A stretch of 64,000 bases of DNA from NCBI RefSeq assembly GCF_015767245.1, contig NZ_JADOTV010000003.1, forward strand, positions 124,001-188,000. The letters are read 5' to 3'. Under the pieces are notes generated by a model. That model saw only the letters and a program-made list of their open reading frames with translations. It ran no database searches and was not told the origin of the DNA. The stretch is from Aureivirga sp. CE67. Its GTDB lineage: Bacteria > Bacteroidota > Bacteroidia > Flavobacteriales > Flavobacteriaceae. Below are positions 1 through 64,000 of the stretch, in pieces. The position numbers and the translations under genes were made by a program. Positions within the stretch are counted from its first letter, which is position 1. Every line of letters begins with the position of its first letter.

Positions 1-345
1 TGGATATCCTAAATGATCTGCTTCGGATCTTAAAATTCTAGCAAATACAGAGTGAAAAGTTCCCATCCACAAATTTTTTGCTTCAGAACCTACAACTTTC
101 GAAATTCTCTCTTTCATTTCTTTCGCTGCCTTATTTGTAAAGGTCAGAGAAAGAATATTAAAAGCATCTACTCCATTTTGCATTAAATTGGCGATTCTAT
201 AAGTCAAAACTCTAGTCTTACCAGATCCGGCTCCTGCTATGATTATCATCGGACCATCTTTGTGTAAAACTGCTTCTTTTTGTGCTGGATTTAAATTTTC
301 TAAATAATTTGACACGTTGTATTTTTTTAGTTTTAGAATAGTCAT
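1..345 (-). CDS. uvrD: UvrD/PcrA-type DNA helicase, N-terminal part (cut by window edge)
   Basis: This is the first 115 codons of a superfamily 1 DNA helicase that runs off the left edge. The translation shows the Q motif (LNPAQKEAV, about residues 18-26), Walker A AGAGSGKT (37-44) and the motif Ia region LTFTNKAAKEMKERI, all typical of UvrD/PcrA/Rep ATP-dependent 3'-5' helicases in repair and replication restart. The first ATG is at 345. A GTG at 315 would give a start closer to the usual flavobacterial N-terminus (SNYLENLNPAQ), so the true start is uncertain by ten codons. UvrD and PcrA cannot be told apart from this fragment. Confidence 0.93.
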   Translation of the reverse strand, partial: MTILKLKKYNVSNYLENLNPAQKEAVLHKDGPMIIIAGAGSGKTRVLTYRIANLMQNGVDAFNILSLTFTNKAAKEMKERISKVVGSEAKNLWMGTFHSVFARILRSEADHLGYP

Positions 346-441
346 ATTTCAACTTTTCTTTGCTGAAATATCAAACCTCAAAATTACTTTTTTAATTTGA
401 AAAACATCAAACAATTTCTAAATTTGTTCAAAAATTGACTT

Positions 442-933
442 ATGAAAAATAGCTATAAAATTATTATTTTCTTTCTCTTAGGAATATTCAGTATTTTAAA
501 TGCAATGGAAGTTCTTAGCCTGAGGTTTCATTTTGTATTTTTAGGATTAAAAATTTTCTGGGTATGCTGGGTATTTTATATTATTTATAAATTAAAAATA
601 AATGATTTTATTAAAGCCTGTTTTACTTTAATTTTTATGATTGCTTCTTTTTTTATTTTAAACATTCATAATTATTTTAAGTTCTTCCCAACATTCGGAG
701 ACTATACTTTTGGAGCTGCCTTTTATCAAAATTGCGAAGCATCCTATAACTCTCAAGATAGAATTGAAGTTTATTATAAGGATTATGGTCTAAATGATTC
801 TTCAACCAAATTTGTTTCTGTAAAAAGCTATTTTTACTTTTTTGAAACTAGAGAAGAAATCTATCGAATCTCTCCTCCAGATTCCCCTTGTCAAACTTGG
901 ATTGATGAGGATTATTATAAAGTATTTCCTTAA
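442..933 (+). CDS. Small membrane protein of unknown function
   Basis: 163 residues. Three hydrophobic segments (about 6-24, 30-48 and 56-75) are followed by a polar C-terminal half of about 85 residues rich in Tyr, Phe and Asp with two cysteines (NCEAS and SPCQTW). I recognise no family. The topology suggests an inner-membrane protein with a soluble tail, probably periplasmic. It is a lone gene diverging from the helicase gene and followed 88 bases later by a lipoprotein gene. Base composition is like its surroundings. Confidence 0.65.
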   Translation: MKNSYKIIIFFLLGIFSILNAMEVLSLRFHFVFLGLKIFWVCWVFYIIYKLKINDFIKACFTLIFMIASFFILNIHNYFKFFPTFGDYTFGAAFYQNCEASYNSQDRIEVYYKDYGLNDSSTKFVSVKSYFYFFETREEIYRISPPDSPCQTWIDEDYYKVFP

Positions 934-1021
934 AAGTATATATTTAAAAAATTATACTAAAAATCTTATTAAATTGTTTATATATTTGCTTTTTAAAATG
1001 CTATAATATAACAATCAAAAA

Positions 1022-1693
1022 ATGAAAAATTCTTTTTATTATTTATTAATCTTAAGTGTATTTATAAATAGTTGTAGTTCATCTGATACAAACAAAAAAA
1101 ATGAAATAACAATTAATTCTAGTAAAACTTCAATTGATTCACATCCAAATAAAAATGCATTGAAAAAAGCTTTCAAAGAATGGGAAAGTATTATGATCAA
1201 TAATTCATATCATGATTACGTAACCAATAAAGATTGTGAAAATTTACCAAAAATGAATGTTTTATATGACAATGGAAAGTATCCGATGCATTCTAGAAAT
1301 CAATATGTAATGGAGCTTAAGGATTCTAATGTTTTAAAAGATTATATTTTAAGTTATGATCTTAAGAACTGTGTTGCAGGCTCAGGAGTTTCAGATGACT
1401 TTATATTTATTCGTATTTCAGGAGTAGATTCGCCTGAGATTTTAGAAGATTTAACTAATGATTTTAAAGAAAAATATTCCGATTTTGTAGAAAGTAATCT
1501 AGGTTATGAGTTTCAAAAAAATTCTAGTTCAAATTTTATAAATACAAGTGGAGTAGAATTTTTAAATTTTGAAAATGATGAAATATTTGGTAATATAAAT
1601 ATTCCTGTTTCAAATGCTAAAAAAGAAAAGAGAGGGAGTTTTATTTACAATCTAAAAACACATAAATTTCTAGGAAATACTAGAGATAATTAA
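1022..1693 (+). CDS. Putative lipoprotein of unknown function
   Basis: 223 residues. A short type II signal peptide ends in a lipobox (VFINSC, Cys at about residue 18) followed by a Ser/Asp/Asn/Lys linker typical of Bacteroidota lipoproteins. The mature part has no motif I recognise. A TANNTTTG-like box (TATATTTG, 981-988) lies about 33 bases before the start, and a strong terminator follows at once, so it is probably monocistronic. Function unknown. Confidence 0.7.
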   Translation: MKNSFYYLLILSVFINSCSSSDTNKKNEITINSSKTSIDSHPNKNALKKAFKEWESIMINNSYHDYVTNKDCENLPKMNVLYDNGKYPMHSRNQYVMELKDSNVLKDYILSYDLKNCVAGSGVSDDFIFIRISGVDSPEILEDLTNDFKEKYSDFVESNLGYEFQKNSSSNFINTSGVEFLNFENDEIFGNINIPVSNAKKEKRGSFIYNLKTHKFLGNTRDN

Positions 1694-1705
1694 GAAACTA
1701 AATAA

Positions 1706-1740
1706 AAAGTATCAGTATTTTATTTTAATACTGATACTTT
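1706..1740. terminator. Bidirectional rho-independent terminator
   Basis: A perfect 14-base inverted repeat (AAAGTATCAGTATT with its complement) with a short T-rich loop. The outer A/T bases give a U tract on either strand. It lies between the converging ends of the lipoprotein gene and the amine oxidase gene. Confidence 0.85.
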
Positions 1741-1757
1741 TATAAATATTCTTTTCC

Positions 1758-3467
1758 TTAATAAGAATTCAATGATTTGATAGTAATTGGAACATCAACA
1801 TCATCAGGAACTTCTTTAGGTTTCATATCATTTATTAGCATCACTACATGTTCGGCTGACATCATTGCTCCTTCTTGCCAACCAGGAATTGTAGAAACTT
1901 GATCACCCGTAATATAAAATCTTCTATCAGGCATTAATAATCTTCTATACGCATCGGAATGTGTCGCATCAATAACGTCATGATGATTCCATAATGGCCA
2001 CGAACCTTCAATATATGGAACATTTTGCCATGCAATAGAAACAGATTTCTCTATAGGAACAATGTTTCTGTCTAATATTTCTGGATGAAATTTCCCTATA
2101 CTTTCTTTACTTATTCGACATCTTTCATTTGGAGATAAGTCTCCTAAAGTATCTGTATCTCCAGTATATGCACCTACTAAAACTCCTTTTTGAGAATAAA
2201 AATCATGGGAAGGATACCAGATTTGACGAATAGGATCTGTTGTCCAACTAATACCTCCAAAAATATGATTCTTTGGAGACTCCCAAAACCTTTCGTTACA
2301 CTGCCATCCAACTTTTGTTGCTTTACTGAATACTATAGAATCTAGGGACTTCTGAAAAGTTTTCTCAAAATTATTATCTATATTCTTTAAAATTGGGGCA
2401 GGAATACAGGAAATACAATAATCTGCATCTGCCATATATTCTTCTCCTCCTTGATCATAATAAACTTTTACACCATCAGATTTTACTTTAATTTTTTTCA
2501 CAGGAGCATTATAAAAAATATCATCCTGAAGCACATTTGTAAAACCATCTATTATTTTATCCATTCCTCCTACTGGTTGTAATAAGGTTGGTTGCCAATT
2601 TGTATAATAATGCGCATAAAAGGAATCTTCCCAAAATCCAGAATTTAAAAGATCATCTAAAGGTATTTTATCGGGTGCATTACATAAATTATAAATATTC
2701 GGTGTTGCATTTCCTTCCTCATCATCTCCGCAATGAATACTTTTTGAACCTTTATATTCGTATTTACCATCTTTATTTTTGGTAAGATTACCATATACTT
2801 CTAATAAAGATTGCAATTTTTTATTTTGATCTGGACTTAATTGTGCAAAATTTGAATTTTCAGCAAGGCAATTTGCTAAAATTTCTGAGATATAACCGTT
2901 AACATCAAATTTAATATGATTATGTGAAAATCCTTTTTTAGGTGAATTTTCATCAGAATAAAAAATATTATTAGAACATTTAAATATATATGGTTCAAGA
3001 TCAATATTAAATTCTTTACAATAATGTAAAACTCTTTTATGCATGTGGGAAATTCGTCCTGGCCCTAAATTTATATATAAATCTTTTCCTTCTGGCATTT
3101 GATCAAAAGTACATTGTTGAATTAATTCTCCATTAGGAAGTTTTTCTTTAATAACAGTTCCTCTTCTTGCAGTAAAATTTCTACCTCCTGCTCTGTTAGA
3201 TGCTTCTAAAATAACAACATCATAACCTCCTTGTTTAAGCATATATGCAGCTGTTAAACCTGAAATACCTGCTCCTAAAATAGCAACTCTTTTTCCTTTT
3301 CCTTTATCTGAGGGGATTTCTGGAGGTTTTGCCCAAGTATCATTTGTTTGAAAAAAACCCATCAAACTCATTACTTCTAACATTGCTAAACTTCCACCAG
3401 CTTTTCCAATTCTATTCAAAAACTTCCTTCTTGACCAATTTCCAAACTTCTCTTTTTGATTTCCCAT
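1758..3467 (-). CDS. Tat-exported flavin amine oxidase (monoamine/L-amino acid oxidase family)
   Basis: 569 residues. The N-terminus has a twin-arginine signal (SRRKFL at 12-17, then a weakly hydrophobic stretch), so it should be exported folded with its FAD. The dinucleotide-binding motif is GAGISG (65-70), followed by the ribose-binding acid (ILEAS) and NRAGGR, the amine-oxidase/phytoene-desaturase signature. The C-terminal FAD contact is YITGDQVS...GWQEGAMMSAE. Such enzymes oxidise a primary amine or L-amino acid to the oxo product with release of ammonia and H2O2. The substrate cannot be told from sequence. It is convergent with the upstream lipoprotein gene and appears monocistronic. Confidence 0.88.
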   Translation of the reverse strand: MGNQKEKFGNWSRRKFLNRIGKAGGSLAMLEVMSLMGFFQTNDTWAKPPEIPSDKGKGKRVAILGAGISGLTAAYMLKQGGYDVVILEASNRAGGRNFTARRGTVIKEKLPNGELIQQCTFDQMPEGKDLYINLGPGRISHMHKRVLHYCKEFNIDLEPYIFKCSNNIFYSDENSPKKGFSHNHIKFDVNGYISEILANCLAENSNFAQLSPDQNKKLQSLLEVYGNLTKNKDGKYEYKGSKSIHCGDDEEGNATPNIYNLCNAPDKIPLDDLLNSGFWEDSFYAHYYTNWQPTLLQPVGGMDKIIDGFTNVLQDDIFYNAPVKKIKVKSDGVKVYYDQGGEEYMADADYCISCIPAPILKNIDNNFEKTFQKSLDSIVFSKATKVGWQCNERFWESPKNHIFGGISWTTDPIRQIWYPSHDFYSQKGVLVGAYTGDTDTLGDLSPNERCRISKESIGKFHPEILDRNIVPIEKSVSIAWQNVPYIEGSWPLWNHHDVIDATHSDAYRRLLMPDRRFYITGDQVSTIPGWQEGAMMSAEHVVMLINDMKPKEVPDDVDVPITIKSLNSY

Positions 3468-3899
3468 TTGTAAGCACTTTAATAATAAACAATATAAAAT
3501 AATACTCTGAGAGAATATTTCTTTTGAAATTACTAATTTTCAACAACTTATCTTTATAAAAAAAAACTAATATTTCTTGATTCGTGAAAAAAAATTAAAT
3601 ATTTAATTGATTAACAAGTAATGAATAATTGTTTTTAGCGTCTTTTTCAATATTAATTGAATTATGAAACAAACAAAATTTTAAATTATTTACAATTAAA
3701 CCATGTTTAAACTTAATAATTACCTCTATACAACCAAAGAAATAATTCATTTAATAAATTAAACAACAACTAATTACAATATCAATAATATTATTTTAAC
3801 AGATTTTAACATTAAAATTGAAATAAAAAATGATTAATTTTGTTAACAAAATATAAAAACTAAGAATACAATCATATATTTAAAAACAAACTTCAAAAT
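3468..3899. other. Intergenic region, 432 bases
   Basis: Very AT-rich spacer between two divergently transcribed genes. I see no ORF with coding character and no RNA gene. It should contain both promoters. The only clear structure is the 16-base palindrome at 3837-3852, listed separately. Confidence 0.6.
3837..3852. promoter_or_regulatory. 16-base perfect palindrome, possible operator
   Basis: ATTTTGTTAACAAAAT is a perfect dyad 47 bases upstream of the start at 3900. Its position fits an operator for a dimeric regulator, but in such AT-rich DNA a chance palindrome is possible. No regulator gene is adjacent. Confidence 0.3.
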
Positions 3900-4754
3900 A
3901 TGAGAAAAAATTATGCTTTATTACTAATATTTTTCACAACAATCTGTTTTAGTCAAAACAAAAATGAAATAAAAAATATATTAGAATCAGAAATTGCAAA
4001 ATGCAGCTCAATGTTTGAGACTAAAAGCGATATGACAGCTTATAATTTAGATCTTAAAAACAATTTTATTCATACGGATGGAAGCTGGCCAAATTGCGGA
4101 TGTAATTGTGATGTAACTGCTAAAGTTTTCACGAATTCAGAAAATAAACATTTTGTAATAAAAAAAGAAAGATGGTCTTGCGAGAATTCTTATTCTACTA
4201 ATTTAAAAGAATTACTTCCAGAAAATTTTGATATTAATATTTTCAGTAAAAAAGTATCTAAGCTTAAAAACACATTTTATTTAAATGTTGAAATTCCAGT
4301 GGAAGGAAATGAGATTGTTGCGCAATTAAGTCTTATTCCTTTTGGTACAAATTACAATACTGATGAAGAAATAACTTTTCATTATGAAGAAAATGAAAAA
4401 AGTACAATTCTAGAAGAAATTCAAACTCTCGTAAATATTTTTGATGATGTAAACACTCTTGATTATATCCAAACTGAGAATTTTGATTTAATTTCAAGCT
4501 CTGATATGAATCTTATCAATCATTTTACTTCAAAGAATGAAAACACAATTTGTTCAAGGAAAATGTTGAGTGAATATGTAAATGATTTAAAAGAAATTTA
4601 TGATGTATATTCTAATTTAGAAAATAATAAAATAGTTCTTAGTTGGAATAGAAAAACATCAAAATTCAATATTATCGATGAAATGAATACGATCAAAAAA
4701 CAAGATTTTAATACTTTTATCAAGGAACTTAAGTTTTGGATTCCAAAATGTTAA
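3900..4754 (+). CDS. Secreted protein of unknown function
   Basis: 284 residues with a Sec signal peptide (hydrophobic core LLLIFFTTICF, probable cleavage after FSQ near residue 19). The mature protein contains a cysteine cluster (WPNCGCNCDV, about 65-74) and further single cysteines near WSCENS, TICSRK and the end, compatible with disulfides in the periplasm. I recognise no domain. Its 3' end overlaps the end of the converging sugar transferase gene by four bases, with no terminator visible between them. Confidence 0.7.
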   Translation: MRKNYALLLIFFTTICFSQNKNEIKNILESEIAKCSSMFETKSDMTAYNLDLKNNFIHTDGSWPNCGCNCDVTAKVFTNSENKHFVIKKERWSCENSYSTNLKELLPENFDINIFSKKVSKLKNTFYLNVEIPVEGNEIVAQLSLIPFGTNYNTDEEITFHYEENEKSTILEEIQTLVNIFDDVNTLDYIQTENFDLISSSDMNLINHFTSKNENTICSRKMLSEYVNDLKEIYDVYSNLENNKIVLSWNRKTSKFNIIDEMNTIKKQDFNTFIKELKFWIPKC

Positions 4755-6142
4755 TTTCCTCTCATAAAAACTACTGTACTAATTGTTTTAATTATTATTT
4801 TAAAATCCATTAAAATAGATCTTTCACGAATATAATACAGGTCATATCTCAGTTTTATTTTCTGTTGTTCATATGTACTAGCATAAGGAAATAAAACTTG
4901 AGACCATCCTGTTAAACCAGGTTTGATCATATGTCTTAAAGCATAGAATGGTAAATCTTTCTCTAATTCATCAACAAATTGCGGTCTTTCTGGTCTTGGA
5001 CCTATTAAACTCATATCTCCAATCAAAACATTATAAAACTGAGGTATTTCATCTAATCTAGTTTTTCTCAGTATTTTCCCAAATTTTGTAATCCTAGTAT
5101 CATTTTTACTTGCCCAAACAGCTCCATCTTTTTCTGCATTGGTTACCATTGATCTTAATTTCAATATTCTGAATGGTTTTCCTTTTTTACCAATTCTTTC
5201 TTGATAATAAAACAAACTTCCTCTATTTGTAAAAAAATTGATAATTGTAACAAAAGGAATAATACAAGCTAAAAAACTTAATCCTAGAATACCTGCAAAA
5301 ACATCTATTGTTCTTACAAATGCTTCATACAAACCATCTTTTTTTGTTTCATTATAACTAATGTAGTTATAAAATGTAGAGTCAAACCTTTCCATTGGGA
5401 TTTTTAAAGATAGCTTTTCATAAAAACTTTCAAAACTTGTTACTCTAACTCCTGATAATAATACTTTTGCAAGTTGAGGGTCGATTATTTTTTCAAAACT
5501 TTCATTATCATAATTAGAAACAATAACTTCAGAAATATTTAATTCTTGTATTAATTCTTGTATATTTTTCTTTCTAAAATCAAACCATTTAATATCTGAT
5601 TGATTCTTTGATTTTTCAAAAGAAAATTGTCCTAAAATAATACTATCTACTCCATCAACCTCGATAAGTTTTGACGTTTTTAAATTTGATTTAGTACTTC
5701 CTATCAATAGAATTCTTCTTTGAAACCTAGGAGAAACGATTAAGAATCTATAAGAAAACCTCCAAATCAATAAAGCTGATAATACACTAAAGAATAAATA
5801 AATTATCTGAATTCTATTTTCGGGTAAAGAAGGTGAAAGTATTGGTGTTAAAATATAAAAACTAGTAGTAAATATAGATGTCAATAAAACACCTCTTGTC
5901 ACCAAGTAATTATCATTTTGAGCCTTTAAGTTATACATTTCAAAAACTTCAGAAAAAAATAAAAGGTAAATAACGAATGTAGCTATCCAATAATAAAAAT
6001 TTTCATTTATAATATTGAAATATTTATAATCAAAAAGTTCTGATTCTATCAAAAATATTTGAAATAGAATCACAAATAAGACATCAAATAGTCTTAAAAA
6101 GAATCTTCTTTCTGAAATAGAAAAATGTAAATTAGATAACAT
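4751..6142 (-). CDS. Polyprenyl-phosphate glycosylphosphotransferase (initiating sugar transferase)
   Basis: 463 residues with the WbaP/WcaJ-type layout: four or five N-terminal membrane helices within the first 130 residues, a Rossmann-like middle region (RRILLIGSTKSN, about 141-152), then one more hydrophobic segment and the C-terminal bacterial sugar transferase domain (about 265-463). Hallmarks are the basic LKLRSM motif, RKTRLDEIPQ, and GDMSLIGPRPERP. The enzyme transfers a sugar-1-phosphate from a nucleotide sugar to undecaprenyl phosphate, the first membrane step of surface glycan assembly. It is the last gene of the polysaccharide region, 75 bases after the GT2 gene. Confidence 0.93.
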   Translation of the reverse strand: MLSNLHFSISERRFFLRLFDVLFVILFQIFLIESELFDYKYFNIINENFYYWIATFVIYLLFFSEVFEMYNLKAQNDNYLVTRGVLLTSIFTTSFYILTPILSPSLPENRIQIIYLFFSVLSALLIWRFSYRFLIVSPRFQRRILLIGSTKSNLKTSKLIEVDGVDSIILGQFSFEKSKNQSDIKWFDFRKKNIQELIQELNISEVIVSNYDNESFEKIIDPQLAKVLLSGVRVTSFESFYEKLSLKIPMERFDSTFYNYISYNETKKDGLYEAFVRTIDVFAGILGLSFLACIIPFVTIINFFTNRGSLFYYQERIGKKGKPFRILKLRSMVTNAEKDGAVWASKNDTRITKFGKILRKTRLDEIPQFYNVLIGDMSLIGPRPERPQFVDELEKDLPFYALRHMIKPGLTGWSQVLFPYASTYEQQKIKLRYDLYYIRERSILMDFKIIIKTISTVVFMRGN

Positions 6143-6217
6143 ATGTGGGATTAGGGGTTTAATTTTAGGATCTCAAAAGTATTAATTTTGCTGAGTAAAT
6201 CATAACTTATAATAAAT

Positions 6218-6964
6218 TTATTTCTTTAAAAGTTTTAAAATAACATTGAATATTAAATAATAAAAAGCTCTTAATATAGAAAATTTTTCAATCTCTCTAA
6301 ATAATTTCCAATTCCATTTTAACAAGTCAATTTTATTTGATGAAACTGAAATTTCTCTAATTCTATATAAAGCTAAAGATTCTTCAAGAGCATAAGCATA
6401 ATCTACTTGTTTAAGTAATTTTAACCAAAGTGCAAAATCCTGTCGTTTACGAATCAAAGGCATTTGAAAATCTGAAAAATATTTTACATCAAACATAACC
6501 GTTAAACACCCCATTACATTATTTTTCAACAATTTACTGTATGAAACTTTACCTTCTACAAGTCTTGAACTATCTAAAGAAACTCCTTCTTCATCAATAC
6601 AATCATATGAAGTATAAGTGATTTTAGCATTATTTTTAATCATAAAATCAAGTTGCTTTTCCAGTTTATTATTTTTCCATAAATCATCACTATCTAAAAA
6701 AGCTACAAAATCTCCACTTACTCTCTCTAATGCGTAATTTCGTGTATGCGCTGCACCCATATTTTCTTTTAGAGAAAAAAGTTTTATTCTAGAATCTTTA
6801 ATTGACAAATTTTTAATAATAGAAACAGAATTATCTGTTGATTTGTCATCAACTATTAGCATTTCCCAATTTTCATAAGTCTGAGATTGAACACTTTTAA
6901 TTGTTTTTTCTATATATTTCTCAGAATTATAACAAGGAGTTATAATAGAAACTTTTCTATTCAT
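6218..6964 (-). CDS. Glycosyltransferase family 2
   Basis: 248 residues. An N-terminal GT-A fold starts with VSIITPCYNSEKYI, then LIVDDKSTDNS and the metal-binding DxD in FLDSDDLW (about 91-98). The acceptor-side region QDFALWLKLL matches small WbbK-like GT2 enzymes of O-antigen and capsule loci. It should act on the cytoplasmic face. It abuts the CapK-like gene with no gap. Donor and acceptor sugars cannot be predicted. Confidence 0.88.
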   Translation of the reverse strand: MNRKVSIITPCYNSEKYIEKTIKSVQSQTYENWEMLIVDDKSTDNSVSIIKNLSIKDSRIKLFSLKENMGAAHTRNYALERVSGDFVAFLDSDDLWKNNKLEKQLDFMIKNNAKITYTSYDCIDEEGVSLDSSRLVEGKVSYSKLLKNNVMGCLTVMFDVKYFSDFQMPLIRKRQDFALWLKLLKQVDYAYALEESLALYRIREISVSSNKIDLLKWNWKLFREIEKFSILRAFYYLIFNVILKLLKK

Positions 6965-8248
6965 TTAATTAATATTTGATATAAAACTTTTTAATTTTCC
7001 TTTTTTTGACTGAATATTAGTTTTATCATTTATTCTAATATTCATATCTGTTTTGAAATATTTTTTTATTTCAGTTTCAAGGAGTTCAGTTTCATTATTA
7101 GTCAAAGTTTGTTCAATTTTAAACTCTAATTCACCTTTTTTATTTTGTATTACTTGATAGTTTAACAAAAGCTGATGTTCTTTGTCTAAATTTTTAAAAA
7201 TATAATAGAAATAAAAACTCGGATAAATATTTGATATTCCATACACTTCCTCTCCTATTCTTCCAGTAATTTCTTCTAAAATATGATGTTTCATCCCACA
7301 TTTACATATCTTTTCTTTAGAAGCTAATCTTATATAATCTCCAAGCTTATATCGAATTATTGGAAATGATTCTAATTGTAAATTTGTTATCAAAATTTCT
7401 TGATCAATTTCCTCTACAATCACTCCTTCCATATTTAAATGCATGTTTCCTTCAGGACATTCAAATGCGATAATCCCAGATTCGGTTGCTCCATATTCAC
7501 TTGAGATTTTCAAGCCAAAAGCTTTTTGAATTTCTTCTCTATATCTATCCTTTATTTTTTCAGAAGTTCCTTTTACTAATTTTAATTTCTTTGGTTTTGG
7601 TAAATTATTTTCATTGATAAGCTTTGCTACCTGATAAATTGTAGAAGAATATCCATGAATTAAAGAAGCATTTTTAAGTTTATTTACAAAAGATTTGAAC
7701 TCATTTTCTTCATAACTAAACAATCTAAAACGATTTTGTAAACTATCTAAAATTTTTGTTTTGATTTGTTTTGATTTCGAAAAACTAAATCCCCAAAAAT
7801 AACCATTACTTTCCCAAGGTTTTAAATCATACCACGAATATCCTCTAAAAATACTTGCTCTATTAAAAGAATCTGCTTCTTCATTTCTCTTAAATGAAAG
7901 AGAATTTCCCGTTGTACCAGAAGTTGATGCTATAAATATTTTCTGAAATTTATTACTAGAATGAAGTGAATCTACATTCGACAACAAATCGTTTTTAGTC
8001 AAAATTGGCAATTTTTTTAAATCGTCTAAAGATTTAATATCATTTGGTTTCACACCAATTTGGTCAAAAGATTCTTTATAAAACTCTGTTGAATTATAAG
8101 CTATAGAAACAATTTTTTGAAGTCTTTTTAACTGGTAAATTTCCAACTGAGAAATCGACCATTTTTCAGATTCTTTCAAAAAATCATATGTTTTTTCTAA
8201 AGAAGGATTACGTAATTTTTGTCCTAATAAAAAGATTTGTTTAAACAT
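6965..8248 (-). CDS. CapK/PaaK-like adenylate-forming protein
   Basis: 427 residues of the phenylacetate-CoA-ligase-like branch of the adenylate-forming superfamily. The phosphate-binding loop is ASTSGTTGNS (about 107-116), SEYGATESG is the adenine/carboxylate motif (about 250), and GRIGEEVYG comes near the C-terminal subdomain. A cysteine set (FECPEG, ICKCGMKHH) resembles the metal-binding cysteines of PaaK relatives. Homologues in capsule loci (CapK) are thought to activate an acid for attachment to a sugar or to process the glycan; the substrate is unknown. It is the first gene of a three-gene unit with the GT2 and the initiating transferase. Confidence 0.8.
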   Translation of the reverse strand: MFKQIFLLGQKLRNPSLEKTYDFLKESEKWSISQLEIYQLKRLQKIVSIAYNSTEFYKESFDQIGVKPNDIKSLDDLKKLPILTKNDLLSNVDSLHSSNKFQKIFIASTSGTTGNSLSFKRNEEADSFNRASIFRGYSWYDLKPWESNGYFWGFSFSKSKQIKTKILDSLQNRFRLFSYEENEFKSFVNKLKNASLIHGYSSTIYQVAKLINENNLPKPKKLKLVKGTSEKIKDRYREEIQKAFGLKISSEYGATESGIIAFECPEGNMHLNMEGVIVEEIDQEILITNLQLESFPIIRYKLGDYIRLASKEKICKCGMKHHILEEITGRIGEEVYGISNIYPSFYFYYIFKNLDKEHQLLLNYQVIQNKKGELEFKIEQTLTNNETELLETEIKKYFKTDMNIRINDKTNIQSKKGKLKSFISNIN

Positions 8249-8264
8249 GTATTCTGGTTAATTA

Positions 8265-8297
8265 AATAAAAAAAGACACTATTTTACTAGCGTCTTT
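8265..8297 (-). terminator. Rho-independent terminator of the heme A synthase gene
   Basis: On the minus strand a hairpin (AAAGAC, one mismatch, TAG/CTA inner pairs) is followed by seven or more U residues. It lies just after the heme A synthase stop and just before the CapK-like start, so the two are likely separate transcripts. Confidence 0.7.
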
Positions 8298-8318
8298 AAT
8301 TTATCTTTTATTGTATAA

Positions 8319-9395
8319 TTAAGTTAAAAATGGCTTATTTTCACTTCTAAAGAAATACCTTGTTATTACTAAAGTTATCAATAAAGCTACTGCACCTAAT
8401 TGATGTAAAACTCCAAGAGTTACCGGTACATGCATTAATAAAGTTAGTACTCCAAGAACAAATTGGAAAACAACTATAATTCCTAACCAAGTTACTAGTC
8501 TGAATTGTCTTCCTTTTAAAGAAACTTTTTTTGCTTTCCAGATTAAAACTCCAACAGATAAGACTACTAAAACGGCAATCCATCTATGAACAAATTGAAC
8601 AGAAATAGGATCTTCTACAAAAGTTAAAACTCCAATTTGATTTAATCTTGATGGAATTTCTGAAGCTATCCAGCTATCTCCCATTTTGGGAAAAGTTCCA
8701 TAAATCAATCCTGCCTTTAATCCTGCTACAAAAGCTCCATAAATAATTTGAATAACTGTAATAATTATTGAAATATTTGTCCACTTTTTAAAAGATTTTA
8801 ATTTTTCACCTACAAAGTCTTTTTCAGGATAAAGTAATTTCAGAGCAATCCAAAGAATGTAACAACATAAGAAAAGTGCTGTAATGAAATGAATTGCAAG
8901 TCGAAAGTGACTTACATTTGGATCATTTACCAATCCACTTTTTACCATAAACCATCCGATAAATCCTTGTAACCCTCCTAAAAAGAAAATTACAATTAAG
9001 TTTTTCATCAAACGCTTATCTTTAATTTTATTGGTGAATAAAAAGTATAAGAATGGAATTAAGAATACGAATCCAATAATTCTTCCTAAAAGACGGTGAA
9101 TATATTCCCACCAAAAAATAGATTTGAATTCATCTACAGTGAAGTGATAATTTTTTATTTTATACTCAGGTGAGGTTTTATAATTTTCAAACTCTGCCAT
9201 CCATTGTGTTTCATTCAGTGGTGGTAGCGTTCCTGAAATTGGTTTCCAGTTTACCATTGATAAACCTGAATGTGTTAATCTTGTAATCCCCCCGATTACA
9301 ACCATTGTGATTACTAAAAATACCCCAGTTAGCAACCAAATTGCGACCTTTTTTCTATCAGTCATATTTTCATTTTGTATTCCTAAACTTATCAC
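8319..9395 (-). CDS. ctaA: Heme A synthase (COX15/CtaA family)
   Basis: 358 residues with about eight membrane helices. The N-terminal signature VVIGGITRLTHSGLSMVNWKP and the later HFRLAIHF, VQFVHRW and LGVLHQLGA motifs carry the conserved histidines for the two hemes. The long loop between helices 1 and 2 marks the COX15-like class. It oxidises the C8 methyl of heme O to the formyl of heme A for aa3-type cytochrome oxidase. The start could also be the ATG at 9365 (MTDRKK). The gene is a functional outsider in the polysaccharide locus, with its own promoter box (9433-9440) and terminator. Confidence 0.95.
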   Translation of the reverse strand: MISLGIQNENMTDRKKVAIWLLTGVFLVITMVVIGGITRLTHSGLSMVNWKPISGTLPPLNETQWMAEFENYKTSPEYKIKNYHFTVDEFKSIFWWEYIHRLLGRIIGFVFLIPFLYFLFTNKIKDKRLMKNLIVIFFLGGLQGFIGWFMVKSGLVNDPNVSHFRLAIHFITALFLCCYILWIALKLLYPEKDFVGEKLKSFKKWTNISIIITVIQIIYGAFVAGLKAGLIYGTFPKMGDSWIASEIPSRLNQIGVLTFVEDPISVQFVHRWIAVLVVLSVGVLIWKAKKVSLKGRQFRLVTWLGIIVVFQFVLGVLTLLMHVPVTLGVLHQLGAVALLITLVITRYFFRSENKPFLT

Positions 9396-9432
9396 AGTTA
9401 TATACTATGATAAACTTCGATTATTTCTTATG

Positions 9433-9440
9433 CAAAAATA
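9433..9440 (-). promoter_or_regulatory. Candidate -7 promoter box for the heme A synthase gene
   Basis: TATTTTTG on the minus strand matches the flavobacterial TAnnTTTG box and lies 37 bases upstream of the 9395 start. No good TTG -33 element was found at the expected spacing. Confidence 0.4.
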
Positions 9441-9478
9441 TTACATAGACTTTATTTTTTCATGAAATTTTGTAAAAA

Positions 9479-10489
9479 TTATTGAAGAATTTCAAACCAT
9501 TTTTCTTTTACAACATTCCAATCAAAACTTTCTACTTTTTCTCTTGCATTTTTAGTAATAGTTGAAACTTTTCCTGGATTATCTAATAATAATTTGATAG
9601 CAGAAATCATTTCTTCTTTATTCTGTTTTGAAACTAAAATTGAATCTTTATCATTTTCTAATAAATATGGTAAACCTCCAACATTTGTAGAAACAATTGG
9701 TAATCCTAAAGCCATTGCTTCAATTACAGAAACTGGTGTATTATCTACATTAGTTGTATTTATGAAAACATCAAAGTCTTCAGATTTTTTATGCCAATCT
9801 TCTTTAGATAAAATCCCTGTGATTTCAACAGAATCTCTTAATTCTAAATCATCAATATATTTTTCAACATCTTTCTGGCAACCATCACGATCTGGACCAA
9901 CCATACAAAGTTTCGCATTTGGATAATCTTTTTGTAATTCTTTTAAAACATCAATTGCCAACCAAGGATTATAAATTTTTGCGAAAGCACGAACCCAATA
10001 TAATTTTGGTTCTAATTTTTTTCTGTTTTTAAAAGGATAATTTTCAAGTTCAATATTATTTGGAATATAGACGGTTTTATAGTTTTCTTTATCAAAAGCT
10101 TCTTTTAAGTAATTTGAAGGCGCTATATTTTTCCATGAATTTGTAAATATCATACTTGATAATTTAGGTGAATTTTGCAACCTATTAGGCAAATTCCCTC
10201 CATGTAAAATAGGAATATATTTAATTTTAAAAATTTTGGCTAATTGAGAAATAATAAATGCATAATAAAAATTGGTCGTACTATAAGTATCGATTAAAAT
10301 AATATCAGTTTTGATTCCTTTTTTAAAAAAAGTAAAAATCATATCTAATAAACGTAATAATTTATTGTTTTTTGACGAAGAACAATAAACTTCATAATTT
10401 TCACTACTTAAAAAAGAACTTAACGTTTCTATTGTTGTAGGATATTTTTTTCCTACTAGATTATTCCCAAAGTAAAGGATCTTCTTCAT
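9479..10489 (-). CDS. Glycosyltransferase, GT4/GT-B type
   Basis: 336 residues of GT-B fold. The N-terminal acceptor domain starts with KKILYFGNNLVGKKYP. The C-terminal donor domain carries the retaining-GT signature TPVSVIEAMALGLPIVSTN (about 262-280), an EX7E-like motif. It uses a nucleotide sugar to extend the glycan in the cytoplasm. It is the last gene of the 18-gene run and overlaps the preceding O-antigen ligase-like gene by 29 bases, suggesting coupled translation. Confidence 0.9.
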   Translation of the reverse strand: MKKILYFGNNLVGKKYPTTIETLSSFLSSENYEVYCSSSKNNKLLRLLDMIFTFFKKGIKTDIILIDTYSTTNFYYAFIISQLAKIFKIKYIPILHGGNLPNRLQNSPKLSSMIFTNSWKNIAPSNYLKEAFDKENYKTVYIPNNIELENYPFKNRKKLEPKLYWVRAFAKIYNPWLAIDVLKELQKDYPNAKLCMVGPDRDGCQKDVEKYIDDLELRDSVEITGILSKEDWHKKSEDFDVFINTTNVDNTPVSVIEAMALGLPIVSTNVGGLPYLLENDKDSILVSKQNKEEMISAIKLLLDNPGKVSTITKNAREKVESFDWNVVKEKWFEILQ

Positions 10490-11810
10490 TTTTTTCTGTG
10501 ATTGTTATTAAACTAATTCCATATAAAAATCCTGGAAATGCAAGTCTCATTGCAGAGTGATTAATCGTCATAAACCAAAATATTAAAAATGCACTTAAAA
10601 AAGCTTTATAAAGTAAAGGTTGTTTTAAAATATGAAATGCTGGAACAATTATTAATAATACTAAAATAATAATTCCAATAATTCCATGTTCTCCTAAAAG
10701 TCGACTAACTTCATTATGTGCAGTTGCAACAATTTTTTCACCACTTCCGATTCTTACATATTTTCCACTTCCTACTCCTATCCCAAATATTGGGTTTTCA
10801 TATAGACTTTGTAAATCATTTTCAAAAATATGACCTCTTCCTGAGGTAATATCTTCTTTTACATTTCCTTTAAAACCTCTATTCGTATATCTATTGAAAA
10901 GTTGTCCTTTTGTTGCAATAATTCCATATGTCCATAAACTTATAACACCAACAATAGTTATAAGTGAATATTTTAAAAAATTTCTAGTTTTATTTTTAGA
11001 TGCTAAAAAATAGAAAAATAAAAAAGACAATAGCATTGCTACACCTGTTAGTACTCCACCTCTTGAAAAAGTCATCATTCCACGAAATGCCATATAACCA
11101 AATAAAAGTAAATCTAGAAGTAAATATCCTGTAAATCGCTTTTTAAGAATTAAGTAAACTCCTATTACAAAAAAACCTACACCTAATGTAGTAGAAACTT
11201 GATTTGGTCCAAATCCACCTGAAGCATCAAAATTTGAAGCTCCTCCAAATTTAATATCACTTAATGCTGGTGTTTTAAAAAATAAGTAACTAACAACAGC
11301 AACCATTGGTAAACCTAGGAAAAATATAAATTGTAAAATTGTTTTCTTGGAAAGTTTTCTTTGATAACAATATAATGCAGAAAAACACAAAGAAATAGGA
11401 CCACTTAAATTAAACATAACTGCTTTACGAATAGATTCTGGATATGGGACTTTTGTAAAAGCAATTCCTACCAAAAACAATAAAGTAACATAAATGTAAA
11501 CTGGAAAAAGAATATGTTTTCTTTTTTCTACAATCATACCAAAAGTTAAAAGAATAATCACCAAATATTTCGTCAACTCCCAAGATAAAACACTATTTGT
11601 CATTCTAAAAAACACCTCAGCACCAACAAAATAACTTGTCCAAATTAATGCTTCGTTATTCTTATTTTTTGTTCTATAAATCGCTATAATAGCGATTAAA
11701 ATTAAACTTGCAGTAAAAAGTTTACCTAAAAACCCAATAGGAAATATAAATCCAAGCAATAAATGTGCAAGGATAAACAATATTTTTTTATTTTGGAAAA
11801 AACTCAACAT
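10461..11810 (-). CDS. O-antigen ligase/polymerase-like membrane protein (WaaL/Wzy superfamily)
   Basis: 449 residues with about 11-12 predicted membrane helices. A large periplasmic loop contains the superfamily pattern: GRGHIFENDL, then PIFGIGVGSGKY, then TAHNEVSRLLGEHG. This His-Asn plus Glu-His-Gly pattern is shared by WaaL ligases and Wzy polymerases. Because the same operon encodes a Wzm/Wzt exporter and no Wzx flippase was seen, a ligase attaching the finished chain to an acceptor is the more economical reading, but polymerase is possible. It overlaps both neighbours. Confidence 0.85.
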   Translation of the reverse strand: MLSFFQNKKILFILAHLLLGFIFPIGFLGKLFTASLILIAIIAIYRTKNKNNEALIWTSYFVGAEVFFRMTNSVLSWELTKYLVIILLTFGMIVEKRKHILFPVYIYVTLLFLVGIAFTKVPYPESIRKAVMFNLSGPISLCFSALYCYQRKLSKKTILQFIFFLGLPMVAVVSYLFFKTPALSDIKFGGASNFDASGGFGPNQVSTTLGVGFFVIGVYLILKKRFTGYLLLDLLLFGYMAFRGMMTFSRGGVLTGVAMLLSFLFFYFLASKNKTRNFLKYSLITIVGVISLWTYGIIATKGQLFNRYTNRGFKGNVKEDITSGRGHIFENDLQSLYENPIFGIGVGSGKYVRIGSGEKIVATAHNEVSRLLGEHGIIGIIILVLLIIVPAFHILKQPLLYKAFLSAFLIFWFMTINHSAMRLAFPGFLYGISLITITEKNEEDPLLWE

Positions 11811-12886
11811 GAATAATAAATTTCTTGTATCTGTTTAAGAATTACTCTTTTGGAATAATTTTCTTTTAAATATTCCGAAAGTAAATCTGCTTTTTGAAGA
11901 GATTCTTCTTTATTTTCTAATGTTTTAATAATTGCATTCCCTAAAGCTTCTGCATTTTTTATAGGAACTAATTCACCATATTTTCCATTTTCTAAAACAG
12001 TTGAACATTGTCCAACATCTGTAACAACTATTGGTAAATTTGACATTCCATATTCCAATAAAGAGACTGGTAAACCTTCTGAATCTGAAGAAAGTACTCC
12101 AACAGAACTTTGTTTTAAAATATTTGAAACATCTGAGCAAGCTCCATAAAAATGAACTTTATCAGAAATTTTATAAAGCTCGACCAAATCATAAACAGAT
12201 TTTGTATATTCAGATTGATATAATTTCCCTACTAAATGAAGCGTTGCTTCTGGAATTTTTGATTGAACTTTCTTAAAAGCTTGGACCAAATTTAAATGAT
12301 TTTTCTCTGAACGAAATCCTGCAACACAAACAATTCTAAAATCTTTATGCCCTTTTAAAGTTGTTCTTTTTAAATCACTATTTAAATTTGAAAAATTCTG
12401 AATAAAATAAGAATTTTTGAATTTCAATTTTTGTTTGACCCATTCATTCAGTTCAAAACTTACATTAATTACTTTACTTGTGAAGAATAATTGACTTTTC
12501 AGGAAAATTTTTCTTTTTAAATCCGAATTTGTATTTGCACCTGTATGATTGTGCCAAACGATTTTAATTGGCGAATAAAGTAACTTTACTAAACAAGAAA
12601 AAAATAGAGAAGTTGTATGTACATGAATAATTTTAATGTCATTTTTCTTTAAAAATTGAATCAATAATTGAACAGCCGAAAAATCAAAAGTCTTCTTCTT
12701 ATTCAAGAATAAATATTCTACTTCTGGCAACAGATTCTTCTTTAAATCTCCTTCTTCTCTTGTGCTACATAAAAAAGTTTTCTGATTTGATTGTGTTAAG
12801 CTATTTGCAATATTAACCGCCATCATTTCAGCTCCTCCAACATTCAAAGAATCAATTAATTGTATTACTTTTCTTTCTTCTTGCAT
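11804..12886 (-). CDS. Glycosyltransferase, GT4/GT-B type
   Basis: 360 residues of GT-B fold. The start KVIQLIDSLNVGGAEMMAVN is the classic N-terminus of GT4 enzymes. The donor half has VCVAGFRSEKNHLNLVQAF and the EX7E region SEGLPVSLLEYGMSNLPIV (about 271-289). A TAnnTTTG-like box lies 15 bases upstream (12901-12908), so an internal promoter may boost this part of the operon. It overlaps the ligase-like gene by seven bases. Confidence 0.92.
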   Translation of the reverse strand: MQEERKVIQLIDSLNVGGAEMMAVNIANSLTQSNQKTFLCSTREEGDLKKNLLPEVEYLFLNKKKTFDFSAVQLLIQFLKKNDIKIIHVHTTSLFFSCLVKLLYSPIKIVWHNHTGANTNSDLKRKIFLKSQLFFTSKVINVSFELNEWVKQKLKFKNSYFIQNFSNLNSDLKRTTLKGHKDFRIVCVAGFRSEKNHLNLVQAFKKVQSKIPEATLHLVGKLYQSEYTKSVYDLVELYKISDKVHFYGACSDVSNILKQSSVGVLSSDSEGLPVSLLEYGMSNLPIVVTDVGQCSTVLENGKYGELVPIKNAEALGNAIIKTLENKEESLQKADLLSEYLKENYSKRVILKQIQEIYYSC

Positions 12887-12900
12887 TTCTAAAATTTCGT

Positions 12901-12908
12901 CAAAAATA
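12901..12908 (-). promoter_or_regulatory. Candidate internal -7 promoter box
   Basis: TATTTTTG on the minus strand lies in the 29-base gap before the GT4 gene that starts at 12886. No -33 element was recognised. It may let the last three genes be transcribed separately from the main operon. Confidence 0.25.
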
Positions 12909-12915
12909 GTTTAAA

Positions 12916-14028
12916 TTATAATATTTTACTGATTTCTGTTTCAAATTTTTCTAAAGTATAATTTTGTGACCAATTTGCCCCATTTTCAGAATGTTCTGTA
13001 TATTTATTTTTATTAGAAAAATAGGATGAAACTGTTTCAACAATAGATTCTAATGAATCCGAAACGATACTTCCTCTAGAGCCATTTCCTAACATAAAAG
13101 GAACACAAGAAACTTTCGTTGTAATTGGAACACATTTCCAAAACATAGCTTCCGCAACTACTTTTGGCCAACCTTCAGATTTAGAAATGAAAATTAAAAA
13201 ATGTGACTTTTGAAAAGCTTTTTTTACAGTTTCACTTGACACATTTCCATGTAAAACGATTTTTTCTTGTAAATTATTTTCTAAAATATAATTTTCCAAT
13301 TTTTTTCGTTCTACTCCTTCTCCATACATATTTAAAACTACATCATGTCCTTTTTTCAAAAGCTCATGTGCTGCTTTCACACTTAAAATCGGCTGTTTTC
13401 CAGTACTTAATGCTCCAACAAACATTAAATCAACGGTTTCGTTTAATGTTTTTGAATTAATTTCTTCAATTTCAGATTTATGATAAGTTGCAGTAAAAAA
13501 TGGTAAAATATTTTTTGTTTGATTTTCCCATTCACCATAAACCAAAACTTTCATATTTTTTGTCAAAAACGTATTTGATAAAATCCATTTTTGAATCTTA
13601 TAAGTAAATGGTTGTTTTGATTCTGGATCCCAATTTCCGGCATATTTTGCTGTTTTTGGTTTGGAAGGAAATAAAATTTGCACAAAACAACCTAATAAAC
13701 CAATATTTCCTGGACAACGTAAATGAATATGATCTGCCCATTTCATCGATTTATAAATTTGAATTAAAATAGATGGAATTACAAATAGTGATTTTACTAA
13801 ATTTTTTAAAGAAGTTATATTAAATTCTTTAATCTTAATAAACTCTAATCTTTCATGACGATATGCCAATTCATTTGAATGGATTTCATCAGTTGAAATT
13901 GGAGCAACTACTTGTAATTCCTTCGTATATTTTTCCCAAATTTGCATTTCTCTCACATAAGGAGCATAGGAAAACCATTCATTTTCCTTTTTTTTATGAA
14001 CTGCGTGTGTGATGATTGTAAATTTCAC
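12916..14028 (-). CDS. Glycosyltransferase, GT4-like
   Basis: 370 residues, GT-B fold. The N-terminal half (KFTIITHAVHKKKENEWFSY) is less typical. The C-terminal half has MFVGALSTGKQPILSVKAA and the signature SEGWPKVVAEAMFWKCVPI (about 283-301), with the two glutamates of the EX7E motif. It is translated directly after the HAD phosphatase (one-base overlap ATG/stop). It likely adds one residue of the repeat; specificity unknown. Confidence 0.87.
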   Translation of the reverse strand: MKFTIITHAVHKKKENEWFSYAPYVREMQIWEKYTKELQVVAPISTDEIHSNELAYRHERLEFIKIKEFNITSLKNLVKSLFVIPSILIQIYKSMKWADHIHLRCPGNIGLLGCFVQILFPSKPKTAKYAGNWDPESKQPFTYKIQKWILSNTFLTKNMKVLVYGEWENQTKNILPFFTATYHKSEIEEINSKTLNETVDLMFVGALSTGKQPILSVKAAHELLKKGHDVVLNMYGEGVERKKLENYILENNLQEKIVLHGNVSSETVKKAFQKSHFLIFISKSEGWPKVVAEAMFWKCVPITTKVSCVPFMLGNGSRGSIVSDSLESIVETVSSYFSNKNKYTEHSENGANWSQNYTLEKFETEISKIL

Positions 14029-14645
14029 TATTCAAATGAATTAATATAATTCCCTAACTCTTCCAAGTTTTTATTATTATACCCGTAGAAAGAAATTTCA
14101 TTAGCAGTTGCCGCTTCATAATCATTAATGGAATCTCCAATTAAAGCAAAATACGAATTTTCAATATCTGTATTTGCTTTTAAAATTGTTACTACATTTT
14201 CTATTTTAGCAATTGGTGATCCATATATTTTTTCAAAATAACGATTAATATTTAATGATTCACAAATATGATTTAATTCTTTTTGATCAGAACCAGAAGC
14301 AATATACATTGTAATTTTTTCGTGATTATTTTTAATAAAATCAACAACTTCTTTATTTAATAATTCTTCTTTTATTAAATTTTGAAGCATTACTTCTGAA
14401 AATCTTTTTGCCCAATTATTTACTTCTTCTTCTGTAATACTTTCATTTCTGATTTCTTCAAAAAAATATCGAAATTTCACATATCTTGATAATCCACCAT
14501 TTGCTTGATGAAAATCTAAAAGAGCATCAACTTGATCTTTTGGAAAATCTTTTAAAACATCCACAAAACCATTATCTCTTACTTCATTTGAGAACATGAT
14601 AACACCATCAAAATCCCAAATTATTATTTTTTTATTCTTAATCAT
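14028..14645 (-). CDS. HAD-family phosphatase
   Basis: 205 residues. Motif I is WDFDGV with the nucleophile Asp11 and acid/base Asp13. A helical cap follows, then motif II IASGSD (about 115-120), a lysine in PIAKIEN (motif III) and motif IV IGDSINDYEAA. This is a phosphoglycolate-phosphatase-like (subclass I) HAD. The gene overlaps the KdsB-like CMP-sugar synthetase by eight bases and follows the aldolase, so I infer it removes phosphate from the aldol product before CMP activation, the role KdsC has for Kdo. It is not itself KdsC-like in having a cap domain. Confidence 0.85.
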   Translation of the reverse strand: MIKNKKIIIWDFDGVIMFSNEVRDNGFVDVLKDFPKDQVDALLDFHQANGGLSRYVKFRYFFEEIRNESITEEEVNNWAKRFSEVMLQNLIKEELLNKEVVDFIKNNHEKITMYIASGSDQKELNHICESLNINRYFEKIYGSPIAKIENVVTILKANTDIENSYFALIGDSINDYEAATANEISFYGYNNKNLEELGNYINSFE

Positions 14646-15363
14646 TTTTTAGAATTTTTATTACTTTTTCAAGATCTTCAGGATAATCCACAGGAACAGA
14701 ATCTTTAGATAATTCCACCATTCGAATATCATATCCTAACTCTAGAAAACGTAAAATTTCAATATCTTCAATATTTTCAAAAAGCGTTTTCCCATTTGTT
14801 TGTGTAAAATTTTCTAAAGCTTGTTTAGGAAAAGCATAAATACAAACTTGACGAAAACCTTTTACAAATTCCTTTGTTTTATTAAAAGGAATAGGAGCTC
14901 TAGACATATAAAGTAAACGCTTATCTTCTCTAAAAACTACTTTAGGTAAACCAACACTTAGAAAGTCTTCTTCATTATCGATTTCACAATAACCATTAAT
15001 AATTTCTCCATCATGTTCACTGATTAAATCATATACTTTTTTAATGTCTTGTGAATTAATCACTGGTTCATCTCCTTGTACATTAATATAATAATCCGCT
15101 TCAACAACTTTTGCAAATTCAGCAATTCTATCAGTTCCTGTCAAACAATCTTCACTTGTTAACACAACATTAAAACCTAAAGATTCACAATGTTCTGAAA
15201 TTTCTGTTGCATCTGTTGCGACATAAACTAGTTCTTTTGGAATTACCTCTAAACATTTTTCATAGACTCTTTGAATCATCGACTTTCCTAAAATATCAAT
15301 CAACGGTTTTTTAGGAAATCTTGTAGATTTTAAACGAGCCGGAATTACAACTACAGTTTTCAT
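14638..15363 (-). CDS. CMP-ulosonic acid synthetase, KdsB/KpsU-like
   Basis: 241 residues, the usual length of 3-deoxy-manno-octulosonate cytidylyltransferase. Motifs: VVIPARLKSTRFPKKPL (nucleotide-binding loop, residues 5-21), LTGTDRIAEF (74-83) and NVQGDEP (94-100). The family couples CTP to the anomeric hydroxyl of a 3-deoxy-ulosonic acid. Its place between an aldolase and a phosphatase, and the KpsU-like sequence, point to a glycan-specific enzyme rather than the housekeeping Kdo one. A second, NeuA-type synthetase lies in the same operon. The substrate is probably Kdo or an analogue. Confidence 0.85.
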   Translation of the reverse strand: MKTVVVIPARLKSTRFPKKPLIDILGKSMIQRVYEKCLEVIPKELVYVATDATEISEHCESLGFNVVLTSEDCLTGTDRIAEFAKVVEADYYINVQGDEPVINSQDIKKVYDLISEHDGEIINGYCEIDNEEDFLSVGLPKVVFREDKRLLYMSRAPIPFNKTKEFVKGFRQVCIYAFPKQALENFTQTNGKTLFENIEDIEILRFLELGYDIRMVELSKDSVPVDYPEDLEKVIKILKND

Positions 15364-15366
15364 TAA

Positions 15367-16887
15367 TTACAATAATTTATACACAGAATTTGTTGGAATT
15401 GAATTATACAATGTTGGTGTGATTGCATTATACGTAATTCCTTTTTTAGAAAAATCTTTAAATAATTTAATATTTTCTTCAAATAATTCTTGATCCTTTT
15501 GTACAATTTTTCCGTCAGCATAACCATCAAAACCTGTAAATAAAACCTCATCAACTTCTAATTCAATAGATAATTGCATTGCAATTGCCAAATGAGAGTC
15601 TTTCACAATTTTTGTGAATTCAATTTGCTCTAGTTCATAGGTTACATCTGAAATTTTTTCAGGCACATATGTTCCCATCACTCTTGGAGTTGGTGGTAAA
15701 ATACATTGACCATTAAAATTATCTAAAGGTTTAAATACTTTTTTAATACGTAAACCTTCGTTTCCAACTAAGCAAAAATATTGATCAGCAGAAGTATTTG
15801 AATAAACATTTGCATTTTTAGAAGATGCATGAATTACACAAATATCTTTTTCTGCTTCTAGAAGTTCTAAAATTGCACTACTATGATTAATTGCTGTTTT
15901 TCCTCCTCCAATAATTAATGCTTTTTTATATTCTTTTTTTGGCGTAAAAGTTTTATATGTATTCGAAGAAGCATCTTCGTTTAAAGCTCTTACAACACTA
16001 TTTAAAGAATAGAATTTCTTAGAAACCCATTCCATAACATTTTTCTGCGGTAAAGAACGAATTCCAGAAACCATATATGGTAATGAAGTTCCCCAATTAT
16101 ACTCTTCTTTTAAATTACTAAAAGCACTTGTTACTTCACTTAATGCATCAAAATCAACAGGAATTTTTTGTGTTTTATTTAAAACCGAAAGTAATAATTC
16201 TGTCTTTAAGTTTCCAGCTCCTCTTCCCATTCCTGTGATAGTAGAATCTATCAAAGTTGCTCCAGCTTCCATTGCTGTTAAAGAATTAATTAAAGCTAAT
16301 TCTATATTATTATGCCCATGAAAACCAACTTCAACATCTGTTTTAGATTTAACATATTGGATTTTTTCTCTTACAAAATCAGGAAAAACACTTCCAAAAG
16401 AATCTACTAAATAAAAATAATCAACCTGTCCAGAAAGTTGTGGTAAAACCAAATCAATTTCTTCATACTTATCCCATTCAGATAAATACATAACATTAAA
16501 AGCAACTTTTAAATCGTATTTTTTAATTTCTTTTGCTAAATCTAACGCATCAAAAACATTTTCAGGTTTAACTGCAATTCTTACTAAATCAATATATTGA
16601 ATACATGAAGAAAGAAGATAATCTAAGTCCTTTTTCTCTACACTTTTTTGATCAATTAAAATTGCAATTTCTTTATCTGTATTTTCTTTTATTTTTGCTA
16701 AAGTATTAATTGGCGTATAAAAATATTCTCCTTGATATCCTTCATGTATAATATTTCTATAACCAACTTCAATAATATCAATTGGTAATTTATTTATCGA
16801 TTCAAAATATATTTTCTGAATATTTTCATTAAAGTCCCAGTTAGTATAATAACCTCCATCTCTAAATGTACAATCTAATATTTTCAT
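15367..16887 (-). CDS. DRE-TIM aldolase fused to a DUF115-like C-terminal domain
   Basis: 506 residues in two parts. Residues 1 to about 300 form a 4-hydroxy-2-oxovalerate-aldolase/HMG-CoA-lyase-like TIM barrel: CTFRDGGY (catalytic Arg9, metal ligand Asp10), metal-binding HGH at 190-192 and GMGRGAGN (219-226). Residues about 322-506 form a second Rossmann-like domain with ALIIGGGKTAINHSS, VMGTYVP and VLFTGFDGYADG, resembling DUF115/GT42-type proteins such as the next gene. The barrel could condense pyruvate with a sugar aldehyde to a 4-hydroxy-2-oxo acid. It overlaps the preceding gene by four bases and lies three bases before the CMP-sugar synthetase. The exact reaction is unknown. Confidence 0.78.
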   Translation of the reverse strand: MKILDCTFRDGGYYTNWDFNENIQKIYFESINKLPIDIIEVGYRNIIHEGYQGEYFYTPINTLAKIKENTDKEIAILIDQKSVEKKDLDYLLSSCIQYIDLVRIAVKPENVFDALDLAKEIKKYDLKVAFNVMYLSEWDKYEEIDLVLPQLSGQVDYFYLVDSFGSVFPDFVREKIQYVKSKTDVEVGFHGHNNIELALINSLTAMEAGATLIDSTITGMGRGAGNLKTELLLSVLNKTQKIPVDFDALSEVTSAFSNLKEEYNWGTSLPYMVSGIRSLPQKNVMEWVSKKFYSLNSVVRALNEDASSNTYKTFTPKKEYKKALIIGGGKTAINHSSAILELLEAEKDICVIHASSKNANVYSNTSADQYFCLVGNEGLRIKKVFKPLDNFNGQCILPPTPRVMGTYVPEKISDVTYELEQIEFTKIVKDSHLAIAMQLSIELEVDEVLFTGFDGYADGKIVQKDQELFEENIKLFKDFSKKGITYNAITPTLYNSIPTNSVYKLL

Positions 16888-17669
16888 TTATTTGTGTTAT
16901 TTATGAAATAAGAAAAATTATTTATATAAGAAAGTTCTTGTTGACAAGCTTCTATAAACTTTTTCATTTTATTTTTATTTTCATCTCGCATTGCAACATG
17001 TCGTGGTAAAGTTTTAGAACCATCGAAATATTGCTTTCCTCCTTCTCCTGCATCTAAACCGTAAATATTAAAATTTTGAAGATTATCAAACTTAGAGGTC
17101 AACCAAATTCCATAACCATACAACATCAATCCACTATTAGAATCTGGATTTGGAGTTTCAATATTTTTAGAAACAAAATCAAGTCTTTCACTATAATAAT
17201 TGACTTTATTTAGTTCTACTAAATTTTCATTATTTGTAATTACAATTGGAAAAGGAAATTTTCTTCTTTGTAAATATTTTTTAATATAATTTATTGTCAT
17301 CGCTCCAAAACCATTTCCACCAGAATGTGTTGGAATTTCTATAATAACAAGTTTCGGATTGTATTTTAAACCAAAAAGTAAAAATTTTCTTAGATAACCT
17401 AAGTCTTTAATCACATGAACAAAATCATATTTTCCTTCTAAATATAAATAAGAAGAATTAGTTGTTAAATATAAAGTTTCGCTATTTGGTTTACATAAAT
17501 TTAAAGAAGGTCCAGAAGCAAACATCGTGATTTCTTTATATTTTCCAATAAAATCTTTTAAATCTAAAAAAGATAATTTCTTTGAATTCCCTAAAAAATT
17601 ATAGAACATTAATAATTTCGAAAAATGCGGATATTTATTCGTGTATTTTATTTTGTCAGAAACGTTCAT
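16884..17669 (-). CDS. DUF115/GT42-like protein, possible sialyl- or ulosonyltransferase
   Basis: 261 residues. ITMFASGPSLNL (about 47-58) resembles the nucleotide-binding GPSL motif of bacterial CstII-type (GT42) sialyltransferases and DUF115 proteins, and SGLMLYGYGIW followed by NIYGLDAGEGG (about 178-218) matches their second conserved block. By analogy it would bind a CMP-sugar and transfer an acidic sugar to the glycan. It lies between a GT4 gene and the aldolase fusion, whose C-terminal half looks similar. The family call rests on short motifs only, and the classic GT42 catalytic histidine is not certain here. Confidence 0.55.
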   Translation of the reverse strand: MNVSDKIKYTNKYPHFSKLLMFYNFLGNSKKLSFLDLKDFIGKYKEITMFASGPSLNLCKPNSETLYLTTNSSYLYLEGKYDFVHVIKDLGYLRKFLLFGLKYNPKLVIIEIPTHSGGNGFGAMTINYIKKYLQRRKFPFPIVITNNENLVELNKVNYYSERLDFVSKNIETPNPDSNSGLMLYGYGIWLTSKFDNLQNFNIYGLDAGEGGKQYFDGSKTLPRHVAMRDENKNKMKKFIEACQQELSYINNFSYFINNTNK

Positions 17670-17677
17670 TTCTTTAA

Positions 17678-18823
17678 TTATTTTATTATTGATTTAAAAA
17701 ATCTAACATTATCTTTTACTATTTTCTCTGTTTCAAATGTATCTGAAATAAATATTTTTGATTTCTCCGCACGCTGTAAAGCAGCTTCATAATTTTCAAA
17801 AACAGATGCTATTTTTAATGCAATATCTTCTGGAGAATTCGGATCGCAAAGCAAAGCAGTTTCACCATCTTTTATACATTCTTTTGCTGGTCCAATATTT
17901 GAACCTAAAAATGGTTTTTTAGATGCTAAAACTTCTAACCATGCTAAAGGCATTGCTTCCATATGTGAAGGATATACACAAATATCATGTGCGCTGATAA
18001 CTTCCGGGATAGTTGTATTTGGAACAACACCAATAAAATTTACATGTTTTTCAATCTGTAAATTTTTCACTTCTTTTTCTAATAACGCTTTATAACTTTC
18101 TCCTGTTTCTTTAATTTTCACATCAGGTCCAACTAAATCAACTACGATATTTGGGTATGTATCTCTTAAATAAGGAATTGCTTGTATTAATTGTCGAACT
18201 CCTTTTTTCTCCACCAAAGAACCAACATAAAGAATTTTATGAGAAATCGTATTTTTCACTTCTACATTTGAAAACCTTTCTGTAGAAATTGGATTGTAAA
18301 TGACAGTATATTTTCTATCTTTTTGCTCCAATAAATCTAGTGTTTCTTTTCCAACAAAATCACTTACAGCAACCAGTTCATCAGCTTTAGAAAAAGATTT
18401 TTTTTCTTGAAATACTTTCCATTTATTCAGAGGTCTATTTTCATATTTTGCAAAAAAATGATGTCCTCCATGCATTCGAATAATATATTTTATTCCAGTG
18501 ATTTTCTTTAAAAAAGCCAAACCTAATTCTGCCGTTTCTATAACAGATATTGGCTTATTTTTATGAATTTTCTCAATTTCTTTATTTATTCTATACCTAT
18601 TTTGAAGAAAACTTCCTTTCGGAATTTTACTTTTTGGTAAACGAATAATTTTAATACCATTTTCATTTTCTTCTTCTCGTTTTGGTATATTGTTTATTCC
18701 TAAAACAGTAATTTCAAAATTTTGAGAAACTAATTTACTAGCTAATGTTTTTAAAAAAGAGCCCACTCCACCATGTGGAACGTTTTTCTTCGGATATTCA
18801 TTGGTGATAAAACAAATATGCAT
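17678..18823 (-). CDS. Glycosyltransferase, GT4/GT-B type
   Basis: 381 residues with a clear GT4 layout: ICFITNEYPKKNVPHGGVGS at the N-terminus (glycine-rich loop), ILYVGSLVEKKGVRQLIQA at the start of the donor domain (about 198-216), and the EX7E motif HMEAMPLAWLEVLASKKPF (about 293-311). It should be a retaining transferase working in the cytoplasm on the growing chain. It is separated by four bases from the GT-B gene upstream and eight bases from the GT42-like gene downstream. Confidence 0.93.
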   Translation of the reverse strand: MHICFITNEYPKKNVPHGGVGSFLKTLASKLVSQNFEITVLGINNIPKREEENENGIKIIRLPKSKIPKGSFLQNRYRINKEIEKIHKNKPISVIETAELGLAFLKKITGIKYIIRMHGGHHFFAKYENRPLNKWKVFQEKKSFSKADELVAVSDFVGKETLDLLEQKDRKYTVIYNPISTERFSNVEVKNTISHKILYVGSLVEKKGVRQLIQAIPYLRDTYPNIVVDLVGPDVKIKETGESYKALLEKEVKNLQIEKHVNFIGVVPNTTIPEVISAHDICVYPSHMEAMPLAWLEVLASKKPFLGSNIGPAKECIKDGETALLCDPNSPEDIALKIASVFENYEAALQRAEKSKIFISDTFETEKIVKDNVRFFKSIIK

Positions 18824-18827
18824 TTCT

Positions 18828-20213
18828 CTATTTATTTAAAATTACATTAACCAAATTATCACAAGCATTGTTTTTTTCATTCACAATACAATCAAACCAC
18901 TTTTTATTCGAAAGCTTTTCTTTAGAATGTAAAGCTTTTTCTACAACAGTTTTAATTTCAGATTTATCATTTAGCCAATGAACTGAATTCTTATCAGGCA
19001 TACTTCTAAAATGTTGAAATTTATAAATTGTATCCACAGACCAATCACTTTCTTTTTCTATATCATAATTAATATAAATTGCAGGTTTATTATGAATTGA
19101 AAAATCGTGCGCCATTGTAGACCCAACATTCACTACTGTATCACAATGCTTTACAACATTCATCAATTCTATAATATCTGAATATTTCGGATACACTAAA
19201 TCCCACCCTATTTTAGTTCCTTCTAATGCCCATTCTGGATTTCCAACTTTTATAATGTGCTTATAATCTTCTAAAACCTTATCGAATCTATCAGAAAGAT
19301 CTACAGGACATCTTCTAAAAAGAATTTGAGGTTGAGATTCTTTAGGAAAGTTTTCTATTTCTTTTGCTAAATGTTCTAAATAAATAGGATCAAATGGAGA
19401 AGTCTTTTTATCATCTCCTGAATAGCAAATTACTTTTCGATTTACATCTAAATTATGCTTTGTAAAAAACGCTTCTTTAGAACTATATAATTCTTCTTTA
19501 TTATAAAACTCAAACTGTGGTGTTCCTGTAATTGTTACTTTATCTAAAGATATTTCTGGATAATATGTTTTCATTTCTTCTTTCATTAAAGAAGACCAAA
19601 CAACATATTCATCTGTTCTCACAGAAAGTCTAGCTTTTGGCATATTATCCCAAGAAAAAATTGCTCCAACTGTTCGAATTCCCATTCTTTTTGCTTCTGT
19701 CATAATCGGAATCGCTTGAATCGCTCTTTGATGTGTACAAAAAACAACATCAACCTCATTTTTCTTTAAATATTCATTATAAACTTGTGGAATCTCTCTT
19801 ATAACCAGTTTTTCATAATAAGATTCTAATTTTACAATATCTTGATAATTCTTAGAAATTTTCTTTCCATATAATTCAATTAAACCAAAAAGATATTTTT
19901 TGACACCTTGCTTTCTTGGCTTCCAATTATTAAGAATCGTTTCGTTTTTTTGTAATTTCGAATTATAAAGTAATCTTGAATAAGAAATTAATTCTCGAAT
20001 AAAAACCTGCGATTTTGTTTCTCTAAACAAAGGCATTCTTTCAAAAATAATCTTTTCATCTGAATATACTTTTTTGATTTCTTCTATGGCAGAATTTGAT
20101 AAAGTATGCCAAATGAATATTTCAGAATTATTTTCGATTAGTTTTTTTAATAAATCTGAATATAAATAATTTCTTATCCCAACTCCATCAGGAATTACTA
20201 TACAAACTTTCAT
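18828..20213 (-). CDS. GT-B-fold transferase, CDP-glycerol glycerophosphotransferase-like
   Basis: 461 residues. The N-terminus KVCIVIPDGVGIRNYLYSDL, the middle IPIMTEAKRMGIRTVGAIF and GTPQFEFYNKEELY, and the C-terminal NVGSTMAHDFSIHNKPAIYI (about 379-398) give the layout of UDP-GlcNAc-2-epimerase/CDP-glycerol-transferase-type GT-B proteins found in polysaccharide loci. It may transfer a sugar or a polyol phosphate. I cannot assign a donor. It shares a TAATG stop/start overlap with the dehydrogenase gene, implying coupled translation. Confidence 0.65.
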   Translation of the reverse strand: MKVCIVIPDGVGIRNYLYSDLLKKLIENNSEIFIWHTLSNSAIEEIKKVYSDEKIIFERMPLFRETKSQVFIRELISYSRLLYNSKLQKNETILNNWKPRKQGVKKYLFGLIELYGKKISKNYQDIVKLESYYEKLVIREIPQVYNEYLKKNEVDVVFCTHQRAIQAIPIMTEAKRMGIRTVGAIFSWDNMPKARLSVRTDEYVVWSSLMKEEMKTYYPEISLDKVTITGTPQFEFYNKEELYSSKEAFFTKHNLDVNRKVICYSGDDKKTSPFDPIYLEHLAKEIENFPKESQPQILFRRCPVDLSDRFDKVLEDYKHIIKVGNPEWALEGTKIGWDLVYPKYSDIIELMNVVKHCDTVVNVGSTMAHDFSIHNKPAIYINYDIEKESDWSVDTIYKFQHFRSMPDKNSVHWLNDKSEIKTVVEKALHSKEKLSNKKWFDCIVNEKNNACDNLVNVILNK

Positions 20214-21151
20214 TAACTTAGAAATTTTAAAAATTTTTCTAATATAAACTCCTCTGTTTTCTCAATGGATTCATGCGTATTTCCGCCAATATGAGGAGTT
20301 AATATGATATTTTTATGCTTTTTAGCATATTGAAAAATAGGATTTGTTGTTATTTCTGGCTCTCCAAATAAAACATCTGAAGCATAACCAGAAACAATAT
20401 TATTTTGCATCGAGTTTACCAAATCTTCTTCCAGGATTAATCCTCCTCTCGAAGTATTTACGATTAACATTCCTTTTTTCATGGTTTCAAAATAGGAAGT
20501 ATCTATAATTTCATGATTTTCTTCATTATAAGGTAAATGAATCGATAAAACATCTACTTCTTGTAACATTTCTTTTACAGTATCACACTTTTTAAAATGT
20601 TTTGAAGTTTGCTTTTCTTTTGTATCAAAATAAAAAACTTGCATTCCAAAAGCATGTGCATAACCTGCTACAATTTCTCCTAATCTTCCTAAACCAAGAA
20701 TTCCTATTTTCTTTTTATATAATTCTGAACCTTGAAAAAGTGTTCTGTCCCAAATTCCATTTTCTACATGTGTAATTGCTTTATCTGTTTTTCGAATTAA
20801 AGTCAAAAGTAATCCCCAAGTATGTTCAGCTGTTGCTCTTACTTCTTTTAAAAATTCAAATTCATTTTTCAAACTAATCACAGTAATTCCAAATTCTTCA
20901 CAAGCTTTTAAATCTATATGATCTAAACCTGTTACAGCACATAAAATATATTTACATCTTGCTGTTTTTAAAATTTCTCTTGTAAGTTTATGATTTAAGC
21001 GAAACCAAAAAACATCACAATTTTGTAATGCTTCTTTTACATCTTTATCTGATTCTAATATGACGTATTCTATTGAAGAAACTTGTGTTAATCTATTTTC
21101 AACATTTCTATCAAGCTGCTCAATTCCAGAGATTTTTGTAATTAAATTCAT
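20213..21151 (-). CDS. D-2-hydroxyacid dehydrogenase in the sugar operon
   Basis: 312 residues of the D-isomer-specific 2-hydroxyacid dehydrogenase family. The NAD-binding motif is GILGLGRLGEIVAGYA (about 148-163). The catalytic Arg lies in VNTSRGGLILEE and the His in LTPHIGGNTHES, with a Glu between them. It interconverts a 2-oxo acid and a D-2-hydroxy acid. It lies one base after neuA and overlaps the next transferase by one base, so it belongs to the glycan pathway, perhaps making a hydroxyacid substituent or acting on a sugar acid. It is a paralogue of the serA product at 27971-28924. Confidence 0.88.
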   Translation of the reverse strand: MNLITKISGIEQLDRNVENRLTQVSSIEYVILESDKDVKEALQNCDVFWFRLNHKLTREILKTARCKYILCAVTGLDHIDLKACEEFGITVISLKNEFEFLKEVRATAEHTWGLLLTLIRKTDKAITHVENGIWDRTLFQGSELYKKKIGILGLGRLGEIVAGYAHAFGMQVFYFDTKEKQTSKHFKKCDTVKEMLQEVDVLSIHLPYNEENHEIIDTSYFETMKKGMLIVNTSRGGLILEEDLVNSMQNNIVSGYASDVLFGEPEITTNPIFQYAKKHKNIILTPHIGGNTHESIEKTEEFILEKFLKFLS

Positions 21152-21152
21152 A

Positions 21153-21845
21153 TTATAACTCTCCTTTTTTCCAAAGTTTAATTAAAGCTTCTGTTATAAT
21201 TAAATCTCTTTCTGTATCAACATTTGCCCATTTTGATTCAGGCATTATATATGCTTTTTTATTAGCAGTAATTACTTTTCCTTCTTTTTTGAAAATATCT
21301 GTTCTTACAGCATAAATACTTCCATTTCGAAGGTAAACTTTTGGTAACTCTTGTCTTCTTTTCTTTTCTAATTCTGGATTTAAAGAAATCATTTCTGCTT
21401 TTTCACCAAGTCTATACATTCTTGCAGGATGAATATCATCTAATTCAATCACAGAAACCACACTTTCAATTGTTTGATTTTCAGAAAACACTTTTATTAC
21501 ATTATCAATATCTTCTGTTTCACGAATCGGAGCAGTTGGTTGTAATAAAATAATAATATCATAATTTTCATCTAATTTCGATAAAACTTCATCAATTACT
21601 CCTTCTATCTTGGCAGTATCTGTAGCATTTTCCTTAGTACGTAATTGTACTTCACAACCTGCTTTTTCAGAAACTTCTTTAATTTCTAAATCATCTGTTG
21701 TAACAAGAAGTTTTGAAATTTTAGAACTTTTTAAAGCTGTATCAATTGTATAATGAATCAAAGGTTTTCCATCAACTTCTCTGATATTTTTTCTTAAAAC
21801 ACCTTTAGATCCTCCTCTTGCTGGTATAATTCCTAAAACTTTCAT
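21153..21845 (-). CDS. neuA: CMP-sialic acid synthetase (acylneuraminate cytidylyltransferase)
   Basis: 230 residues, close to the short NeuA class. The N-terminal nucleotide-binding motif is GIIPARGGSKGVLRKNI (5-21), then LLVTTDDLEI, LLQPTAPIRETEDID (about 103-117), YLRNGSIYAVR and a final NVDTERDL with metal-binding aspartates. It couples CTP with the sugar made by NeuB. It follows neuC directly (adjacent stop and start). Related enzymes use legionaminic or pseudaminic acids, but no genes specific to those pathways are present here. Confidence 0.92.
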   Translation of the reverse strand: MKVLGIIPARGGSKGVLRKNIREVDGKPLIHYTIDTALKSSKISKLLVTTDDLEIKEVSEKAGCEVQLRTKENATDTAKIEGVIDEVLSKLDENYDIIILLQPTAPIRETEDIDNVIKVFSENQTIESVVSVIELDDIHPARMYRLGEKAEMISLNPELEKKRRQELPKVYLRNGSIYAVRTDIFKKEGKVITANKKAYIMPESKWANVDTERDLIITEALIKLWKKGEL

Positions 21846-23000
21846 CTAATAAGTAATTGTTTTATGAAAATGTAAATCTGTTGTTGCTAAAACTTCTGCA
21901 ATTCGTTCTCCTGAAAGTCCATCACCATAAATAGGATTGGATGGATATTCTTTAATTGTTGCTTGTTTTGAAATTGCTTCTTTAATTTCTTCTACATCAT
22001 AATTAACATCTAAAACATTTTCTCCTCGTTGTCTTCTATTTTGTCTAGAACCAATATTCACTACAGGAACACCAAGAAAAGCACATTCGCGAATTCCTGC
22101 GCTTGAATTTCCAATCAAACAATTACTATTTTTTAATAAACGTAAGAAATCATGTGGTTCCATATTCTTAAAGAATCGAATATTTTTAGGTTTTACAGTT
22201 TCTCTAAAACTTCTAATTGCTCCTGAAGTTCCATCAGAACCCGCATCTACATTTGGCCAAAACCAAAACGTTGGAATTCCTAATTGTTCAACAGCTTCCA
22301 AAGTTTTGAAAGCATCTTCTCTTGCTTTATCAAATTCGGTAGTTACAGGATGTTGTAAAACAACAATGTATCCAGATTTCCAATCAAAATCTTCTCCTAC
22401 TCCTCCATATTTTTCAATTGGATCATAATCTAGCGTTGGATTATCCATGATTTCTTTAACCAAATCCATCGAGGGACAACCTGTATTAATCACCATATCC
22501 TCATTTTCACCCATTTTCACCACTCTTTCCCTAGCATCATCAGAAGCTACAAGATGTAAATCCGCCAATTTTGTATTTGCATGACGAACTTTTTCATCAA
22601 TATTTCCAGTAACTTCTCCTCCTTGAATATGAATTAGAGGAATATTTTGATATGCTGTCGCAATAGAAGTTGCAATTGTTTCAAATCTGTCTGCAATTGT
22701 CACAACAGCATCAGGTTTTAAGTTATAAAACACATTAGAAAGTTCCATAACGCCTATTCCTGTTGTTTTTGCCATTGCTGTCGGATTTTCACCTTCTAAA
22801 ACCATGAAAACTTTTTCTGTGATTTCAAATCCATCAGCCTGAATCACATCTACAGCGTTTCCATATCTACCTAATAAAGCAGAACCAGCAACAACTAATT
22901 GTAATTCTAAATTTGGATGATTTTTAATTGCAACTAATGCAGATTTAATTCTACTATACGAAGGTCTTGCAGTTACTACAACACATATTTTTTTCTTCAT
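21846..23000 (-). CDS. neuC: UDP-N-acetylglucosamine 2-epimerase (hydrolysing)
   Basis: 384 residues, the length usual for NeuC/NnaA. Landmarks are VVVTARPSYSRIKSAL at the N-terminus, HIQGGEVTGNIDEKVRHA (about 122-139), VLQHPVTTEFDKARED and the UDP-binding GNSSAGIRECAFLGVPVVNIG (two adjoining motifs, about 297-317). It converts UDP-GlcNAc to ManNAc plus UDP, the first step to N-acetylneuraminate. Placed between neuB (33-base gap) and neuA, it completes a three-enzyme sialic acid module. Confidence 0.93.
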   Translation of the reverse strand: MKKKICVVVTARPSYSRIKSALVAIKNHPNLELQLVVAGSALLGRYGNAVDVIQADGFEITEKVFMVLEGENPTAMAKTTGIGVMELSNVFYNLKPDAVVTIADRFETIATSIATAYQNIPLIHIQGGEVTGNIDEKVRHANTKLADLHLVASDDARERVVKMGENEDMVINTGCPSMDLVKEIMDNPTLDYDPIEKYGGVGEDFDWKSGYIVVLQHPVTTEFDKAREDAFKTLEAVEQLGIPTFWFWPNVDAGSDGTSGAIRSFRETVKPKNIRFFKNMEPHDFLRLLKNSNCLIGNSSAGIRECAFLGVPVVNIGSRQNRRQRGENVLDVNYDVEEIKEAISKQATIKEYPSNPIYGDGLSGERIAEVLATTDLHFHKTITY

Positions 23001-23033
23001 ATTCTTTCTATCAATATTTATTTAAACAGAATT

Positions 23034-24032
23034 TTAAACTAAATCTTCATAATTCAGAAAATCCCATTTTTGCATATCATGTTTTATTTCTTTACCAATA
23101 ATTTCTTCATATTTCGAAGCTTCAATTCCGAAACCTTTTGGTTTTTTAGTTTCTAAATCTTCAAAAGAAATCACATGACCTGCTGGTAAGTTTTTATTTA
23201 TTGCTAAAGATTTCTCAAAAATAGATTTTAATTCCGAGAATCTACTATTATCTGCTTTATTTATTGGATTATTTTTGGCAATTTCAATATTTCTAATCGC
23301 ATCTACCATTTGTTTTGTTTCTTCCATTGTTAAAGAAGATTTTGCATCTGGTCCAAACATTTCTCTATGAAAAACTACATGAAACTCTAATATTTCAGCT
23401 CCTATAGCACAAGCTGCAATTCCTGTTTCAATTTTTGCAGAATGATCTGAAAATCCAACAGGCACATTATATCGTTTCTTTAATTCTAAAATAACATTAA
23501 AACCAAAATCTTTCGGATTTGTTGGATAAGAAGTTGTACACTGTAAAATTGAAAAATCTACATTTCTTTTTTCTAAAAAAGCAATTGTTTGATCTAACTC
23601 CTCAAAAGAACTCATTCCAGAAGAAATAATTACAGGTTTTCCTGTTCTTGCTATTTTTTCTAATAACACAAAATTATTTACTTCACCTGAACCTACTTTA
23701 TATCTCTCAACACCAACTTCTTCTAATAAATCAACAGCAGTATTACTAAAAGGAGAACTCATAAATTCCAATCCAACCTGATCACAATGTTGTTTAATAC
23801 CTTTCCATTGTTCCAAAGAAAACTCCATCCTTTTCCAATATTCATAGCGAGTATCATCTTGTTTCGAAAACTTCACTCGAAAAGGTTCATGAATACTACT
23901 TTCAGCTTCTGCAATATGTGTTTGAAATTTTATTGCATCAACTCCTGTTTTTGCCAAAGCATCAATATAAGAATGTAATAATCCTAAACTTCCATCATGT
24001 GCTTGTGCAATTTCTGCTATAATTTGTGTCAT
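23034..24032 (-). CDS. neuB: N-acetylneuraminate synthase
   Basis: 332 residues. The TIM-barrel NeuB domain (about 1-245) has IIAEIAQAHDGSLGL, DAIKFQTH, SSPFSNTAVDLLEE, KVGSGEVNNF, VIISSGMSSFEEL and VGFSDHSAKIETGIAA. A C-terminal SAF/antifreeze-like lid follows (about 268-330: GHVISFEDLETKKPKGFG). It condenses ManNAc with phosphoenolpyruvate to a nonulosonic acid. With neuC alongside, the product is most likely Neu5Ac. It starts four bases after the acetyltransferase gene. Confidence 0.94.
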   Translation of the reverse strand: MTQIIAEIAQAHDGSLGLLHSYIDALAKTGVDAIKFQTHIAEAESSIHEPFRVKFSKQDDTRYEYWKRMEFSLEQWKGIKQHCDQVGLEFMSSPFSNTAVDLLEEVGVERYKVGSGEVNNFVLLEKIARTGKPVIISSGMSSFEELDQTIAFLEKRNVDFSILQCTTSYPTNPKDFGFNVILELKKRYNVPVGFSDHSAKIETGIAACAIGAEILEFHVVFHREMFGPDAKSSLTMEETKQMVDAIRNIEIAKNNPINKADNSRFSELKSIFEKSLAINKNLPAGHVISFEDLETKKPKGFGIEASKYEEIIGKEIKHDMQKWDFLNYEDLV

Positions 24033-24036
24033 TTAA

Positions 24037-24684
24037 TTATTGATATAAATCTTCTAAATTTTCTAAATTTTTAAAGAATAGAGGCTTAATTGCTTTCAAT
24101 TCATTCTCTGTTTTATTCCACCATTGTAGTTCTTCAACTTGAGAAATTATTTTATCAGAAAAACGTTTTTTTAATGGTTTTGCAGGAGTTCCTGCTACAA
24201 TTGTATATGAAGGAACATCTTTAGTAACAACAGAACCTGCAGCTAATATAGCTCCATTTCCAATAGTAACATTTCCAACAATAATTACATTATGTCCAAT
24301 CCAAACATCATTTCCAACAACAACTTTATTTGTTGTTTTTAATGTTTTTAATTCTCCATTGAATAATAGTTTATTGATATACGTGGATAAATAGTTTATT
24401 GGATGATTTGTTGTATGAATAGCTACATCTGCTCCAATTTGACAATATTTACCTACAGAAACATCTCCCATTAACATATTATTATATCCTAATGTTGTTG
24501 CAAAACCAATAGAAATTTTTCCAGAAAAATTACATCTATCAGGAATTCTATTTTTTCCTTCAAAAGAAACATTTTGATATCCTTTCGATTCTTTTGAGAT
24601 AAAAGTTCCTAACTTTTTATTCTCTTTACGAAATCGATATTTCTTATAACGTGTCCAGTATTTATATAGTAAGTGTTTTATCAT
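24037..24684 (-). CDS. Left-handed beta-helix (hexapeptide) acetyltransferase
   Basis: 215 residues of the CatB/xenobiotic acyltransferase-like class. Hexapeptide repeats include VSVGKYCQIGADV, VVVGNDVWIGHNVIIV and VTIGNGAILAAGSVVT. The catalytic His lies in the TTNHP loop (about 91-95), and VAGTPAKPLKKRF is the usual C-terminal acetyl-CoA contact. It probably O- or N-acetylates a sugar residue. Its position just before neuB suggests sialic acid or its neighbour as target, but this is inference. It overlaps the GT gene upstream by four bases. Confidence 0.9.
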   Translation of the reverse strand: MIKHLLYKYWTRYKKYRFRKENKKLGTFISKESKGYQNVSFEGKNRIPDRCNFSGKISIGFATTLGYNNMLMGDVSVGKYCQIGADVAIHTTNHPINYLSTYINKLLFNGELKTLKTTNKVVVGNDVWIGHNVIIVGNVTIGNGAILAAGSVVTKDVPSYTIVAGTPAKPLKKRFSDKIISQVEELQWWNKTENELKAIKPLFFKNLENLEDLYQ

Positions 24685-25634
24685 TTTGATCTAAAAATTA
24701 AACGGATACCTTTAGCTATAATCTTTTTAAACATAAAAGAAAATCGAATTATTTTTTTATTTTTTTCTATAAAATCAATACTCTCTGAACTTACACCAAC
24801 CTCATTTTCAATCCATTTAGGTATATTATTCCCTAAGTGATATGCAAATGATTTATTTAGAGACAGTCTATAATATCCTAGTACATCTATCGGTTTATCC
24901 AATACTTTGTTTTCATAACCGTTTTTAAAAACATATTTTGGTTTTAGGTATTCTATATTCTGTAATACACTTCTTCTATATGTAGCAACAAAATGACAAG
25001 CTCCAATACAAATTGGATAGTCTCCTGATTTTAAATAAAATTGTTTATTCTTCCATTTCTTGAAAACTTCTTTATTTCCGACTCCTTCTTCAAATAATTC
25101 AAATGACTTATTGGAAACTATTTTTCCTTTTTTAATACTAAATAACTTATCAAAAAATAATGAAGTATTATTATAGAATGCTAAATTAGGAACTGGCAAA
25201 GGTGAAATCACACCTGCTTTTGAAAAAGTATTAAAAGCTTTAATTATTTCATTTTCCCATCCTGTAAAAAAGAAAACATCTGCATCCGTAATTGTAATTA
25301 AATCTTCATATGATGCTCGTGCTTCTGCTAAAACTGTATAAACCTTTCCGTAATTCTCAGTATATTTAACATGTTTATCAATATATTTATTGATTAATAA
25401 TGTTTCTATATAATCTGTAACTTCTACTTTACAATTATTATTTATTATTGTTATAACTGTATTATTCAAATCTACAGTCTTCAATATAGACTCTATACAA
25501 ACTTTCAGAACCTCAAATAAATTTTGAAAATATTCTTCATCTGATTCTGGAATATATACAGGTATAATAATACGATGCTGCTTATATTTTATTTCTGATA
25601 ACTTTGATTTTTCAGGATTTACCCCTATACGCAT
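24681..25634 (-). CDS. GT-A glycosyltransferase, family 2-like
   Basis: 317 residues. RIIIPVYIPESDEEYFQNL opens a GT-A fold, with IINNNCKVEV, LAEARASYEDLITITDADVF (DxD in TDADV, about 117-121) and a C-terminal basic stretch (FKKIIAKGIRLIFRSK) that may sit at the membrane. The long central insertion FLKSGDYPICIGACHFVATY is not typical of small GT2 enzymes. It follows wzt after 12 bases. The sugar is unknown. Confidence 0.8.
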   Translation of the reverse strand: MRIGVNPEKSKLSEIKYKQHRIIIPVYIPESDEEYFQNLFEVLKVCIESILKTVDLNNTVITIINNNCKVEVTDYIETLLINKYIDKHVKYTENYGKVYTVLAEARASYEDLITITDADVFFFTGWENEIIKAFNTFSKAGVISPLPVPNLAFYNNTSLFFDKLFSIKKGKIVSNKSFELFEEGVGNKEVFKKWKNKQFYLKSGDYPICIGACHFVATYRRSVLQNIEYLKPKYVFKNGYENKVLDKPIDVLGYYRLSLNKSFAYHLGNNIPKWIENEVGVSSESIDFIEKNKKIIRFSFMFKKIIAKGIRLIFRSK

Positions 25635-25646
25635 AACATTCCATTT

Positions 25647-26903
25647 TTATTCAACAATATTCCAATTATTTGGTGTATAAACTCGCCCGTGTTGTTGTTT
25701 TAAAGGGTATTTATATCCTGTAAAATTTGTATTGATAAGATTAAATATATATATATCTTCAAAATCTATCGTTTCACTAGTGAATAATCTAAGATTAATA
25801 CTATATTCTCCTTCCTTTAAAGAAAAACCATTAATTAAATTAGTTTTTAATTCAATCTGATTTTCTCTTGGTGTAATTATTTCTGAATTTAACCAACTTG
25901 AAATTGTTGTTTGAGGCTGTCCAAATAAATCATTAATAAAATATTCTATCTTTAAATCAGAAGGAATATTATTCTCAAATAATAATTTTAAATTAAAACT
26001 TATTGGATCAAAAACTTCAATAACTTCAACGATATTTGATTTTGAATTTCTAACCTCAAAATCAATTACTTGAACTCCTTTTTTAGATTTACATAGATTT
26101 AAAAATGTTGATTTAACACTTAAATAATAATTAATTCCTTCTTGAACTTTACCTTGAAATCCAACACCTCCATTCTCTAAAACGACTAACCTTGAGCATA
26201 AACTCTGGATAGCGCCCATATCATGACTCACAAAAAGTACTGTTCTCCCACCTTGTTTTGAAATATCCTTCATTTTACCGATAGCTTTTTTCTGAAATTC
26301 TGCATCACCAACAGCTAAAACTTCATCTACAACCAAAATATCTGGTTCTAAATGTGCAGCAACAGCAAATGCCAGACGAACTTTCATTCCACTAGAATAT
26401 CTTTTTACTGGAGTATCTACGTATCGTTCGCAACCTGAAAAAGCAATAATTTCATCTATTTTTGAAGAAATCTCTTTTTTTGTCATTCCCAGAATTGCTC
26501 CATTTAAATAGATATTTTCTCTACCTGTCATTTCTGGATGAAATCCTGTACCTACTTCAAGTAAAGATGCTATTCTTCCTCTAGATTTTATACTTCCAGT
26601 AGTTGGGCTAGTTACTTGTGATAAAATTTTAAGTAAAGTTGATTTTCCCGCACCATTTTTACCAATAATTCCAAGAACTTCTCCTTTTTTTACTTCAAAA
26701 TTAATATCTTTTAAAGCCCAAACATATTCTGAGTTTCCTTTACTAGAACGATCATTTGTTTCTCCAATTTTTAAAAAAGGGTCTTGTTTTCCTCTAATCT
26801 TAGCCCACCATCTATTCAAGTCATGGCTAATTGTTCCTGTTCCAATCGTCCCTAGACGATATTGTTTTGAAACATTCTCTACTTTTAATATTGTTTCCGC
26901 CAT
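25647..26903 (-). CDS. wzt: Polysaccharide ABC transporter ATPase with carbohydrate-binding tail (Wzt)
   Basis: 418 residues. The nucleotide-binding domain (about 1-245) has Walker A GKNGAGKST (81-89), signature YSSGMKVRLA (about 168-177), Walker B DILVVDEVLAVGD and the H-loop LFVSHDMG. The C-terminal domain (about 270-418) has the beta-sandwich character of the Wzt carbohydrate-binding module, which in known systems recognises a cap on the chain end and couples chain length to export. It lies two bases after wzm. Confidence 0.93.
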   Translation of the reverse strand: MAETILKVENVSKQYRLGTIGTGTISHDLNRWWAKIRGKQDPFLKIGETNDRSSKGNSEYVWALKDINFEVKKGEVLGIIGKNGAGKSTLLKILSQVTSPTTGSIKSRGRIASLLEVGTGFHPEMTGRENIYLNGAILGMTKKEISSKIDEIIAFSGCERYVDTPVKRYSSGMKVRLAFAVAAHLEPDILVVDEVLAVGDAEFQKKAIGKMKDISKQGGRTVLFVSHDMGAIQSLCSRLVVLENGGVGFQGKVQEGINYYLSVKSTFLNLCKSKKGVQVIDFEVRNSKSNIVEVIEVFDPISFNLKLLFENNIPSDLKIEYFINDLFGQPQTTISSWLNSEIITPRENQIELKTNLINGFSLKEGEYSINLRLFTSETIDFEDIYIFNLINTNFTGYKYPLKQQHGRVYTPNNWNIVE

Positions 26904-26905
26904 GA

Positions 26906-27766
26906 TTAAATTGTATCAATAAAACTTTTTTCTGTTTTGTTAAAGATTACAAGACCTACAAAAAACACTACAATGGATATAACTGTTGTGTATATAATTC
27001 CTGATAAAGAGAAATTATTCTCATTTAAAAGCATGAATCTTGAAATTTCAATAACATGTGCCATCGGATTTAATTCTACCATCCAAGCTAAATCTGGTAT
27101 TTTTTGTTCAATCAAACTCATTGGGTAAGCCACTAACGAAAAATACATCAATAACTGAACTCCAAATTGAACTAAAAAAGTTAAGTCTCTATATTTTGTA
27201 ACCATTGAAGAAATAATCATACCTAATCCTAAACCTAACATTCCCATTATTAAAACTAAAACTGGGAAAAACACTAATGCTACATTTGGTCGAACTTCAT
27301 TTCCAATAAAAACAAAATATAAATAAAATGCTATAAAAATAGTAAGTTGAATTCCAAACTTTAATAAATTTGATACTACAATAGACATCGGCATAATAAC
27401 TCTTGGAAAGTAAACTTTTCCAAAAATTGCTTCATTCTTTTTAAAAGTATCAGAAGTTGCTACTAAACATTCTTTGAAATAATTCCAAACTGTCACTCCT
27501 GCAAGGTTAAATAAAAATGGAGGTATAGAACCTGTTTGAATTCCAGCAACATTATTGAAAATTAATGTAAAAACTACGGAAGTAAATAAAGGTTGAATTA
27601 AATACCATAAAGGTCCAAGAATTGTTTGTTTGTAAAGTGTAACTACATCACGCTTAACAAACATTAAAAGTAAATCTCTATAACGCCAAATCTCCTTAAA
27701 ATTTAGTGAAAAAAGAGTATCTTTTGGCTTTATTTCATACAGCCAATCTTCTTTTGGGGTTTTCAT
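26906..27766 (-). CDS. wzm: Polysaccharide ABC transporter permease (Wzm)
   Basis: 286 residues with six membrane helices of the ABC-2 permease family. The N-terminal amphipathic region ends in WRYRDLLLMFVKRDVVTLYK, followed by TILGPLWYLIQPLFTSVVF, the standard Wzm/KpsM/TagG signature. With Wzt it exports a lipid-linked polysaccharide across the inner membrane. It is the first gene of the 18-gene run, behind a TATTTTTG promoter box at 27791-27798. Confidence 0.95.
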   Translation of the reverse strand: MKTPKEDWLYEIKPKDTLFSLNFKEIWRYRDLLLMFVKRDVVTLYKQTILGPLWYLIQPLFTSVVFTLIFNNVAGIQTGSIPPFLFNLAGVTVWNYFKECLVATSDTFKKNEAIFGKVYFPRVIMPMSIVVSNLLKFGIQLTIFIAFYLYFVFIGNEVRPNVALVFFPVLVLIMGMLGLGLGMIISSMVTKYRDLTFLVQFGVQLLMYFSLVAYPMSLIEQKIPDLAWMVELNPMAHVIEISRFMLLNENNFSLSGIIYTTVISIVVFFVGLVIFNKTEKSFIDTI

Positions 27767-27790
27767 TTAACTTAGTATCTTTTGGGAAAG

Positions 27791-27798
27791 CAAAAATA
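27791..27798 (-). promoter_or_regulatory. Candidate -7 promoter box of the polysaccharide operon
   Basis: TATTTTTG on the minus strand, 24 bases upstream of the wzm start, in the gap between the serA terminator and wzm. It matches TAnnTTTG. The -33 region has no exact TTG at 17-23 bases, so it may need an activator. Confidence 0.45.
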
Positions 27799-27912
27799 AA
27801 ATTTATTCTTAATTAATCTATATAATTAATACTTATTTACTGTTTACCTTAGCAGTTTTAAATTATTTATAAAAATACCATACTATATCATAAGTTTTTA
27901 AATATTTATGAA

Positions 27913-27944
27913 TAAAAAAAATGGAAGCTTATTAAACTCCCATT
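27913..27944 (-). terminator. Rho-independent terminator of serC-serA
   Basis: On the minus strand an eight-base-pair stem (AATGGGAG / CTTCCATT, one G-U pair) with a nine-base loop is followed by a run of U. It separates serA from the polysaccharide operon promoter. Confidence 0.8.
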
Positions 27945-27970
27945 CCTTTTTATATTATTTTCATAATTTA

Positions 27971-28924
27971 CTACCCTTCAAAAGCTTCAATAATTTGCTC
28001 TGAAATATCTTGTGCAATTCGAGCTTGTGCTTCGATTGTTGAACTACCAATATGTGGTGTCATCGAAATTTTATGATTCATCAAAATCTGAATTGCTGGT
28101 GTTGGCTCATCTTCAAAAGCATCTAATCCTGCATATAATAATTTATCCGCATTTAAAGCTTCTACCAAAGCAACCTCATCAATAGCTCCTCCTCTTGAAG
28201 TATTTATAATTCCAGCTCCATCACGCATCATTTCAATTTCTTTAACTGAAATCAAATGCCCGTCTTGGTATGGCGTATGAATTGTTACAAAATCAGAGTT
28301 TTTAAGTACATCTTCTTTATCTGTAGTTAATACATTAAAGTGAATTGCTTGCCCATCATAGAAATCTAATTCAATTGTAGCTTCTTCTACGTATGGATCA
28401 CAAGCAAGAACTTTCATTCCTAAACTTAAGGCGATTTTAGCAACATTTTGCCCAATTTTACCAAAACCAATAATTCCTAAAGTTTTCCCTCTTAACTCTG
28501 TTCCAGCAGCATAAGAATTCTTTAATCCTTTAAAATTAATTTCTCCTTCTAATGGCATTGTTCTATTCGAATCATGTAGGAAACGAACCATTCCAAATAA
28601 ATGTGCAAAAACTAATTCTGCAACAGAATTTGAAGAAGCATCTGAAGCTGTAATCACGCGAACTCCTGCAGACTCTGCATATTCGACATCAATATTATCA
28701 ATTCCAACTCCTGCTCTAGCAATCATTTTTAAAGAAGGACAATCATCAATAACATCATCTCTTACTTCTGTAGCACTTCTTACAATCAGAATTTCAATAT
28801 TATGTTCGTTTATGTAGTTGATCAATTGACTTTGTGCAACTTTCACAACTAGTACTTCAAATCCTGCATTTTCTAAGGCTAAAACTCCATTTCTAGCCAA
28901 ACCATCATTTGCTAATATTTTCAT
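27971..28924 (-). CDS. serA: D-3-phosphoglycerate dehydrogenase
   Basis: 317 residues, the short form without the C-terminal ACT regulatory domain of E. coli SerA. The NAD-binding motif is GIIGFGKIGQNVAKIA. Catalytic residues lie in INTSRGGAIDEVAL (Arg) and MTPHIGSSTIEA (His). It oxidises 3-phosphoglycerate to 3-phosphohydroxypyruvate, the first step of serine synthesis. It follows serC by 13 bases, which supports the assignment over other 2-hydroxyacid dehydrogenases. Lack of an ACT domain suggests no allosteric serine inhibition of that type. Confidence 0.9.
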   Translation of the reverse strand: MKILANDGLARNGVLALENAGFEVLVVKVAQSQLINYINEHNIEILIVRSATEVRDDVIDDCPSLKMIARAGVGIDNIDVEYAESAGVRVITASDASSNSVAELVFAHLFGMVRFLHDSNRTMPLEGEINFKGLKNSYAAGTELRGKTLGIIGFGKIGQNVAKIALSLGMKVLACDPYVEEATIELDFYDGQAIHFNVLTTDKEDVLKNSDFVTIHTPYQDGHLISVKEIEMMRDGAGIINTSRGGAIDEVALVEALNADKLLYAGLDAFEDEPTPAIQILMNHKISMTPHIGSSTIEAQARIAQDISEQIIEAFEG

Positions 28925-28937
28925 TTTGTATGTTTTC

Positions 28938-30014
28938 TTAGTTTAGTTTTTTTTCAAATTTTCGCAATGTATCTACTAAAATTTCGATGCTTTCAAATGG
29001 CATTGCATTATAAATACTTGCTCGATATCCTCCAGCAGATCTATGTCCAACAATTCCACTTATTCCAGCGTCATCGCAAAGTTCTTGAAAAAGATTTTCT
29101 TTATCTGTATTTTTTAAATTAAATGTCACATTCATTTTTGAGCGATCTTCTGTTCTTGCTGTTCCTTCAAAAAATGGATTTCTATCAATTTCTTCGTATA
29201 AAAAAGAAGCTTTTCGATTATTTTCAACTTCAATTCCTTGAATTCCTCCTTTATTTTTCAGCCAAGTGAGATTTAAATAAGCTGTATAAATTGCAAAAAC
29301 TGTTGGAGTATTACTTAAACTTCCATTATCTATATGTTTTTGGTAATCTAATAGAGTTGGAATTTTTCTATCTGTTTTCCCAAGAATTGAATTTTTCACA
29401 ACAACCAAAGCACAACCTGCTGTTCCAACATTTTTCTGTGCTCCTGCATAAATTAAATCGAACTTATTAAAATCCATTTGTCTAGAAAAAATATCCGAAC
29501 TCATATCTGCAACCAAAGGAATTTCTATATCTGGAAATTCATTAATTTGCGTTCCATAAATTGTATTATTTGTCGTACAATGAAAATAATCTGCATCTGT
29601 TGGAACATGATAATTCGTCGGAATATAATTATAGTTTTTATCTTTTGAAGAAGCTACAATTTTTGCATTTCCTAGAATATTTGCTTCATGAATTGCTTTT
29701 GAACTCCAACGTCCAGTATCTAAATAAGCTCCTGTTCCTCCGATTTTCATTAAATTATAAGGTACTAACAAGAATTCTAAACTTGCTCCTCCATGAAGAA
29801 ACAAAACAGAATAATCATCCGAGATTTGCAATAAATCTTTGACTAAATCTTGTGTTTTATGTAAAATTTCAAGAAAAGAATCACTTCTGTGCGAAGTTTC
29901 TAAAATAGACAATCCAGTATCATTATAATTAATTACAGCTTTTGATAATTGTTCAAAAACTTCTTGTGGTAAAGTACTTGGTCCAGCACAAAAATTATGT
30001 TTCTTTTCTTTCAT
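28938..30014 (-). CDS. serC: Phosphoserine aminotransferase
   Basis: 358 residues, typical SerC length. The N-terminus HNFCAGPSTLPQEVFEQ is the family signature. The PLP-binding lysine lies in YAGAQKNVGTAG (about 190-201), and SGIVGHRSAGGYRASIYNAM is the C-terminal substrate-binding motif. It transaminates 3-phosphohydroxypyruvate with glutamate to phosphoserine and can also serve in pyridoxal phosphate synthesis. It is first in an operon with serA. Confidence 0.97.
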   Translation of the reverse strand: MKEKKHNFCAGPSTLPQEVFEQLSKAVINYNDTGLSILETSHRSDSFLEILHKTQDLVKDLLQISDDYSVLFLHGGASLEFLLVPYNLMKIGGTGAYLDTGRWSSKAIHEANILGNAKIVASSKDKNYNYIPTNYHVPTDADYFHCTTNNTIYGTQINEFPDIEIPLVADMSSDIFSRQMDFNKFDLIYAGAQKNVGTAGCALVVVKNSILGKTDRKIPTLLDYQKHIDNGSLSNTPTVFAIYTAYLNLTWLKNKGGIQGIEVENNRKASFLYEEIDRNPFFEGTARTEDRSKMNVTFNLKNTDKENLFQELCDDAGISGIVGHRSAGGYRASIYNAMPFESIEILVDTLRKFEKKLN

Positions 30015-30036
30015 ATAATTAGTGTTAAATTTATTT

Positions 30037-30056
30037 GACTTCGACTGCGCTCAGTC
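30037..30056. repeat. GC-rich hairpin element, possible dispersed repeat
   Basis: GACTTCGACTGCGCTCAGTC stands out from the AT-rich background between serC and the acyl-CoA reductase gene. It contains a five-base-pair stem, GACTG-CGCT-CAGTC. Similar short intergenic palindromes are known in many genomes. I see only this copy in the window, so calling it a repeat is inference. Confidence 0.4.
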
Positions 30057-30119
30057 ATCGCCAAATATGCTTAATCGTTATTAGGTTTGTATGAATTAAT
30101 TCTAAATTTAAAACTATTT

Positions 30120-31187
30120 CTATTTTAATCCTATTAAAAACTCTAAAGTATTTACACCATCAGCATAATCCCAAAGTCTTGGTTTTTGCGTATTTCCAAA
30201 AGCAACAGTTTCTCTTTCTAATGTTTCGTCTTTTGCAACTACACATTGGATTTTTTCCTCATCTGCTTCTAATTTCTTCTCTAAATCTTCTAAAGAATCA
30301 TAATATTCATAAAATAAAGTAGAAATCGGTGAAGTATAACTTTCATCTTCTTTTAAAACTAAAAACCCATTTTCTCTTAAATCAAAAAGACTCATCAAAT
30401 AAACTGCTTTGTTATAATCGTAGTTATTTGCATATCTTTCATAATTAATAATATCCTTTTTATTATAAACAGCTTTGAAAATTAAATCAAAATCATAATC
30501 TCTTGGAACAAAAATCTTAGAAACATTTCGACAACCTAAACCAAAATATCTAAAAATATCATCTCCTAAAGCCACTAATTCTTCTTCTGATTCTTTTCCA
30601 GTAATTACGGCAACAGAATTTCTATTTCTACGAATAATATTTGGATATTTCCCGAAATAAAAATCAAAATACCTTGCAGTATTATTACTACCTGTTGCAA
30701 TCACAGCATCAAAATCTTTTAACTCTCCTTGTGTTATTGTAATGGTTTCTTTAAATTCTGGATTTAAATATTCTAAATATTTTACGGCTAAAGGAATAAA
30801 ATGCGTATCATTTGAAGATTGTTTTGCTAAAATATGATGACCAGACATTACAACCGATAAAAAATCATGAAAACCAACCATCGGAATATTTCCTGCCATG
30901 ATTACAGCAACTTTTTTTGGAGAAATGGCACTAAAATCATAAGCATTTAACCACGAATTTAAATTCTCTTCTGTAAGTGCTTCACTCCAATTTTGTAATG
31001 AAAAAAGCACATTATCTTGCGTAAACCAACCGTTAACTTCTTGTGCTCGTTTAATTTGCATTTTAAAAGCATCAAAAAACAAGTCATTATGTGGGATATT
31101 GTCTTTCTTCACAATACCTACCGTTGTAAACTGACTTAAGAACTCTCCTAGAGCTATGAACGCTTTTTTTCTATCTTCTATCAACAT
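30120..31187 (-). CDS. Acyl-CoA reductase (LuxC-like)
   Basis: 355 residues from the ATG at 31187 ([10 protein letters not shown]). An upstream in-frame extension to 31355 would overlap the divergent ferredoxin gene and reads as non-coding, so I reject it. The protein matches the LuxC/acyl-CoA reductase aldehyde-dehydrogenase-like family: [18 protein letters not shown] (coenzyme-binding region), [30 protein letters not shown] and [14 protein letters not shown], whose Cys fits the catalytic position. The family reduces acyl-CoA to aldehyde. Its divergent pairing with the ferredoxin and its position next to serC look like conserved flavobacterial core synteny. The physiological substrate is unknown. 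Confidence 0.85.
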
Positions 31188-31215
31188 TTTACCTATAATT
31201 TTACAAAGATTTATG

Positions 31216-31223
31216 TATTTTTG
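31216..31223 (+). promoter_or_regulatory. Candidate -7 promoter box of the ferredoxin gene
   Basis: TATTTTTG matches TAnnTTTG and lies 27 bases before the ferredoxin start at 31251. It supports that start, because the in-frame ATG at 31221 would overlap the box. Confidence 0.45.
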
Positions 31224-31250
31224 TTTTGCAAATTTAAAGTAAATATAATT

Positions 31251-31601
31251 ATGGCAATAATAATAACTGACGAATGTATCAATTGTGGTGCATGTGAACC
31301 AGAATGTCCAAATACTGCGATTTACGAAGGAGCAGAAGATTGGACTATGGAACAAGGAACAGAATTATCTGGTGATGTAGTTTTCCCTAACGGAAATTCA
31401 TATAACGCTGAGGACGATCAAGAGCCGATCAGTGATGAATTTTATTTCATTGTTCCAGATAAGTGTACTGAGTGTAAAGGTTTCCATGATGAGCCTCAGT
31501 GTGCAGCAGTTTGTCCAGTAGATTGTTGTGTTCCTGATGAAGATCATGAAGAATCAGAAGAAACATTATTAGAGAAAAAAGCGTTTTTACATAACGAATA
31601 A
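31251..31601 (+). CDS. 4Fe-4S dicluster ferredoxin
   Basis: 116 residues. The start [11 protein letters not shown] at 31251 is chosen over an in-frame ATG at 31221 because ferredoxins of this type begin there. The first cluster motif is [13 protein letters not shown]; the second is [20 protein letters not shown], with the longer spacing typical of bacterial 2[4Fe-4S] ferredoxins of the Allochromatium type. A long acidic region lies between them. It is a small soluble electron carrier; partner enzymes are not shown by the context. A strong terminator follows. Confidence 0.95.
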
Positions 31602-31652
31602 TCTTTAATAAGTTCTACTTAAAAATTAAACGAATTATATCAAAATATTTTT

Positions 31653-31688
31653 AAAGAGTTTTCTATTTTATAGGAAGCTCTTTTTTTA
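31653..31688 (+). terminator. Rho-independent terminator after the ferredoxin gene
   Basis: AAAGAG extended by seven further pairs (including G-U) folds back on CTCTTT, giving a stem of about 13 base pairs with a short A/T loop, followed by a run of T. Confidence 0.88.
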
Positions 31689-31712
31689 TATATTCGATTC
31701 AAAATAAATATT

Positions 31713-32048
31713 ATGAAAAAAATTATTCAAATTCTTTTATTTTCATCCTTAATTATTAGTTGTCAGGAACCAATTCGTATTGAATTGGATACAAAACTTG
31801 AAAATGTAAAAATTCAACCAAAAGAAGCTTTAGCATTGGCAAATGATGAAATTGAAAAAAACTATCATCTAAATAAAGATAATCTCAATTCTAATAATCC
31901 AAATTTAGATCTAAAAATTCACATTACTAAAAAAGGAGAATGGTATTATTTTAAAAAAACTAATTATCCCGCAATGAGTAATTCTTTTTATTTAGAAAAG
32001 GCTGTGATGGTAAATTCTAATACAGGAGAAATTAAACTATCGAAATAA
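31713..32048 (+). CDS. Small lipoprotein of unknown function
   Basis: 111 residues with a type II signal peptide (LLFSSLIISC, Cys at 17). The mature part (KEALALANDEIEKNY, then KIHITKKGEWYYFKKT and a final MVNSNTGEIKLSK) has the layout of a single PepSY-like domain: a helix with ALALA followed by a beta sheet ending in a D/N-x-x-TGEI turn. This is inference from pattern. It is first of three small exported proteins in a row. Confidence 0.65.
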   Translation: MKKIIQILLFSSLIISCQEPIRIELDTKLENVKIQPKEALALANDEIEKNYHLNKDNLNSNNPNLDLKIHITKKGEWYYFKKTNYPAMSNSFYLEKAVMVNSNTGEIKLSK

Positions 32049-32070
32049 CTTTTGAAATTAAAATAAATTA

Positions 32071-32226
32071 ATGAAAAAACTATTACTTCTAATTTCACTT
32101 TTCACTATTTTTTCTTGTAAGAATTCAAATATTTTAGAAAAACCATTTTTATCTCCTGAGGATTATAAACAAGAAATCTCAAGACTTAGATATGAAACTT
32201 CAATTGATGATTTTTATCCAAATTAA
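32071..32226 (+). CDS. Very short lipoprotein
   Basis: 51 codons. The start MKKLLLLISLFTIFSC is a perfect lipoprotein signal with Cys16, leaving a mature peptide of about 36 residues with no recognisable domain (ends SIDDFYPN). It could be a genuine small lipoprotein or the surviving 5' end of a longer gene. No frame continues the protein convincingly past the stop. Confidence 0.5.
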   Translation: MKKLLLLISLFTIFSCKNSNILEKPFLSPEDYKQEISRLRYETSIDDFYPN

Positions 32227-32268
32227 TCCTTTAATCAAAAAAATTATATTTAATAGAAAACCTCAACT

Positions 32269-32667
32269 ATGAAAAAACTTTTTTTAATAGCTTTATTTAT
32301 TGTCAATTTCATAAATGCTCAAATAACTAAAAACAATGAAACTACTTTTGAACTAAGAAAGACATCTTTAAAGTTTATCAGTTCAAATCAAGTAGAAACA
32401 AGTAAATATTTTATTACTGTGAATAATTCAGAAAAAGATTTAGACTATTTGAAAAAATTAAATAAAAAAGAAATTTTAGTTTTAATTCAAGATGAAAAAT
32501 ACGATTGGCGAATTAATTTACTTCTTTATCAATATTATAAAAAAAATGCAATTATGTTTTTTGCTTTTGATTTAAAAACCAGAAAAGATTGGATAGATTA
32601 TTTTAAAGAAGAAGATCAAAAATACTGGACGATAAACCTAGAAAAATGTGGTTTGTGTACTGAATAA
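32269..32667 (+). CDS. Small secreted protein of unknown function
   Basis: 132 residues with a Sec signal peptide (FLIALFIVNFINAQ, cleavage after NAQ or nearby). The mature part is Lys/Asn/Tyr-rich and ends with a two-cysteine motif EKCGLCTE that could form a disulfide or bind metal. No known family. It shares a strong terminator with the converging gene. Confidence 0.6.
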   Translation: MKKLFLIALFIVNFINAQITKNNETTFELRKTSLKFISSNQVETSKYFITVNNSEKDLDYLKKLNKKEILVLIQDEKYDWRINLLLYQYYKKNAIMFFAFDLKTRKDWIDYFKEEDQKYWTINLEKCGLCTE

Positions 32668-32673
32668 AAAATT

Positions 32674-32708
32674 AAAAAGCCTCAATTATTAAACAATTGA
32701 GGCTTTTT
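32674..32708. terminator. Bidirectional rho-independent terminator
   Basis: A perfect 14-base inverted repeat AAAAAGCCTCAATT with a seven-base loop and T tracts on both sides, between converging genes. Confidence 0.93.
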
Positions 32709-32713
32709 AATTT

Positions 32714-33382
32714 TTACTTTAATTCATTCCCGTGAAATGGACAAAATTTCCATTTACCATTCATTGCTTCATTGTCAATAGGACAAATTTTATCATCAAT
32801 TAGAGAAGAAAGAGGTAAATCCCATTTAACTTCATTCCCAGAATGTAAAACACTAAATTCACCTTCTTCATATTCATTAATAATATTTACACCGCTACTA
32901 TCTTTTACTTCAAAAATATAGAAATGCATTCCTTGTCCCATTTTCCCTAAAGTTTGTGCAAAAAACGGTTTCAAATTTGAAAGAAGCATTCTTGTACTTA
33001 ATTCTACTTCTTCATCTGGAATAGGTTTAAAAACCCTACCATTAATATCTTTAATTAAAATATTTTTTCTAATTATTTCTTCAGAATCAAATCTCACATT
33101 TGTTCCATTAGAAATTTGTTCCATTTTTAAAGCACAAATCAATACATAGTCTTTAAATGATTCTTCAATAAGATCAATAGTTTCTGGTGTTACATCAGGT
33201 GAGTTTGTTAAAGCAATCCTCCAATAGCTACTAGGAATCCATAATGTCCCAGTCATATCATTATCATTATGTTTATTCCATTTCCAAAGATCTGACATTA
33301 ATTCATTTTGATCAATTACTTTTTTTTGGGCAAAAATGGAGATACTAAAAAGTAAAAGAATCAGGGTAATTGTTTTTTTCAT
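32714..33382 (-). CDS. Secreted protein with degenerate zinc-ribbon-like C-terminus
   Basis: 222 residues. The signal peptide is ITLILLLFSISIFAQ (cleavage after FAQ). The body (DMTGTLWIPSSYWRIAL and RPETIDLIEESFKDYV-like helices) matches no family I can name. The last 26 residues contain KICPIDN and KFCPFHGNEL, which resemble the two knuckles of a zinc ribbon (CPxCG type) with one Cys replaced by Asp and another by His. A zinc ribbon-like end on an exported protein is unusual. It is monocistronic and convergent with its neighbour. Confidence 0.7.
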   Translation of the reverse strand: MKKTITLILLLFSISIFAQKKVIDQNELMSDLWKWNKHNDNDMTGTLWIPSSYWRIALTNSPDVTPETIDLIEESFKDYVLICALKMEQISNGTNVRFDSEEIIRKNILIKDINGRVFKPIPDEEVELSTRMLLSNLKPFFAQTLGKMGQGMHFYIFEVKDSSGVNIINEYEEGEFSVLHSGNEVKWDLPLSSLIDDKICPIDNEAMNGKWKFCPFHGNELK

Positions 33383-33632
33383 GTTTTAATTTAATTTTGA
33401 TGTTTAACTTTTCTTTTTCATCAAATGATTTTGAATTGGATAATTATTTTAACATTAAATAGTATTAAACTCTTAAATCATTTAATTTTTCAAATATACT
33501 CTTAATTTTTTAGCAACAAAAAGTACTTTTTCATAAAAAAAATACAGTAAAAAAACTTCAATAAACGCTATAACACAAGGAATCAAACAATTAGTAGAGT
33601 ATAATTAAAAATGCTATTATGAGATAAATTTT

Positions 33633-33640
33633 TATTTTTG
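33633..33640 (+). promoter_or_regulatory. Candidate -7 promoter box of the GRDP-like/SSC-tail unit
   Basis: TATTTTTG lies 16 bases before the start at 33657, matching TAnnTTTG. This would give a very short leader. No clear -33 TTG at 17-23 bases. Confidence 0.4.
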
Positions 33641-33656
33641 AACAAACAAAATATTT

Positions 33657-34097
33657 ATGTTGCATAAAAAGTATTCTACTAAAGAAATAAGAGAAATTGC
33701 TTCTAAAATCATAAAGAATAATCCTGCATTAGTTTCAAAACTAGAAAAAGTTCCATTTGAAGAAAAAATAGATGTGAAAGAATTATTTGTAGAGGTTCTG
33801 AAATTTCTTTTTTTAGTAGGAAAAAATAATCAAACACTTACGCCATCTCTAAATGTAGACTTAGCTTGGCATGAGTTTATTCTTTTTACAAGAACTTATC
33901 ATCAATTTTGTGATAATCATTTTGGTAGATATATTCATCATCAACCTGAGGAGAATATTGCTAAAAACAATTCAAATTTTCAGAAAACAATAAAATTATA
34001 CATTATAACTTTCGGAGAACCTAAAAAGGAATTTTGGGGATGCTATGCTCATTCAGAATGGGAAAGCGCTCAATGTGGTTCTTGCGAAGCAATCTAA
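33657..34097 (+). CDS. GRDP-like (glycine-rich-domain-protein-like) protein
   Basis: 146 residues, no signal peptide. The core LNVDLAWHEFILFTRTYHQF followed by HFGRYIHHQPEE (about 63-96) matches the Asp-x-x-Trp-His / Cys / Phe-Gly pattern of proteins called glycine-rich domain-containing protein-like in plants and bacteria. The function of the family is not known. The C-terminus is cysteine-rich (FWGCYAH and QCGSCEAI). It is followed after six bases by the gene for a protein with a Ser-Ser-Cys tail, so the two probably act together. Confidence 0.65.
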   Translation: MLHKKYSTKEIREIASKIIKNNPALVSKLEKVPFEEKIDVKELFVEVLKFLFLVGKNNQTLTPSLNVDLAWHEFILFTRTYHQFCDNHFGRYIHHQPEENIAKNNSNFQKTIKLYIITFGEPKKEFWGCYAHSEWESAQCGSCEAI

Positions 34098-34103
34098 AGA
34101 AAT

Positions 34104-35228
34104 ATGTACTTTGAATCAAAAATTACTGTGGATCCGAAAGAGATTTCACATATTGAAAGAATTAAACCAACTAAAGCTTTCAAGAAAATATTATTCTATC
34201 TTACTTCAGGAAATGTTGGAAAAAAAGAAGTAAGACAAACTTTTACAGCAGTTTCTATCTTACAGCAAATCAATAGGGTTTGTGTAGGACAAGGAATCTC
34301 AAATATCATTCGTCTTTCACACGATGGAATTGATTTTTATTTTGATGAGGAAGGAAAAAAAGATGATCTAAAAGAAGCTCTAGACACTTATGATTTAGAA
34401 ATGAATGAGGAAATGTCTCATTTTTTCAAAAATCTTTCGATGATTTTAGAGCATGAAGATGAAAATTTTAAATATTTGATTTCGATTGATATCTATAAAA
34501 ATCATGATGTTGGAAAATTTCCTATTCAAATAAAGATTACAGGATTACTTAAAGACTTCAAGGCAAACGAAGAAACTACTGCAGAGATGAAAGAAAAATT
34601 CAAATCTGTATTTACTTCTCAAGAATCTATTGATGCTTTTAGAATAGAAAAAAGAGAGTTCTTCAATAATTTTGTGAATTCGTTCAAAATGAATTTCCAA
34701 AAGTTAATGCATGTAGACTCTGTGGAAACAGATATTAAAACAAAAGTGATTGTTCCGAAAAAGAATTACAACAGAGTAAGTGAAATCGGAAATTCTCCTG
34801 ATTATAGTTTTGAATACGATTACTATTATAACTACCACGGTTTCGATTCTTTTTATTTATACACATTAGCTTGGTCTTCTTTTAATCATGAACAATCTTA
34901 TGATTTTAACGATACACATTTTGAAACAGAAATGGGTGAAAATTTAGGATTTGCGGAAAACATGGAAAGCTCCTCTCCTATTTTCAGTGAAGATTCTTAT
35001 TCTGTAGAAGACACAACTTTAATGTCAGATACTTTTGAGGAAAGTCCTGCAGTGTTGGAAGAAGTTGGAGGCTCTAGTTCTGAATCAAGCAGTTGGTTTG
35101 ATTTTGGAGATTCGAGTTCTGATGATGGAGGTTCAAGTTTTGATGATGGAGGATCTTCTTGTAGTTCCTGTTCTTCCTGTTCCTCTTGCAGTTCATGCTC
35201 TTCTTGTTCTTCTTGTGGAGGAGATTAA
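34104..35228 (+). CDS. Protein of unknown function with a (Ser-Ser-Cys)7 C-terminal tail
   Basis: 374 residues, no signal peptide or membrane helix. Residues 1 to about 220 look like a folded alpha/beta domain of unknown family (starts MYFESKITVDPKEISHIERI). A Tyr/Asp-rich region follows, then from about 290 an acidic Ser/Glu/Gly/Asp-rich low-complexity linker, and finally seven consecutive Ser-Ser-Cys units ending in GGD. The cysteines could bind metal, form crosslinks or be modified. It is translationally close to the GRDP-like gene and ends at a strong terminator. I do not recognise the family. Confidence 0.72.
   Translation: MYFESKITVDPKEISHIERIKPTKAFKKILFYLTSGNVGKKEVRQTFTAVSILQQINRVCVGQGISNIIRLSHDGIDFYFDEEGKKDDLKEALDTYDLEMNEEMSHFFKNLSMILEHEDENFKYLISIDIYKNHDVGKFPIQIKITGLLKDFKANEETTAEMKEKFKSVFTSQESIDAFRIEKREFFNNFVNSFKMNFQKLMHVDSVETDIKTKVIVPKKNYNRVSEIGNSPDYSFEYDYYYNYHGFDSFYLYTLAWSSFNHEQSYDFNDTHFETEMGENLGFAENMESSSPIFSEDSYSVEDTTLMSDTFEESPAVLEEVGGSSSESSSWFDFGDSSSDDGGSSFDDGGSSCSSCSSCSSCSSCSSCSSCGGD
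35154..35216 (+). repeat. Seven 9-base coding repeats (Ser-Ser-Cys)
   Basis: Seven in-frame nine-base units encode Ser-Ser-Cys. The serine codons vary between AGT, TCA, TCC and TCT and the cysteine codons between TGT and TGC, so the protein sequence is kept while the DNA has diverged. This argues against recent slippage. Confidence 0.9.
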
Positions 35229-35249
35229 TTAGGATTTTAAAAAAATAAG

Positions 35250-35295
35250 AATTGCTTTATAAAATAATAAATCAAAGTTATTTTATAAAGCAATT
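35250..35295 (+). terminator. Strong hairpin terminator after the SSC-tail gene
   Basis: A perfect 18-base-pair stem (arms 35250-35267 and 35278-35295) with a ten-base loop, followed by TTGATTTT. The U tract is interrupted. Confidence 0.8.
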
Positions 35296-35420
35296 TTGAT
35301 TTTATAGTGTTTTCATAACAAAATTAATTTTTATTTAAAAGTATAGGAATATTGGGTTAATGTTTAAATAAAGAGTCTATTCTATTTTTCTTTTTCATTT
35401 AATCAAAAACATTAACGGTA

Positions 35421-37142
35421 ATGAAAACAAAAAATACTACTACTAGAAGATCTTTCTTAAAAAACACTTTGTTAGCCTCAGGAGGTATCATTTTAGCTTC
35501 CAATTTTATTAGTTGTTCTGATGATGATTTGGACGACAATACAGTACCTGATAATTCTACAATTGATAAATTTAATCATGGAGTAGCAAGTTTTGATCCT
35601 ACAATAAATCAAGTTATTATTTGGACAAGATATTCTACAGATGCTCCAGAAGTTTCTATTTTTTGGGAGGTTTCAAAAAATATGGATTTTACACAAGTAA
35701 TTCGTTCAGGAAATTTTATCACAAATGCGCAAAGAGATTACACGATTTCAATCGAAGTTCAAGATTTAGAACCTAATCAAAAATTATATTATCGTTTTGC
35801 TCAGTTAGAAGAAGAAACGGGTTCCGTTATTGGAGAAACGATTACATTGGCTGAAAACCCAAATGAAGTAAAATTGGCAGTTTGTTCTTGTTCTAATTAT
35901 GCAGCAGGGTATTTTAATGTTTATGATGCTATGGCAAATTCAGATGCAGATGTAATTGTTCATTTAGGTGATTATATCTATGAATATGGCGAGGGAGAAT
36001 ACGGAAATACTTCAGAGGTAGAAAGAGAACTTTCTCCGCTTCATGAAATTATAACTTTAGATGATTATAGAGAAAGATATCGTCTGTATCGTTCGGATAA
36101 AATGCTACAATTAGCACATCAGAAAAAACCATTTATCTGTGTTTGGGATGATCATGAAATAGCCAATGATACCTATAAAGATGGTGCACAAAACCACGAT
36201 TCTTCTGAAGGAAGTTTTACAACAAGAAAAGCTAGTGCAATTAAAGCTTTTAGTGAATATTTACCTGTGAAAACAGAAGATAATAATTTGATTTATAGAA
36301 ATATTGAATTTGGAAATTTAGTTAATCTAATCATGTTAGATACTAGAGTGATTGGGAGAGATAAACAATTATCTTATGGAGATTTTATTTCAATTTCAGG
36401 TTTTGACAATGAAGGCTTTAAAGATATTTGGTTAGATCCTACGAGAACTATTCTGGGACAAGAACAAAAAAGTTGGTTATTAAATTTAGCTAAAAGCAAT
36501 AGTGCTACTTGGCAAGTATTGGGACAACAAGTACTGATGGCAAAAATGTTATTACCTTTTGATTTCTTAAATCTACTAGAAGAATTTTCAGAAGAAGAAA
36601 GAAAAGGAAATATTACAACACAAAAAAGAATTGCTTTAGAACAAAAAATGAAAGAATTCATTGAGTTGCAGAGGAGATTTGAAGTAAATGATCCAACATT
36701 AACAACCGTTCAAAGAGCGAGTGTCAGCGAAGGTTTTCCATATAATTTGGATGCTTGGGATGGTTATCCTAAAGAGAGAGATGTGGTTTTAAACGCTTTT
36801 CAAGGGAAAAAATTAGTTACGCTTGCTGGAGATACACATAATGCTTGGCATTCGGATTTAAAATTAAATAATTATGGAAAAGTTGGTGAAGAATTTGCAA
36901 CTACTTCGGTTACATCTCCAGGTGTGGATTTAGTTTTAAAAGGCAATATTCTTTCTTCGATTTTTGAAGCATTTATGAAATCAATGATTAAAGATTTAAA
37001 TTATGTGAATGCTTCAGATAGAGGTTTTATGAAAGTGATATTCACGCATGGAAGTGCAAATGCAGAATGGATTTTTGTAGATAATATTTATAGTGAAGAC
37101 TATCAAATATCAATTGAGCAAACAACTAGTTATAGCGGTTAA
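35421..37142 (+). CDS. phoD: PhoD-type alkaline phosphatase/phosphodiesterase, Tat lipoprotein
   Basis: 573 residues. The signal has both a twin-arginine motif (TRRSFLKN) and a lipobox (NFISCSDDD, Cys about 32), with acidic residues just after the Cys like the surface-export signal of Bacteroidota lipoproteins. A PhoD N-terminal domain (about 50-150) precedes the metallophosphatase domain: VHLGDYIYEYG (about 177-187), CVWDDHEIANDTY (about 240-252) and VTLAGDTHNAWHSDL (about 468-482), all metal ligands. It likely releases phosphate from phosphomono- or diesters at the cell surface. It is monocistronic. Confidence 0.92.
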   Translation: MKTKNTTTRRSFLKNTLLASGGIILASNFISCSDDDLDDNTVPDNSTIDKFNHGVASFDPTINQVIIWTRYSTDAPEVSIFWEVSKNMDFTQVIRSGNFITNAQRDYTISIEVQDLEPNQKLYYRFAQLEEETGSVIGETITLAENPNEVKLAVCSCSNYAAGYFNVYDAMANSDADVIVHLGDYIYEYGEGEYGNTSEVERELSPLHEIITLDDYRERYRLYRSDKMLQLAHQKKPFICVWDDHEIANDTYKDGAQNHDSSEGSFTTRKASAIKAFSEYLPVKTEDNNLIYRNIEFGNLVNLIMLDTRVIGRDKQLSYGDFISISGFDNEGFKDIWLDPTRTILGQEQKSWLLNLAKSNSATWQVLGQQVLMAKMLLPFDFLNLLEEFSEEERKGNITTQKRIALEQKMKEFIELQRRFEVNDPTLTTVQRASVSEGFPYNLDAWDGYPKERDVVLNAFQGKKLVTLAGDTHNAWHSDLKLNNYGKVGEEFATTSVTSPGVDLVLKGNILSSIFEAFMKSMIKDLNYVNASDRGFMKVIFTHGSANAEWIFVDNIYSEDYQISIEQTTSYSG

Positions 37143-37162
37143 TCTAAGTAAATTTTTCTCAA

Positions 37163-37190
37163 AAACCGAGTTTTCAGACTCGGTTTTTTT
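37163..37190 (+). terminator. Rho-independent terminator after phoD
   Basis: The eight-base-pair stem AAACCGAG / CTCGGTTT with an eight-base loop is followed by a run of T. Confidence 0.93.
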
Positions 37191-37305
37191 ATTACACAAT
37201 ACTTTTATTTATAGTTTTTCGTTCTTTATATATCCATAAATTATATTATTTTTTTAATAATAAAATTTTATAATTTACTACCAATAAAAAAAGCTAATCC
37301 CAAAA

Positions 37306-38274
37306 ATGAAAATTTTCTTCTACTTTTTATCACTTCTCTTGCTTGTAGCACTTATTTGGAATTCTCATTTTTTACTTGGAAATATTCTCATGACTATTCA
37401 AATTCCAATATTTCTATTTGCAACATTTGTATTTATATCTAGAAGAAAAAAATTGAAGAAATTTCACAATGTTTTTTTCATCTGCACATTTTTAGTTTTT
37501 CTAAACTTTGGTTATAATTATATCAGAGGATTTCATTTTACCACAAATGAAGTAAAGCAAAATAAAGAAGTTACAATTCTTACTTACAATCTCTTTTTTA
37601 AAAATAAATACAAACAGAATATTTTAAATGAAATAATTTCTACAAAACCGGATATTTTACTTGTACAAGAATTGACTTATCAGTGGAACAATGAACTTCA
37701 AAAGAAATTATCCAAAATATATAAATACAAAAAAATATCCCAAAGAAAAGGAACGCATGGTTTTGGCGTATTTTCTAAATATCCAATAACAGAAACCAAA
37801 TATTTAAAAAACATAAACAAACTTCCTTTTTGTCAAATAAATAAAATAAAAGTTGGAAAAGAAGAATTGATAGTATCAAATATACATCTAGCTTCTCCAG
37901 CAAAAGCAATAGAAAACCCTAAAGATTTTTATGATTTATATGAGAAAATTTACAATCTAAGAGAAAAAGAATGGGCAAAAATAAATTTGTATTTAAACAA
38001 GAACTTTTCAAATAAAAACATTTTGCTTTGTGGTGATTTCAATACGATGAAAGTAGAACCTTTATACAATCATATTCGTCAAGATTGGTCAGATTTGTTT
38101 CATGAAAAAGGCGAAGGATTTAGTTATACATTTCCTAATAGTTCGAAAATCCCTTTTCCAATAATCACTCTTGATTATATTATGTATAAAGGAAAAATCC
38201 AACCAATAAAAGCTGAAGTTCTGAAACAAAGTAGTTCAGATCATTTTGCGGTTTTTGGAACGATAAAGATCTAG
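37306..38274 (+). CDS. Membrane-anchored endonuclease/exonuclease/phosphatase-family protein
   Basis: 322 residues. Two or three N-terminal hydrophobic segments (about 2-20, 26-44, 53-72) anchor an EEP domain (about 90-322). Landmarks are VTILTYNLFFKN, ILLVQELTYQW (metal-binding Glu), NIHLASPAKA, LLCGDFNT (about 240-247) and the terminal SSDHFAVFGTI with the catalytic Asp-His. The domain is likely periplasmic. Substrates of the family range from DNA to phospholipids and inositol phosphates; none can be chosen here. It ends 15 bases from the converging response regulator gene. Confidence 0.85.
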   Translation: MKIFFYFLSLLLLVALIWNSHFLLGNILMTIQIPIFLFATFVFISRRKKLKKFHNVFFICTFLVFLNFGYNYIRGFHFTTNEVKQNKEVTILTYNLFFKNKYKQNILNEIISTKPDILLVQELTYQWNNELQKKLSKIYKYKKISQRKGTHGFGVFSKYPITETKYLKNINKLPFCQINKIKVGKEELIVSNIHLASPAKAIENPKDFYDLYEKIYNLREKEWAKINLYLNKNFSNKNILLCGDFNTMKVEPLYNHIRQDWSDLFHEKGEGFSYTFPNSSKIPFPIITLDYIMYKGKIQPIKAEVLKQSSSDHFAVFGTIKI

Positions 38275-38289
38275 GTTTAATGCTATCTA

Positions 38290-38958
38290 TTAAAAACTTG
38301 GCGGAAGTGGATGAATATCATTTACAATCGCATATACTACTAAACCAACTGTATTTTTAGCTCCGACTTTTTCTAAAATTCTTTGCCGATGATTTTCTAC
38401 TGTTCTTTTACTTAAAAAAAGGTTTTCTGCAATTTCGTGGTTAGTTTTTTCAGTACAAATCAATTCTAAAACTTCTATTTCTCTTTTTGACAATTGATCT
38501 TTTGTAATTATAGATGGTTTTTTAGTTCTAAAATTCAAATGATCTTGAACTAAATCTTTATCTTTTTTAGTAAAATAGACTCCAAATTCATAAACTGCTT
38601 CAATTGCTTCCATAAGTAAAGTTTTATTAGCATTTTTAGGAATAAAAGCTGAAACACCTAATTTTATCATATGTCCAATTACATTTTTTTTATAATGAGA
38701 AGAAAGAATTATAAGTTTCAATTCGGGATATTTTTCTTTTAAAATAGCTACAAGTTCAAAACCATTTATCGGTTTCATTTGAATATCAACTAGGGCAATA
38801 TCTGGGAAAAAAGAAGGCTTTGTTTGTTCTAATTTCTCAATAAAGTCATTAGCATTATTTTCTGCCAAAACAACTTCTACTTTATTCTCATTGGAAAACA
38901 ATAATTTCAAACCTTCGAGAAATAATTGTTCATCATCTATTATTGAAATCTTTATCAT
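38290..38958 (-). CDS. NarL/FixJ-type response regulator
   Basis: 222 residues. The receiver domain (1 to about 125) has the acidic pair IIDDEQ (Asp8, Asp9), phosphoacceptor Asp58 in ALVDIQM and the conserved Lys in FIPKNA. The C-terminal LuxR-type HTH (about 155-215) is LSKREIEVLELICTEKTNHE and LSKRTVENHRQRILEKVGAK. It should activate or repress promoters when phosphorylated by the histidine kinase whose gene overlaps its start by four bases. Targets are unknown; the nearby NO reductase is a candidate. Confidence 0.95.
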   Translation of the reverse strand: MIKISIIDDEQLFLEGLKLLFSNENKVEVVLAENNANDFIEKLEQTKPSFFPDIALVDIQMKPINGFELVAILKEKYPELKLIILSSHYKKNVIGHMIKLGVSAFIPKNANKTLLMEAIEAVYEFGVYFTKKDKDLVQDHLNFRTKKPSIITKDQLSKREIEVLELICTEKTNHEIAENLFLSKRTVENHRQRILEKVGAKNTVGLVVYAIVNDIHPLPPSF

Positions 38959-39710
38959 TTGTCAAGTTTTTTTATTGAAACAATTAATCTACAACCTTTA
39001 TTTCGTTGAGTTTTCCATTTAAATTTTGCATCAATAGATTCTAACCTAGATTCTATATTTTTTATTCCCATCCCTTTTTTACTAGAATTTAAATCAAAGC
39101 CAATTCCATTATCCGAAATTAAAAAAGAGAAATAACTTTCACAGTCTCGGATTATTAATTTTAACTCAGAACCTTTAGAATGTTTAATGAAATTAGTTAA
39201 AAATTCTTGAATAATTCGATAGATTTGAACTTCAAAGTTGATGTTTTTCTTTTGATAAGGATGGTTTAAATTAATACTAACATGAATAGACGAATCCATA
39301 TTAGAAAATAATTTTTCAAGCATAGAAATTAATCCTAATTCTTCTAAATTTACAGGATACATTGTATGAGAAATATTTCTTGTAGCATTTATCAATTCAG
39401 GTATTTGTGATGAAATTACTTCTCTAGATTTTTCATTTCTCCAAGTTTCCTCGTTATTAATCCATAAAGACAAAATATTTAATTTATTCCCAACTTCATC
39501 ATGTAATAATTCAGCAATTCTTTTTCGTTCTTCTTCTTGTCCTTCAATAAATTTCTTTGTTGTTTCTTTTTGATATTCTAATTCCTTTTCAAATTGAACT
39601 CTTTTTTCTTTCATCAATTTCACTACAAAAGCTTTGTATGCTAAAAAAGAAAAAATGATAATTATTGAAAATACTATAATTATTAAAATTAAAAATTTTA
39701 GATCATACAT
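38955..39710 (-). CDS. Sensor histidine kinase (HisKA_3 type)
   Basis: 251 residues. One N-terminal membrane helix (about 7-28), a short coiled region, then the dimerisation/phosphoacceptor motif ELLHDEVGNKLNIL with His70, and an HATPase domain with IIQEFLTNFIKHS (N box) and ISDNGIGFDLN...GMGIKNIESRL (G boxes). There is almost no extracytoplasmic sensor, so the signal is probably internal or comes from the membrane partner whose gene (39703-40338) overlaps by eight bases. Confidence 0.93.
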   Translation of the reverse strand: MYDLKFLILIIIVFSIIIIFSFLAYKAFVVKLMKEKRVQFEKELEYQKETTKKFIEGQEEERKRIAELLHDEVGNKLNILSLWINNEETWRNEKSREVISSQIPELINATRNISHTMYPVNLEELGLISMLEKLFSNMDSSIHVSINLNHPYQKKNINFEVQIYRIIQEFLTNFIKHSKGSELKLIIRDCESYFSFLISDNGIGFDLNSSKKGMGIKNIESRLESIDAKFKWKTQRNKGCRLIVSIKKLDK

Positions 39711-40338
39711 ACTTTTTATGTTTAAAAAATGAAATGATAAAACTGAAATATAAAATTGAAGACAAAAGATTATTCAATCCCCAAATAATTGATGCTTTTT
39801 CTAGACTTACATTTTCCAATTGATTCATTAAAACAAATAAAAAAAGTGAAATTGAATAGTAAAAGAAAAGTACGATATAGTTAACAAGTATATAGTTTAG
39901 TTTCTCAAATTCTTTGATGGTTTTAATTAATAAATAGGCTATAGAAGAAATTATTAGCAGATGAAAAATAATTTTACTGTAACTGTTTGTTAGATTTTTT
40001 TGTTGGACAAATAGAAAAATATTTTCAGCTAAAAAGAAAAGACTAAAAATTGTAATAAGAATGTACTTAGTTTTTTTACTGAATATTTTATTGAATAATA
40101 ATAGAGAAAGAATTAGAAATTCACCAAAAACATAAAGTGGATATAAGAGGATATTTTGAATTCTTAACTCAATTAAAATATTAGAAATAATTTCGATAAT
40201 ACTGAAAAAACAAAGAAAATAGAAAAACCACCTCAATTCATTAGGTAACTTTTTATAATGAATAACACCACTAAAAACAGCTATTCCCAACAAACTAAGA
40301 GAAATTATTTTTATAATATCATAAAAAACTATTGACAA
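39703..40338 (-). CDS. Seven-helix membrane protein, possible sensor partner of the kinase
   Basis: 211 residues with about six or seven hydrophobic segments evenly spread over its length, a 7TM-like layout. I see no conserved catalytic motif. Its end overlaps the kinase gene and it starts four bases after the gene at 40342, so all four genes form one unit. A membrane sensor that signals to the nearly sensorless kinase is an inference from this arrangement. Confidence 0.6.
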   Translation of the reverse strand: MSIVFYDIIKIISLSLLGIAVFSGVIHYKKLPNELRWFFYFLCFFSIIEIISNILIELRIQNILLYPLYVFGEFLILSLLLFNKIFSKKTKYILITIFSLFFLAENIFLFVQQKNLTNSYSKIIFHLLIISSIAYLLIKTIKEFEKLNYILVNYIVLFFYYSISLFLFVLMNQLENVSLEKASIIWGLNNLLSSILYFSFIISFFKHKKYV

Positions 40339-40341
40339 AAT

Positions 40342-41127
40342 TTATTTTTTCAAAAACTTAAAATCATATTTATCTTTACAGAAAGGAGGACAAGGACTAG
40401 AAAAATCCTTTGAATTTGTTTCAGAAATTGTTTCTTCGCTTCTTTTACTCAACAAAACTGTTTTAGAATCATCTTTATGTCTTGAAGTTATAAAAACAAG
40501 AATTGGATATTTCATTTTATAAATTGATGAATATTTCATTCCAAAGACAATACTAAGTTCCTTCTCTTTTTCTTTTTTAACGTTTATATCAGAAAATGGT
40601 ACAATAAAAGCTCTAAAAATTCGTCGACTTCCTTCATTTATAATTTCATGATAAAACCAGTCCATACAATGACTTTTCCAATTAATTATATCTTCAGATG
40701 TAATATTTTCTTTTAAATCAGGACGTTTATAAACTGAATATTTTGTTATTTCTTTATAATTTAAAACATCTAAATCTTTAGAAAAAGAAGTTTTTTTGAT
40801 ATTTGTAACAACCTCTCTTTCTATTAGAGAAAATTTTTCTTTTATTTCAGTTAATACAGAATATCTATAATCGACAAGTTTCGTTTTTTCTTTATGATTA
40901 TGATCAAGTGGAACAAAAATTAAAATAATTTCTTCTTTTTTCACTCCAAAATACACATGGAAATTAGAACAATCTTGATTATGACTTTTCATCCAATTTA
41001 TATGTTCATCTGGAATTATAAATCTCCCATTAGGAATAAAAAATTTTACAAAATCACTATGCTTTTTTAAAAGCTCTTCCCAAGAATCTACAGCTATTTG
41101 AACTTCATCATATTTCAATTTAGACAT
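40342..41127 (-). CDS. Cytoplasmic protein of unknown function, first gene of the kinase operon
   Basis: 261 residues, soluble, no signal peptide. It starts MSKLKYDEVQIAVDSWEELL, is rich in Lys/Glu, has WKSHCMDWFYHEIINEGSRR in the middle and ends with a cysteine pair flanked by prolines (SSPCPPFCKDK). I recognise no family. It leads an operon with the 7TM-like protein, kinase and response regulator and is divergent from the NO reductase gene, so a role in the same regulation is possible. Confidence 0.6.
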   Translation of the reverse strand: MSKLKYDEVQIAVDSWEELLKKHSDFVKFFIPNGRFIIPDEHINWMKSHNQDCSNFHVYFGVKKEEIILIFVPLDHNHKEKTKLVDYRYSVLTEIKEKFSLIEREVVTNIKKTSFSKDLDVLNYKEITKYSVYKRPDLKENITSEDIINWKSHCMDWFYHEIINEGSRRIFRAFIVPFSDINVKKEKEKELSIVFGMKYSSIYKMKYPILVFITSRHKDDSKTVLLSKRSEETISETNSKDFSSPCPPFCKDKYDFKFLKK

Positions 41128-41359
41128 AATTTTATATTAAATTTAACAACATTTCATAATTTACTTTCCACTTTAAATATAAACATTTAAGAACTTGAAA
41201 ACAATTTAATTAGTTGTTAAAACTAGAATATAAGAGTGTTAAAAGTTATTCTATTACAGAGTTAATTTTAATAATTCAAACCTTTCTGTCTTATTTTATC
41301 TTTTTTCAAAAAAACTTTCTTAAATTAATGTTAATAACTGAAAATCAAACATTAAACAA

Positions 41360-43609
41360 ATGAAACAAGTAAAAAAACTCTGGATTACACTCACTGTAAT
41401 TGTAGTAATTTCATTTGCTATAATTGGATATTATGGTTTTGAAATCTATAGAGAAGCACCGCCTATTCCAGAAAAAGTTGTAGATCTAGAAGGAAATGTA
41501 ATTTATACAAAAGAAGATATTCAAGAAGGTCAACGAGTATGGCAATCTATTGGAGGACAAGAGCTAGGAACGATTTGGGGACACGGAGCCTACACTGCAC
41601 CAGATTGGAATGCTGATTGGATTCATAGAGAAGCTGTATTTATATTAGATCTTTGGTCGCAAAAATTATATTCTCAAGACTTTAACTCTCTTTATGAAGA
41701 CCAAAAAGCATTATTACAAACAAATCTAAAAAATTATATTCGAGAAAACCACTACAATCCTGAAACAAAAAATTTAACTATTGGTCCTGATCGAGAGGAA
41801 GCAATACTTCACAATCAAATTTATTATACAAAACTATTTTCAAATGATCCAGAATTGGCACAAACTCGTGAGCATTACGCAATGATTGAAAATACAGTTC
41901 TTGGAGAAGAAAATTTGCATCGAATTAATGCCTTTTTCTTTTGGACTTCTTGGGCTTGTACTACGGATAGACCTGGAGAAAATATTACTTACACAAATAA
42001 CTGGCCTCCTGATAAATTAATGGGAAATGAGCCAGATGGTTCGCTAATGCTTTGGACAGGTTTCAGTATCATGATGCTTCTTCTAGGTATTGGATTTCTA
42101 GCTTTTTATCATGCAAAAAATACGGAAGAAGAAATCAATAAAGATTTTTTACCAAAAGAAGATCCGCTTCTTGGAATTCATCCAACCCCCTCAATGAAAG
42201 CTACTTTGAAGTATTTTTGGGTAGTTTCACTTTTGATTTTTCTACAAGTTATTTTTGGAGTAATCACAGCGCATTATGGTGTGGAAGGTCAAGGTTTATA
42301 TGGAATTCCTTTGGCAGATATACTTCCATATTCTGTGACTCGAACTTGGCATGTGCAATTAGCAATTTTCTGGATTGCAACATCTTGGTTAGCAACAGGA
42401 CTTTATATAGCTCCGGCAGTTTCTGGTTTTGAGCCAAAATTTCAAAGATTTGGAGTAAACTTTTTATTTATCTGTCTTTTAGTAATTGTTCTTGGTTCGA
42501 TGACTGGACAATTATTAAGTATCTTCCATTATTTTGGTTTAGATATGAGTTTCTGGTTCGGACATCAAGGATTGGAATACGTAGATTTAGGTAGATTCTG
42601 GCAAATTTTCTTATTTGTAGGTCTGGTTCTTTGGTTGATTTTAGTTTTAAGAGCTCTTTGGCCAGCCTTGACAAAGAAAAATCCAGATCACAATCTTTTA
42701 GTTCTTTTTGTGATTTCTTCTATTGCGATTGCTGTTTTTTATGGAGCTGGATTAACTTGGGGAACACATACACACCTTTCATTAATTGAATATTGGCGAT
42801 GGTGGGTTGTACATCTTTGGGTAGAAGGTTTCTTCGAAGTTTTTGCAACAGTAGTTATCGCTTTTCTTTTTGTTAGAATGCAGATTTTAGATATTAATAA
42901 AGCTACAAAAGCTACAATTGCTTCTGCAAGTATTTTCTTGATTGGAGGAATTATTGGAACTTTTCATCATTTATATTTTACAGGAACGCCAACAGCAGTT
43001 CTTGCTTTAGGCTCTACTTTTAGTGCTCTAGAAGTTGCTCCACTTGTTTTCATGGGATTTGAAGCTTTTCATAATTATCGGGTGAGTAAAGCAACGGAGT
43101 GGACGAAAAATTATAAATGGCCGATAAATTTCTTTATTTCTGTTTCTTTTTGGAATTTGATTGGAGCAGGAGTTTTTGGTTTTATGATTAATCCGCCGAT
43201 TGCACTTTATTATATGCAAGGTTTAAATACAACACCTGTTCACGGACATGCTGCACTTTTTGGAGTTTATGGAATGTTAGGTATAGGTTTGACACTTTTT
43301 GCAATCAAAGGACTTTCTGCACACGCTCCTTGGAAAGAAGGAATGATAAAGTTTTCTTTTTGGGCTTTAAATATTGGTCTTGTTTTAATGATTGTTTTAA
43401 GTTTACTTCCGGTAGGATTGGCTCAAACGGTTGCTAGTGTAAATGAAGGAATGTGGTATGCAAGATCTGCTGAATTTAACCAACAAGAATATATACGAAC
43501 CTTAAAATGGCTGCGATTAGTTGGAGATACCATTTTCGCAATTGGTTCTCTAACTTTAATCTATTTTATCATTGGTCTTAAAACTGGTTGGTCTTTGAAG
43601 AAAGAATAA
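41360..43609 (+). CDS. norB: Quinol-dependent nitric oxide reductase, single-subunit type
   Basis: 749 residues with about 14 membrane helices. The N-terminal part replaces cytochrome c subunit NorC: a helix, then a periplasmic domain (VWQSIGGQELGTIWGHGAYT) as in qNOR. The catalytic core has RTWHVQLAIFW (heme ligand, about 330), HLWVEGFFEVF (FeB His and the conserved Glu, about 484-488), TFHHLYFTG (two FeB His, about 535) and PVHGHAALFG (heme ligands, about 627). It reduces two NO to N2O with quinol, for detoxification or partial denitrification. No other denitrification gene is in the window. It is flanked by two two-component systems. Confidence 0.95.
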   Translation: MKQVKKLWITLTVIVVISFAIIGYYGFEIYREAPPIPEKVVDLEGNVIYTKEDIQEGQRVWQSIGGQELGTIWGHGAYTAPDWNADWIHREAVFILDLWSQKLYSQDFNSLYEDQKALLQTNLKNYIRENHYNPETKNLTIGPDREEAILHNQIYYTKLFSNDPELAQTREHYAMIENTVLGEENLHRINAFFFWTSWACTTDRPGENITYTNNWPPDKLMGNEPDGSLMLWTGFSIMMLLLGIGFLAFYHAKNTEEEINKDFLPKEDPLLGIHPTPSMKATLKYFWVVSLLIFLQVIFGVITAHYGVEGQGLYGIPLADILPYSVTRTWHVQLAIFWIATSWLATGLYIAPAVSGFEPKFQRFGVNFLFICLLVIVLGSMTGQLLSIFHYFGLDMSFWFGHQGLEYVDLGRFWQIFLFVGLVLWLILVLRALWPALTKKNPDHNLLVLFVISSIAIAVFYGAGLTWGTHTHLSLIEYWRWWVVHLWVEGFFEVFATVVIAFLFVRMQILDINKATKATIASASIFLIGGIIGTFHHLYFTGTPTAVLALGSTFSALEVAPLVFMGFEAFHNYRVSKATEWTKNYKWPINFFISVSFWNLIGAGVFGFMINPPIALYYMQGLNTTPVHGHAALFGVYGMLGIGLTLFAIKGLSAHAPWKEGMIKFSFWALNIGLVLMIVLSLLPVGLAQTVASVNEGMWYARSAEFNQQEYIRTLKWLRLVGDTIFAIGSLTLIYFIIGLKTGWSLKKE

Positions 43610-43620
43610 GAAATTGATGG

Positions 43621-43645
43621 GCTGCTTCAATATGAAGCAGCTTTT
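43621..43645 (+). terminator. Rho-independent terminator after norB
   Basis: The nine-base-pair stem GCTGCTTCA / TGAAGCAGC with a three-base loop is followed by TTTTATT. It reaches the stop codon of the converging regulator gene. Confidence 0.85.
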
Positions 43646-44393
43646 ATTCTGAAAGACCAAAGCGTTTAAAAAAAAGTGCTTTATAACTTCTGCCTAAAGG
43701 AATTTTATTTTCTCTAACTAAAAGTTGATTTCCTTCAATTTCATTTATTTTATTTATAGAAACGATATAAGATTTATGAACTCTCATGAAATCTAATTTT
43801 GGTAAAATTTCTTCAAGTTCTTTAAGAGAATAAAGCCCCATAATTCTTTTTTCTTTGGTGTAAAAATTCACATATTCTAAAGCTCCTTCTATAAAAAGAA
43901 TATCATCAAAATATATTTTGTGGATTTTACGATCTGATTTAACAAGAATAAAATTTGACTTTTTTTCTTTACTGTAATGTTTTTCTGAAACTTGATTTAT
44001 GTTTTTTATATTTATTTCTGTTTTCTTTTTTAAATAAATTAATTCGCAAGCTTTATTTACAGCTTTAATGAATCTAGGTAAGGAAAAAGGTTTCATTAAA
44101 TAATCTACAACATCTAATTCATAACCTTGAATAGCAAATTCGGCATAAGCTGTTGTAAAAATAATAGCTGGAGGGTTATTTAAACTTTTAACAAAATCAA
44201 TACCAGTCAAATCAGGCATTTGAATATCACAAAAAATCAAATCAACTTGATTATTATTTACAAAATTTAAAGCATAAAAAGCATTATCAAAAGAATCTAA
44301 TAAGTTTAAGTGAGGAACTTTTTCTATATAATCTATTAATAGTTTTCTAGCAAAAAACTCATCATCAATTACAATACAATTTACCGTTTTCAT
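43644..44393 (-). CDS. LytTR-type response regulator
   Basis: 249 residues. The receiver domain (1 to about 120) has IVIDDEFFARKLL, phosphoacceptor Asp56 in IFCDIQMPD and Lys in DYLMKPFS. A C-terminal LytTR DNA-binding domain (about 145-245) has FILVKSDRKIHKIYFDDILF and FMRVHKSYIVSINKINEIEG. It pairs with the LytS-like kinase one base upstream. Targets are unknown; the family regulates envelope, stress and other genes in Bacteroidota. Confidence 0.95.
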   Translation of the reverse strand: MKTVNCIVIDDEFFARKLLIDYIEKVPHLNLLDSFDNAFYALNFVNNNQVDLIFCDIQMPDLTGIDFVKSLNNPPAIIFTTAYAEFAIQGYELDVVDYLMKPFSLPRFIKAVNKACELIYLKKKTEINIKNINQVSEKHYSKEKKSNFILVKSDRKIHKIYFDDILFIEGALEYVNFYTKEKRIMGLYSLKELEEILPKLDFMRVHKSYIVSINKINEIEGNQLLVRENKIPLGRSYKALFFKRFGLSE

Positions 44394-44394
44394 T

Positions 44395-45426
44395 TTACTT
44401 TAAATTAATGTTTAATACTACTTTAAAAATATTTTTATTTTTTTCAATATGTAAAGAATACTTTTCTGGATAGAGAAGGTTTAATCTTTTTTTTACATTT
44501 TCCAAGCCAATCCCTCCTTCAGAATTTAGCCAATTTTGAGCTTCTATTTTAGGGATTGAATTTTCTATTTTAAATATTAAATTGTCGTTTTTACAAATTA
44601 AATCAATATTCACCCAAGCGTTTTTGTCTGTATCAATTTTACTATGTTTAAAACTGTTTTCAATAAAAGGAATCAAAATCATAGGAGAAATATGATTATT
44701 ATTTTTCACATTATCTATTAAGAAATTTATATTTTGTGGTTTCTCAGTTTTTAATTGTTGAAAGTCTATATATGAAATAATATAATCAATTTCACGAGAT
44801 AGTAAAACATGATCACTTTTACAATCATAAAGTACATACCTTAACATATCTGACAGTTTTAAAATTTTATCGGGAGCAGATTTATCTCCTATATAACTTA
44901 TTGTGTAAATAGTATTTAAAGCATTAAATAAAAAATGCGGATTTATTTGACTTTTTAAAAATTTTAGTTCCGTTTCACTTTGTAATTTAATTAAAGATTT
45001 AATTTCTTTAAGATGTTCTCTTTCTTTTTTTAAAATATCAAAAAAAGTACTAATGAATAAAGGGACTCCTAGAAAAAAAATATTGAAAAAAAATATAAAA
45101 ACAAAAGGTGCACTTCGATCATCAATTTGACGAGCTGGAAGTATAAATTTGATTGCTATTATTGTAAGTCCAGTTGAAATTAGGACAAACGTTAATAGTA
45201 AAATAATTGAATAAATTTTATATTTCCTACTATTATAAGAATATTTGTTTAATAATATTTTTAAGTTCATCTGAACTATTAAAGCCTGTAGTATTGTATA
45301 ATGAATAGAATTATATATAGCTTCTTTTATATTCCAAAACGATAAGATACTAAAATATATCAAAGCAATTAATATCCAAAATATATAAGGATTATGAATT
45401 GAAAATGTTTTTGTGTTTTGCTTCAT
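44395..45426 (-). CDS. Sensor histidine kinase, LytS/His_kinase family
   Basis: 343 residues. Four N-terminal membrane helices (about 13-30, 40-58, 72-95, 105-128), a short coil, then the His_kinase signature SQINPHFLFNALNTI with His164 and a degenerate HATPase domain (MILIPFIENSFKHSK, then GGIGLENVKKRLNLLYP). There is no separate sensor domain; the membrane part probably senses. It forms an operon with the LytTR regulator. A TAATTTTG box (45443-45450) on its strand lies 16 bases before the start. Confidence 0.94.
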   Translation of the reverse strand: MKQNTKTFSIHNPYIFWILIALIYFSILSFWNIKEAIYNSIHYTILQALIVQMNLKILLNKYSYNSRKYKIYSIILLLTFVLISTGLTIIAIKFILPARQIDDRSAPFVFIFFFNIFFLGVPLFISTFFDILKKEREHLKEIKSLIKLQSETELKFLKSQINPHFLFNALNTIYTISYIGDKSAPDKILKLSDMLRYVLYDCKSDHVLLSREIDYIISYIDFQQLKTEKPQNINFLIDNVKNNNHISPMILIPFIENSFKHSKIDTDKNAWVNIDLICKNDNLIFKIENSIPKIEAQNWLNSEGGIGLENVKKRLNLLYPEKYSLHIEKNKNIFKVVLNINLK

Positions 45427-45661
45427 TTATTTTTATTTCTTGCAAAATTACATATTTCCTCTAGAAATATTCTTAATAAACAATCAAAGGTCTATTTCTT
45501 TCAACCAACAACATACTTTCTTCAATATCCGAATTTTAGGTATATTTTTTACAATAATTGATTAATTGATAGCCATCATTGAAAAAAAAATGTTTTTAAA
45601 TTTTTTCTCTTCAATTTTGCCTCAGAATTAATCATTAAAACTTTTTAAAATGAAGTATTAA

Positions 45662-46240
45662 ATGGTTTATAATAGTGGAGTTATGTTGAAATTAGGAAGG
45701 AAAGTTTTTACTGTTTTATGGATATTAGTGATTATTTATTTAATAATTAAATACTTACAAAATCCAGAAATTATTAAGGTCGATAATATTAAAGCATTTG
45801 TAGAATCTTATGGGAATGAAATGATCTTTATTTATATCCTGTTGACATTTGTTAGAGGTTTTTTTTTGATACCAAGTACACCATTTGTTATAGGGGGAAG
45901 CTTATTATTCCCAGATCAATTATTTTTAGTCTTAATGATTTCGATTTCTGGAGTTCTATTTTCTGCAACATTACTTTATTTTTTAGCTGACAAATTAGGG
46001 TTTAGTGATTATTTTAAAACAAAACAATCTAAAAGTATTGAAATATGGAAAACACGATTAAAAAGTCCTAAAGCAATATATTTTGTTATAGGTTGGTCTT
46101 TTTTTCCTTTTGTTCCAACAGATGTTATTTGTTATGTAGCAGGTTTAGTTAAAATGCCATTTAAATATATGATTACAGGTGTGTTTATAGGTGAACTAGT
46201 GTTAGATGTGTTTTATATCTATTTCGATATTATATTATAA
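45662..46240 (+). CDS. TVP38/TMEM64 (DedA-superfamily-like) membrane protein
   Basis: 192 residues with four to five hydrophobic segments. FVRGFFLIPSTPFVIGGSLLFP (two adjoining motifs, about 62-83) and SFFPFVPTDVICYVAGLVKM (about 151-170) are the two re-entrant/hairpin signatures of the VTT/SNARE-associated family. Members are proposed to move or flip phospholipids or polyprenyl lipids. The start could also be the ATG at 45683. It is followed eight bases later by a phospholipid-methyltransferase-like gene, which fits a lipid role. Confidence 0.85.
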   Translation: MVYNSGVMLKLGRKVFTVLWILVIIYLIIKYLQNPEIIKVDNIKAFVESYGNEMIFIYILLTFVRGFFLIPSTPFVIGGSLLFPDQLFLVLMISISGVLFSATLLYFLADKLGFSDYFKTKQSKSIEIWKTRLKSPKAIYFVIGWSFFPFVPTDVICYVAGLVKMPFKYMITGVFIGELVLDVFYIYFDIIL

Positions 46241-46248
46241 AATTTTAA

Positions 46249-46815
46249 ATGAATCATGTTATGAATTCCTTTTTTAAAGAAGCGTTAAAATCATTAAAAA
46301 CTAGTGGAACAATTAAACCTAGTTCAAAATATTTAATAAATAATTGTTTAAAGGATTTACCTTTTGACAAAGCAAAAACAATAATAGAATTTGGAGCTGG
46401 AGATGGTTGTTTTACTAGAGAAATTTCAAAAAGAATGAGAAAAGACACAATGTTATATTCATTTGAAATAAATAAAAAATTTTATGAGTATAGCTGTTCT
46501 CAATTTGAAAATCAAAACAATATTAAGATTTTGAATAATTCAGCTTTAGATTTTGATGAAATTTTAAGTGAAAAAACAATTTATAACGCTGATATAATTA
46601 TCTCAAGCTTACCTCTTTCACTTTTAAATAATATAGAGGTAAGTAGATTATTAAACAAAATAAATAAGTATTTGAAAAGCGGAGGTGTATTTGTTCAATA
46701 CCAATATAGTTTAGGTAAATTTTATCAATTTAAAGATGTCTTTTATTATGTAAACATGAGCTTAACTTTAATAAATATACCTCCAGCTTTTGTATTTAAA
46801 TGTTATAAGTATTAA
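46249..46815 (+). CDS. SAM-dependent methyltransferase, PmtA-like
   Basis: 188 residues, class I methyltransferase. The N-terminus FFKEALKSLKTSGTIKPSSK resembles phospholipid N-methyltransferases of the PmtA group. Motif I is TIIEFGAGDGCFTREI (about 44-59), the acid at the end of beta 2 is in YSFEINKKFY, and IIISSLPLSLL fits motif IV. It could methylate phosphatidylethanolamine or a related lipid; an rRNA-dimethylase-like protein is the alternative. The ATG at 46261 is another possible start. It is in a likely operon with a TVP38 protein and a serine hydrolase. Confidence 0.75.
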   Translation: MNHVMNSFFKEALKSLKTSGTIKPSSKYLINNCLKDLPFDKAKTIIEFGAGDGCFTREISKRMRKDTMLYSFEINKKFYEYSCSQFENQNNIKILNNSALDFDEILSEKTIYNADIIISSLPLSLLNNIEVSRLLNKINKYLKSGGVFVQYQYSLGKFYQFKDVFYYVNMSLTLINIPPAFVFKCYKY

Positions 46816-46832
46816 TATAAATAAACTAAATC

Positions 46833-48161
46833 ATGAAAAAATATTTAATAGGATTTTTGACAATGATAATAATTATGCTATCAAGTCAAAAGGTAAAAAG
46901 TCAAAATATTGACAAATCGAAATTAAATAATTATTTAGAAACACTTGCAGAAAATGACAAGTTTATGGGTAGTGTTTCAATAACAAAGGATGAAAAGTTA
47001 ATTTATTCCAAAACTGTAGGACTTAGAGATATTCATAAAAACAGAAAAGCGGATAGATTAACAAAATACAGAATAGGTTCTGCAACTAAAACATTTACAG
47101 CAGTATTGACGATGAAAGCTGTAGAACAAAACAAATTAACTCTAAATGAAACAATTGAAAAGTTTTTTCCAAATATTAAGAATGCAAATAAAATAACAAT
47201 AGACCAATTATTAAATCACAGAAGTGGAATTCATAGTTTCACCAATGACTCTGACTTTTTTAGTTGGAATACACAGAAAAAAAGTAAAGAAGAAATCATT
47301 AAGAAAATAGAAAAAGGTGGAAGTGATTTTGAACCAGATAGTAGAGCATATTATAGTAATTCAAATTATATCCTTTTAGGAATTATTTTAGAAAAAGTAT
47401 ATGACAAACCTTATGGTGAAATTTTAAAGAAATATATCACGAAACCGCTAAAAATGAGAAGTACGTTGGTGGGTAAGAAAATTAATACTTACAACAGAGA
47501 AGCACAATCTTATAGAAAAATTGGGAAATGGGAACAAGAACCTGAAACTGATATGTCAATACCACTTGGAGCAGGTTTTTTAGTTTCAACTTCTCGTGAT
47601 CTTGTGAAGTTTAGTGATGGATTATTTACTGGTAAAATTATCAGTCTAAAGAGTGTTGAAATAATGGAAGCTTTGAAAGATGGTTACGGACGTGGAATTT
47701 TCGATACTTCTTTTGAAAACAAACAAGCATATGGTAATAGTGGTGTGATTGATGGATTTAATTCAGATTTTTTGTATTTCACAAAAGAAAAAATCTCAAT
47801 TGCTTTTACTTCAAATGCTACAGATTATGATTTAAGAAAAATCAGACACGTTCTTCTTCTTGCTACATTTGGAAAAGAATATGAAATCCCTAAATTTTCT
47901 ACTTATAATGGAAAAGTTGAAAATCTGGATGAATATGTCGGTGTCTATGAAAGTAAAGAGTTTCCTTTTGATATTACAATTGAAAAAAAGAATGGAACAA
48001 TTACAGCTCAAGCTACAGGAATGTCAATTTTTGGTACAGAAGCAATTGGAAAGAATAAATTTGAAATAGGTGCAATAAATGCTGTTTTAGAGTTTTTCCC
48101 TTCAGAAAATAAATTAGTTTGGATTCAAAATGGAAAAACATTAAACCTATTTAAAAAATAA
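46833..48161 (+). CDS. Class C beta-lactamase-fold serine hydrolase, exported
   Basis: 442 residues with a signal peptide (FLTMIIIMLSSQKVKSQ). The penicillin-binding-like domain (about 28-340) has the SxxK motif SATK (Ser83, Lys86), YSNSNY (about 173-178, Tyr-x-Asn) and YGNSGVIDGF as the third-strand motif, followed by a DUF3471-like C-terminal beta domain (about 350-442). Members include D-aminopeptidases, esterases and ADP-type enzymes, rarely true beta-lactamases. The periplasmic substrate is unknown. It is last of a three-gene unit. Confidence 0.85.
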   Translation: MKKYLIGFLTMIIIMLSSQKVKSQNIDKSKLNNYLETLAENDKFMGSVSITKDEKLIYSKTVGLRDIHKNRKADRLTKYRIGSATKTFTAVLTMKAVEQNKLTLNETIEKFFPNIKNANKITIDQLLNHRSGIHSFTNDSDFFSWNTQKKSKEEIIKKIEKGGSDFEPDSRAYYSNSNYILLGIILEKVYDKPYGEILKKYITKPLKMRSTLVGKKINTYNREAQSYRKIGKWEQEPETDMSIPLGAGFLVSTSRDLVKFSDGLFTGKIISLKSVEIMEALKDGYGRGIFDTSFENKQAYGNSGVIDGFNSDFLYFTKEKISIAFTSNATDYDLRKIRHVLLLATFGKEYEIPKFSTYNGKVENLDEYVGVYESKEFPFDITIEKKNGTITAQATGMSIFGTEAIGKNKFEIGAINAVLEFFPSENKLVWIQNGKTLNLFKK

Positions 48162-48166
48162 ATATC

Positions 48167-48244
48167 GGAAAGATGTTTAGAAATAGAGGATTGTTTTTTA
48201 GTGGTATAAAGTTCATGATTTTTCTATCTAAACATTATCTTTCC
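48167..48244 (+). other. Long-range hairpin in the 3' untranslated region
   Basis: GGAAAGATGTTTAGA (48167-48181) pairs fully with 48227-48244 except for a three-base bulge, giving 15 base pairs around a 45-base loop. It starts six bases after the serine hydrolase stop and is followed by a terminator hairpin, so it would be part of the transcript's 3' end. Confidence 0.5.
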
Positions 48245-48247
48245 CTG

Positions 48248-48275
48248 AAAAGACTTGGTTTACACTAAGTCTTTT
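48248..48275 (+). terminator. Rho-independent terminator after the serine hydrolase gene
   Basis: The nine-base-pair stem AAAAGACTT / AAGTCTTTT with a ten-base loop runs directly into TCTTCTTTTACTTT. Confidence 0.75.
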
Positions 48276-48355
48276 CTTCTTTTACTTTAATTTTAAATCA
48301 TTTAAGTATTGAGATTTAAAATATTTTATCAATTCAATTTTTCATATCATTTTCC

Positions 48356-48387
48356 TTGATAGAATCCGTTTATTTATACTAAATTTG
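48356..48387 (+). promoter_or_regulatory. Candidate flavobacterial promoter of argS
   Basis: TTG (48356-48358), a 21-base spacer and TAAATTTG (48380-48387) match the TTG / TAnnTTTG consensus, ending 21 bases before the argS start. Confidence 0.6.
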
Positions 48388-48408
48388 CAGTTCAAATTTT
48401 AAATAAAA

Positions 48409-50184
48409 ATGAATATTCAAAACACATTAACATCCGTAGTTAAAGAAGGTTTCAAAGAAATCTATAATGTAGAAATTGATAATGTTGAATTTCAAGCAAC
48501 AAGGAAAGATTTTGCTGGAGATATCACAATTGTTGTATTCGCATTTTTACGACACGTAAAAGGAAATCCTGTGGAGATAGGAACTCGCATTGGAGAATAC
48601 ATCAAGAATAATGTTTCGGAAATTAGGGATTTTAATGTTGTAAAAGGATTTTTAAATCTAGAATTTTCAGACGCATATTTCGTAAATACTTTTAATTCTA
48701 TTTATAGCACAGAAGATTTTGGAATTGTTGCTCCAAAAGAAGAAGAAAAAGCTGTGATGGTCGAATATTCTTCGCCAAACACAAACAAGCCACTTCACCT
48801 TGGACATGTTCGTAACAATTTATTAGGTTATTCTGTTTCTGAAATTATTGCTGCTTCTGGTAAAAAAGTGTACAAAACACAAATTATCAACGATAGAGGA
48901 ATTCATATTTGTAAAAGTATGTTAGCTTGGCAACGTTTCGGAAATGGTGAAACTCCAGAATCTACTGGATTAAAAGGAGATAAATTAGTAGGGAACTATT
49001 ATGTTGCTTTTGATCAGGCTTATAAAAAAGAAATCAAAGAATTAGAAGAAAAAGGACTTACAACTGAAGAAGCTAAAAAGCAAGCTCCAATTTTATTAGA
49101 AGCACAAGAAATGCTAAGAAAATGGGAAGCTGGAGATGAAGAAGTTGTAGCACTTTGGAAAACGATGAACCAGTGGGTTTATGAAGGTTTCAACGAAACT
49201 TACAAAGCTCTTGGAGTTGATTTTGATAAAAACTATTATGAAAGTAACACATATCTTTTAGGAAAAGAAGTAGTTGCAAATGGTTTAGAAAAAGGTGTTT
49301 TCTATAGAAAAGAAGATGGTTCTGTTTGGATTGATTTAACAGATGAAGGTTTAGACGAAAAAATCGTTTTACGTTCTGATGGAACTGCAGTTTATATGAC
49401 ACAGGATATTGGAACTGCAATTGAGCGTTTCAACGATTATAATATCGATTCTTTGACTTATACTGTAGGAAATGAGCAAGATTATCACTTCAAAGTTTTA
49501 TTCTTAATCTTAAAGAAATTAGGATATGACTGGGCTGAGAATTTATATCATTTATCTTATGGAATGGTTGAGTTACCATCAGGAAAAATGAAATCAAGAG
49601 AAGGAACTGTTGTAGATGCTGATGAATTAATGGTTGAAATGACTGATACAGCTCGTGAGATTTCTCAAGAATTAGGAAAATTAGAAGGTTACTCTGAAGA
49701 GGAGAAAGAAGAATTATACAACGTAATTGGTATGGGGGCTTTAAAGTATTTCATTTTAAAAGTAGACCCAAGAAAACAAATTCTTTTTGATCCAAAAGAA
49801 AGTATTGATTTCAACGGAAACACTGGGCCTTTCATTCAATATACGTATGCGAGAATTCAGTCGATTTTAAGAAAAGTAGATTTTGATTATTCTAATACAA
49901 AAACTGATATTTCTCTTTCTGATAAAGAAAAATCATTATTAAAACAATTAGAATTATTCCCATCTGCTGTTCAAAATGCAGCGAAAAATCATAGTCCGGC
50001 ATTAATAGCTAACTATACTTATGATTTAGTAAAAGAATATAATTCATTCTATCAAAGTTCTCCAATTTTAGGTTGTGAAGATGAAGACTTAAAAATCTTA
50101 AGAGTTCAACTTTCAGAAAAAGTTGCACAAACAATTAAAAATGGATTTAAACTTTTAGGAATTGAAGTTCCTAACAGAATGTAA
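48409..50184 (+). CDS. argS: Arginyl-tRNA synthetase
   Basis: 591 residues, class I synthetase of normal length. The N-terminal Arg-specific domain covers about 1-90. The HIGH motif is HLGHVRNN (about 129-136), preceded by VEYSSPNTNKPL. The KMSKS region is SGKMKSREGTVVDA (about 391-404), and a C-terminal DALR anticodon-binding domain (about 470-591) ends with FKLLGIEVPNRM. It charges tRNA-Arg. It is a single gene with its own promoter and terminator. Confidence 0.98.
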   Translation: MNIQNTLTSVVKEGFKEIYNVEIDNVEFQATRKDFAGDITIVVFAFLRHVKGNPVEIGTRIGEYIKNNVSEIRDFNVVKGFLNLEFSDAYFVNTFNSIYSTEDFGIVAPKEEEKAVMVEYSSPNTNKPLHLGHVRNNLLGYSVSEIIAASGKKVYKTQIINDRGIHICKSMLAWQRFGNGETPESTGLKGDKLVGNYYVAFDQAYKKEIKELEEKGLTTEEAKKQAPILLEAQEMLRKWEAGDEEVVALWKTMNQWVYEGFNETYKALGVDFDKNYYESNTYLLGKEVVANGLEKGVFYRKEDGSVWIDLTDEGLDEKIVLRSDGTAVYMTQDIGTAIERFNDYNIDSLTYTVGNEQDYHFKVLFLILKKLGYDWAENLYHLSYGMVELPSGKMKSREGTVVDADELMVEMTDTAREISQELGKLEGYSEEEKEELYNVIGMGALKYFILKVDPRKQILFDPKESIDFNGNTGPFIQYTYARIQSILRKVDFDYSNTKTDISLSDKEKSLLKQLELFPSAVQNAAKNHSPALIANYTYDLVKEYNSFYQSSPILGCEDEDLKILRVQLSEKVAQTIKNGFKLLGIEVPNRM

Positions 50185-50206
50185 AAAAATATATTTTGAA
50201 TCTAAG

Positions 50207-50237
50207 AAGGCTAACAGTTTTTATTGTTAGCCTTTTT
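50207..50237 (+). terminator. Rho-independent terminator after argS
   Basis: The ten-base-pair stem AAGGCTAACA / TGTTAGCCTT with an eight-base loop is followed by TTTT. Confidence 0.93.
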
Positions 50238-50277
50238 TGTTTTATATTGGTTGCAAATTAAAATTGTTCAAAATACT

Positions 50278-51198
50278 ATGAAAAAAATCTATACCCTTGC
50301 TTTAATTTTATTTATTTCAATTGGAAATTTATTTGCTCAAAATAATCGAGATTTGTTAGACAGACTATCAGCAATCAAAATGGATCCGATTGTTTATTAT
50401 AATTTTGATGGATATAAAGTAACCAGTAAACATTATAGTGATTTAGAATTTTCCGAAGAAAATATTAAAAAAAATATATTGATTTTTAATCCACAATTAG
50501 AATTTAAAGAAACATATGATTTACAAACAAGTACTGAAATAGCAGAAACAAATTATATGGCTTATTTTCAGCTGGATGATGAAAATTTAGGTGCTATATA
50601 CTATGTATTATATTTTTTAAAAACAAAAGAAAATAAAGTTTTATCCTTTGAGTTTAAAAAACCTGGAACTAGACTCGCCTTAGATGAGATAGAATTGATG
50701 AATCGTGTTTTGAATGATGAAATCCCTGAAGAAGTTTATACTACAACAGACACCGAGTATATTAATTTTGTTGGCAGAAAAATACATTTAGGAAAAGATA
50801 GATGTAATTATATGGATTTAAACTCTATTCAATGTCCATATTATGGTCAAATAAATTGGTCAATTCATAAAACCTTAGAAAGTGCAAAAGAAACAGTCAA
50901 CATACAGTTTTTAAGCGCAAAATCAAATAAAGATTATTTTTATAGGATTGAGGAACAAGAAGTAGATTTAATTTTTGAAGGAGTTGAAACTAAAGCTAAA
51001 AAAGCTATCTTTTATACAGAATCAGGAATACAATCTGTAACCTCAGGAAAACAATTGATAGTTTATTATATCGCTACAGAAGTAAGAGGTAAATTCGTAA
51101 GTACTGTTTTTAGTTTTTGGGACAATGATTATATAGATCCCGAAACAAAATTACCTTTTCTAGCTAATCAGTTTATTGTATTAAAAAAGAGAGATTAA
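50278..51198 (+). CDS. Secreted protein of unknown function
   Basis: 306 residues from the ATG at 50278. An in-frame upstream start at 50224 would lie inside the argS terminator hairpin and places an unlikely extension before the signal peptide, so I reject it. The signal peptide is IYTLALILFISIGNLFAQ (cleavage after FAQ). The mature protein has two cysteines (RCNYMDLNSIQCPYYG) that could form a disulfide, and no family I recognise. Its stop is inside a terminator shared with the T9SS gene. Confidence 0.72.
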   Translation: MKKIYTLALILFISIGNLFAQNNRDLLDRLSAIKMDPIVYYNFDGYKVTSKHYSDLEFSEENIKKNILIFNPQLEFKETYDLQTSTEIAETNYMAYFQLDDENLGAIYYVLYFLKTKENKVLSFEFKKPGTRLALDEIELMNRVLNDEIPEEVYTTTDTEYINFVGRKIHLGKDRCNYMDLNSIQCPYYGQINWSIHKTLESAKETVNIQFLSAKSNKDYFYRIEEQEVDLIFEGVETKAKKAIFYTESGIQSVTSGKQLIVYYIATEVRGKFVSTVFSFWDNDYIDPETKLPFLANQFIVLKKRD

Positions 51199-51214
51199 TC
51201 TTAACCTCTCTTTT
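51185..51214. terminator. Bidirectional terminator overlapping a stop codon
   Basis: AAAAGAGAG (51185-51193) pairs with CTCTCTTTT (51206-51214). T-rich sequence follows on both strands. It includes the last codons of the gene ending at 51198. Confidence 0.75.
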
Positions 51215-51225
51215 AAAAACTAAAT

Positions 51226-53718
51226 TTATTTTTTAATAATTTTTTCAGTGTAAGCACCTTTTTCAGTATTTATTTTCACGAAATAAATACCATTTTCTAA
51301 ATTAGAAATATCAACATCTAAATTTTCTTGAAGTTTGATGTTTTTTAGATACTTAACAATCCTTCCATTTTGATCATAAATACTTATAGAAGAATTGAAT
51401 GATTCATCTTGATTTGAAATAGTAATCTTATCTTTAGCTGGATTTGGATAAATCGAAATATTTTGCGTTAATTGATTTTCATTACTTAATCTAGCCGATG
51501 AACTAGGAAGATTTGTTTTCCAGATTCCTCTTCCGTAAGTAGAAGTATATAAAGTATTATTTACATGATTAATTTCTAATTCTGTAATCATCACATTTGG
51601 TAAATTATTATTGAAAGGAACCCAATTGTTTAAATTATCATTAATCATATAAACTCCATATCCCATACCAACATATAAAGAATTTTGACTATCATTTTGC
51701 CAAACAATAGATGTTTTACTAAAGTTAGGTAAGTTTTTATCATATTGAGACCAAGAATTTCCTCCATCATTAGAAACATAAACTTGGTTACTACTATTAA
51801 TACAAACAGCTACTTTATTAGGGTTTGTAGGATGAATTGCAATATCTCTAACTTGACCATAAAGTCCACTTACCGTTTGCCAAGCTTGACCTCCATTAGT
51901 TGTTTTGTAAAGTCTCGATCCTTGTCCGATATAAATAATTTGATTATTTGTTTGAGAAATTTCTATATCGTTAATATAGCTTGATCTAGTTGTAGAAATA
52001 CTTGTCCAAGTTTGACCTCCATTGGTAGTTTTGTATAAGCTTTTTCCTCCACCATAAAAAGTATTTGAGTTTACTGGATCTGGCTCATATGCAGTTACCC
52101 AAGGACCTGTGAAACCTTGTGGTAATGAAGAATAGCTATTTCCACCATTGTAACTTCTGTAAAGTCTACCATTATAGATTGTACCATAAACAATATTTGA
52201 ATTATTTATGTTGAAGAAAGTTTCCATTCCATCTGCACCAAGCCAATCTTTCCATTGTCCTGTTTGCTCACTATAAATTGAAGTTCCATTATCCTGTGAA
52301 CCTCCAGATATTTTTGTTTGAGATGTTTGAGAAATTCCTAATTTGTAAAATTCACGAATACCAAGACCTGAAGTTAAATCATCATAGTAATTACTACTAA
52401 TATAACTTGTGTTATCTGCTACAAATAATCCACCATCACTACCTACAAATAATTCTCCATCTACAAATTCTAAAATATCAACATCTGCATGGCAATATCC
52501 TATATTTTTATAAGCTGCATTTGCTGGAACCCAATCCGATGTAATTTGAAATGAAACTCCTCCATTTGTTGATCTCCAAGTTAAAATACCAGCAATATGT
52601 ACTTCATTTGCATTTGTATTAGAAACGGCAATATCCATATCTCTAGGAGCTTGACCTCTATTATCATTAGCAGTAGTACTATAACCAAAATAGTTTTTAG
52701 TTCCATGATTTAAGGTTGTAAAAGTTGTTCCTCCATTATTTGAAACATATAAAGCACCGAATTTTCCACTAGCTTCTTCTAAAACATAAATTTTATTTGA
52801 ATTTGCTGCAGAAACACCAATCATTTTTACTCCTGAACTAAAATTATGAGTTGTAGTGCTAGAATTGTCTATTGTAGTTTTATGAAAATTTTTACCACTT
52901 AGATATACAATATTTGGATTACTTGTATTGAATTCAATATCATATCCATAATAATCTGATGTGATTTTTGTCCATGATTGACCTCCATTTAAAGTTCTAT
53001 AAAAACCACCATAATTCATTGCAACATAAATAATATTCGAATTTGTTGGATGAACAGCAATTTTATAAACCGAAGAACCCGATAAATCTGCAAAAGTTTG
53101 CCAAGTTGTACCTTGGTTTGTAGATTTATAAATTACACCGTTTGTAGAACCCCAATAAACTGTATTTGTATTAGACGGATCCATTGCTAAAGACCAAACT
53201 TTTAAATTTGAAAAATGATCTGTAAGAGGAGTCCAAGTATTTCCTTTATTTGTAGTTCTCCAAACTCCTGCATTAGGTGTACCGATTAAAATGTTATTAG
53301 AATTATTAGGATTAATTGCTAGAGAAGTAATTCTTCCAACACCTGGATTCCAACCTGAAGTTTGATTATAATAAGTTGGTCCAAGTTCTGTCCAGTATTC
53401 ACTACTAACTGTAGTAGCAAAAGTGCTTTTTTGATTTTGAATTTTATTTACTTTTTTTAATTCTTCAAAATAAAATTGATCTGATTTTAAATATCCATCT
53501 GGATCCATTTTTTTTAAAGCAATAAACTCCCATCTCTTAAATTGTTTGTATCCAGAACCTTTTCCTGTTCCATTTTCTCTAAAGTATTTTTCCGCAGAAT
53601 CTTGAATTTCTTGAACAGTAAAAGTTCCTTTTCGAATCATTTCTTTATATTCTTGAGAATATAGATTTGAAAATGAAATTAAGAGTAGAGTAATTAATAA
53701 ATGAAGTTTTTTTGTCAT
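51226..53718 (-). CDS. T9SS-secreted BNR/sortilin-type beta-propeller protein
   Basis: 830 residues. A signal peptide (LLITLLLISFSNLYSQ) and an N-terminal helical segment of about 70 residues are followed by many BNR-type turns such as NKGNTWTPL, NGGQSWTKI, NGGQTWTSI and DGGNSWSQY (at least nine), which build one or two beta-propellers. The last 75 residues (ISIYPNPAKDKITIS, then GIYFVKI and a final KIIKK) are a type A T9SS sorting domain, so the protein should cross the outer membrane and be anchored or released. The ligand or substrate is unknown; such repeats occur in sialidases and glycan-binding proteins but are not proof of either. Confidence 0.93.
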   Translation of the reverse strand: MTKKLHLLITLLLISFSNLYSQEYKEMIRKGTFTVQEIQDSAEKYFRENGTGKGSGYKQFKRWEFIALKKMDPDGYLKSDQFYFEELKKVNKIQNQKSTFATTVSSEYWTELGPTYYNQTSGWNPGVGRITSLAINPNNSNNILIGTPNAGVWRTTNKGNTWTPLTDHFSNLKVWSLAMDPSNTNTVYWGSTNGVIYKSTNQGTTWQTFADLSGSSVYKIAVHPTNSNIIYVAMNYGGFYRTLNGGQSWTKITSDYYGYDIEFNTSNPNIVYLSGKNFHKTTIDNSSTTTHNFSSGVKMIGVSAANSNKIYVLEEASGKFGALYVSNNGGTTFTTLNHGTKNYFGYSTTANDNRGQAPRDMDIAVSNTNANEVHIAGILTWRSTNGGVSFQITSDWVPANAAYKNIGYCHADVDILEFVDGELFVGSDGGLFVADNTSYISSNYYDDLTSGLGIREFYKLGISQTSQTKISGGSQDNGTSIYSEQTGQWKDWLGADGMETFFNINNSNIVYGTIYNGRLYRSYNGGNSYSSLPQGFTGPWVTAYEPDPVNSNTFYGGGKSLYKTTNGGQTWTSISTTRSSYINDIEISQTNNQIIYIGQGSRLYKTTNGGQAWQTVSGLYGQVRDIAIHPTNPNKVAVCINSSNQVYVSNDGGNSWSQYDKNLPNFSKTSIVWQNDSQNSLYVGMGYGVYMINDNLNNWVPFNNNLPNVMITELEINHVNNTLYTSTYGRGIWKTNLPSSSARLSNENQLTQNISIYPNPAKDKITISNQDESFNSSISIYDQNGRIVKYLKNIKLQENLDVDISNLENGIYFVKINTEKGAYTEKIIKK

Positions 53719-54120
53719 GATTTAATTAATTTTTAGTTACGCCCTTTATTTACGGGCTTTTTTATTGAAAAATAGTTTTTGATTGTATATAAAATTAGTT
53801 AAATAATGTAAAAAACAATAATTAAAATATTAAATTACAATTACATGTGTAAGATTGAAAGTAAATTATAGCTATTAACTGTTATGTTTATATTGAGTAA
53901 ATTTTCATCTGTTTTTAGAAGTTTTTTCTTTAAAAATATGGTTGTATAGACATGTTTTTAAATCTACTTCACACAAAAATCGTTTATAAAAAACGTTTAT
54001 CAAAAAATACTTTTTGATATAAAAAAGATATTGAATTAAATTATGAGTGAGATTCAATTTTTAAAATCAGGTATTTAGATATTTTGTTTTTAAAAAAATG
54101 AAAATAGATAATACTTTCAA
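53719..54120. other. Intergenic region, 402 bases
   Basis: Upstream region of the T9SS gene and downstream region of the lipoprotein gene at 54121-54828, both on the minus strand. I see no gene. It holds a small GC hairpin (GCCC/GGGC, 53741-53757) with T residues on its plus-strand right side, and an AT hairpin ATCAAAAA/TTTTTGAT (53999-54018). Confidence 0.6.
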
Positions 54121-54828
54121 TCAAAATCTTAAAGGAATAGCAACTCTACAAATTACAGCTTTTCCATTTTTAATAGCAGGGTTCCAATTTGGAGAATTTA
54201 AAAAAGTAGATTCAATAATTTTTTTATTTCTTTTATCAATATCATTTCTAATTCGCACTTTTACTATTTTTCCATCTTTATTAAAATCAAGAAATACTAT
54301 AATCCTTTTGTTTTTTAAATTTATTTCAGAAAAATTATTTTTAAGATATTTCTTTAGTTTTTCATTCCCTCCAATAAAAGAAGGTTTTTTGTCTACTTTA
54401 GAAAAGAAATAATTATTTTCTATTTTATTTTGTATATCAATTTTATACGCTTTCTCAACATTTGGAATAATTTTATAAAAAATATTTTCGTCATGATTTT
54501 TATAAAATTCTTTTTCCATTGTTTTATAGTAAGCATCTAAAAACGGTGTTGGTTCACAATAATCAAAAACACTATTTACATTATATACATCTTTTAAATA
54601 TTTTTCATAAAAATTCAAAAAATCCATATCATTACTGACATCTCTAGGAATAAAAAGTTCATATCCTCCTTTTTTAATGTCTTCTAAAGCTTTTGTTTCG
54701 CCTTTTTGTTTTTGATTATCAATTGTTTCTTGTAGTGGTTTAGTTTCCAGTTGAATTTTATTTTCTGTTTTAGATTTACTACAAGAGATTAACGAAATAA
54801 TAAATAGGAAGAATAGTTTTTTAAGCAT
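54121..54828 (-). CDS. Lipoprotein with a TonB C-terminal-like domain
   Basis: 235 residues. The lipoprotein signal is LFFLFIISLISC (Cys about 16). A Lys/Glu-rich linker and a middle region follow; from about 145 to the end the sequence (IIVFLDFNKDGKIVKVRIR, then NSPNWNPAIKNGKAV and CRVAIPLRF) matches the TonB C-terminal domain seen in energy-transducer-like proteins of Bacteroidota. True TonB has an inner-membrane helix; here a lipid anchor replaces it, so it may sense or bind outer-membrane receptors or peptidoglycan rather than transduce energy. The antisense reading of 54098-54412 is a shadow. Confidence 0.8.
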   Translation of the reverse strand: MLKKLFFLFIISLISCSKSKTENKIQLETKPLQETIDNQKQKGETKALEDIKKGGYELFIPRDVSNDMDFLNFYEKYLKDVYNVNSVFDYCEPTPFLDAYYKTMEKEFYKNHDENIFYKIIPNVEKAYKIDIQNKIENNYFFSKVDKKPSFIGGNEKLKKYLKNNFSEINLKNKRIIVFLDFNKDGKIVKVRIRNDIDKRNKKIIESTFLNSPNWNPAIKNGKAVICRVAIPLRF

Positions 54829-54944
54829 TATTGAGTTTTTTAAAATTTGAAAACAAAAATTATACCTTTAAGTAATTTATTTTAATTAATACTTAGTATT
54901 TTTAATCATCTATTTAAAATTATGAATATTAAAAATTAAAGAAA

Positions 54945-55784
54945 ATGAAGAGAATTTTATTTAACACTGTATTTCTATTGTTTACAGTTTTAAGTTTCAG
55001 TCAAAGTTTAACTGCTGAGGAATATGTTGAATTAGCAGGAAAAGAATTGAAAAAAAATGATCCTTTTGCAGCAGTAGCAAAGCTTAATGAAGGAATAAAT
55101 GTACACTCTAAAAATCCAATACTATATGAAAGTCGAGGTGTAATTTATGACGCTTTGACCTTGTTTGATAAAGCATTAGAAGATTTTGACACAGCTCTAA
55201 ATTTAACAGAAAACATCAAATACAAATCTATTTTATATTCTAATCGAGGTGCAACGAAATATAAAATACGAGATTTTCAAGGTTCTTATAAAGATGTAAA
55301 AAAAGCTATTGAATTAGATAAAAACAATCTTGATGCCTTAAATAATCTTGCTAGTGTTTGTGATGAAGTAGGAAAACCTGAAGAAACGATCGTTTACTTA
55401 AAAAAGATACTAGAAATTCAACCAAAATATACTGCAGCTTATGTAAATCTTGGATTTAAATACCAAACAATGGGAAAACATAAAGAAGCGATAAATTATT
55501 TTAATCAAGCAATTTCTTTAGACCCAAATGAACCTTTTGCTTATAGTAATAGAAGTTTTAGCAAATTACAAACTAAAGATTTGGACGGAGCAATGCAAGA
55601 TATTTTAAAATCCTTAACTATTTATGATGCTAATTCTTATGCATATAAAATTCGTGCTCTAATTCTTATTGAACAAAAAAAATATGAAACTGCGTGTGAT
55701 GATTTAAACACTGCATCTAAGCTTGGATATACAAATCAATATGGTTCTGAGGTTGATGAATTGAAAGAAAAATATTGTAAATAG
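54945..55784 (+). CDS. Exported tetratricopeptide-repeat protein
   Basis: 279 residues with a signal peptide (ILFNTVFLLFTVLSFSQ). The rest is about six TPR units, for example AYVNLGFKYQTMGKHKEAIN and AYSNRSFSKLQTKDLDGAMQ, which form a helical protein-binding scaffold. It ends with KEKYCK and has a few other cysteines. No partner is shown by the context. A strong terminator follows. Confidence 0.88.
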   Translation: MKRILFNTVFLLFTVLSFSQSLTAEEYVELAGKELKKNDPFAAVAKLNEGINVHSKNPILYESRGVIYDALTLFDKALEDFDTALNLTENIKYKSILYSNRGATKYKIRDFQGSYKDVKKAIELDKNNLDALNNLASVCDEVGKPEETIVYLKKILEIQPKYTAAYVNLGFKYQTMGKHKEAINYFNQAISLDPNEPFAYSNRSFSKLQTKDLDGAMQDILKSLTIYDANSYAYKIRALILIEQKKYETACDDLNTASKLGYTNQYGSEVDELKEKYCK

Positions 55785-55822
55785 AAGTATTTAAAACTTT
55801 TAGCTACAAAAACTCATATTAG

Positions 55823-55850
55823 AAAGCCGTTAATTTTAACGGCTTTTTTT
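55823..55850 (+). terminator. Rho-independent terminator after the TPR gene
   Basis: AAAGCCGTTAA and TTAACGGCTTT form a long stem with a tight loop followed by a run of T. Confidence 0.93.
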
Positions 55851-55950
55851 ATATATATTAAAATTTCACCCTATTATTTTTAGTAATTCATAAAAATATA
55901 AAAGTTTCTATACACTGACTTTCGTCACTATTTTAGATTTTCTTTCTAGA

Positions 55951-55958
55951 TACTTTTG
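55951..55958 (+). promoter_or_regulatory. Candidate -7 promoter box of ompW
   Basis: TACTTTTG matches TAnnTTTG and lies 31 bases before the ompW start. TTTCG about 25 bases further up is a weak -33 candidate. Confidence 0.45.
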
Positions 55959-55989
55959 AAATATCAAAATAATAAAACAAATAGGTATT

Positions 55990-56667
55990 ATGAGAAAAGT
56001 ATTTGGAATTTTAATGCTATTGGCGTTATTCATCACGACTGGAATGAACGCTCAAGAAGATACTAAAAATGATTTTAAAAAATGGCAAGTAAGATTTAGA
56101 GCTGCTGCTGTTATTCCAGATGTAGACTCAAAAGTTGGTGTGATTGGTGGTGATGTAGACATTTCAACTCAAATTATTCCAGAGGTTGATTTTACTTATT
56201 ATTTCACAAAAAATATTGCTGCTGAATTAATTTTAGGAACAACTCAGCACAATGTTGAAGATTTATCAGCAGATTTATCAGCATTAGGAATTAATACTCC
56301 TACAGATGTTGATTTAGGAAGTGTTTGGTTATTACCTCCTACGCTTAACTTACAATATCACTTCTACCCTACTGAAAACTTTAAACCATATGTAGGTGCG
56401 GGTATTAATTATACTATTTTCTATGGAATTGACGAAGGAAATGCTGTTGCAGATGTTGAATATGACAATGCTGTAGGATATTCTTTCCAGTTAGGATTTG
56501 ATTATAAAATCACTGATTGTTGGTTCTTTAACGTTGATGCTAAGAAAATGTTCTTAAAAACAGATGTTACTGTTGATGCTTCTAATTTATTAGATGGATT
56601 AAGTATTCCTGCGGAAGTAGAGATTAATCCTTGGATTGTAGGGGCTGGATTTGGATTTAAATTTTAA
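55990..56667 (+). CDS. ompW: OmpW-family outer membrane beta-barrel protein
   Basis: 225 residues. A signal peptide (ILMLLALFITTGMNAQ) precedes an eight-stranded barrel. OmpW landmarks are the first strand WQVRFRAAAVIPD, a central LPPTLNLQYHFYPTENFKPYVGAG split over two adjoining motifs (about 117-140), and the terminal strand WIVGAGFGFKF ending in Phe, the usual BAM signal. OmpW proteins form narrow hydrophobic channels for small molecules and respond to stress or carbon source. It is monocistronic, with a terminator following. Confidence 0.93.
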   Translation: MRKVFGILMLLALFITTGMNAQEDTKNDFKKWQVRFRAAAVIPDVDSKVGVIGGDVDISTQIIPEVDFTYYFTKNIAAELILGTTQHNVEDLSADLSALGINTPTDVDLGSVWLLPPTLNLQYHFYPTENFKPYVGAGINYTIFYGIDEGNAVADVEYDNAVGYSFQLGFDYKITDCWFFNVDAKKMFLKTDVTVDASNLLDGLSIPAEVEINPWIVGAGFGFKF

Positions 56668-56718
56668 CAATACTAATAAATACATTTTTCCTTTATTCGA
56701 TTAATTCACTTTTTCGAT

Positions 56719-56753
56719 AACCTTGGTTTAAATTTTTAGGCCAAGGTTTTTTT
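56719..56753 (+). terminator. Rho-independent terminator after ompW
   Basis: AACCTTGG / CCAAGGTT form an eight-base-pair stem with a 14-base loop, followed by a run of T. Confidence 0.88.
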
Positions 56754-56862
56754 ATGTTATAAAATTCTGAATATCTATGACATATAAAATAATTTACTTT
56801 TTTGATATTTTTTCTGTAATGAAAATAAAAATTACCGACTAAAGTGTAAATTTTAATAAAAC

Positions 56863-57630
56863 ATGTATAGATTAATATTAGTATCCTTAGGGTTAATGGT
56901 TGCATCATGCAGTACTTCTGATGCTACTAAAAAGAAAGTGGTAGAAGAAAAAAAAGAGGAAATCAAAGTTGATATTTCAAAATATCCGAAAGAGCTTATC
57001 AAAGTATTTGATGCACATGGAGGAATTCAAAATTGGAAAAATCAAAAAATGCTTTCTTACAAAAGAGGTTCTGAAAAATTCATGACGGATTTACAAACTA
57101 GACATGATGTTTTAGAAAATGATAAATTCAAAATGGGATTTGATGGAAAAGAAGCTTGGATTAAACAAGATTCTGCAGTGTTCAAAGGTAGCCCAGATTT
57201 TTATCACAACCTTTACTTCTACTTTTTAGCAATGCCTTTTGTTTTAAGTGATGATGGGATTGTTTATGATACTAATGTAGAGCCAATTCAGGCAGACGGA
57301 AAAACTTATAAAGGTGTAAAGATTTCATATAATGATGGTGTTGGAGCTTCTTCAAAAGATAATTATATTTTATTTTATGATGAAGATACTTACCAAATGA
57401 AATATTTAGCTTACACAGCAACGTTTTTCTCAAAAGAAACTTCTGACAAATACAGCTTAATTAAATACGAAGATTGGAAAAATATTAGTGGATCTACTTT
57501 ACCAATGAAATTGACTTGGTTAGACTTTACAGATTATAAAGTTGGAGAGCCAAAAGGGCCTGCAACTATTTTTGATGAAATTTCATTGAGAAAAGAAAGT
57601 CCTAATAAGATGCTTTTTTTAAAGCCATAG
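56863..57630 (+). CDS. DUF6503-like lipoprotein
   Basis: 255 residues. The lipobox is VSLGLMVASC (Cys about 16), followed by a charged linker (KKKVVEEKKEEIK). The domain (about 40-255) starts KELIKVFDAHGGIQNWKNQK, typical of a conserved Bacteroidota lipoprotein family annotated as DUF6503. Features are FKMGFDGKEAWIKQ, LAMPFVLSDDGIVY and LPMKLTWLDFTDYKVGEP, compatible with a lipoprotein-carrier-like (LolA-type) half barrel. Function unknown. The family number is from memory. Confidence 0.8.
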   Translation: MYRLILVSLGLMVASCSTSDATKKKVVEEKKEEIKVDISKYPKELIKVFDAHGGIQNWKNQKMLSYKRGSEKFMTDLQTRHDVLENDKFKMGFDGKEAWIKQDSAVFKGSPDFYHNLYFYFLAMPFVLSDDGIVYDTNVEPIQADGKTYKGVKISYNDGVGASSKDNYILFYDEDTYQMKYLAYTATFFSKETSDKYSLIKYEDWKNISGSTLPMKLTWLDFTDYKVGEPKGPATIFDEISLRKESPNKMLFLKP

Positions 57631-57676
57631 TTTTTTATCTAAGGTTATCTTACCTTGAAGAAGGTTTGATTTGAAC

Positions 57677-57712
57677 AAAAGGTTATTTCTGTAAAAAGAA
57701 ATAACCTTTTTT
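57677..57712 (+). terminator. Rho-independent terminator
   Basis: AAAAGGTTATTTC / GAAATAACCTTTT form a perfect 13-base-pair stem with an eight-base loop and a T tract. Confidence 0.93.
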
Positions 57713-57786
57713 CATGTAAAATGAATTCGATTCTATTTTTTTGTAGTAAAATTTCAAACATCTCCTAATATTTAATTATAATCTGC

Positions 57787-57794
57787 TACATTTG
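57787..57794 (+). promoter_or_regulatory. Candidate -7 promoter box
   Basis: TACATTTG matches TAnnTTTG and lies 22 bases before the start at 57817. No -33 element was recognised. Confidence 0.35.
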
Positions 57795-57816
57795 GATTTA
57801 AATATATAAATGAACT

Positions 57817-58269
57817 ATGATTTATTTAACTCTTCTTTTGTTTTATTTCATTCTATTCGGAGCTGTAATTTTATTTATAAACCTAAGAAGCAAATATATT
57901 TTTAAGAAATATCTTGATTTAAAAAAGACAGGGACAACTAGTTTTTATAGCAATGTAAAATGCAAAAGTTTATTGAGAAGAAATCCTTTTTATTTTAAAT
58001 ATTGTGACATTCAAATACAAGAAAACCATATTATTTTATTTGGATTTAATTATTTTTTAAAAACAAAAATTCATCAAAAACCAATTATTATTTTTACTTC
58101 TGAATTTAATTCAACAAAAAGATTAAATAGCTATAAAATATTAAAGATAAAAGAACTAAGTAAAATTGATTTTGGCACCGAAATTACTATTGATACAAAT
58201 AAAAAACACCAAGTTAATAATGAACTATTTTTATTTGATTTTAAAGTTGAAAATTTGGATAAAATATAA
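57817..58269 (+). CDS. Small membrane-anchored protein of unknown function
   Basis: 150 residues. One N-terminal membrane helix (about 3-23), then a basic region (RSKYIFKKYLDLKK), so the remaining 120 residues are probably cytoplasmic by the positive-inside rule. That part has alternating polar/hydrophobic strands (IQENHIILFGFNYFLKTKI). No known family. Confidence 0.62.
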   Translation: MIYLTLLLFYFILFGAVILFINLRSKYIFKKYLDLKKTGTTSFYSNVKCKSLLRRNPFYFKYCDIQIQENHIILFGFNYFLKTKIHQKPIIIFTSEFNSTKRLNSYKILKIKELSKIDFGTEITIDTNKKHQVNNELFLFDFKVENLDKI

Positions 58270-58431
58270 CTATAACAAATTGTAAAATTTTTAAATAAAA
58301 AAGGATAAATTCAATTTAAAAAAAGATATAGAATCTATTAAATAGTACTTAAAAAATCAATTACTATTTTTTTAAATAAACAAATAAAATTATACATATT
58401 CGTTCATAAAAAATTGCACAAAAATATTATT

Positions 58432-58719
58432 ATGAATAAAAAAGGTGCTCTGACACTAGGAATTATTGAAATTTTAATCTCAGCTTATTGGATTTACAAC
58501 AATATCGAATTGTATTATGAATATCACTATACAGATATACTATTTATGTTTATGTATCCTGATTGGGTTTTATTTTCAAATATTATTATTGGGCTTTTAG
58601 GGATTATAAATGCCTTATTCTTAATTCGTTTAAAAACTTCTATAAAAAGAAATATACAGATTACAGGAGGTTTAATTTTGATACATTTTATTATTCAATT
58701 ATTGAACACTTTATTTTAG
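58432..58719 (+). CDS. Small membrane protein of unknown function
   Basis: 95 residues from the ATG at 58432; an upstream in-frame TTG at 58414 is less likely. Three hydrophobic segments (about 4-22, 43-62 and 71-92) make it a small integral membrane protein. I recognise no family. It stands alone between two genes of unknown function. Confidence 0.6.
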   Translation: MNKKGALTLGIIEILISAYWIYNNIELYYEYHYTDILFMFMYPDWVLFSNIIIGLLGIINALFLIRLKTSIKRNIQITGGLILIHFIIQLLNTLF

Positions 58720-58732
58720 TACAAGATATAAT

Positions 58733-58762
58733 AAAAAAACCGATAGATATCTAATCTATCGG
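58733..58762 (-). terminator. Rho-independent terminator of the minus-strand gene
   Basis: CCGATAGAT / ATCTATCGG form a nine-base-pair stem with a five-base loop. On the minus strand it is followed by seven U residues. Confidence 0.9.
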
Positions 58763-58786
58763 CTTATAGCGCTCTTTAAAACACTT

Positions 58787-59242
58787 TTAATTCAATAACA
58801 TTTTGTTTTTATCTTCAAGATTGAATTTATCAAATTTTATTTTGAACTCATACCCACCAGAATCAGCTTTTATAATCTGCACATTTGAATTTGCATTTTC
58901 TAAAACTTTTTCATTTTTAGGGTTATCTAGAATTTTAACGAAACTTAATTTATAGTTACAGTGATCAATCCACTCTATTTTATACTCCACTTTTACTCCT
59001 GAATCTAAATTATGTTCAATTTGTTTTGAACCCTCTCTAGTAATTTCAGTTACTCCAGACGTTTTATCATTAATTTTAAATTTACCTGACTTGAAAGCCT
59101 CGCAATCAGCAGGTGAAATATTTGGTTCTGGTTCTTGATGTGGAATAGTAAATTTACCTGATTGAAACTTTTGGCTACTTAAAACTTGACCAAAAGAAAA
59201 TATAGAAATAAGAAAAAAGAAGCTAAATAATAGTTTTTTCAT
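58787..59242 (-). CDS. Secreted protein of unknown function
   Basis: 151 residues with a signal peptide (LLFSFFFLISIFSFGQ). The mature part has SADCEAFKSGKFKI-like spacing (PADCEAFKSGKF) and VEYKIEWIDHCNYKLSFVKI, with two cysteines that may pair. The SGKFxI sequence occurs twice (SGKFTIP and SGKFKIN), a small internal repeat. This pattern is frequent in small flavobacterial secreted proteins. No function can be given. It lies 30 bases after a lipoprotein gene on the same strand. Confidence 0.68.
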   Translation of the reverse strand: MKKLLFSFFFLISIFSFGQVLSSQKFQSGKFTIPHQEPEPNISPADCEAFKSGKFKINDKTSGVTEITREGSKQIEHNLDSGVKVEYKIEWIDHCNYKLSFVKILDNPKNEKVLENANSNVQIIKADSGGYEFKIKFDKFNLEDKNKMLLN

Positions 59243-59272
59243 TTAGATAATTTTTAGGTTGATTTTAATGGT

Positions 59273-59863
59273 TTAATAGTTACTTAATATTTTTATTTTA
59301 TTTGTAAGTTCTACAATATTACAGATTCTTTCATCGATATTATCTTCTCCGAAAAGCTCTGCATTTACTTTTAAATATTTCTTCTCACTATTTCTAACAA
59401 ATAAAATATAGTTCGAAAATTTATAATTTCTTTTAGTTCCTTCAGCTAAAAACCAAAAACTATCTCTGTCTAGAAATTTACCATTTCCATTTGAAACAAG
59501 TTTTAGATTTTCTTGCTGTAAATAATTATTTATTACCAACGATTCTGAATCTTTATCCATTTTTAAATCTCCATTAATCATCGAAACATCATAAATAAAT
59601 GTTTTGGTTAGATCTTTAGTTGTATCGGCTGTAAAAATTTCACTTTCATAATCATTATAATAAAGATTTGTTTTCCAAGTTTTTGGAGATTTTAAAATAA
59701 AATTCTTATGTATATCCATAACCTCTTCCAGATCTTTCTCATTATATTCTGAATCAGAACAACTTAAATCCTTATTCAGATAAGTTTGATTTTTATCCGA
59801 ACAACTATAACAAATAAACAAAAATAATATAAAAACAACAGCAATATTTAATTTATTTTTCAT
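59273..59863 (-). CDS. Putative lipoprotein of unknown function
   Basis: 196 residues. A hydrophobic N-terminus ends in FICYSCSDK, where the second Cys (about 21) would be the lipidated residue. The mature part begins with an acidic stretch (CSDSEYNEKDLEEVMDIHKN) and contains FWFLAEGTKRNYKFSNYILF. No family recognised. It begins nine bases after the BNR-type lipoprotein gene, so the three genes from 60910 down to 58787 may be one transcript. Confidence 0.65.
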   Translation of the reverse strand: MKNKLNIAVVFILFLFICYSCSDKNQTYLNKDLSCSDSEYNEKDLEEVMDIHKNFILKSPKTWKTNLYYNDYESEIFTADTTKDLTKTFIYDVSMINGDLKMDKDSESLVINNYLQQENLKLVSNGNGKFLDRDSFWFLAEGTKRNYKFSNYILFVRNSEKKYLKVNAELFGEDNIDERICNIVELTNKIKILSNY

Positions 59864-59872
59864 ATTTCAATA

Positions 59873-60910
59873 TTAATTTAATGTTAATTTAGCAATTTTA
59901 TTAACTCCGCCTAACCAAGCTATTTTAGAATCAGCGAATTGCACTGAAAAATAACCTTGATCACTTACTTTTTGCCAATCTGCTCCTTGGTTTTTTGTAT
60001 AGTAAATTCCTTCTGTACTTACAGCAACAATCTCTTGTCCTTTAGAGTTTGGAACAAACTTCACAGAACTTATATAACCTGGTAGCTTATCATTTGCAAC
60101 TAATTGCCATGTTTTACCTCCATCTTTTGTAATTGCTTTATTCGCTTTTTTATTAGGCTTGTCTGTATAATCTCCTCCCATAACAATTCCAACATTTTCA
60201 TCATAAAAATCAGCTGTATAAATACCTGTTGTTTCTTTTCCTTGAACAATTGGAGTATCAAAACTTGTCCATGTTTCACCTTTGTCAGTAGACTTTAAAA
60301 CTCTTGATTTTTTTCCTCCAGTAACAATCCAAGCAGTATTATTTTTTAAAACAATATTAGAATTACTTGCAGCAAAAGCAGCTTCTCCTTCTTCCATAGG
60401 TGGAATATTCTCACATGCTATTTTATTCCAAGAATTTCCTCCATCTACAGTTTTCAATATTGTTAGACAATTATTTTGAGGATCTCCCATTACTAAACCT
60501 TCTTTGTTGTTCCAAAAATTAATGGCATCATAAAAAGCGGTATTCAAAGAATCTCTATAAACAAATTTTGTTCCTTGATTAAACTTAATAATCCCCGCAG
60601 GTTTTTCAATACTAAGCAAAAATAAATCATCTCCATTTTTCTTTATTCCTCTAAAATGATATTTCTCTTCTCCTCTCGGAATAGAATCTAATTCTAAAGA
60701 CAAATTGAAGTTATCCTTAATAAAACCAAACTTCTCATTAGAACCAGCGTACCAAACTTTTGAAGTATCTATAACATCCAATGCTCTAATATTTGTTTCT
60801 GGCACAGGAAACTCTTTTAAACTAATTTTTTTTTCATTATTTTTAGTATTATGATTCTCACATGACACTATAATTAAAGATAAAAAGATAATTTTTAGTA
60901 ATTTTTGCAT
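59873..60910 (-). CDS. BNR-repeat beta-propeller lipoprotein (Ycf48-like)
   Basis: 345 residues from the ATG at 60910. An in-frame ATG at 60934 is rejected because it falls inside or upstream of the promoter box at 60932-60939. The signal peptide ends in the lipobox LIIVSC. The propeller has four clear BNR turns: VDGGNSWNKI, DKGETWTSF, KDGGKTWQLV and NQGADWQKV. Homologues are often labelled oxidoreductase or Ycf48-like without evidence for an enzyme activity. It probably binds a protein or glycan in the periplasm or at the surface. Confidence 0.8.
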   Translation of the reverse strand: MQKLLKIIFLSLIIVSCENHNTKNNEKKISLKEFPVPETNIRALDVIDTSKVWYAGSNEKFGFIKDNFNLSLELDSIPRGEEKYHFRGIKKNGDDLFLLSIEKPAGIIKFNQGTKFVYRDSLNTAFYDAINFWNNKEGLVMGDPQNNCLTILKTVDGGNSWNKIACENIPPMEEGEAAFAASNSNIVLKNNTAWIVTGGKKSRVLKSTDKGETWTSFDTPIVQGKETTGIYTADFYDENVGIVMGGDYTDKPNKKANKAITKDGGKTWQLVANDKLPGYISSVKFVPNSKGQEIVAVSTEGIYYTKNQGADWQKVSDQGYFSVQFADSKIAWLGGVNKIAKLTLN

Positions 60911-60931
60911 AAACTGATATTTTTTAGTTCC

Positions 60932-60939
60932 CAAATGTA
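60932..60939 (-). promoter_or_regulatory. Candidate -7 promoter box deciding a start
   Basis: TACATTTG on the minus strand matches TAnnTTTG, 21 bases upstream of the ATG at 60910. It makes the longer start at 60934 unlikely. Confidence 0.45.
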
Positions 60940-60977
60940 AAATAAAAAATGTAAAATCTAATAGTAATTTCCTAAAT

Positions 60978-61865
60978 ATGAAAAAAGCATTAGTGATTTC
61001 TGGTGGAGGAGCAAAAGGAGCTTTTGCTGGTGGTGTAGCCGAATATTTAATAAAAGAAAAGAAGAAAAAATATGATATATATATTGGTTCTTCTACTGGA
61101 AGTCTTTTAGTTACGCATTTAGCTTTAGGAAAAGTGGATGAAATCCGAGATGTATTTATAAATGTAAATCAAAAATCCATCTTTAATAATTGTCCTTTTA
61201 AAATAAAAAAGAATCATGGACATAAAAACATACATATCAATATGTTTCGTGTTCTATGGAGTTTATTTCGAAAAGAATTAACATTCGGACAAAGTTTAAA
61301 TCTAAAAGATTTAATAAAAGACAATATTCATCCCTCTTATGTTGAAGAATTAAAAAAATCAAAAAAAGAAGTTTTTATAACTATCTCAAATTTTACAGAA
61401 AAACAAATTGAATTCAAAAATTTAAGAGAAAATTCATATGATGATTATTGTGATTGGGTTTGGGGTTCTTGCAATTTAATTCCTTTTATGAGTGTTTTAG
61501 AAAAAAACAATAAACAATATGCGGATGGAAGTTTTGGTTCAATTATCCCTATTAAAAAAGCAATTCTCGAAGGAGCTAAGGAAGTTGATGTAATCATCTT
61601 AGACACTGAAAATATATTATATAATCAATTTTTAGCAAATAATACTTTTTCCGTGCTTTTTCAGGCTTTTGATTTTATGATGTATAATATCGGACAAAGA
61701 GATATCAACTCAGGAAGATTTAGAGCAGAACATTCTGGTGTTAAACTAAATTTTTATTTTACTCCAAGAGTATTAACCTTAAATCCACTTCTTTTTGATA
61801 AAGAAAAAATGACAAAATGGTGGAAAAGCGGTTATAAGTTTGCTGAAGAAAATTATATCAAGTAA
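60978..61865 (+). CDS. Patatin-like phospholipase
   Basis: 295 residues, no signal peptide. The oxyanion loop is SGGGAKG (8-14), the nucleophile elbow GSSTGS with Ser39 (GxSxG) and the catalytic Asp lies in YADGSFGS (about 181). This is the complete Ser-Asp dyad of bacterial patatins, which hydrolyse lipid acyl esters. It is divergent from the BNR lipoprotein gene and ends three bases before the converging hydrolase-like gene. Confidence 0.9.
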   Translation: MKKALVISGGGAKGAFAGGVAEYLIKEKKKKYDIYIGSSTGSLLVTHLALGKVDEIRDVFINVNQKSIFNNCPFKIKKNHGHKNIHINMFRVLWSLFRKELTFGQSLNLKDLIKDNIHPSYVEELKKSKKEVFITISNFTEKQIEFKNLRENSYDDYCDWVWGSCNLIPFMSVLEKNNKQYADGSFGSIIPIKKAILEGAKEVDVIILDTENILYNQFLANNTFSVLFQAFDFMMYNIGQRDINSGRFRAEHSGVKLNFYFTPRVLTLNPLLFDKEKMTKWWKSGYKFAEENYIK

Positions 61866-61868
61866 TAT

Positions 61869-62732
61869 TTATTTCGATAGTCTAGTCTGATAGTTTTTTC
61901 TTTTAAATGCTTCGTCCAAAAATTTCTCCACTATATAATTATAAAACACAGACTCATCTTTTATATAATTATAATTACTATTTGGTATTACAAATAATTG
62001 GGCATTCTCTAAATTATTATAAATTTCTACTACGTGCTCTAATTTCATAAAATCATTATCCGAAGCAACAACTAAAACAGGAATTTTAATTTTATCTACA
62101 TCTGATTTTGACATATTCGGCTGAAACTTTACAAGTTCTAATTGATTCCTGAGTCTACTCCAATCTTCAGAAGTATCATTATTAAAAATCAATTCTTCAG
62201 TTTGAGTTAATAATTTTGCATTTGCATCTATTTCCTTTTGCTTAACAGCATCATTTCCTGGTCTAAGATTAGGTGAAGATACTACCATTTTTGAAACACG
62301 GTTTGGAAATCTACTCGCCATTTCTAAAGCAATATTTGCTCCATCTCCATAACCAATCACAAAAACTCGACCTATTGAAAGATAATCCATGATTGAAACA
62401 TAATCTTTCGCTAATTGTGTATAAGTTAGTTCATTTATTTTCCCTTGAGATTTACCATGTAACCTACTATCAGCTGCGATGATATGATAATTCTCCATGA
62501 AATGAGTAATCTGACAAGACATATCTGCGATACTTTGTCCACTTCCATGAATAATCAAAAGTGTCTGATTTTCTGGATCACCATAAGATTCTAAATAAAT
62601 TTTCGCTCCGTTGATTCTAGCAAAAACACCAACATCTTCATTTTCACCAAAGGGAATTTCCGTATTACAATTTTGAGAACTTACAGCTAATACATTTAAA
62701 AAAAATATTAAAAAAAATATATTTCTCATCAT
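61869..62732 (-). CDS. Exported alpha/beta-hydrolase-fold protein, probably inactive
   Basis: 287 residues with a signal peptide (IFFLIFFLNVLAVSSQ). The fold is clear: YLESYGDPENQTLLIIHGSG (oxyanion region), IAADSRLHGKSQG and VLVVASDNDFM with the acid Asp225. At the nucleophile elbow, however, the sequence is IGYGDGANIAL, with Gly129 where the catalytic Ser of GxSxG should be, confirmed by the codon GGA. The region where the catalytic His is expected reads IPNSNYNYI and has none. It may be a binding protein or a pseudoenzyme. Confidence 0.82.
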   Translation of the reverse strand: MMRNIFFLIFFLNVLAVSSQNCNTEIPFGENEDVGVFARINGAKIYLESYGDPENQTLLIIHGSGQSIADMSCQITHFMENYHIIAADSRLHGKSQGKINELTYTQLAKDYVSIMDYLSIGRVFVIGYGDGANIALEMASRFPNRVSKMVVSSPNLRPGNDAVKQKEIDANAKLLTQTEELIFNNDTSEDWSRLRNQLELVKFQPNMSKSDVDKIKIPVLVVASDNDFMKLEHVVEIYNNLENAQLFVIPNSNYNYIKDESVFYNYIVEKFLDEAFKRKNYQTRLSK

Positions 62733-62949
62733 AGATAGTTTTGTTTAGAAATAGAGTGTAAATTTAAAAAAAATATAATTTTCACAATGGAATCATTCTG
62801 ATTTAGAGTGAATTTTAATTAACAAAAACAAAAGTAATTTAAATAGCTAAAAATCAGAAATATTCAAACTAAAAAATGTTTTTTTTCACATAATTACAAC
62901 ATAATATAACTTTTATTAATCTTAATTTTAAGTAAACAAAAGATTTATT

Positions 62950-64000
62950 ATGCGAAAAATTATATTCATTTTTAGTCTATTTTTAATCTTTTCTTGTAAA
63001 GATGATGATGATAATGTGGTAGTTCCTGAAAAAATTATCACTGGTTATATGTATACCTCAACAAATGCAAATGGTCAAAATGCTGTTCTAGGTTTTGCAC
63101 AATATCAAGATGGTTCCTTGGCCGAATTAGATAATTCCCCTTTCTTCACGAAAGATTTGGGTGCAAGTGAACAAGGTGACTTTGACGCTCAATATTCTAT
63201 AAGAATTATAGATGATTTATTATTAGTTGTAAATGCAGGGAGAAACCCATCTAATGGAACTATTTCTGTTTTTAGAATTGATAAACCTTCAGGAAATCTA
63301 ACTTTAATTGATCAAACTCCAAACGAATTGGCTTCGTATAATATTAATAGTCGAGGTATTCGTCCAGTAACCTTAGATGTGAAAACAATTAACGGAAAAA
63401 CTTGGGTAATTGTAGGTAATCAACATTCACAAGTTGGATATATTGGCGAAGATGAAGAATTATCCGGACCAATTATAGATTCAAATGAAAGAAATATCAC
63501 ACTTTTTTCATTGGAATTAGAAACTGGAATGTTAACTTTTGAAACAGTTTTAGACACTTATTTTGATGGAAACTTAGGTGGAGTTTCAAGTGTTAACTTT
63601 AATCAAAATGGCGATAAATTTACAGTTACAACTATGGGAATTTATCATGCATTAATCAATTATCCAAACCCAAGTCTTATAAAACCTGCTCAAACATATT
63701 TTTATAATTTTAATAATGGATCTGCAACAGAAAATGGTGTTTTTATGGAAGAAGGAGTCGCTGGAACAGTAGCTGCTATTTGGTCTCCATCAGAATCTAA
63801 AGTATATACAGTAAGTTTTAATGTTATTGAAGATAAAATAGATTATGATGTTGTTTCCATTAATACATCGGATTATAGTTTGAGTCAACACTTTCGCTCT
63901 GGTTTAGAATTAGATAATTCATCATGTTGGTTAGCTTTTTCTGAAGATAAAAGAGATTTATTCGCTGTGAATTTAGGAGAAAACACAATTGCTTCATATA
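62950..64000 (+). CDS. Lactonase-type beta-propeller lipoprotein (3' end outside window)
   Basis: 350 codons are visible and the frame is open to the window edge. The start MRKIIFIFSLFLIFSCKDDDD has a lipobox with Cys16 followed by Lys and four Asp, like the Bacteroidota surface-lipoprotein export signal. The body has propeller-like repeats: VLGFAQYQDGSLAELDNSPF, GTISVFRIDKPSGNLTLIDQ and ITLFSLELETGMLTFETVLD, as in the seven-bladed lactonase/YncE-like family. Activity is not implied; many members only bind. Confidence 0.8.
   Translation, partial: MRKIIFIFSLFLIFSCKDDDDNVVVPEKIITGYMYTSTNANGQNAVLGFAQYQDGSLAELDNSPFFTKDLGASEQGDFDAQYSIRIIDDLLLVVNAGRNPSNGTISVFRIDKPSGNLTLIDQTPNELASYNINSRGIRPVTLDVKTINGKTWVIVGNQHSQVGYIGEDEELSGPIIDSNERNITLFSLELETGMLTFETVLDTYFDGNLGGVSSVNFNQNGDKFTVTTMGIYHALINYPNPSLIKPAQTYFYNFNNGSATENGVFMEEGVAGTVAAIWSPSESKVYTVSFNVIEDKIDYDVVSINTSDYSLSQHFRSGLELDNSSCWLAFSEDKRDLFAVNLGENTIASY

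What the first reader, a model, noticed from the sequence alone, without database searches (positions are those of the whole stretch)
14028..17669. Candidate alternative CMP-ulosonic acid pathway: aldolase fusion, HAD phosphatase, KdsB-like synthetase, GT42-like transferase
Seen: four overlapping or abutting genes encode a DUF115/GT42-like protein, a DRE-TIM aldolase fusion, a KdsB/KpsU-like CMP-sugar synthetase and a HAD phosphatase. Known: classical Kdo synthesis uses a PEP-dependent KdsA, phosphatase KdsC and KdsB. Inference: the metal-dependent barrel replaces KdsA, making a 3-deoxy-2-oxo sugar acid from pyruvate and a phosphorylated aldehyde, which is then dephosphorylated, CMP-activated and transferred. 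I know of no characterised pathway with this set.
Basis: partly seen in the sequence, partly recalled or inferred. Interest (0 to 1): 0.78.

Follow-up and report, generated by a model that had tools for sequence, protein, structure and literature searches.

The report
Aldolase-based CMP-ulosonic acid gene cassette
A small group of neighbouring genes, found in very different bacteria, appears to make an activated acidic surface sugar by joining pyruvate to a sugar aldehyde instead of using the standard enzyme for such sugars, which would be a new route to a well-known class of cell-surface building blocks.

Summary
The four genes are real and abut on the minus strand. Three form a recurrent cassette: an HMGL/DmpG-type aldolase fused to a C-terminal sialyltransferase/MptE-like domain, a CTP:sugar cytidylyltransferase and a HAD phosphatase. 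The fourth (16884-17669) is a rare accessory gene. Of 73 distinct fusion loci with three or more downstream genes, 63 have a cytidylyltransferase and 43 such a HAD within three genes downstream; more than five genes away the rates are 10 and 0 of 534. KdsA occurs in 1 of 90 neighbourhoods, 9.5 kb off. Three genomes 98-99% complete carry the cassette without any KdsA/DAHP-synthase-I or NeuB family match; all five of their over-cut-off cytidylyltransferases sit in aldolase cassettes, though only one of these lacks a second, HpcH-type aldolase. Five clusters without the fusion combine an HpcH aldolase with the same HAD and cytidylyltransferase families. Most cassette KdsB-like enzymes form their own clade with changed residues in the sugar-binding domain. 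Best reading: a pyruvate-aldolase route to a CMP-activated 3-deoxy-2-ulosonic acid other than Kdo. Chemistry and product are inferred. Ten literature searches gave no description of it.

The parts
15976..16887 (-). Aldolase barrel, residues 1-304 of the fusion protein
   Evidence: HMGL-like E 1.7e-21; model nearest 3dxi_A, VIA Z 46.5, 299 residues, rmsd 1.0, then DmpG-type aldolases Z 30.6-31.4; R9, D10, S163, H190, H192 identical in 53 of 53 relatives
15367..15933 (-). C-terminal domain of the fusion (residues 319-506), sialyltransferase/MptE-like
   Evidence: No family match in the window protein; relatives match PF01973 MptE-like up to E 9.8e-7, under the gathering score; profile ranks alpha-2,3/8-sialyltransferases first in the PDB, E 0.002-0.005
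14638..15363 (-). KdsB-like CTP:sugar cytidylyltransferase with the Gln/Cys signature
   Evidence: CTP_transf_3 E 5.8e-41; NF009905 294 bits; in a separate clade of 29 cassette enzymes, support 99/93
14028..14645 (-). HAD-family phosphatase of the cassette
   Evidence: HAD_2 E 6e-12; relatives at E <= 1e-20 in all 9 fusion genomes of the 395-genome sample
16884..17669 (-). Accessory 261-aa gene, possible transferase; family unproven
   Evidence: No family match; 2 of 395 class genomes; same position in Psychroflexus planctonicus L032, 48% identity
17678..20213 (-). Two upstream genes (381 and 461 aa) syntenic with L032; accessory, not core
   Evidence: In L032 a 461-family gene and a 382-aa gene precede the 261-aa relative and the fusion in the same order

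Best explanation
The three-gene cassette is a KdsA- and NeuB-independent route to a CMP-activated 3-deoxy-2-ulosonic acid for a surface polysaccharide. Inferred steps: (1) the metal-bound barrel forms the pyruvate enolate and adds it to a phosphorylated aldehyde (triose- to hexose-phosphate), giving a 4-hydroxy-2-oxo acid phosphate, that is, a 3-deoxy-2-ulosonic acid phosphate; (2) the HAD enzyme removes the phosphate; (3) the KdsB-like (elsewhere NeuA-like) enzyme couples the anomeric hydroxyl to CMP; (4) a sialyltransferase-type enzyme transfers the sugar: the fused C-terminal domain, a separate GT29, GT52 or MptE-like protein in other clusters, or here perhaps the 261-aa gene. Since most loci hold no recurrent aldehyde-making gene, the aldehyde is probably a common sugar phosphate. 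Shown: gene content, conservation, co-occurrence, genomes without KdsA and NeuB families, conserved metal-site motifs, the HpcH form. Inferred: all substrates, step order and product.
For: Co-occurrence: 63 of 73 (cytidylyltransferase) and 43 of 73 (HAD) within three genes downstream, against 10 and 0 of 534 background genes. Reverse search: HAD relatives at E <= 1e-50 are 11 places in 395 genomes, 9 of them in fusion cassettes; the two KdsB-like relatives above 41% identity both lie beside a fusion. G054, G112 and G123 (98-99% complete) have no PF00793 and no NeuB match, and their five over-cut-off CTP_transf_3 genes are all in aldolase cassettes. Five clusters without the fusion have HpcH/HpaI + cytidylyltransferase + HAD (HpcH checked by Pfam in four). 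DmpG-like fold and conserved R, D, S, H, H. GT29 after the HAD in 6 of 73 loci, a family described as moving ulosonic acids from CMP donors (PMC13171606 passage).
Against: No activity data. The DmpG catalytic His is Tyr in 53 of 53. 24 of 76 loci have a cytidylyltransferase within four genes but no such HAD, and 7 have no cytidylyltransferase within four genes. 10 of 73 loci carry an HpcH aldolase as well, including three of the four fusion cassettes in G054 and G112, so in those the fusion need not be the synthase; only G123's cassette is free of it. 49 of 50 genomes of named loci have PF00793 matches. Two close HAD relatives (G119, G368) have no cytidylyltransferase or aldolase nearby.
Confidence: 0.68

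Rival explanations
1. In some or all clusters the fusion is not the ulosonate synthase: HpcH, where present, does that step, and the fusion acts later or on another precursor, for instance as a transferase whose barrel serves another aldol step.
For: HpcH + HAD + cytidylyltransferase clusters exist without the fusion; HpcH sits beside the fusion in 10 of 73 loci; the C-terminal domain looks like a transferase.
Against: 63 of 73 fusion loci have no HpcH nearby, among them G123, which lacks KdsA and NeuB families; metal-site motifs are identical in 53 of 53, HpcH-bearing loci included.
Confidence: 0.12
2. The barrel does Claisen or aldol chemistry on a non-sugar substrate (as citramalate or 4-hydroxy-2-oxovalerate enzymes do) and makes a small acid that decorates the glycan; the CMP-sugar comes from elsewhere.
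For: The HMGL family includes such enzymes; the usual DmpG base is replaced.
Against: Persistent pairing with CMP-sugar synthetase and HAD; the sequence is nearer to DmpG aldolases than to the Claisen synthases; a different pyruvate-aldolase family can take its place.
Confidence: 0.1
3. The KdsB-like enzyme is a second CMP-Kdo synthetase fed by the housekeeping KdsA, as KpsU is in E. coli, and the aldolase is unrelated.
For: NF009905 scores above its cut-off; the genome has KdsA and 49 of 50 other cassette genomes have PF00793 matches.
Against: G054, G112, G123 and G203 have no PF00793 match; equivalog cut-offs are missed (TIGR00466 152.2 against 155.2; PRK05450.1-1 164.6 against 281); changed His and Gly; half the cassettes use a NeuA-like enzyme.
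Confidence: 0.08
4. The cytidylyltransferase activates a phosphonate, and the HMGL domain is a phosphonomethylmalate-synthase-like enzyme.
For: Nucleotidyl activation is common in phosphonate clusters (PMC6697681: abstract start, passages); HMGL-type enzymes occur in some phosphonate pathways (recalled).
Against: No good PEP mutase: in 9 cassette genomes PF13714 gives no match in 3, matches under the cut-off in 3, and partial over-cut-off matches away from the cassette in 3.
Confidence: 0.02

Closest known systems
Kdo pathway (KdsA, KdsC, KdsB)
   Same: Ulosonate phosphate synthase, phosphatase, CMP synthetase; the synthetase is KdsB-like here
   Different: No KdsA in the cassette; DmpG-like pyruvate aldolase instead; HAD_2-type phosphatase; Gln/Cys for His/Gly in the cytidylyltransferase
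Kdn / Neu5Ac-9-phosphate pathways with a HAD phosphatase (recalled)
   Same: Synthase, HAD phosphatase and CMP synthetase in sequence
   Different: Those synthases are PEP-dependent NeuB relatives; here no NeuB in the cassette
DmpG-type 4-hydroxy-2-oxovalerate aldolases
   Same: Barrel fold and metal-site motifs
   Different: Catabolic, paired with an aldehyde dehydrogenase (titles); catalytic His is Tyr here; other C-terminal part
3dxi, N-terminal domain of BVU_2661, Bacteroides vulgatus
   Same: Same barrel family, 50% identity over 299 residues
   Different: Uncharacterised; only the N-terminal domain was solved; no paper names BVU_2661 in the library searched
Preparative sialic acid aldolase + CMP-sialate synthetase cascades
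   Same: Pyruvate aldolase product passed to a CMP synthetase (PMC7729866 passage)
   Different: Laboratory cascade with a different aldolase, not a natural cassette

Membership tests
HMGL-like / DRE-TIM metallolyases | HMGL-like profile and barrel fold | tested here: met
   PF00682 77 bits, cut-off 29; 53 of 53 relatives match; fold
HMGL-like / DRE-TIM metallolyases | Metal-site Asp and HxH, and the preceding Arg (roles recalled) | tested here: met
   R9, D10, H190, H192 in 53 of 53, aligned with 4jn6
4-hydroxy-2-oxovalerate aldolase (DmpG) | TIGR03217 equivalog cut-off | tested here: not met
   82.3 bits, cut-off 286
4-hydroxy-2-oxovalerate aldolase (DmpG) | Catalytic His three residues after the metal Asp (role recalled) | tested here: not met
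   Tyr13 in 53 of 53; His in 4jn6
Pyruvate-dependent ulosonate synthase | Aldol activity with pyruvate and a sugar aldehyde | not testable with these tools
   Needs enzymology
Kdo pathway | KdsA with the cassette | tested here: not met
   1 of 90 neighbourhoods, 9.5 kb away at a locus edge; the positive controls (4 KdsA genes from other genomes) were found at 46-80% identity
KdsB, CMP-Kdo synthetase | Family profiles | tested here: inconclusive
   NF009905 subfamily met (294 against 255); TIGR00466 equivalog narrowly missed (152.2 against 155.2)
KdsB, CMP-Kdo synthetase | His and Gly of the H-x-G-I-Y motif in the Kdo-binding domain | tested here: not met
   Gln and Cys in the window protein; His/Gly in 5 of 5 housekeeping KdsB and in the 5 PDB sequences printed
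GT42 / MptE-like (DUF115), C-terminal domain of the fusion | Family profile over its cut-off | tested here: inconclusive
   PF01973 29.1 bits against 34.6 for L080, none for the window protein; CstII-type chains E 0.002-0.005 by profile
GT42 / DUF115, gene 16884-17669 | Family profile or fold | tested here: inconclusive
   No family match; model pLDDT 47.7; relative L105 PF01973 E 0.0044

The most novel reading that the evidence does not exclude
The fusion is a bifunctional enzyme that both builds an undescribed ulosonic acid (through its pyruvate-aldolase barrel) and, after CMP activation by its neighbour, transfers it to the glycan (through its GT42-like domain). It would stand for a widespread, PEP-independent class of ulosonic acid biosynthesis that has recruited at least two unrelated aldolase families (HMGL and HpcH), from Bacteroidota to Pelagibacter and Prochlorococcus.
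Probability: 0.28. Interest if true: 0.85.

Novelty: new variant of a known kind. Interest (0 to 1): 0.7.

Why it matters
To my knowledge the characterised natural routes to CMP-activated ulosonic acids (Kdo, Kdn, sialic, legionaminic and pseudaminic acids) start with a PEP-dependent synthase of the KdsA or NeuB type. A cassette with a pyruvate aldolase in that place would be a separate solution to the same problem, would mean that genes now labelled as Kdo cytidylyltransferase are misnamed, and would predict new acidic sugars on the surfaces of environmental and gut bacteria. It can be tested with three purified proteins, and the carrier genomes without KdsA and NeuB families are clean places to look for the sugar.

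Tried and rejected
Rejected: KdsA regularly next to the block. My first search, on called genes, found none (no positive control); a tblastn of the DNA with four positive controls found one cut-off KdsA at the edge of L073, so the count is 1 of 90. Phosphonate pathway. Plain KpsU-like duplication. 'Cassette hosts in general lack KdsA': not so, 49 of 50 genomes of named loci have PF00793 matches; the absence argument rests on four of eight other fusion genomes in the sample, three of which also lack NeuB.

Led nowhere: the structure of 16884-17669 (two sequences, pLDDT 47.7), so no fold search was made with it. The Foldseek and VIA lists for the fusion were filled by the barrel, so the C-terminal domain was hardly tested; that is no evidence of a new fold. 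Profile comparisons: C-terminal domain with the GT29 group 43.7% probability, with the 261-aa gene 3.2%, 261-aa gene with GT29 0.1%. Plasmid tblastn: 87 records, 3 covering 80% of the query. Profile of the 261-aa pair against the PDB: no match.

Literature: ten searches, in a library without most subscription journals, listed no paper that I recognised as describing the cassette. Seen: passages of PMC10433991, PMC13171606, PMC6697681, PMC12409901 and PMC7729866; outline, passages and section 7 part 1 of PMC3149649. All others only as search listings.

The 80 named loci are the best-scoring of 560, chosen by likeness to the fusion and not by neighbours. GT29 was checked by Pfam in 1 of 6 loci, PfkB in 1 of 3; the rest are by my own profiles.
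Full report
WHAT IS THERE. On the minus strand four genes abut or overlap: 16884-17669 (261 aa), 15367-16887 (506 aa), 14638-15363 (241 aa) and 14028-14645 (205 aa), spaced -4, +3 and -8 bases. A family-1-type glycosyltransferase (PF00534) follows at 12916-14028, and a separate NeuA-NeuC-NeuB set lies at 21153-24032, so this is a surface-polysaccharide region. The genome is 4.8 Mb, 99.95% complete.

THE FUSION. Residues 2-248 match HMGL-like (PF00682, E 1.7e-21). The model is confident (53 sequences, mean pLDDT 92.9). Its barrel is nearest to 3dxi_A, 'N-terminal domain of a putative aldolase (BVU_2661)' (VIA Z 46.5, 299 residues, rmsd 1.0), then to the DmpG-type aldolases 4jn6, 1nvm, 4lrt, 4lrs and 8ih7 (Z 30.6-31.4, rmsd 3.2-4.2), ahead of homocitrate and isopropylmalate synthases (Z 27.1 and below). 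R9, D10, S163, H190 and H192 align with the same residues of 4jn6 and are identical in 53 of 53 relatives; their roles (enolate-binding Arg, pyruvate-site Ser, metal ligands) are recalled from DmpG. The position of the DmpG catalytic His is Tyr in 53 of 53, so this is not a standard DmpG. The C-terminal domain (319-506) has no family match in the window protein. Relatives match MptE-like PF01973 (E 9.8e-7 for L080, 1.5e-6 for L088, both under the gathering score; 10 of 53 full-length members at E <= 0.01), and a 20-sequence profile of divergent members ranks alpha-2,3/8-sialyltransferases (family GT42, recalled) first in the PDB at E 0.002-0.005. I read it as a sialyltransferase/MptE-type domain; this is not proven.

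CONSERVATION. In a sample of 395 genomes of the phylum 9 carry the fusion (10 copies), all open, the nine others being 44-55% identical to the window's. The 80 best named relatives come from Bacteroidota, Alpha-, Gamma- and Deltaproteobacteria, Pelagibacteraceae, Prochlorococcus, Omnitrophica, Opitutales, Chloroflexi and Firmicutes, many of them metagenome bins that may be misbinned. Of 90 neighbourhoods 81 gave an aldolase gene and 78 of these have both domains. Without two duplicates 76 remain, 73 with at least three downstream genes. In the 73, a cytidylyltransferase is the next gene in 50, within three genes downstream in 63 and within four genes on either side in 68; a HAD lies within three genes downstream in 43. 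More than five genes from the fusion, cytidylyltransferases are 10 of 534 genes and these HADs 0 of 534. NeuB lies within four genes in 3 of 73. Of all 76, 24 have a cytidylyltransferase but no such HAD within four genes and 7 have no cytidylyltransferase within four genes; some of the former are gut Bacteroidales, and a PfkB-type kinase follows in L036 and L038.

KDSA. A first search of the called genes found no KdsA. A tblastn of the DNA of all 90 neighbourhoods, with four KdsA genes of other genomes as positive controls (all found, 46-80% identity), found one: a cut-off KdsA at the edge of L073, about 9.5 kb from the fusion. In G320 a PF00793 gene of KdsA type lies about 20 kb from the fusion. 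So KdsA is not a regular neighbour.

GENOMES WITHOUT THE CLASSICAL SYNTHASES. Of the eight other fusion genomes, four (G054, G112, G123, G203) have no PF00793 match and three of these (G054, G112, G123; 98-99% complete, G112 in one contig) also have no NeuB match. Their over-cut-off CTP_transf_3 genes number 2, 2 and 1, and all five lie in aldolase cassettes: four beside a fusion, one (G054:C6) beside an HpcH aldolase without fusion. If they act on ulosonic acids, neither known PEP-dependent family is there to make them. Limits: three of the four fusion cassettes (both in G112, one in G054) also hold an HpcH aldolase, so only G123 points to the fusion alone; and 49 of 50 genomes of named loci do have PF00793 matches. 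The window's genome has its own KdsA and housekeeping KdsB. The cassette usually comes on top of the Kdo pathway.

REVERSE SEARCHES in 395 genomes of the phylum. Relatives of the window's KdsB-like enzyme (E <= 1e-40, 21 places) are itself, two at 61-62% identity (G123, G005, both next to a fusion) and 18 at 41% or less. HAD relatives (E <= 1e-20) occur in 17 genomes, all 9 fusion genomes among them; the 11 places with E <= 1e-50 are 9 cassette places and 2 others, G119 and G368. I fetched the 9 HAD places outside fusion cassettes. Seven have a cytidylyltransferase in the stretch; five of these (G019, G054:C6, G256, G213, G317) also have an HpcH/HpaI aldolase and no fusion (HpcH confirmed by Pfam in four of the five); G119 and G368 have neither. 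HpcH/HpaI is a different family whose known aldolases use pyruvate (recalled). Two unrelated pyruvate-aldolase families combined with the same HAD and cytidylyltransferase families is to me the strongest argument that the missing step is an aldol addition of pyruvate. Why 10 of 73 fusion loci hold both aldolases I cannot explain.

THE CYTIDYLYLTRANSFERASE. Among 70 cassettes it is KdsB-like in 36 and NeuA-like in 34; ten NeuA-like ones scanned score 37-76 bits against PseF, cut-off 206. Of the 36, 29 form one branch (support 99/93) apart from five housekeeping KdsB and from seven others. These 29 have Gln for the His of the housekeeping 'KHIGIYAF' motif, and 28 of them Cys for its Gly (L090 has Leu). 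The five PDB KdsB sequences printed have His and Gly. The motif lies in the C-terminal part, the domain that binds Kdo in KdsB (PMC3149649, passage), while the two Mg-binding Asp named there are kept in the alignment. This suggests a sugar other than Kdo; whether these two residues touch the sugar was not checked.

TRANSFER. A GT29-type protein follows the HAD in 6 of 73 loci (PF00777 E 1.3e-9 for L025; the others by alignment and profile). A GT52 protein follows the cytidylyltransferase in L061, and a free-standing MptE-like protein (82 bits) lies in the HpcH cluster L162. [quoted passage not shown] In the window the candidates are the fused C-terminal domain and the 261-aa gene, which is rare (2 of 395 class genomes) but keeps its place in Psychroflexus planctonicus (L032), where the fusion is followed by an HpcH gene and a NeuA-type enzyme instead.

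CONCLUSION. Shown: a recurrent three-gene cassette across many phyla, not tied to KdsA or NeuB, with conserved metal-site motifs. Inferred: pyruvate plus an aldehyde phosphate gives an ulosonate phosphate, which is dephosphorylated, activated as a CMP-sugar and transferred. It works like the Kdo and Kdn pathways but is not filed as the Kdo pathway, because KdsA adjacency and the KdsB sugar-domain motif were not met. Ten literature searches in a library lacking most subscription journals listed no description of it.

Noticed in passing
window 20213-24032: A second CMP-nonulosonic acid set in the same region: NeuB-, NeuC- and PseF/NeuA-like genes plus a D-2-hydroxyacid dehydrogenase.
   Followed up: no
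L157, L158, L159, L160, L162: HpcH/HpaI aldolase + cytidylyltransferase + HAD clusters without the HMGL fusion; L158 and L162 also hold a GlcN6P-isomerase-family gene and an NAD epimerase, which may hint at a hexose-phosphate aldehyde.
   Followed up: partly
L036, L038, L093: A PfkB-type kinase close to the cassette where no cassette-type HAD was found.
   Followed up: no
L074, L077, L078, L079, L100: Deltaproteobacterial and other loci with fusion, a second HAD family, HpcH and a divergent KdsB-like enzyme; L074 also has an LdpA-like Fe-S protein.
   Followed up: partly
L089 and L092, about 11685-13276: A B12-binding radical SAM protein (Pfam in L089) directly after the fusion in Pelagibacteraceae loci.
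   Followed up: no
window 18828-20213: 461-aa protein without a Pfam or NCBIfam family, with a relative in L032 in the same gene order.
   Followed up: no
L154 (G119) and L155 (G368): Close relatives of the cassette HAD in stretches without cytidylyltransferase or aldolase.
   Followed up: partly
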